IMG/VR virus record: IMGVR_UViG_3300044684_000031
Span: 1 to 22,321 of that record
Reading direction: 5' to 3' (one strand)
DNA length: 22,321 bases
Origin: a virus
Position numbers and translations under genes: made by a program. Each line of letters opens with the position of its first letter. Position 1 is the stretch's first letter. Below, one piece after another: positions 1-22,321 of the stretch. The notes under the pieces are model-generated. The model saw nothing but the letters and a program-made list of their open reading frames with translations, had not been told where the DNA came from and ran no database searches.

Positions 1-384
1 GCGCGCGCCGACCGGGATCTGCGTATTGACAAGGCCGCCGCACGCGATTTGCAGCGCCGTCGGCAGCGCGGGCTCGCGCTCGATGAAGTAGATACGGCCG
101 ATCGCGTCCTGCCAGCGCCCGGTCGAGGTGTCGGGGTCAATGCCGTTCACGACCTCGAGCATGTTGTCGTTCTTGTCGGCGATGATGGCCGTCAGGCTCT
201 GCGCGTGCTGCCCCTGAGGTGTCTTCGTATTCGGCGTGCCGTCGGCGTTCGAGATGTTCATGTTGCCGCCGAACGCGGCGTTCGAATCGGCGAGCACGCC
301 CGTCAGGATGGCCGACTCGTCGGGCACGATCGGCCCGCTGGGGTCCCAATTGATGCCGGGTACGCTTGAGCTCGGGGTCGACAT
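1..384 (-). CDS. Baseplate J-like wedge protein, N-terminal part (cut by window edge)
   Basis: Only the first 128 residues are visible; the frame is still open at base 1, so the gene continues to the left. It starts at ATG 384, with GAGG five bases upstream. The N-terminus is typical of phage baseplate J proteins: a Ser/Pro start, a region about obtaining many local helices (TAIIADKNDNMLEVVNGIDP, roughly residues 73-92), then GRWQDAIGRIYFIER (about 97-111), a motif common in J-like wedge proteins. J proteins form the wedge ring around the hub in contractile tails. The position after spike and gp25-like genes agrees. Family placement is from recalled motif and gene order; the missing C-terminal part cannot be assessed. 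Confidence 0.8.
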   Translation of the reverse strand, partial: MSTPSSSVPGINWDPSGPIVPDESAILTGVLADSNAAFGGNMNISNADGTPNTKTPQGQHAQSLTAIIADKNDNMLEVVNGIDPDTSTGRWQDAIGRIYFIEREPALPTALQIACGGLVNTQIPVGAR

Positions 385-391
385 GGAAACC

Positions 392-745
392 TCAGAAATT
401 GACGGTCAGCGTGGCGCCGCCTGTTGTCGTGACTTGCACCTGCCCCGTGAGCGCTCGATCCGTGAGGCCCGTAATAAAGCACTGAGCCGATGCGATACCT
501 TGCACAGTGAGCGCCGCAGCGACGATGTCCTTTTTGACAAGCTGCAGCGGCGGTCGCTTACCGAGGATGTCGGACCAATACGGCACGCCGTCTTTCGTGT
601 TGAACCAACATTCGCCGAGGAACGTGCGCACGGCGCTAGCGACGTCCTGCGCGAGTGCATAGGGCTCGCCTGCCACGGCGATGTTTCCGCTCGCGTCGAG
701 GCACAAGTCCCATGTCGTGCGATCAAGAAGAAGGGTATTAGGCAT
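392..745 (-). CDS. Baseplate wedge protein, gp25/W-like
   Basis: 117 residues. The pattern QDVASAVRTFLGECWF (about 33-48), then DGVPYWSDILGKRP (52-65) and an alternating beta C-terminus, is what gp25-like baseplate proteins show: an aligned helix, a short loop and an 'ILG' turn. In contractile tails this protein joins the inner baseplate to the first sheath ring. The length fits the family (about 110-140). Start ATG 745 lies 6 bases after the spike gene's stop, with a GAGAG purine stretch just upstream. The J-like gene follows 7 bases downstream. I am fairly sure of the family, less so of the exact subclass. Confidence 0.75.
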   Translation of the reverse strand: MPNTLLLDRTTWDLCLDASGNIAVAGEPYALAQDVASAVRTFLGECWFNTKDGVPYWSDILGKRPPLQLVKKDIVAAALTVQGIASAQCFITGLTDRALTGQVQVTTTGGATLTVNF

Positions 746-751
746 GATCTC

Positions 752-1516
752 TCACTGAGGCGGCCCGCCGAGGCCGGTGCCACCCGAGTTGGTGTGTTGG
801 TGTGTGCTGTCGATCGCGTGGCCGTTGGACGTGATCGAGCCGAAGAATTGGACGGCACCCGTGATGCTTGCGGCAACGCCGCTCGCGATGCTGCCCGACA
901 TGCCGGCCAGGAACGACAAAAGCCCCTGCACGATGACCGCGCCGCTGAATCCAGACTGCGGCGAATTGACGGTAAGCGACGTCGAGGCATCGATTTCGAC
1001 GAGCGGCGCTTGCAGGGTGATCTTCGTTGGCGACACGACGGCAATCCCGGCTGACGAAAACTGGAAGTACTGCGTCGGCGCGCCGTTGAGAAAACCTCCG
1101 ATGTACAGGCCGTCGGCCATATCGAAAAGACGCTTCGAGCCCGGGTTCGCCTGCCCTTTGTTCGCTTTCACCGACGAGATATCCCGATCCTCGATAATGG
1201 CCACGCCGATATCGCCTACCTGCGGGTCGAGGATGACGGCGTTCGCGCCGCCCTGCAGGCGGAAATACGGCAGGTTGTGAACGACGTCGTGCGGCACAGC
1301 ATTGTCAGATCCATCGACCTGATTGACGAGCGGAAGCACGTCGACGAAGCCGACCGGTGACACGCCACCGCTATTCGTCACGGCCGTCACCTCGACGAGA
1401 CGCGCACCGGCCACCGTGCGCAGGATCTGCCACACGAGAAACGACATCGCGTTGACGTCCGACGTCGTATCGGTCGGCTGCTGAAGGCCACGAAAGCCGA
1501 ACGGATCAGAGGCCAT
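752..1516 (-). CDS. Baseplate spike protein (gp138/gpV-like)
   Basis: 254 residues. Residues about 35-110 form an OB-fold-like region (VEVTAVTN, VGFVDVLPLVNQVDG, VHNLPYFRLQGG, VGDIGVAIIEDRDI) as in Gp138_N/gpV spike proteins. This is followed by a Gly/Ser/Ala beta region suited to a trimeric beta-helix, and a C-terminal tip GHAIDSTHQHTNSGGTG with His233, His239 and His241. In P2 gpV and phi92 gp138 such HxH tips bind a metal ion and form the membrane-piercing point. The start ATG 1516 overlaps the end of the hub gene by 11 bases, with GGAG about 12 bases upstream. Longer upstream readings in this frame lie inside the hub gene and are not used. Confidence 0.85.
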   Translation of the reverse strand: MASDPFGFRGLQQPTDTTSDVNAMSFLVWQILRTVAGARLVEVTAVTNSGGVSPVGFVDVLPLVNQVDGSDNAVPHDVVHNLPYFRLQGGANAVILDPQVGDIGVAIIEDRDISSVKANKGQANPGSKRLFDMADGLYIGGFLNGAPTQYFQFSSAGIAVVSPTKITLQAPLVEIDASTSLTVNSPQSGFSGAVIVQGLLSFLAGMSGSIASGVAASITGAVQFFGSITSNGHAIDSTHQHTNSGGTGLGGPPQ

Positions 1517-2366
1517 TTTGCGGATACGCTCCGAACTCGGAAAACCACGCGCCGTTCGGCGTTTCGCTCTCGAGCGCGTGCGTGAGATTGGTGACGGTCC
1601 AAATGCCGCAAGCGACGGGCAGTGAGCTCTGAACCTGAACGTTTCCGCCAACCTTGATCGCGGGGTTGAATTCAGTCGAAACCTGAAGGCCGTTGCTAAC
1701 GAAGCGCGGGTAGCCGACCATTCCCGTCGCCGGCGAGATGACCGGTACATCGCCACTGCGCGCTGCGCCACGCGGCCAGATCGACAGCGTTCCGCGGTCG
1801 ATGAGGTAGCTAATGCCTGCTGCGCGTGCACACGAGCGCACTTGCATAAGCGCCGTGCCTGGGAAGTATGGGTTCGCGAGCTGAACCTGAACGCCGTTGT
1901 TTTCGAATGCGAGCCCCATCGTTTCGGCGAGCTGCTGCATGATCGACGCGACATCGGTTGCCCCGACGAAACTGAGCGCGCCGACCGGCTTGATGGCGTC
2001 GATGAGGCCTGCATAGCCGATGATGTTCAAGGGTGTCTCCGGCGCGCCCTGATACTCGCCCCAGGCGTCGCCAATCGTGCCCGCATAGACGACCTGCATA
2101 CCGTTCTCGTCGCCGGCCGCAAGCAGCATCGAGTTCCTGGCGCGGATCGCCGTATTGATCGGGCCGATCGTCGTGAGCTGATTGACCATGGAAAGCGACA
2201 CGCCATAGATGCGCACTTGTGCGGCCGCCATGGCATCGCCACCGGGCACCGTAATGAGCGACTGCACGCGCAGGCCGGTGAGCGTCACCTCGTTGGATCC
2301 GGTGTCGCCGAACTCGCCGGTACCGAGCGTGATCGTCACGTCGATGCGCTTCTTCGTGAAGCTCAT
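1506..2366 (-). CDS. Baseplate hub protein (gp27/gpD-like)
   Basis: 286 residues, starting at ATG 2366 in a 4-base ATGA overlap with the plug gene. The sequence is beta-rich from the start (KKRIDVTITLG, then NEVTLTGLRVQSLITVPGG), with a mid region on successive modules (WGEYQGAPETPLNIIGYAGL) and a section on a helix plus strand (SIMQQLAETMGLAFENNGVQ) like the embedded domains of gpD/gp27 hubs. It ends with a region reading VACGIWTVTNLTHALESETP, the usual hub ending before the spike. Hub proteins form the trimer that joins tail tube and spike. Position between plug and spike supports the call; homology was not computed. Confidence 0.75.
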   Translation of the reverse strand: MSFTKKRIDVTITLGTGEFGDTGSNEVTLTGLRVQSLITVPGGDAMAAAQVRIYGVSLSMVNQLTTIGPINTAIRARNSMLLAAGDENGMQVVYAGTIGDAWGEYQGAPETPLNIIGYAGLIDAIKPVGALSFVGATDVASIMQQLAETMGLAFENNGVQVQLANPYFPGTALMQVRSCARAAGISYLIDRGTLSIWPRGAARSGDVPVISPATGMVGYPRFVSNGLQVSTEFNPAIKVGGNVQVQSSLPVACGIWTVTNLTHALESETPNGAWFSEFGAYPQNGL

Positions 2367-2680
2367 GTAAGCCCCACCGACGTGAGATCGCTCGCCTCGA
2401 GATACACGAGCTGATAGCGCGCACCGAGGCCGCCATAGATCGGGTCGGAGACGCCCTGCGTATCGAAGAACGCCAGATCGCCGACGAAGCCGAGGTACGC
2501 GTGGCGAATCAGCAGCGTGCGATCGAGGCACAGCACGCCACTCTTGAGCGGCGCATTGTTGATCGCGAGATCCAGGTACAGCCCCGTTGTCTTCGCATAG
2601 ACCTTGATCTGGCAGTTTTGGCCGGCGAGCAGCGTATTCAGCTTTTGCGACGGCTTGGCCGCGAGCGGGATGACGAGCAT
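2363..2680 (-). CDS. Baseplate plug protein
   Basis: 105 residues. The pattern is that of the phage baseplate plug family: MLVIPLAAKPSQKL at the start, LAGQNCQIKVY, TGLYLDLAINN, an inner strand pair, and GLGARYQLVYLEA at the end. The plug is known from small myophages (for example cyanophage Pam3), where it sits in the baseplate core near the hub. It shares one base with the preceding gene (TGATG junction at 2680) and overlaps the hub gene by four, so the three should be translated together. Size and order plug-hub-spike match the family. Function is inferred from family and context. Confidence 0.75.
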   Translation of the reverse strand: MLVIPLAAKPSQKLNTLLAGQNCQIKVYAKTTGLYLDLAINNAPLKSGVLCLDRTLLIRHAYLGFVGDLAFFDTQGVSDPIYGGLGARYQLVYLEASDLTSVGLT

Positions 2681-3354
2681 CAGAGCACCCCGCCCGGGCC
2701 CGTTGTGACGGCGAGCGGCCCAAAGAGCGTCGACTGCCCTGCGGTGGGCGTTTGCGGCTGCACCTGCCCGAGGTTCGACGGATCAGCGGACGCGGGGTTT
2801 TGCGTATTCTGGAACTGCGCGCCGCCCGTGATGCGCACCTCTTCAAGGTGCACGTTCACCTTCAATAGCGTGGCGCCGTTTCGAGTCTCGCGATGCAGGT
2901 CATAGGCGACGATGTTCGCGTTTTGATAGGTCGTCTCGGGGCAGACGATCGAATACAGGTCGGTCGATTGCTTGGCGCCCTCGATCGCGGCCAGGAACAT
3001 GCCGCGATCGGACGCCGTGCGGCCGCATACGAGCTGCACCGTCGAGGCGTAGGGCATCTGCACCTTGTTGACGTCAGCGAAGGCGCCTTGCTCTTGGGGA
3101 TAGCTCGACAGGCGGGAATCGGCTCGGTACTCGAGCACGGAGACGGTATCTGCGATCGCAACAGGGTTTCCGAAGCTATCGAACACACCCCAGACGGGCC
3201 GCAGCGCATCCGTAAGCACGCCTATGACGTCGCCCGACAGCAGTTGCGTGACAAGCTGCGCAGGGTTCGCCAGTGGATTGCGCAGCACGGGCGGCACACC
3301 ATCGGCAAACGGCACGTCTGGATATTGCGGAACGGCAATGATCGGCATCGCCAT
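2680..3354 (-). CDS. Dit-like baseplate/tail protein
   Basis: 224 residues between tape measure and plug. The central block (about 68-110: TVSVLEYRADSRLSSYPQEQ, then ADVNKVQMPYASTVQLVCG) has the Dit-like look: 'D-S-x-I-S-x-Y-P-x-E-x-G', followed by a statement of strands and a helix (DRGMFLAAIEGAKQS). Such proteins form the ring at the tail tip where tube meets baseplate. The C-terminal 45 residues are Gln/Pro/Thr-rich and probably disordered. Start ATG 3354 lies one base after the tape-measure stop; a second ATG two codons later (3348) is possible. The Dit-like assignment is from motif memory and gene order; a LysM or other hub-associated role is not excluded. Confidence 0.6.
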   Translation of the reverse strand: MAMPIIAVPQYPDVPFADGVPPVLRNPLANPAQLVTQLLSGDVIGVLTDALRPVWGVFDSFGNPVAIADTVSVLEYRADSRLSSYPQEQGAFADVNKVQMPYASTVQLVCGRTASDRGMFLAAIEGAKQSTDLYSIVCPETTYQNANIVAYDLHRETRNGATLLKVNVHLEEVRITGGAQFQNTQNPASADPSNLGQVQPQTPTAGQSTLFGPLAVTTGPGGVL

Positions 3355-3355
3355 G

Positions 3356-5230
3356 TCAGCTCATCCCTGTGTTGGCTTGAGGCACCATGAAGCTGTAGCG
3401 CTTCACGGCATTGCCGAACTCGCGCGCGATGCCTGCGGCGTCCGTGGCTTGCGTATGGATATTGATCGGGCCGTTCACGTGCGTTTCGGCGTGCGACGTG
3501 CTCGTCGACGTCGATACGCGCGGCGCTGGCACCCCTGCAGCCGCAGTCTGCCCGGCGATCTGTGCGGCATTTTGCTGACCTATCGTCGAATACAAGATGT
3601 TGGCGTAGGCCCGCCGGTTCGCGATGTTCGCCTCGGCCGCACCCGGACGCTCATACATCGAGGAATGGATCGCCGCAGCCTGAGCCGGCGTGAGAGCAGC
3701 GCGCAGCGCGCGACCGGCGGCCTGCTCTTTTCCCTTGGTCAGCTCGTATTGCATGAATGCGAGCTGCTCTTCGAAGGTCGATTCCTCAAGACCGTGGCCC
3801 GCAAACTTACGAAAGTCGCCGACGCGGCTTCCGAGCCACTGTCCAATGCCAAGAGCTCCACTCGCCGGATTGCGCGCAGTCGGATCCAGATGACTCTCTT
3901 GCGTGAGACTGCCGGCGATGCCCGCCGCCTGAGCCGGAGACCAACCTTGACTGATGAAGTAGTCCATCGCTTGCTTCTGGCGAGCGGCTTCCGACGTGCC
4001 GAACGACTTCTTGAGCCATGCGCCGAGCTTGCCAAAGCCGCCCGGCGGCGGCTGATCGACGTTCGGCGTGACGGCTCCTCCTGCCTGAGCCTCGGCGACG
4101 TATTGATCGTGATTCGGGCCAGCCGGAATTGCCTTGTCGAAGGCCAGCTTGCGCACCTCCTCGGCCACGAGCCCAAGTGCCACCAGTGCGCCCGGGCCCG
4201 AGGTCGCGATGCGCGCCAAACCGCCGCCGACACCGCCGAGCGCGGACGCCAGCCGAAAGAGCGGCATGGCGATCGACAGGATCTTGAGTGCGCCAAGCGC
4301 GACGATAACGTTCTTCCAGCCGCCAACTGCCTGCGCTGCGTCGTTCGCCATTTCGACGAACTTGCTCACGTCCTTGTTCGCCTCATCAAGCCATTCGCTG
4401 ATGTCGCCCTTGTGCGCTGCAACCCAATCGGAGGCCTTCTGTAGCTGGCCGATCCACTTCTCGAACGTCGGCATCAGATCGAGCAAGATCGTCGTGCCGA
4501 CGTATTGCAGGCGATCGCGCACGTCGAGCCATTCGTTTTTCAGCTCGAGCGCGCGCTTGGCCTGCTCTTCCGTGATCGCCGAGTTCTTCTTCTGGGCGTC
4601 GACGAGCGCGAGCACGGCCTGCGGACCCTGCTTGAGGAAATTGAACTCGTCGTCGCCGATGCCCATCGCTTGCGCGACGAAGCGCGCGCGGCCAGGGTCG
4701 ACGTCGAACATCTGCTTGATGATGCGCGAGCGCGCGAGCAGGTAGCTGTTGCCATCCTTGAGATCCTTGGCGGAGCCGCCCATGCGAAGAAACCATTGCA
4801 CACCCTCGGTCATCTGGCCGAATTTGAGCTTCGAAACGTCGCCCTGCGAGGCTTGCAATGCAGCGGTGATGCCCTCGGCCGAACCGCCTGCGCGTTGAGC
4901 CGCGCGCTGCCATGCGGAGAGATCACGCGTGCTCATCTGCAGGTTCTTTGCCATGAAACCGAGATTGGCGGCTCCGTTGATCGTGCTCTCAGCGAATTCC
5001 TTGATGCCGACGCCAGCAGTGAAGATCGCGGCGAGCGCGAGCACTTCGGTGCGCAGCCGGCGAAACGAGTCGGCCGCCTTCTTGTTTTGCTCCTCGATGT
5101 CCTTGGCGGCCTTGCGCTCTTCGGCGGTGAGCTTCTTCGTGGCCGAGGAAGCCTCGGATTTACCGCGCTTGAACGCTGCCGTATCGAGGCCGAGAGTTAC
5201 GACTAGCGCGTCAACGATCGTCATGCCCAC
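3356..5230 (-). CDS. Tape measure protein with C-terminal tail lysozyme domain
   Basis: 624 residues. The N-terminus (VDALVVTLGLDTAAFKRG) and the Lys/Glu-rich coiled coil at 25-62 are typical of short tape measures. Hydrophobic stretches lie at about 62-80 and 304-360. Residues about 420-545 form a phage tail lysozyme domain: DYFISQGWSPAQAAGIAG, then SLTQESHLDP with Glu445 as likely catalytic acid, and GALGIGQWLGSRVGDF. This domain would cut peptidoglycan during DNA entry. A Ser/Thr-rich tail follows. The start is GTG 5230, preceded at 9 bases by AAAGGAG; the ATG two codons later is 15 bases away and less likely. By the usual 1.5 angstrom per residue, the length suggests a tail near 90 nm. 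Confidence 0.9.
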   Translation of the reverse strand: MGMTIVDALVVTLGLDTAAFKRGKSEASSATKKLTAEERKAAKDIEEQNKKAADSFRRLRTEVLALAAIFTAGVGIKEFAESTINGAANLGFMAKNLQMSTRDLSAWQRAAQRAGGSAEGITAALQASQGDVSKLKFGQMTEGVQWFLRMGGSAKDLKDGNSYLLARSRIIKQMFDVDPGRARFVAQAMGIGDDEFNFLKQGPQAVLALVDAQKKNSAITEEQAKRALELKNEWLDVRDRLQYVGTTILLDLMPTFEKWIGQLQKASDWVAAHKGDISEWLDEANKDVSKFVEMANDAAQAVGGWKNVIVALGALKILSIAMPLFRLASALGGVGGGLARIATSGPGALVALGLVAEEVRKLAFDKAIPAGPNHDQYVAEAQAGGAVTPNVDQPPPGGFGKLGAWLKKSFGTSEAARQKQAMDYFISQGWSPAQAAGIAGSLTQESHLDPTARNPASGALGIGQWLGSRVGDFRKFAGHGLEESTFEEQLAFMQYELTKGKEQAAGRALRAALTPAQAAAIHSSMYERPGAAEANIANRRAYANILYSTIGQQNAAQIAGQTAAAGVPAPRVSTSTSTSHAETHVNGPINIHTQATDAAGIAREFGNAVKRYSFMVPQANTGMS

Positions 5231-5232
5231 GA

Positions 5233-5403
5233 TCAGTTTCTCCTTTCGCTTGCGACGCGCTCGTTGTAGCTGTCGACGATGATTGTTTCTAGCAGATCAT
5301 GCAGGTCTTGTTGTCCGTAGACGGTTTGCAGCTCATGCAGCGTGGCCCTCCCGCTCGAGACGACCCGGCCGATCGTGCGCGGCACATTGGGATAATCGAT
5401 CAG
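5233..5403 (-). CDS. Tail assembly chaperone C-terminal extension, -1 frame (no own start)
   Basis: A 56-residue open frame, LIDYPNVPRTIGRVVSSG onward, ending at TGA 5233-5235. It continues the chaperone gene in the -1 frame across its stop codon at 5400. The -1 frame is open back to 5523 on the minus strand. There is no ATG in frame and no ribosome site in front of the only GTG (5385), so it is most easily explained as the tail of a frameshifted fusion, as in lambda G/GT. The text (LHELQTVYGQQDLHDLLETI, then VDSYNER) is well-formed protein with a helical C-terminus, and it sits directly before the tape measure, where G-T extensions lie. The exact slip point is not settled. It could also be a re-initiated small protein. 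Confidence 0.6.
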   Translation of the reverse strand: MIDYPNVPRTIGRVVSSGRATLHELQTVYGQQDLHDLLETIIVDSYNERVASERRN

Positions 5404-5840
5404 GCCTCTGACTGATTCGCCGCTCCAAGCGCCTGCACGGATTGGGCGGCGGCGATAAAAGAATCCATGTGCAGCATTAGCACAGCCTTGCGCAGCTTCA
5501 GCCGCGTGGCGACCTCCTCGATGTCATCTTCGATCAGCATGCGTGCGCCGCCTGGCTTGCCCGGTTCGAACTCATATTGAATACAGGTCATCATCTCGTC
5601 GAAGAGAGGCTTCGCGAGCTCGTAGGGGACCTTCGAGAGCGATTTGATGCCGAGCGCCGCGACGCCAGCTAGGCCGGACGCGAGGATCTCGTCGGGTACC
5701 TCGACACCGCAATTCATGACGGTGAAGAGTGCGCGGGTGGCCCATTCTTCCGAGCGGGCCGCCGACATTTCCTCGAGGAGGAAGCGCTTGCCCTTGTCGC
5801 GACCGTCCGTCGCGAGAAACGACGATTGCTTGCGTGCCAT
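5400..5840 (-). CDS. Tail assembly chaperone
   Basis: 146 residues, mostly helical, in the position between tail tube and tape measure that tail assembly chaperones hold in most long-tailed phages. It begins MARKQSSFLATDGRDKGKRF, has EEWATRALFTVMNCG (about 31-45) and an acidic/basic helix IEDDIEEVATRLKLRKAV near 105-122. This helix precedes the region where a -1 shift would be needed to enter the overlapping 5233-5403 frame. Start ATG 5840 is one base after the tube gene's stop; no good Shine-Dalgarno is visible there, so translation probably depends on coupling to the upstream gene. The role is inferred from position and the frameshift arrangement rather than from a clear motif. Confidence 0.7.
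   Translation of the reverse strand: MARKQSSFLATDGRDKGKRFLLEEMSAARSEEWATRALFTVMNCGVEVPDEILASGLAGVAALGIKSLSKVPYELAKPLFDEMMTCIQYEFEPGKPGGARMLIEDDIEEVATRLKLRKAVLMLHMDSFIAAAQSVQALGAANQSEA
5454..5462 (-). promoter_or_regulatory. Candidate -1 frameshift slip site of the tail chaperone
   Basis: On the minus strand the chaperone reads TCT TTT ATC here. A Phe tRNA on TTT can re-pair with TTT one base back, moving into the -1 frame that stays open to 5233. It is the only T- or A-run in the allowed window 5403-5523. It is not a classic X-XXY-YYZ heptamer, since the next codon would not re-pair well, so this is a candidate only. Confidence 0.25.
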
Positions 5841-5841
5841 A

Positions 5842-6276
5842 TCAGTACGGGGCCGGGACGACCGACTCCCAAGTGATTTCGTAGTTCTGCGGTTGCAGCG
5901 TCTTTTTCCCGTCCGGGATGATCTTGCCGCGCGTGAGCGTGCCATTGTTCAGCGAGAACTTCTTACGAGGGCCCGGCAACGTGATAACACCCGTGGCCGT
6001 ATATATGTCCTTGATCGTGTTCTGCGCCGTGATCCACGTGTCGAGCAGCAGGATTGAATCGGAGTTGGCCTGCAGCGAGAAACGCCATTTCACATTGAAC
6101 GGAACCCAGCCGCTCGACTGTTTGCCGTCAAGGCCAAGCGATACTTCGGCGAGCTCGACGTCGTCGGTATCGAAAATGTCCTCGGCCGTATAGCCCTGAA
6201 GCTGCTGCGCAACTGGAAAGATCGTGGCGACCGCGAGCATGATGACGCTGTTGGCGCTAGTGATTGAGCCTGCCAT
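5842..6276 (-). CDS. Tail tube protein
   Basis: 144 residues directly after the sheath gene, the usual place of the contractile tube protein. It is beta-rich with one long helix, starting MAGSITSANSVIMLAVATIF; the part LQGYTAEDIFDTDDVELAEV (about 26-45) followed by FNVKWRFSLQANSDSILLLD matches the tube-type pattern of DUF3277-like proteins (a polymerizing beta-barrel with an exposed loop). The family call is from memory and order. Start ATG 6276 has AAGGGG five bases upstream in the 9-base gap after the sheath stop. About 140 residues is normal for this tube type. Confidence 0.7.
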   Translation of the reverse strand: MAGSITSANSVIMLAVATIFPVAQQLQGYTAEDIFDTDDVELAEVSLGLDGKQSSGWVPFNVKWRFSLQANSDSILLLDTWITAQNTIKDIYTATGVITLPGPRKKFSLNNGTLTRGKIIPDGKKTLQPQNYEITWESVVPAPY

Positions 6277-6285
6277 GTTTGCCCC

Positions 6286-8007
6286 TTACTGAACGAGGAT
6301 CGAGGCCATCTGAACGACTTGCACCGATCCGCCGTCCATGTACCAGAAGTTGATCGGAGGAGATCCGCGCGCAGCTCGCACGGTCGGCGTCGTCTGCGAG
6401 GCGAGCACTTGCAGATACCAGCCGCGAGACGACAAGATGCCGTCGATTTTCAGACCGGCAGCGTTGTTCACTTCAACAGCTTGCGCGCTCGAGAGCAGCA
6501 CGCCCGCCTGCAAGCCGCCGAACTTGGCAAACTGCGTGATAGTGTCCATCAGCCAGGACTCGATAATGGCGTCGCCAGCCGCGTTGTACGGCACGGAGTT
6601 CGATTGCGTGAGGCCTTCGACGATATCGAGTTGAAACTGGTTGTTGAGCCAGATCTGGTTGACGTAGGAATCGATCCACTCATACTGACCCGCGATCTGC
6701 CCGGGCGTGAAGAATGTGAATTGATCGTTAGCTGTGGCGAACTGCGCGACCATGTTGTAACCGTTCGCCTTCAGGTTCGTGTAGATCGTGGCATCGGTGA
6801 CAGTCGGCGTCAGGCCCGACTGCGATTTGAAGTCGAGCGTGATGCGACCGTTCTCCGCGGTGAAGTCGATCGAGGCGATAGCGCCGAGCAGGAATGCCGC
6901 GTCGTTCACGTCTTGGAATACAGGCACGACGCCCGACATTTCGCCCTGCTCGACGAGATAGCCGAACGAGGCCGTGGCCGGGTTGTTCGTCGTCGGGCTT
7001 AGATCCGTGTCCCAGCCCGCATAGACGTAGCGGTTTCCTTGCGCCGCCGTCCAAGTGGCGAAGGCCATCTTCTGCGTGTTCCCGGTCCCATTGTCGGGAT
7101 CAAAGTCCGTCATGAAGCCGGCCCAGTTCTGCGTCATCTTGGCGAGCGCATTCATTGCGGCGGCCGGCGTCGATGCAACTGCGCCTTGCGAAAGCACTGC
7201 GCCCGTGGCCGACGTGAGGTTCAAGCTCGCCGAGAGCGTGCCAGTGGCAAAGGCGATCGTCGACGCCGCGCCCGTGATACCTGAGGTAATCGTGAACGCG
7301 CTCGAGGTGCTATCGAACGCGACGGCCGGCGCAACGAATGCGCCTGTAAGCGCTTCGCTCGCGACCGTCTGCGTGTTGTTCACGCTGTAGGTGCCGGTGC
7401 CTCCCGTACCGGTCAGGAAACCGGTAATCACGGTGCCGGCAGCGACGCCCGTGCCGCTGAGCTGATGGCCAATCGCAATTGCGCCGGAGGTCACCGCAGA
7501 GACGGTCAGCGTCGTGCCGCTGATCGAGCCTGTCACGCTTGCCTGCGTTTGCGTCGTCGCGGCGAGCCCCGTTTGAATCAGTGCGGCGGCGGCCGAGAAG
7601 CTCGACGCGCTCGCCAGATTGATCGACGCCGCCGACCACGTGAAGCCGTCAACGGCCACCGAGAGCGAGCCGGAGAGCGCCTGCAACTGCGAGAGCGTCA
7701 TGGCGGACAGCGAGCCGCCGCGCAACCATGCGGCAACCGGCGCCGTCGGATATTGCATAAAGCCGATCGAACCCGGCTTTTTCGTTGAATTCGAAAAACC
7801 ACCGAAATACTTCGTCGCCAATTGAGCCTGGAGCGACTGGCTGCCGAAGTAATTGGCGACCGATGTTTGCAAAGGAAAGGTCGGAACCGCGCCGATCGGC
7901 ACGCGCGTGCTCGTCGTCAGAATGATCCCGACGAGATCGAGCGCAGTGCCGCCCGCGCTCAGTACGCTCGGAATGGCCGACGCGATTAGGGATGCCGGGA
8001 TCGACAT
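6286..8007 (-). CDS. Contractile tail sheath protein (DUF3383-like)
   Basis: 573 residues. Sheath features: N-terminal region ending in a beta segment ([14 protein letters not shown]), a scaffold for the tail surface in the middle, and a conserved C-terminal domain with [40 protein letters not shown], and [15 protein letters not shown], which match DUF3383 sheath proteins. The C-terminal arm would link neighbouring subunits. Residues about 157-226 look inserted: a Gly/Thr-rich beta block [27 protein letters not shown] that also occurs in the decoration-type protein at 11403-12101. Start ATG 8007 has GGAG eight bases upstream. It lies 3 bases after the terminator gene. Confidence 0.88.
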
Positions 8008-8010
8008 GTT

Positions 8011-8556
8011 TTATGCTCCGGGAGGATATGCCGCATTGACGCTGACGATCTGGACCTTGGCCTGGCCGGCGAAATCCTGCGGCGTTTGCGTGATTGGATT
8101 GTACTGAATAGCGGCGTCGATTATCCAACGCTGCTCGAATTGGTTTTCGCCATTAATAAACGGCATTTTCCTCGGTTCTTCGCAATAAAGAGGCTGAATA
8201 TCCGCATTTACGGTCGCGAACTGAACGCATGCGTATTCGTCACGAAAGAGTGTCGCGATGATCGCCGAGTTGTCGCCCGAGTTCGGCCCGTGCACGTCGA
8301 TCTGCACGCGCATCTCCATCGCGGCAAGCGAATTGCGCGTGCCCGGATTCGTGCCGGGATCGGTATAGGTATCCACGTTCGTCGCTAGCCGCGGCAGTGC
8401 GATTTGGTTCATCGTGACGAAGTCGGGACCGACGGGCTCGCCGACGCCATTGTCCTGCGCCTTCACCACCTCCACGCCCGCCGGCAGGATGCCGAGCAGG
8501 AACGTGCGCAGCGCCGTGAAGACTTCAGCCTCGGTGATAGAGATCGTGACGGGCAT
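8011..8556 (-). CDS. Neck/tail terminator protein
   Basis: 181 residues immediately upstream of the sheath. It begins VTISITEAEVFTALRTFLLG and has DFVTMNQIALPRLATNVDTY (about 45-64), a middle DVHGPNSGDNSAIIATLFRD and a C-terminal beta region. This arrangement (N-terminal helix, 'VxxG', central 'D-V-x-G' strand, helix, strands) is that of the phage neck terminator (gp12-like) family, which caps the tail tube and receives the head connector. Start ATG 8556 is 3 bases after the previous stop. Its C-terminal coding part (about 8090-8220) is AT-richer than its surroundings: two 60-base rows counted by hand gave 43% and 48% GC. Family recognition is moderate. Confidence 0.7.
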   Translation of the reverse strand: MPVTISITEAEVFTALRTFLLGILPAGVEVVKAQDNGVGEPVGPDFVTMNQIALPRLATNVDTYTDPGTNPGTRNSLAAMEMRVQIDVHGPNSGDNSAIIATLFRDEYACVQFATVNADIQPLYCEEPRKMPFINGENQFEQRWIIDAAIQYNPITQTPQDFAGQAKVQIVSVNAAYPPGA

Positions 8557-8559
8557 GCG

Positions 8560-8955
8560 TCAGCTCATCTGCAGTTGGATGGCGAGCGAGCACCAGTCCG
8601 GCCATGTCTCGAGCACCTGCACGACGAGCCACTTGGTGCCGCGCAGGTTGATCGGTACCGGCGCGGCCATGCCGAACTGGATCTTGTCGCCGCCCTGGTT
8701 GCCGGGCCGGTAGACACTGCGCCAGTCGCCGTTGAGAAAGACCTTGCGCAGCACGCCTGTGATGTTTAAGCCGTCGAGGTGCTGGATCTCGCGAGCGGAG
8801 AGCGCCTGCACTTGCACAAGCTGCGTCGAACTCGTGTAGGCGGGCGTGCGCGAGCCGTCGGCGCTCGTCGCGTAGCCGTTGCTCTGCATGAGCGTGGCGG
8901 GCGTATCCGGGTTGACGGTCGTGATGACGCCGCGGACTAGGCCATGCAGGTTCAT
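8560..8955 (-). CDS. Conserved neck-region phage protein, function unknown
   Basis: 131 residues between the gp10-like and terminator genes, overlapping the former by ATGA. It reads as a small beta-rich protein: an N-terminal strand (GLVRGVITTVNPDTPATLMQ), a block ALSAREIQHLDGLNITGVLR (51-70), then a long beta region naming W-rich strands (NGDWRSVYRPGNQGGDKIQF) and a C-terminal LVVQVLETWPDW. The same style is common in the head-tail joining area of DUF3383-sheath phages, but I cannot name a function. A head-tail adaptor or minor tail component is the most likely role from position alone. Confidence 0.7.
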   Translation of the reverse strand: MNLHGLVRGVITTVNPDTPATLMQSNGYATSADGSRTPAYTSSTQLVQVQALSAREIQHLDGLNITGVLRKVFLNGDWRSVYRPGNQGGDKIQFGMAAPVPINLRGTKWLVVQVLETWPDWCSLAIQLQMS

Positions 8956-9530
8956 TCGGGCACCTCGCCGTCGACGACGTCGTAGGCGATCGAGTGCATC
9001 AGATTCTTTGTATCGCGCAGCGGTTGATCGTGGCCCTTCTTTCGGATGGTTGACGCAGCGTTCGGCGGGTCGTTGAACGTAGCGATCGTCTGCTTGATAT
9101 CGGTCATCGCAGCCTCGCCGGCGAGCTTGAGCGCCGCCTCGAAGTCGCCTCCATTGCGCTGCAGCGTCACGCCGACGATCTTTGCCCAGCGGGCTGCCTT
9201 GTTCTGCGCCGTCGTGCGCATGAACGGGCGCGCCGGAATATTGATCTCGTGGGCCTTCGTAGTCTTGTGTTCGCCGGAGAAGTCGTTGCCGACGAAGCGC
9301 GTGCCGACATATCGGCCGTTCACGACCGCATCGTCGATGTATTTGGTGCCACCGGGATGCTGGATCGTCGCGCCGTACTCGTTCCAGAAGCCGACGAGCG
9401 CCGTCGGCGTGCCATCTGGGTAGGTCGAGCCTTCGAGGATGCCGGCGCGCATGGTCTTCGTCGCGCCGTCTAGATAGCGGGCGAGCGCCGCGTCGAGCTT
9501 GCCGCCGCCGGCGACCTTAACGGTAGACAT
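8952..9530 (-). CDS. Head-tail joining/tail completion protein (HK97 gp10-like)
   Basis: 192 residues. FWNEYG at 48-53 followed by IPARPFM at 98-104 is the hallmark pairing of gp10-like/virion morphogenesis proteins ('E-[FY]-G ... P-x-R-P-F-M'), which act at the tail-proximal end of the neck. Between them is an insertion of about 45 residues (IQHPGGTKYIDDAVVNGRYV and onward), a known variant in which the loop carries a 'HPGGT' turn. The C-terminal third is helical and ends with LRDTKNLMHSIAYDV, also family-typical. The gene overlaps the DUF4054 gene by 14 bases and the next gene by four, so translation is coupled. Length 192 is normal for this variant. Confidence 0.75.
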   Translation of the reverse strand: MSTVKVAGGGKLDAALARYLDGATKTMRAGILEGSTYPDGTPTALVGFWNEYGATIQHPGGTKYIDDAVVNGRYVGTRFVGNDFSGEHKTTKAHEINIPARPFMRTTAQNKAARWAKIVGVTLQRNGGDFEAALKLAGEAAMTDIKQTIATFNDPPNAASTIRKKGHDQPLRDTKNLMHSIAYDVVDGEVPE

Positions 9531-9942
9531 GGCACACCGGCGCCGCGAAGTAGCGGAAGGACCGGTACGGCAGCGCCATCTGCCAGAACATGAGCCCGTA
9601 TTGGCTCTGCGCCCAGAACTGCGCGTTCTTGGCCTGGATGGGCGCCATCGATGCAGTCACGCCGCCTTCAGTCGCGCTCATGAGCTGGCCGACGGCCGCC
9701 GCATTGGATCCGTCACCGGAGGCGATGCGATCGAGCAAGAAGGCGATATGCGCAGTGATGAGGTAAAGGAGCTGCGCGCGAACCGTCAGATCCTGCACGA
9801 CAGAGCAAGCCGAGTTGTCGAGATAGCACTGCGCCATCGCGAAATAGCCATTGAGCGTCGCGTCCGAATCACCCGTGAATGCGGGGTACTGCAACCGAAA
9901 GGCTGCAGGATCGAACGCGACGACACCGGCCGGCGTGCTCAT
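9517..9942 (-). CDS. Head-tail connector/adaptor protein (DUF4054-like)
   Basis: 141 residues, mostly helical. FDPAAFRLQYPAFTGDSDAT (10-29) followed by a helix AQCYLDNSACSV and then LLYLITAHIAFLLDRIASGD is the DUF4054 pattern, related to gp6-like connectors that dock on the portal. The C-terminal YGLMFWQMALPYRSFRYFAA is the expected C-terminal tail of the family. Start ATG 9942 shares one base with the stop of the preceding gene (TAATG). It lies at the head-to-neck switch of the operon. Assignment is from recognised motif order; no search was run. Confidence 0.8.
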   Translation of the reverse strand: MSTPAGVVAFDPAAFRLQYPAFTGDSDATLNGYFAMAQCYLDNSACSVVQDLTVRAQLLYLITAHIAFLLDRIASGDGSNAAAVGQLMSATEGGVTASMAPIQAKNAQFWAQSQYGLMFWQMALPYRSFRYFAAPVCHVYR

Positions 9943-10388
9943 TAGCTAGCGTCTGCGGCGCCCTTCGCGCCCGTGCCGTCGTTCGACTTGTCTTCGGGGT
10001 GTTTCGTCGGATCGTAGCCTTCGAAACCCGTCTTCTCGCGCTCTTTCTCGCGCGCCTCGGCTTCGCCCGACTTCTCGTCCTTGGCAGTAAAGATGAAGCC
10101 GTTGGCGTGCGCAGCCGAGTTGCCGTGCTTCGCGACGATCCAAGCCCAATCTTCGGCATCGACCGGCGTGACGCCGTGCCCCATGACTGCGTGCCGCCCG
10201 GGCATGTCCGTCACCTGCAGGTCGGACCGCTCGTCGCCGTACATGCCGATCAGACGTACCGTGCGGCCGTCGGGCATGTTGTAGCGGATACCGTGCGGCA
10301 GCTTGCAGTAGACCTTGACGGGCTTGGCCGGCGCCGCTTGCTTGGCGCCTTCCTTCGCTTGATCCTTCGTATCGTTCGTTTCGGCCAT
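9942..10388 (-). CDS. Small head-region protein, function unknown
   Basis: 148 residues directly after the major capsid gene. The N-terminal 22 residues are charged and Ala/Lys-rich; the middle (about 25-85) is a small beta domain beginning KVYCKLPHGIRYNMPDGRTV, and the last 45 residues are a Lys/Glu/Asp-rich, probably disordered tail. Proteins with a similar 'K-LP-x-G' strand occur downstream of capsid genes in Mu-like and other phages, without firm function. Start ATG 10388 lies one base from the capsid stop, with GGAG six bases upstream. A head-completion or minor capsid role is possible but not shown. Confidence 0.7.
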   Translation of the reverse strand: MAETNDTKDQAKEGAKQAAPAKPVKVYCKLPHGIRYNMPDGRTVRLIGMYGDERSDLQVTDMPGRHAVMGHGVTPVDAEDWAWIVAKHGNSAAHANGFIFTAKDEKSGEAEAREKEREKTGFEGYDPTKHPEDKSNDGTGAKGAADAS

Positions 10389-10389
10389 G

Positions 10390-11406
10390 TCAGACTCCGA
10401 GCATCTGCTCGATGAAGTTCGGGTAGTAGATCACCGCGCCCCACGCATGCCCCGACTTCTTCTCGGCATAGTAGGACGAGTGCCGCACGACACCGTGCGC
10501 ACGCATGCGCTCGGCGTATGCCAGCTCGCCGGTGGGCTGACCTTCGACGTCCTGCGCAATCATCTGCACAAGGTTGCCGCTGCCGGTAGCGAACTCGGGG
10601 ATCGTCTCGATCGTCATGTTCGGATAGGCGAGCTTCAAGCGGTCGATGAGCACCTGGCCGTAAGTGTTTTGCTTCGTCAGGTTCTGCTCGGAGACGTTCG
10701 GGATGCCGACCTTCACACGTGACTTCGTGTTGACGAGGCCGTTGGCCGACGCGATGAGGTTCTTCCAGAGCAGCACGAAGTCGGCGTAGATCTCGTCGCT
10801 GTTCTTGCCGTCCCAGGTCGTCGCGCCCGTCGTCGCGCCCGTCGTCGGGGCAACCGGCGCCGTGAGCGCCGGATCGTTCATCGCGCCATAGTTCTGCAGG
10901 CCAGAAACTCCGAACAGGAAGATGCTGTTTTCCTTCTTGCGCAGGATGAGCGCCGAGGCGATTTGCTGGCGCTGCGCATAGTTCAAGCGCGCCTTCGCGG
11001 CGACGTCCATCTGCTTGTCGCCCCACTGCGTGTTCGTCTGGAACCCGTAGTTTTGGCGTTGCGGGAACTGCGCGTTGTGGCCCGACTGGCCGTTCTCGCT
11101 GAAGTCGCCGTAGGTGGCCGTTTCACCGGTTGATTCCACGACCATGAACGTCGTCGTGTTCGTCGCCCAATCGCCCTTTTGCACGGCGCCATAGAGCAAC
11201 TCGGCGTTCATCGGGGCCACGAGCACATCGATCACGCGCGGATCGAAGTAGTTCGTGAGCATGGCCGGGATGCCGTTGTTCGGCGTCGTGACGAGCGGCC
11301 CGGCCGCATCCATCGCCGCGACGAGCTTCGTGCGCGTGGGCGCGTCGAGCAGCTCGGCGCCAGGCGGCAAATAGATGCCGTAGTCCCTCAATTGGTCGAG
11401 CTTCAT
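10390..11406 (-). CDS. Major capsid protein (DUF2184-like)
   Basis: 338 residues. The order fits DUF2184 capsid proteins: N-terminal arm with YFDPRVIDVLVAPMNAELLY (53-72), a strand block TTTFMVVESTGETATYGDFS, a long spine helix (QMDVAAKARLNYAQRQQIAS, 132-151), FLFGVSGLQNYGAMNDP, and a C-terminal end RHSSYYAEKKSGHAWGAVIY. It would form the icosahedral shell with an HK97-type fold. A Thr/Gly/Ala repeat at residues 188-197 (TTGATTGATT) is encoded by a 12-base tandem repeat. Start ATG 11406 overlaps the previous stop by ATGA, so it is coupled to the decoration-type gene. The size is usual for the family. Confidence 0.85.
   Translation of the reverse strand: MKLDQLRDYGIYLPPGAELLDAPTRTKLVAAMDAAGPLVTTPNNGIPAMLTNYFDPRVIDVLVAPMNAELLYGAVQKGDWATNTTTFMVVESTGETATYGDFSENGQSGHNAQFPQRQNYGFQTNTQWGDKQMDVAAKARLNYAQRQQIASALILRKKENSIFLFGVSGLQNYGAMNDPALTAPVAPTTGATTGATTWDGKNSDEIYADFVLLWKNLIASANGLVNTKSRVKVGIPNVSEQNLTKQNTYGQVLIDRLKLAYPNMTIETIPEFATGSGNLVQMIAQDVEGQPTGELAYAERMRAHGVVRHSSYYAEKKSGHAWGAVIYYPNFIEQMLGV
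10817..10847 (-). repeat. 12-base tandem repeat inside the capsid gene
   Basis: The plus strand shows GTCGTCGCGCCC twice in direct succession and seven bases of a third copy. It is in frame and encodes the TTGATTGATT segment of the capsid protein (residues 188-197), probably a surface loop. Confidence 0.85.
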
Positions 11407-12101
11407 GCGAGGTTACTCCAGGACGAAATTTTGATAACCGAGCCGGCCGCGCCGCCGCGCTCGACCTTGAACGGGGTTTCCACGTTCAAGGTGGCCGTGA
11501 CAGTGACGCCGGTTCCGCTCGCGCTCGCGTTCGCGCTGAGCGTATAAGTTCCCGCCCCGCCGGTGCCTGTGCCGAGCGCGCTGATATACGTGCCCGCCGG
11601 GATGCCCGTGCCGCTCACCGGCTGACCGACTTGGATGTTGGCGCCACTGTTGGCCGTCACCGTGAGCACGTTGCTGCCCGAGGTCGTGTTGGCCGTGATG
11701 CCGGCGTTCGTGCTTGCCGAATTCGTCGCGGCAAACGAGAGCGTGCCGTCGCCATAGTTGGCGTAGACCTTCTGGCCGATCGTCGCGGCGTTGGCGGCCG
11801 ACGAGGCGAACCATTCGCCTTGCTGCGCGACCTGCACCGGAAAGCCCGACGGCACCTGCATGCTGGCTTCCTGCAGGTAGTTCGGCAGGATGCCGTTCTG
11901 ATCGCGTACAGCGAAGCCCAGCGGCTTGCCGGTGCCGGAGTTCGTGACCTGATTGTCGGTATCGGTGCCCGGCCATACGAAAGCGGCGACCGTCACGGTG
12001 CCCTGCGCGTTGCGCGAGATCACCGAAATCGGGTTCATCGAGGAGCGGCTACCGGGGACGCCGACCTCGGGCTGGAGTCGTACTGCGTTGGGGAATCCCA
12101 T
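11403..12101 (-). CDS. Head decoration/structural cement-type protein
   Basis: 232 residues, just before the capsid gene. The N-terminal 130 residues (MGFPNAVRLQPEVGVPGSRS, VTVAAFVWPGTDTDNQVTNS, GKPLGFAVRDQNGILPNYLQ) look like a P22-gp10/cement-type head protein: alternating strands with a 'P-L-G-F-x-V-R' strand. Residues about 133-205 are a Gly/Thr/Ser beta domain (QPVSGTGIPAGTYISALGT, then GGAGTYTLS) nearly the same as the block inside the sheath. The C-terminus resumes the core fold (ETPFKVERGGAAGSVIKISS). Start ATG 12101 has TAAGGA nine bases upstream, whose TAA is the protease stop. Cement role is inferred from position and style; it may also carry the receptor-like domain on the capsid surface. 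Confidence 0.65.
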   Translation of the reverse strand: MGFPNAVRLQPEVGVPGSRSSMNPISVISRNAQGTVTVAAFVWPGTDTDNQVTNSGTGKPLGFAVRDQNGILPNYLQEASMQVPSGFPVQVAQQGEWFASSAANAATIGQKVYANYGDGTLSFAATNSASTNAGITANTTSGSNVLTVTANSGANIQVGQPVSGTGIPAGTYISALGTGTGGAGTYTLSANASASGTGVTVTATLNVETPFKVERGGAAGSVIKISSWSNLA

Positions 12102-12113
12102 GATCGACTGTCC

Positions 12114-13361
12114 TTACGCGTGATTGATCTTGGCGAGGTGCGGGAACTGCTTATGCAACTCGTCGACTGCCGCGGCGTCGGCCGCCGAGACCGGCGCCGG
12201 ATTCGCGCTTTTCGTGAGCAGCACGTCGACGATGCCCGCATAGGCCGCCTTGTCGTGCTTCTCCGGCTCCATGCCGCCGACCTTGAGCGCGTGCGCAAAG
12301 ATTGCCTCGGCCGAGTCGAACGCCATCGCGTCGATGCGGCCGGTGATCGGCTCGACCTTCTGCGCGGCGCGGAATCGCCCTTCGATCGACTGGCGCGCGG
12401 CCGTCGCGGCGGCGTCGGCCGCCGTCTTGATCTTCTCGTCCATCGCGCCGGCGTTCTTCGCTTCCTCGGCCTTCTTCGCCTCGTCGGCGCGTTTGGCCGC
12501 TTCATCCTTCGCCGCCTTCTCTTCCGGCGATTCGTCGTTCGCGCCGCCACCGCCCTCCATGCGAGCGAGCAGCTTCTTGAGCAACTCGGTGATCTCGCCG
12601 TTCTCGGCATCCTTGGCGGCTTGCTGCTGCGCCTCGCCAAGCTGGTTCATCTCGTCGAGCGCTTCTTGCATGGCGGCTTGGGCCGACTCGGTGTCGAGCC
12701 CCTCGTCCATCGCCACCTTGAGCTTGGGCATCCGCGCCTTGAGCGCTGCCAATTGCTTCGGGTTCAATTTCACGGTGCGTACCTGTTGGGGTGGAGAGAG
12801 TTGGGAGTCGGCGACCAGGACATCGGGCCCGGCGCGGCCCTCTACGACGAGCGCGACGTGATTGCCTTCAATCTGCGTCATGCGTATGTCGTATGGCGAG
12901 CCATTATATGAGCCGTTTTCCAAAATCGGAATGTAACGGTAGGAACTCGACAATTCGCGCTGTTCGCCGGAATCAATCTTCTCGATGTACTCGGCATCCC
13001 AAAAGCCTAAGCTATTGTCCAGATACTCACCGTCGAATATCGGATTCGAACCAATTGCGCCGATAATCTTCTCTTTTTGCGGGTTTTCGGCAGTATGGTG
13101 AGAGTGCACCAAGAGGATAGGCAGGTTCTTGAACGTGTGCGCACCTTTGGATAGCTCCTCGGGCGGCCGGAAGACGTTGTAGACACGATCAGGGTCGAGC
13201 CCAAGCTCTTCCCAATTGACGATTTCTCGCCCCCAATAGGGATTGACGCCAGCCTTCGAGATATGACTCCGCTCGACAAACAGGCGACCGTCTTTATCTA
13301 AATTTCGAACCGTTTCTCGGTCAAAAGCGAGGATTACCTCTCGTTTATTCGGCTTCATCAT
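12114..13361 (-). CDS. Prohead protease (DUF2213-like) with fused scaffold-like C-terminus
   Basis: 415 residues. The first 200 match the DUF2213 pattern: LPILLVHSHHTAENPQKEKI (80-99) and GEQRELSSSYRYIPI (132-146) supply the His and Ser expected of this maturation-protease group. From about 225 to 330 the protein is Glu/Lys/Ala coiled coil with a Gly-rich hinge at 270-274, like a scaffold. The C-terminal end is helical. So protease and scaffold appear joined in one gene. The ATG pair at 13361/13358 overlaps the head gene by 14-17 bases, with AGG five or eight bases upstream; the longer reading to 13541 lies inside that gene and is rejected. The 5' half is AT-richer than its neighbours. Confidence 0.75.
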   Translation of the reverse strand: MMKPNKREVILAFDRETVRNLDKDGRLFVERSHISKAGVNPYWGREIVNWEELGLDPDRVYNVFRPPEELSKGAHTFKNLPILLVHSHHTAENPQKEKIIGAIGSNPIFDGEYLDNSLGFWDAEYIEKIDSGEQRELSSSYRYIPILENGSYNGSPYDIRMTQIEGNHVALVVEGRAGPDVLVADSQLSPPQQVRTVKLNPKQLAALKARMPKLKVAMDEGLDTESAQAAMQEALDEMNQLGEAQQQAAKDAENGEITELLKKLLARMEGGGGANDESPEEKAAKDEAAKRADEAKKAEEAKNAGAMDEKIKTAADAAATAARQSIEGRFRAAQKVEPITGRIDAMAFDSAEAIFAHALKVGGMEPEKHDKAAYAGIVDVLLTKSANPAPVSAADAAAVDELHKQFPHLAKINHA

Positions 13362-14160
13362 CAACGCCTGGAATGAGTGGAGCGGCGACGCATCCGCAAT
13401 TGATCTCTTCGCCCGGGAATACGTACTTGTCGCCGATTTTAAGACCCTTCGATAATTCGAAAACCTCGCCGTTGGCCCGGACGTGGTCAGCGCGTGGATG
13501 CTTGCCGCCGCCCGTGTGCAACCAGCGTGCTTTCGTGACACCCATCGAGAGTTGCCTGGCGCGCGCCATCTGCGCCGTCGCCTTGTTGTTCTGATCGTTG
13601 GCGATCAGCTTGGCGCGGCGCCGCGTGATTTGATAGCGCTGCTCTAGCTCATCGGTGAGGGTTTTCAGGTCCCGGCCCGCGGCAACGCTGCGCATGACGA
13701 GCCCCTCGACCTCGCTCGCGTAGTCGGCCGAGATTGACTTGATGAGCGAGACGTTTTCCTCGACCGTCGCCTGCATGACGGTGTTCGTCAGCAGCGTGTC
13801 CTTGACCGACACCGACATGCCGGTGAGCGCGACGGCCGCCTGCTTGGTGGCGTTCGTCGCGTGCTGATCGACCTTGGAGATGAAAAGGCGCGCGAGCGGT
13901 GGCGCCTTCTCGTCGAACATCTTGCGCCACTGCTTGGCGCGGCGCCGCAGTTGATCGGCGAGATCTCGCGCCGGGCTATGGTCGGACGCGATGACGATGT
14001 CGTCCTCGCGATCGCGGTAGGTGGCCGTGAGCCAGTAGACGAACGAGCGGTGCATCTCATCGATGAGCCGCTCGAGCCTGCGCTGGTATTCGATGCGAAG
14101 CGCGGCGCTCGGGCGCGCCGGCCGCATCTCGCCGCGCGCTTTAGGTGCGCGCGCCGGCAT
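13345..14160 (-). CDS. Minor head protein (Mu gpF/SPP1 gp7-like)
   Basis: 271 residues. The C-terminal 223-258 has the family signature: R-A-D-H-V-R-A-N-G, a spacer, then FPGEEINCGCVAAPL, the 'P-G-x-x-x-x-C-x-C-x' end seen in Mu F and SPP1 gp7. Before it are helices with RYQITRRRAKLIANDQNNKA (175-194). These proteins enter the head with the portal and assist capsid assembly or DNA ejection. Start ATG 14160 shares its last base with the portal stop (TAATG). Cys255 and Cys257 could bind metal. The length is in the usual range. Confidence 0.85.
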   Translation of the reverse strand: MPARAPKARGEMRPARPSAALRIEYQRRLERLIDEMHRSFVYWLTATYRDREDDIVIASDHSPARDLADQLRRRAKQWRKMFDEKAPPLARLFISKVDQHATNATKQAAVALTGMSVSVKDTLLTNTVMQATVEENVSLIKSISADYASEVEGLVMRSVAAGRDLKTLTDELEQRYQITRRRAKLIANDQNNKATAQMARARQLSMGVTKARWLHTGGGKHPRADHVRANGEVFELSKGLKIGDKYVFPGEEINCGCVAAPLIPGVDDEAE

Positions 14161-15782
14161 TACACGTTCCCAGCGCTGTCGCGATCAGGCTTGCCGCCTG
14201 GGCCTTCGTCAAGCCCGGTGTCGAGCGGCTGCTCGGGCAGGTCATCGACATCGAGAGACTCGAAGCCGCTATCCTCATCCGCGGCGAGCTGCGCGCGCAC
14301 TTCCTCGGCAGACACGACGCCGCGATCGAGGTAGATCGCGTTCGTATCGGCGTTCGACTTGCGGTTCTGCGCCTTCTCGAGTTCGGACAGTTCATGCAGC
14401 GGCACATACGAGTGCGTCAGGTCCTCGTCGATGTGGCCGAACTCCGAGAGCTGAATGACCTTGATCGCGAAGTCGAGCGGATCGTCGAAGACGAGCGATT
14501 GCTGGCTGGCGACGTGATCGTACCAATTGGCCTCGTCATACTCGCCCGTCGAATTGAAACCCTTCGGCGAGATGCCGAGCAGCTTGACGGCGGGCGTGCG
14601 GCTGATCGCGGCGAGCAGCTCGAGGTTCTGCGAGACGATGTCGGATAGACCCGCTAGCGGCGTGTTGACCTGGACGAAATCTTCGCCTTCCTTGTCGAGC
14701 GCGAGCAGTCCCTCGTTTGAACCGAGCAGCGACCACATGAGTGCGCGGGCCTTGAGCGACGCGGCATCGTCGTAGCTGCCACCGTTGAGGATCTGGCTCA
14801 TGTCCGTCTTCAGGATCGACGTGGAAAAGCGCTTGATGAGCTTGGCGACCGAGATGCGGATCGTGTCGAAGCGATCAACATAGTCGAGCGCCATCTGTGC
14901 GAGTGGTATGCCGAAGAAGTTGTAAGCAGGCTTGAGCAGCAGCGGCGGCTCGTTTTGCGCGAAATGCAGCAGACGTGAGCCGTGCACCAGTCGCCCCTGC
15001 ACAAGCCACTTGTCCGGCTGGTAGTAGCCGCGCGCGAGTGGATTGTCGGCGTTGTACGGCGCGGGATAACAGTTGATTGGCTCAATGAGACGGAAGCCCT
15101 TGAACGAACCCTCGCGAATCTTGCCAGCGTCTAGCGTGAGCGGAGACTGTATCTCGCGCCGGCCGGCGTCGCTGTATGTATCGTCACCCATATCGATGAA
15201 GAGCTTGCAGCCGCCGAAGTAGCCGGTCGTCTTCATCGCCTTATTGAAATAGCGCTTCAGGTGAAACTTTTCGGTAGCCGCCTCGAGCGCCTTGACGCGC
15301 TTGGCGTCCGATTTCTCGCTGCCCTTGCCGGCGAACTTGATCCACTTGCGGGTCATCTCGTCGGCAAGCGTCTCGATCATCGCGCGGATGAGCGGGTGCT
15401 GCGAGACGAGCGAGAGCGCCGCATAACCGATGAAGTCGATGCCCTGCTGCTGGGCGAAGCCGCTATAGGTGCCGATCGTGCCCGCCAGGTTGTCGCATAC
15501 CGAGTCCATCGCGACAGCCGGCGCGCCCTGACCTTTGGGCGCCGTCCCGGGCATGACGATGGGAGGCGCAAACTTCGCCGCCCAATCGATCGCAGCTCCA
15601 TTCGCTTGCGATTGCTGCGTGAGCTGCTCGATGACGGCCGCGCTGATCTTGATGCCCTTACGTTCGGGCCCGGCGCTAGGCCATTGCGGCTCAACGCGGG
15701 AAATGGGTGCGGCGCTGGCGCGCGCCGCGGATCCTGCTACGAACGGCATGCCGCCGAGAGTCGATCGAATCTTGTTGAGCAT
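14160..15782 (-). CDS. Portal protein (DUF1073-like)
   Basis: 540 residues from ATG 15782 (a GTG at 15788 would add two; GGACGG lies seven bases before the ATG). Typical DUF1073 portal features in order: SLVSQHPLIRAMIETLADEM (about 124-143), a region of strands with SFKGFRLIEPINCYPAPYN (226-244), GSRLLHFAQNEPPLLLKPAY and FFGIPLAQMALDYVDRF (268-306), and near 403-414 the signature GISPKGFNSTGEYDE. The portal is the dodecameric ring through which DNA is packed and leaves the head. Some databases name this family after the anti-CBASS protein Acb1; here the context and length argue for plain portal. The last 40 residues are acidic and flexible. Confidence 0.9.
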   Translation of the reverse strand: MLNKIRSTLGGMPFVAGSAARASAAPISRVEPQWPSAGPERKGIKISAAVIEQLTQQSQANGAAIDWAAKFAPPIVMPGTAPKGQGAPAVAMDSVCDNLAGTIGTYSGFAQQQGIDFIGYAALSLVSQHPLIRAMIETLADEMTRKWIKFAGKGSEKSDAKRVKALEAATEKFHLKRYFNKAMKTTGYFGGCKLFIDMGDDTYSDAGRREIQSPLTLDAGKIREGSFKGFRLIEPINCYPAPYNADNPLARGYYQPDKWLVQGRLVHGSRLLHFAQNEPPLLLKPAYNFFGIPLAQMALDYVDRFDTIRISVAKLIKRFSTSILKTDMSQILNGGSYDDAASLKARALMWSLLGSNEGLLALDKEGEDFVQVNTPLAGLSDIVSQNLELLAAISRTPAVKLLGISPKGFNSTGEYDEANWYDHVASQQSLVFDDPLDFAIKVIQLSEFGHIDEDLTHSYVPLHELSELEKAQNRKSNADTNAIYLDRGVVSAEEVRAQLAADEDSGFESLDVDDLPEQPLDTGLDEGPGGKPDRDSAGNV

Positions 15783-15832
15783 GGGCACGCCGTCCGTTGT
15801 TTCGATTGCCTACTTACTGCTTTGGGTATCGC

Positions 15833-16480
15833 TTAGAGGTCTTCCGACTTGTAGTCGCCCATCGCCTCGGCGTGGCCCGATGCGAGCGAATGCAGGTGGA
15901 GCAACGTCGCGATCGCCTTCAGGTCCGCCTTCAGCTCGGAGACGGCTTCGTCTTCGAAGCGATGCAGGCGCGCCATCAAGCCGGCGAAGCGTTCCTTCGC
16001 CTCGGCGTGGTCCTCGACGTCGATCGCGACGGCTGGCGTGGGATCAGCGGCCATAACCGAGCTGACCGCCGCCGACGTAGACGAGGTCGAATCGGTCGTC
16101 GCACTCTGGCTCGTCGTCGCACCCGTCGCCGAATCTTCGGTAGCCGAGCCACTCGCGTTTCCCGCTTCACCTCCGGCGGAAGCGGCTGCGTCGACGGCGG
16201 GCAATGCAGCTTGCGCAGACGATGACGTATCGCTTTCGGACGCCAAGTCCGCAGAGGACGCACCGGCGTTTGGGGCTTCAGCGGACCCAGCTTCCGTCGA
16301 CGACGCGTCGGCCGCAGCCGGCGCATTGTCGTTTCCCTCGGGCACAGGCTCGACCGGTGCGCTCGAGGACGGAGCGGCGTCGGCCGCATCGGCGGGCGCC
16401 GCGGCGGCGCCGTCGCTGCCGTCAACGATATGCGTTGGGATGGCAGCGAGCAGGAAGCGAGCGAGCAAAGGAATGCGCAT
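15833..16480 (-). CDS. Ala/Ser-rich acidic low-complexity protein between terminase and portal, function unknown
   Basis: 215 residues. The first 20 (MRIPLLARFLLAAIPTHIVD) are basic then hydrophobic, like a signal or short membrane anchor. Residues 21-152 are almost only Ala, Ser, Thr, Asp, Glu and Gly and must be disordered. Residues 153-205 (for example HAEAKERFAGLMARLHRFED) are a probable amphipathic helix or coiled coil. No family recognised. Start ATG 16480 has GGAG ten bases upstream. The long opposite-strand frame here is a composition artefact. It could be a head or portal accessory, or a moron acting on the host envelope; the sequence does not decide. Confidence 0.65.
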   Translation of the reverse strand: MRIPLLARFLLAAIPTHIVDGSDGAAAAPADAADAAPSSSAPVEPVPEGNDNAPAAADASSTEAGSAEAPNAGASSADLASESDTSSSAQAALPAVDAAASAGGEAGNASGSATEDSATGATTSQSATTDSTSSTSAAVSSVMAADPTPAVAIDVEDHAEAKERFAGLMARLHRFEDEAVSELKADLKAIATLLHLHSLASGHAEAMGDYKSEDL

Positions 16481-16502
16481 AACTGAAAATCTCCGAATTG
16501 GA

Positions 16503-16534
16503 CCGATTAATCACGAAAAAATGGAATTAACCGG
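16503..16534 (-). other. Inverted repeat over the terminase stop codon
   Basis: On the minus strand CCGGTTAAT pairs with ATTAATCGG (eight Watson-Crick pairs and one G-U) around a 14-base loop holding a run of six T. It overlaps the large-terminase stop at 16527. The T-run is in the loop rather than after the stem, so it is not a standard terminator; it may tune translation or message stability between terminase and the next gene. Confidence 0.4.
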
Positions 16535-17993
16535 CCATTACGGCGCGCAACGCGTCTTCGGAGATATTCAGCCCGTTACCGCGACCGCGGATATATCCGT
16601 CCATCGAATAGCGGATGCCGTCAATGTGGTGATTCCATTTGTCGACGATTATAGGCAGCACTTCGCCCGTGGTTTTGTCGACCTTGTAGCTGTAATTCTG
16701 GAACTCCTCGATCGTCTTGACGCAGCGCTTGTGAATCACGATCTCATCGAAGCCGCGCAAGAACGCGATGCCATCCTCAACGGAGCCGCCCCACTTGGCG
16801 GCCGCCGAGATGTTGAAACCCTGTTTGGCGACGAGGCTGATCGTTTCGGGCCGTGCGCAGTCGGCCTTAATCTTCCACTTGCGAGCGCCAGGGATGCCCG
16901 GGTACTTCATCTCGTCGGCGAGCCGCCACTTCTTGACCTGCTCGGGCCGCATGCCCTCACGGCCGGCGAACAGCTTCCAGATCTCGTCGAGATCCACCTT
17001 CAGACCATGGGCCTCGTAGTCGACGAAGAGCGTGTTGTCGCGCACCCAGCAACGGTTGAGCGTCGTCGGGTCCTGTGAAAAGCCCCAGTCGGCGCCGAAG
17101 AAGAACCGCGCGTTTGCCGGCGTCTCGAACTCGGCCACGCGCCACTTGCCGGCCATGATGAGCTCGTCGCTGCGCTTGTTGAACTTGCCTTCCCAGATCC
17201 AGTTGTAGCGGTCGACGTCAGTGCGCAGCATCTTCTGCCGCTCGAGCTCAAGCTCCTCGGGGAACCATGGGTTATCGGACCAGTTGCAGCAGATGATGAG
17301 CGTCTCGTCGTCCTCGTAGATGCCGTCGATCATCTTGTCGACGTATGGCGCGACGTAGTCGGCCCATGTCGGATCAGTCTCCTTGTTCGGGTTGAACGTG
17401 ATCCAGATTTCGGAGCCTGATGCGCGGATCGTCGGCGCAAGGATGCTGTACGAGTCGCGCGAGACGCCCTCTGCCTCGTCGACCCATGCGTCGGTGGCGT
17501 TCGTGAAGCCCTTGAGGGCGCGCTGATTGCGGAAGAGGCCGCGGAACGAGAAGCTGCTGCCGTTGGCCGGCACGCGAATCGTTTTCTTGAGCAGCTTGAA
17601 CGAGTCGAGCATGTCGCGGCGATCTACCTCTTCCGCGATTTCCTGGTAGCTCGATTCCTCGATGGAGTTCTGGATCTCGCGAAGGCAGAGCACGCGGCGG
17701 CGGCGCACCTGGGCTCGGGCCGTGAGGATCGACACGACGGTGCGCGTCTTCATCGAGCCGCGCCCGCCGAACACGATCTTGTAGCGCTTGGGGTAGATCA
17801 GCCGCTCGAGCTTCTGAGCGATGAAGACGGTCGGCTCGGCGTCCGTTTCTTCACCGTCGACGGTGAGCCGCTTGATGACGTTCCGGTCCATGTCGACGAT
17901 GCCGAACACGGCCGGACGCTCTTCGGTGGCGACACCCGAGAAGTAGGATTCGACTCGGGTGATCGCGGCATGGGAAAGCCTACGGCGGCTCAT
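16527..17993 (-). CDS. terL: Terminase large subunit (ATPase/nuclease)
   Basis: 488 residues. The ATPase has Walker A GGRGSMKT at 76-83, Walker B DAWVDEAE at 168-175 and a coupling region ITFNPNKE at 198-205. The nuclease has acidic residues in FFGADWGFSQDP (Asp302), IKADCARPE (Asp378) and DKWNHHIDGIRY (Asp458). This layout is the Terminase_3/PBSX-type large subunit, which drives DNA into the prohead and cuts the concatemer. All key residues are present, so the enzyme should be active. Start ATG 17993 overlaps the small-subunit gene by ATGA. The first 65 residues are longer than in many relatives. The gene is complete. Confidence 0.95.
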   Translation of the reverse strand: MSRRRLSHAAITRVESYFSGVATEERPAVFGIVDMDRNVIKRLTVDGEETDAEPTVFIAQKLERLIYPKRYKIVFGGRGSMKTRTVVSILTARAQVRRRRVLCLREIQNSIEESSYQEIAEEVDRRDMLDSFKLLKKTIRVPANGSSFSFRGLFRNQRALKGFTNATDAWVDEAEGVSRDSYSILAPTIRASGSEIWITFNPNKETDPTWADYVAPYVDKMIDGIYEDDETLIICCNWSDNPWFPEELELERQKMLRTDVDRYNWIWEGKFNKRSDELIMAGKWRVAEFETPANARFFFGADWGFSQDPTTLNRCWVRDNTLFVDYEAHGLKVDLDEIWKLFAGREGMRPEQVKKWRLADEMKYPGIPGARKWKIKADCARPETISLVAKQGFNISAAAKWGGSVEDGIAFLRGFDEIVIHKRCVKTIEEFQNYSYKVDKTTGEVLPIIVDKWNHHIDGIRYSMDGYIRGRGNGLNISEDALRAVMAG

Positions 17994-18418
17994 TTACCCT
18001 GTGCGGCCAGCGCCTTTTCGACCTGCGCGAGCCGGTCGGCCAGTTCGCTGATTTCGAGCACGTCGAGCTTGCCGCGAATCATCGAGACGAGCTGCTGGCC
18101 GACGTCGGGCGAGACCTTGCCGGTGGCCACGGCCACCATGACGGAATCGACCTGCTGCACAGGCGTGCCGTTCTCTGGGAAGTCGAACTGCACGGCGGGT
18201 GCGATCGGTTTCGTCGCCGGCGCGATGCGCGTCAGCAACTCTTTCATCATGACCGTATCGCCTTCGGAAATCGCCTTTTTCGCGACGGTTTTGTAGAAAC
18301 CCTTCTCGTTTAGCTTGGTTTCCTCTTTGATCGCTTCGAGAATGCGAGTGCGCAATTCCTTCCCGCGGCGGCGGGTCGGTTGTCGATCAGCAGTAAAGCG
18401 AGTGGCTTCGTTTCCCAT
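17990..18418 (-). CDS. Terminase small subunit-like protein (DUF5681-like)
   Basis: 142 residues, ending in an ATGA overlap with the large terminase. A basic N-terminus (about 10-25, with RQPTRRRGKELRTRILEAIK) precedes FYKTVAKKAISEGDTVMMKE and LLTRIAPATKPI, a pattern of DUF5681-type proteins found in the small-subunit position. The C-terminus is a coiled coil (LDVLEISELADRLAQVEKAL) fit for oligomerisation. The small subunit recognises viral DNA and loads it onto the large subunit. Start ATG 18418 is chosen because AAGGA lies seven bases upstream; the TTG at 18454 would add twelve residues without a good site. Function is from position plus pattern. Confidence 0.72.
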   Translation of the reverse strand: MGNEATRFTADRQPTRRRGKELRTRILEAIKEETKLNEKGFYKTVAKKAISEGDTVMMKELLTRIAPATKPIAPAVQFDFPENGTPVQQVDSVMVAVATGKVSPDVGQQLVSMIRGKLDVLEISELADRLAQVEKALAAQGK

Positions 18419-18453
18419 TTCCGTTTCCTTCACCGTTATTTCGGTCAGTTGCA

Positions 18454-18459
18454 ATTATC
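18454..18459 (-). promoter_or_regulatory. Weak -10-like site ahead of the packaging operon
   Basis: GATAAT on the minus strand, in the AT-rich 106-base spacer 18419-18524 before the small terminase gene. Transcription would begin near 18446, about 28 bases before the ATG. No good -35 hexamer is found at 16-18 bases (best is CAATTT), so it would be weak or activator-dependent. The rest of the spacer holds a GC-rich stem at 18491-18520 with no T-run. Confidence 0.3.
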
Positions 18460-18524
18460 GAATCAAATGGCCCAGCAAATTGCGAGAGCGGCAACGCGGC
18501 CCGTGGTGGCGCCGCGCTGCGCCT

Positions 18525-18788
18525 TTACGCCTTCGCGAAGTTGACGACGTACTCGGCGCCCAGCTCGAAGTAGTTGCCTGCCTCGGCGTTGACGACGCCC
18601 AGCTCGATTTGCCCGCTCGGCGTGGCGGTGTAGAACCTGCCGTTGTCGCTCGTCGGATCCGGGTCGTAGACCGGCTGCAGGCGGATCGTCTGCATCTCGC
18701 ACCGGTCATACTGCTTCGTTTCCTGGTTGTACTTGCTGCCTTCGCTTCGACTGATGCTCGCGACTTTGAACTTGGCTTGCACGGACAT
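18525..18788 (-). CDS. Small beta-rich conserved phage protein, function unknown
   Basis: 87 residues. The strands alternate clearly: VQAKFKVASISRSEGSKYNQ, RCEMQTIRLQPVYD, RFYTATPSGQIELGVVNAEA, then YFELGAEYVVNFAKA. The order 'KFKV ... I-x-L-x-P-V-Y ... N-x-x-F-x-x-A-T-P-x-G-x-I-x-L ... F-x-x-G-x-x-Y-x-V-x-F' is one I know from many phage genomes without function; an OB-like fold is plausible. Start ATG 18788 has GGAG six bases upstream; the ATG at 18800 lies before that site. Gaps of 77 bases before and 106 after it set it off from both operons. Confidence 0.72.
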   Translation of the reverse strand: MSVQAKFKVASISRSEGSKYNQETKQYDRCEMQTIRLQPVYDPDPTSDNGRFYTATPSGQIELGVVNAEAGNYFELGAEYVVNFAKA

Positions 18789-18865
18789 GCTTTGCTCCAT
18801 GATGAAGGTTGCCCGTGTCGCAGGAGCCAGCGGCCGAGTGCGCATCGGCGTAGCGTGGTGCTCGG

Positions 18866-18985
18866 TCAGTCGTAGATCTTGTTCAGCCACTTCGCGAGGC
18901 CGAAGAATCCAGCCGCCGCGCCAGCGATGAACGTGCCGACATAGGAAAGGACGATCGCTATCGTCGGGATCGCCGTCGAGTGCAT
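18866..18985 (-). CDS. 39-residue single-pass membrane protein
   Basis: Too short for normal ORF lists. From ATG 18985 the frame gives MHSTAIPTIAIVLSYVGTFI followed by AGAAAGFFGLAKWLNKIYD and TGA. Residues 5-31 are one hydrophobic segment with small residues (AGAAAG), and the end is basic-aromatic (KWLNKIYD), so an inside C-terminus is likely. The strong site GGAGGT (18992-18997) is six bases from this ATG and touches an earlier in-frame ATG at 18991, which would be too close. No family recognised; the place is unlike a lysis cassette, so holin is not proposed. Confidence 0.7.
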   Translation of the reverse strand: MHSTAIPTIAIVLSYVGTFIAGAAAGFFGLAKWLNKIYD

Positions 18986-18987
18986 GG

Positions 18988-19290
18988 TCATACCTCCGTC
19001 TGATGGGAAAGGATCCGCGCCCGGAACGCGGGCTCGTCAAAGCGTGGGTCCGGGGTGTAGCGGGCTTTGCGCTCAGCCTTCGCCTCGCGGCGCTCACGGG
19101 CCCGGCGATCGCGGCGCGATTCGCCAGGACGAGCGGCAGAGCGCGGCGTCATGCTGGCAGCGCGGTCGAGCATGACGCGCATCTCCTCGACGCGCTTAGT
19201 CTCGCCGCGGCGCTCCATCTCAGCCATCGCTTCGAGAAGCTCGTCGAACTGCGCGGGCAGGTTGGGGATGATGTCTTTGCTGCTGTCCAT
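18988..19290 (-). CDS. Basic helical protein, function unknown
   Basis: 100 residues. The first half is an acidic helix (DIIPNLPAQFDELLEAMAEM, then RVEEMRVMLDRAA), the second half is strongly basic (GESRRDRRARERREAKAERK). It could bind nucleic acid. The start is ATG 19290: GGAGGT at 19297-19302 is six bases away from it but touches the GTG at 19296, which would form a GTGA overlap with the resolvase stop. The same layout occurs again in front of the next gene. No domain recognised. Confidence 0.7.
   Translation of the reverse strand: MDSSKDIIPNLPAQFDELLEAMAEMERRGETKRVEEMRVMLDRAASMTPRSAARPGESRRDRRARERREAKAERKARYTPDPRFDEPAFRARILSHQTEV
18992..18997 (-). promoter_or_regulatory. Strong ribosome binding site deciding the start at 18985
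   Basis: GGAGGT on the minus strand, zero bases from ATG 18991 and six from ATG 18985. The second spacing is the workable one. Confidence 0.75.
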
Positions 19291-19292
19291 CG

Positions 19293-19811
19293 TCACACCT
19301 CCAACGGGTCGAAAAGATCGGCCGAGCGCGTCGACGCTGCCGCTTGCTTGGCGCGCACCGGCAGCTCTACCTGCTGTGGCTCCATCGGCTCGACGACGAT
19401 CTCGGTGCGCGGATTGAGCTTGTCGATGGCGTGATAGACGTGCTTCTCGCGCACCTGGCGGTCGTTGACGTAGACGCCCCTCTGCACGAGCAAGCGCTGC
19501 GGCTTCACGCCCAGGTCGCGTTGCGTCTTGCCGAGCTTTTCGCGCTGATAGCGGTCTTGCAGGATGTCGAGGATCAGCGTCTCGTCGAGGTCCGGCCGCT
19601 CCGAGGCGTAGAAGATGCGCATCGTCACGCGCACCGGCCCCTTGAGTTGCAAGCGCGCCGCCGGCGGGATCTGCTTGAGCGCGTCGGCCTCGTAACCGCG
19701 CGCCTTGTCCGACTTGATGAGCATCGCCGGGCGATCGCCGAACTGCGCGACCTTACGGCTATTCGCCTTGCTGGCGGGCTCGCCGAGGATGGTGAAAGCA
19801 ATGCGCATCAT
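19293..19811 (-). CDS. rusA: RusA-family Holliday junction resolvase
   Basis: 172 residues. MMRIAFTILGEPASKANSRK is the family opening strand ('G-x-P-x-x-K-x-R'). ERPDLDETLILDILQD (71-86) holds the catalytic acidic pair Asp74 and Asp76 plus Asp82. VYVNDRQVREKHVYHAIDKL (113-132) is the second signature, and TEIVVEP (137-142) the final strand. RusA cuts four-way junctions during phage recombination and resolves branched DNA before packaging. About 25 residues between the two signatures (RYQREKLGKTQRDLGVKPQR) are longer than in E. coli RusA, and the C-terminal 25 are an extra tail. Start ATG 19811 overlaps the previous stop by ATGA. Confidence 0.88.
   Translation of the reverse strand: MMRIAFTILGEPASKANSRKVAQFGDRPAMLIKSDKARGYEADALKQIPPAARLQLKGPVRVTMRIFYASERPDLDETLILDILQDRYQREKLGKTQRDLGVKPQRLLVQRGVYVNDRQVREKHVYHAIDKLNPRTEIVVEPMEPQQVELPVRAKQAAASTRSADLFDPLEV
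19297..19302 (-). promoter_or_regulatory. Strong ribosome binding site deciding the start at 19290
   Basis: GGAGGT on the minus strand, zero bases from GTG 19296 and six from ATG 19290. The ATG is therefore the likely start. Confidence 0.75.
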
Positions 19812-20131
19812 GCTGCGAGCCCTCCCGCTTCGCGCGCCTTGTCGACGGCGCGGCGCATCCGGTCTGCGATCGCGCGCAGCATCTCGCACTCGACCTCGGT
19901 GAGCGCGACGCCCAAGGCGTTGATCTGGATCTCGGCCGGGCGCAACGTGATCGACGGCGCGGGCGTTAGCGTCGCCTCGTAGGCGGCCAGCATCATGCCG
20001 TCGACGATGGCGGTTTGCACGATCGCCGTGAACTGCGCCGGCGCGATCTTCGAGCGATCGAGCGTTGCAATGCCGCGCGCAACCTCAAGCGCACGGCGGT
20101 CCCAAGCGGCGGGCGGTGTCTTGCGGGTCAT
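19808..20131 (-). CDS. Unknown helical protein upstream of the resolvase
   Basis: 107 residues, between two ATGA overlaps. A helix ALEVARGIATLDRSKIAPAQ leads to FTAIVQTAIVDGMMLAAYEA, then a short beta part (SITLRPAEIQINALG) and a C-terminal amphipathic helix EVECEMLRAIADRMRRAVDK. No motif recognised. Only the start at 20131 fits; the open frame extends much further to the right but that part overlaps the next gene in another frame. Confidence 0.7.
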   Translation of the reverse strand: MTRKTPPAAWDRRALEVARGIATLDRSKIAPAQFTAIVQTAIVDGMMLAAYEATLTPAPSITLRPAEIQINALGVALTEVECEMLRAIADRMRRAVDKAREAGGLAA

Positions 20132-20559
20132 TGGTCGGTCTCCGCGAAGTGAAGAGGCGCGCTCGTCGGGCCGGTGACGGGCGCGGATGGAATGGGTTGC
20201 TGGGTGCCGGCGCCGCCAACGACTTCGAGCAAGGCGCGCTCGAGCCGCGCAAGCCATGCCGTCGTGCTGCCGAAGTCGGCGTTGCCCATGAGCAGGTCGC
20301 GTCGCTTGTTGTCGGCGAGCAGGCGATCGACGCCGGCGCGCACAGTCTCCCAATCGGCGGTGCCGTAGAAACGCCGCACGTCGAGCGTGGCGTTCACGAG
20401 CCATTCGCAGCGCGTAAGCGCGGCCGTGATCGCCTCGCGGCGGCCGGCGCCAGCGTTCGCGTGGCAGAAGCAAAACCACTTACCGCCGTGGCCTACCGTG
20501 CCGTTCAGCGGGCAACCGACTGCCTCGCACATGCCCCAGGGCGTTCCGTCTGCGCTCAT
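20128..20559 (-). CDS. Zinc-ribbon-like phage protein, function unknown
   Basis: 143 residues. The N-terminus shows Cys11, Cys16, Cys30, Cys32 and His33 (MCEAVGCPLNGTVGHGGKWF followed by CFCHANAG), a small zinc-binding motif I have seen in phage proteins of replication regions. The rest is helical, with RREAITAALTRCEWLVNATL and LLADNKRRDLL, plus a Pro/Thr-rich end. It may bind DNA or another replication protein. Start ATG 20559 overlaps the previous gene by ATGA. No function can be given. Confidence 0.75.
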   Translation of the reverse strand: MSADGTPWGMCEAVGCPLNGTVGHGGKWFCFCHANAGAGRREAITAALTRCEWLVNATLDVRRFYGTADWETVRAGVDRLLADNKRRDLLMGNADFGSTTAWLARLERALLEVVGGAGTQQPIPSAPVTGPTSAPLHFAETDQ

Positions 20560-20750
20560 TGCTCGGCTCCCGCGATGCATGCGTCGATCGCGCGACGCAG
20601 GTTGTGGTCGTGCTCGTCGATGGCGACGAAGCATAGGTCGACGATCTGGCCGACGCTGAGCTGCTCGAGGAAATCCATGCGGTTCGTGTCGTTGAGAATC
20701 TCGGCGAGCGGAATGTCACCAGTCCCAAAGACGAAAGGAGCGGCGCTCAT
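20556..20750 (-). CDS. Small acidic helical protein, function unknown
   Basis: 64 residues. It reads MSAAPFVFGTGDIPLAEILN, then DTNRMDFLEQLSVGQIVDLC and a final helix LRRAIDACIAG. Nothing matches a family I know. The start ATG 20750 and the end both form ATGA overlaps, so it belongs to the coupled operon; the larger open frame to 20879 is inside the next gene upstream and is not used. Confidence 0.7.
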   Translation of the reverse strand: MSAAPFVFGTGDIPLAEILNDTNRMDFLEQLSVGQIVDLCFVAIDEHDHNLRRAIDACIAGAEQ

Positions 20751-20935
20751 GCAACCACCTTGCGCGGTACGTCCGGACGCACGGCAGGCATCGGCGTCGG
20801 GCTCGGCTTGTGCTCGTCGCAGTAGTCGCGGCCCTCGTGCGTCCAGTGCGCTTTGACGCGTGGGCCGAGCTGCTTGCACACGCAGCAGTAGCGCCAGCCT
20901 CCGCGCTCGATCATGGCTTTCGTGATGCGCTTCAT
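20747..20935 (-). CDS. Small zinc-ribbon-like protein, function unknown
   Basis: 62 residues. Cys17, Cys18 and Cys20 near the start (YCCVC) pair with Cys39 and His42 (YCDEH) to give a treble-clef or ribbon zinc site of about 25 residues. A basic N-terminus (MKRITKAMIERGGWR) and a Pro-rich C-terminus flank it. Start ATG 20935 gives an ATGA overlap with the previous gene; the longer frame to 21100 is not used because it lies inside that gene. Probably a nucleic acid or protein binder. Confidence 0.72.
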   Translation of the reverse strand: MKRITKAMIERGGWRYCCVCKQLGPRVKAHWTHEGRDYCDEHKPSPTPMPAVRPDVPRKVVA

Positions 20936-21144
20936 GCCGATTGCTCCTTTGCGACGAATGCTTTTCCGTTCGTCACCTGGCATACGCCTTCGTGAATGCG
21001 CTCGAGGGTCGGGTACCGTGCCGTTCTCTCGGATACAGAAAATTCGCCGACGACGTCCCAGCGAGCTCGCCATTTGCAGTCGTCGCAATACGTCATGCAT
21101 GAGCCGAGGCAGAAGAAATCGCGATCAGCAATGGCCGATGTCAT
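20932..21144 (-). CDS. Cys-rich small protein, function unknown
   Basis: 70 residues. Cys12, Cys16, Cys20 and Cys23 lie in the spacing C-x3-C-x3-C-x2-C (CLGSCMTYCDDCKW), a tight knuckle that could bind zinc or an iron-sulphur cluster; Cys55 is separate. Aromatic and acidic residues follow. Overlaps on both sides are ATGA. It is the first of three such Cys-rich proteins in this part of the operon. No family recognised. Confidence 0.7.
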   Translation of the reverse strand: MTSAIADRDFFCLGSCMTYCDDCKWRARWDVVGEFSVSERTARYPTLERIHEGVCQVTNGKAFVAKEQSA

Positions 21145-21887
21145 GCCCGCACTCCCTCGTAAGCCGCAACACGTCGCGCCGTCTCGCGCTTGGCCTCGGC
21201 GAGCCGCTCGGCCCTCTCACGTGCGCGGCGGCTCCTTTCGGCTGAGTTACGCGCCATAGCGGTACTCGCCGCCCCCACGATCGCCCTCAGCCGCGCGATG
21301 TTCGCCTCGACGTCCACGGGCTGCGCTTCGTCCTCGCTTGGCGCCGCCAGAAGCGGCACAGCGGCCTTCGCGTGGGTCAGCGCAATGCGCCCTTCCCTCA
21401 CTGCTTGCTCGACGACTTCGAGCCGGCGGGCGGCGTCATGCCCCTGCGAGACAACCCACTGGACCGGGCGATTTACACGTCGCGACGCGTCAGTAATCCG
21501 GGCATAAGCGGCCTTGAATGCCATGCGAGCGCCGATTTCGTCACCGTCGAGCACGGGCTTGGCGACTTCGAACGCCTCGGCGATTTCGGTCGTCCACACG
21601 ACGGTTTCACACTCGTCTCGCGAACGCAGTGCGATCGCCCATGCCTCGTCGACCTCGGGTCGGCCGTCGCTCATCTTCGGCAGGTGCTTGAGCAACGCGG
21701 CGGGCGTCGGCGCGAATTCGCTCGTCGCGACGTGCATCGAAATCGCGCGGAGCACTGCGTCGAGCGGATACGGCTCGAGCTGGGCCCAGAACACCCCGAG
21801 AACCGCCGGGCTCGGCAACGGCTGCCGTGCGGTCTCGTGGGCTAGGTCGAGCGCGTCCTTGAACGCGCGCTTGTCGGTCGTGTGCAT
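21141..21887 (-). CDS. Helicase-loader-like replication protein
   Basis: 248 residues. The first 75 read FKDALDLAHETARQPLPSPA, then VLGVFWAQLEPYPLDAVLRA and TSEFAPTPAALLKHLPKM, the layout of G39P/lambda P-like loaders: a helical N-terminal domain with a conserved 'W-x-x-L' and a 'P-T-P' turn. Residues 75-170 hold a second helical region (WVVSQGHDAARRLEVVEQAV), and the end is a long basic coil (NSAERSRRARERAERLAEAK). Such proteins bring the host DnaB helicase to the phage origin. Start ATG 21887 has GGAG nine bases upstream, three bases after the previous stop. The loader call is from pattern plus neighbours. Confidence 0.6.
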   Translation of the reverse strand: MHTTDKRAFKDALDLAHETARQPLPSPAVLGVFWAQLEPYPLDAVLRAISMHVATSEFAPTPAALLKHLPKMSDGRPEVDEAWAIALRSRDECETVVWTTEIAEAFEVAKPVLDGDEIGARMAFKAAYARITDASRRVNRPVQWVVSQGHDAARRLEVVEQAVREGRIALTHAKAAVPLLAAPSEDEAQPVDVEANIARLRAIVGAASTAMARNSAERSRRARERAERLAEAKRETARRVAAYEGVRA

Positions 21888-21890
21888 GGG

Positions 21891-22321
21891 TCAGTGCTCC
21901 ATGTCGATGACGTTGGGATCGGATTCGGGAGACTGGGCAAGCCAGGCGTCGCCGTTGGCCTTGCTGATCTCGGCTCGCCGCTCGGCGGCGGTCATGCGCG
22001 GGGGTTTGGCCGGCTGCTGCATGGTCGCGAGCACGCGGTCGACATAGGCCGGCAGGAAGGCAATCGGGCCGTCCGCCTCGTCTCGGGCCTTCTTGACGGC
22101 GCGCTCCATGAGGCCGATGGACACGCCCGCCGTGATCCAGCCAGCGAAAAGCGGCCACGCCTTGCGGCGGTCGTGCACGCTCGTCGCGTCGAGTTCGACG
22201 CCGTGGCGCTCGCGGAAGTACCGCGCCCACTCCGCTGCATCTTTCGGGACGGTTTCGTCATCGCCCCCCTCGCGCGGGGTTATGCCACCAGCGATGACAG
22301 AACCTATGGTGTTAACTTCTG
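21891..22321 (-). CDS. Probable phage replication protein, C-terminal part (cut by window edge)
   Basis: The frame is open to the right edge; 142 residues are visible, so the start lies outside. A GTG at 22178 exists but the reading upstream (GGDDETVPKDAAEWARYFRE, RHGVELDATS) is good protein, so the gene is longer. The visible part has WPLFAGWITAGVSIGLMERA, VKKARDEADGPIAFLPAYVD and RVLATM, a helical C-terminal domain common in phage O-type replication initiators, which pairs with the helicase-loader-like gene next to it. A DNA-binding domain would be expected outside the window. The C-terminus is flexible. Function is inferred. Confidence 0.6.
   Translation of the reverse strand, partial: EVNTIGSVIAGGITPREGGDDETVPKDAAEWARYFRERHGVELDATSVHDRRKAWPLFAGWITAGVSIGLMERAVKKARDEADGPIAFLPAYVDRVLATMQQPAKPPRMTAAERRAEISKANGDAWLAQSPESDPNVIDMEH

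Follow-up and report, generated by a model that had tools for sequence, protein, structure and literature searches.

A single-tRNA slip on a U_UUU tetramer as the probable route to −1 frameshifting in a phage tail assembly chaperone gene

The tail assembly chaperone gene of this phage very likely produces a second, longer protein by programmed −1 ribosomal frameshifting, in which one tRNA-Phe slips on the tetramer U_UUU with the aid of a downstream hairpin. The DNA analyzed was the whole 22,321-nt stretch of IMG/VR record IMGVR_UViG_3300044684_000031, referred to here as the window. Most ribosomes would read to the UGA at 5402–5400 and release a 146-residue, G-like chaperone. A minority would be slowed by the GC-rich hairpin at 5451–5418 while the Phe codon UUU (5459–5457) occupies the decoding site. 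The tRNA-Phe would then slip one base back, from UUU to the overlapping UUU (5460–5458), after which the −1 frame (UAU CGC CGC ...) would be translated as far as its stop at 5233. The outcome would be a 202-residue G–T-like fusion beside the 146-residue chaperone. That ribosomes slip here, and that a minority do so, is inferred. The tRNA may slip in the A site or in the P site, and the two predict an identical protein. Full re-pairing would be possible for tRNA-Phe alone; for its neighbor on the Ser codon UCU just before, pairing with UUC would be required. If the two parts act as in lambda, the chaperone would bind the tape measure protein, with the C-terminal extension recruiting tail tube subunits.

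Table 1. Features of the chaperone locus and its neighbors in the window
Feature	Position	Strand	Basis
Tape measure protein	3356..5230	-	PHROG 9570 tape measure, 3.3e-71
−1 coding part of the proposed frameshift product, first codon after the slip (UAU) to stop, 74 aa	5233..5457	-	Open frame
Conserved T-like domain, LIDYPNVPRTIG...SERRN, 56 aa	5236..5403	-	PHROG 3976, alignment, model
Tail assembly chaperone, frame 0 product (G-like), 146 aa	5400..5840	-	PHROG 1932
Predicted stimulatory hairpin	5418..5451	-	Window fold and family-wide structure signal
Candidate U_UUU slip tetramer; Phe codon 5459–5457 preceded by U 5460	5457..5460	-	Conserved position in homologues
Virion structural protein	5842..6276	-	PF22764, E 1.7e-29; PHROG 1964
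Tail sheath	6286..8007	-	DUF3383, E 3.1e-130; PHROG 205 tail sheath

Results

The chaperone gene and its neighbors

The minus strand of the window carries a contractile-tail module consisting of sheath, likely tube, chaperone and tape measure genes. The product of 5842..6276 is likely the tail tube, judging from gene order. The chaperone gene is located between the tube and sheath genes and the tape measure gene, directly upstream of the latter, which is the G–GT type of arrangement. Its frame runs from ATG 5840 to TGA 5402–5400. The open reading frame listing offered an alternative upstream start at ATG 5945; homologues and the stop of the preceding gene at 5842 support 5840 as the probable start. 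The product matched the tail assembly chaperone family PHROG 1932 (E 3.6e-40), and tblastn matched it in 94 phage records.

In the structure model, the chaperone consists of strand–strand, helices, strand–strand and a long C-terminal helix, and the slip site falls inside this last helix. In a fold search against solved tail chaperones, the HK97 chaperone (2ob9) ranked third and fourth and YqbN (3klu) ranked 18th, with E-values of 2.4 and above. Sequence and fold searches of the PDB with the chaperone and with the extension gave nothing significant.

Two other features of the module were observed. The tape measure protein has a C-terminal lysozyme domain (PF18013, Phage_lysozyme2, residues 417–548). 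The sheath and a protein encoded at 11403–12101 on the minus strand, beside the likely capsid gene, have a short Gly/Thr-rich stretch in common (19 of 38 residues identical, E 0.003). The sheath copy also matches PHROGs of other proteins, and by its sequence the stretch is possibly a mobile surface module.

A conserved extension in the −1 frame

From 5523 to its own TGA at 5235–5233, no stop interrupts the −1 frame. The first-pass annotation had described it as a startless extension of the chaperone ending at 5400, with 56 well-formed residues, and both points were borne out. These last 56 residues, from the codon at 5403 onward, match PHROG 3976 (E 1.8e-22), a family listed with function unknown. 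A tblastn search matched the extension in 37 phage records (best E 2e-10), including phages of Klebsiella, Pseudomonas, Aeromonas, Bordetella, Pantoea and others, and in several of these records it is unannotated. With one extension query, 265 relatives were retrieved from viral contigs and 23 from bacterial genomes. A chance open frame was rejected on the basis of this protein conservation.

The alignment of the extension contains seven invariant residues among 29 diverse members. An AlphaFold 2 model, built from an alignment of the window and contig sequences only, is all-helical with a mean pLDDT of 91. PF21829 (DUF6889) matched one of the 29 members at E 0.018, and the window member had no match to it. 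A joint alignment of nine divergent fusions, intended as a search query, lacked conserved blocks.

The extension also matches near the C-terminus of PHROG 4774 and PHROG 18181, families of 170–177 residues whose members may be fused in frame or may represent annotated products of frameshifting. The same chaperone and extension pair is present at 13042–13715 of OZ035751.1, a record named Lambdavirus PDP110P1. Otherwise the pair was found here in sheath-bearing phages; the name of the record may be wrong or the module may have been exchanged.

The slip position and its variation among relatives

The sequence TCT TTT ATC is located exactly at 5462–5454, in the zero-frame context GAU UCU UUU AUC. 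No canonical X_XXY_YYZ heptamer is present in the overlap of the window. The tetramer U_UUU (5460–5457) has the three identical bases and the cognate A-site re-pairing in the −1 frame that define a Z_ZZN site. It is the single step in the 146 codons of the window chaperone at which a U precedes UUU or UUC (U|UUY), and it stands where the homologues carry theirs. The background of in-frame U|UUY in the upstream codons across the family is 34 of 7216 (0.47%).

In the first 11 homologues the extension lies in the −1 frame of the chaperone. Using the true chaperone frame, the same relation holds in 114 of 116 loci, a set gathered mostly via the extension, so that loci that had lost it would be missed. 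In the same 114 loci, a Phe codon with a U before it occupies one alignment position, mostly 53–110 nt upstream of the conserved piece; the U|UUY step was required when choosing the slip position, and one genome alone was without such a step. This genome, a Paraburkholderia panacisoli prophage, accounts for both exceptions (L037 and L107). Relative to the chaperone, the extension there lies in the +1 (or −2) frame just upstream of position 2501, and the T run has six T versus seven in the near relative L036 (GATTTTTTCTTC versus GATTTTTTTCTG). Either one base has been lost, in reality or by a sequencing error, or the frameshift is of a different type. Another 80 loci, which in part overlap the first set, behaved in the same way with one miss, L192. 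In this locus (around 1200–1500) the upstream chaperone frame is broken, yet the slip site reads GAT TTT TTC and its region is identical to that of L193; L192 is a copy that has decayed or been misassembled.

At the conserved position, 68 of the 84 distinct loci carry a canonical heptamer, in most cases U_UUU_UUN or G_GGU_UUU. The window site thus occupies the place of recognized slip sites. The remaining 16 loci, the window among them, have the tetramer U_UUY alone. Thirty-three further distinct contexts comprised 24 heptamers and nine tetramers, the latter now including CCU UUU. The first-pass annotation had singled out TCT TTT ATC as the only sensible candidate and had observed that it is not a standard heptamer. 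Both statements hold: the heptamers of the homologues align with it, and their A-site half is retained in the window. Its proposal of −1 shifting is likewise supported by these heptamers and by the conserved frame relation, which was the outcome of the homologue alignment it had suggested as a check.

The window clade comprises six rows (bootstrap/SH-aLRT 100/100). In this clade UCU, GCU and GGU precede an invariant UUU. UCU UUU AUC is common to the window, L013, L026 and L134. L029 has GCU UUU, and the GGU UUU of L030 and L032 makes up a full G_GGU_UUU heptamer. Over all loci the P-site codons are UCU, GCU, GGU, CAU, CCU, GAU, GUU and UUU, with U|UUY constant. Because the P-site codon drifts while U|UUY stays, the constant element is the A-site step. 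This pattern fits the rule of Sharma et al. (PMC4066793). Tetramer-only sites recur across the tree: mapping of the tetramer label gave 13 changes by parsimony, of which at least five are forced by well-supported branches.

An alternative is a tandem slip of two tRNAs on a degenerate heptamer, U_UCU_UUU, in which tRNA-Ser(GGA) would re-pair on UUC through a middle-base G–U pair. In the window, P-site re-pairing would need just this one G–U pair. Annotated tail chaperone frameshifts in PRFect include motifs other than XXXYYYZ, one of them named twoonefour (PMC10885494). This name fits TTCTTTT. However, close relatives read GAG UCU UUU (L026 and L134), GAG GCU UUU (L029) and GAU CAU UUC (L033). 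Since the P-site tRNA would re-pair poorly in these loci, we consider a two-tRNA slip unlikely. For this large family of contractile-tail phages, our assessment leans modestly towards U|UUY in the decoding site, together with the hairpin, being the essential element; heptamers would then be optional and repeatedly gained and lost, and the P-site codon would drift freely or tune the product ratio.

Coding constraint and the absence of start codons

In the window clade, the overlap lacks third-position bias, which fits two frames in use. Substitutions per codon position were.13/.12/.45 just upstream and.26/.25/.28 in the overlap. After the chaperone stop they follow the −1 phase, where amino-acid identity is 0.80 in the −1 frame versus 0.60–0.63 in the other two. 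Within the overlap itself identity is alike in all three frames (0.60–0.64), so the overlap by itself does not distinguish coding constraint from RNA constraint. The −1 frame residues FYRRRPI...LIDYPNVPR are alike across the clade.

A separate small T-like protein might instead arise by termination at UGA 5402–5400 and restart in the −1 frame, at the CUG in the CUGA overlap or at GUG 5385. Both the CTGA overlap at the stop and GTG 5385 exist, and some records annotate a separate gene. The first-pass annotation had offered re-initiation alongside a single-tRNA slip and had reported no ATG in the extension. Indeed, the window −1 frame has no ATG between the slip and the start of the conserved piece; it does have GTG 5385 in frame. 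This GTG is the Val codon of a conserved N-V-P and is an unlikely start because it is downstream of the invariant Asn; starting there would remove the conserved LIDYPN, including that Asn. Between the slip and the invariant Asn, 61 of the 84 loci, window included, contain no ATG, GTG or TTG in the −1 frame. An ATG or GTG with a Shine–Dalgarno-like stretch occurs in the −1 frame of five loci (L002, L005, L008, L012 and L114). These five may additionally make a separate T-like protein, yet L002, L005 and L008 have heptamers too. Moreover, the slip position stays constant although the chaperone stop lies anywhere from 12 to 150 nt beyond the slip site, coding constraint is seen in the −1 frame from the slip onward, and re-initiation would leave the conserved slip string and the hairpin unexplained. 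Re-initiation at CUG or GUG was therefore rejected as very unlikely, as most loci lack starts and an invariant residue lies upstream of the GTG; of the two mechanisms first suggested, the single-tRNA slip is the one favored by the drifting P site and constant U|UUY.

Heptamers in most relatives could also mean that the window site is a decayed remnant: the ancestral heptamer would have been lost, and too little fusion would now be made to be of use to the phage. We find this highly improbable. In L013, whose chaperone is 92% identical, the 26 bases GATTCTTTTATCGCCGCCGCCCAATC are the same. The −1 frame has remained open and conserved, as the identities after the chaperone stop show, and the recurrence of tetramer-only sites across the tree also argues against decay.

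A downstream hairpin conserved as structure

A hairpin, which the first-pass annotation had not mentioned, is predicted to begin 5 nt after the UUU codon. Its arms are CGCCGCCCAA (5′, 5451–5442) and UUGG-A-GCGGCG (3′, 5428–5418); the stem CGCCGC/GCGGCG is lengthened by CCAA/UUGG over a one-base bulge. Alone, the window hairpin is weak relative to shuffles, as 44 of 200 shuffles folded equally well (z −0.73), and in the family shuffle comparison the window z was −1.87. The prediction for the window is supported by the family, in which a predicted stimulatory structure follows the slip site.

Across the family, predicted stability peaks directly 3′ of the slip, with a mean MFE of −15.6 in 45-nt segments versus about −10 around it. 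Relative to dinucleotide shuffles, the folding z averaged −1.51 directly after the slip, compared with −0.04 to −0.33 at the six offsets used as controls (Wilcoxon p 2e-8). A strong uninterrupted GC-rich stem was present 4–13 nt after the codon in 65% of loci, versus 4–13% at control positions (about 5% at most of them). Stems most often start 4–9 nt downstream. Among 53 loci there were 42 different stems, indicating that pairing is kept while the sequence changes. Thus, the downstream hairpin is conserved as a structure and not as a sequence.

RNAalifold on a MAFFT alignment of 27 downstream regions gave no consensus structure, because the stem columns are not in register in the alignment. 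Per-locus folding and the stem search with control offsets were used in its place. Rfam gave no match in the window, and no Shine–Dalgarno-like stimulator was evident in the sequence upstream of the slip.

Slippage during transcription, with RNA polymerase and not the ribosome slipping on the U run, would draw on the runs of seven T in some relatives, but the window has just four T, too short for transcriptional slippage, and a hairpin spaced 4–9 nt downstream fits ribosomal frameshifting; this explanation was rejected on the four T and is extremely improbable.

Discussion

Neither frameshifting of tail chaperones nor the tetramer slip site is new in itself. As in lambda gpG/gpGT, a chaperone is followed by a startless −1 extension just upstream of the tape measure gene, and in lambda the −1 frameshift occurs at a low level (PMC5009743). 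The likeness rests on arrangement, not on direct sequence comparison, and the present phage differs in its contractile tail (a sheath gene is present) and in having a U_UUU tetramer rather than a heptamer. The window chaperone and extension belong to the families of the PHROG 1932 and PHROG 3976 gene pair. The slip site of lambda is a heptamer of G plus A.

The U_UUU site resembles the Z_ZZN sites of the IS1 and IS3 families, where a single tRNA slips on U_UUU or U_UUC (PMC4066793); the product there is a transposase, whereas here it is a tail chaperone. In E. coli both tetramers shift when a structure follows and hardly shift without a stimulator, and stimulatory structures generally start 5–8 nt downstream (PMC4066793). 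PRFect, a motif-based method trained on SEA-PHAGES genomes, reported many annotated phage frameshifts without XXXYYYZ, mostly in tail chaperones (PMC10885494). Unlike its motifs, the homologue comparison here suggests that the A-site U|UUY alone is required. We found no paper on tetramer sites in this chaperone family in a search that mostly did not extend to subscription journals.

The locus is very probably an ordinary phage trick with an unusually stripped-down slip site, gained and lost repeatedly by relatives. Searches based on heptamers, the usual approach, would miss about one locus in five here (16 of 84), and the conserved T-like piece is often omitted from annotation. The close natural variants UCU, GCU and GGU, with the same UUU and a similar hairpin, would let the effect of the P site on the G:GT ratio be measured. 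Such variants also bear on how tail assembly tolerates changes in this ratio.
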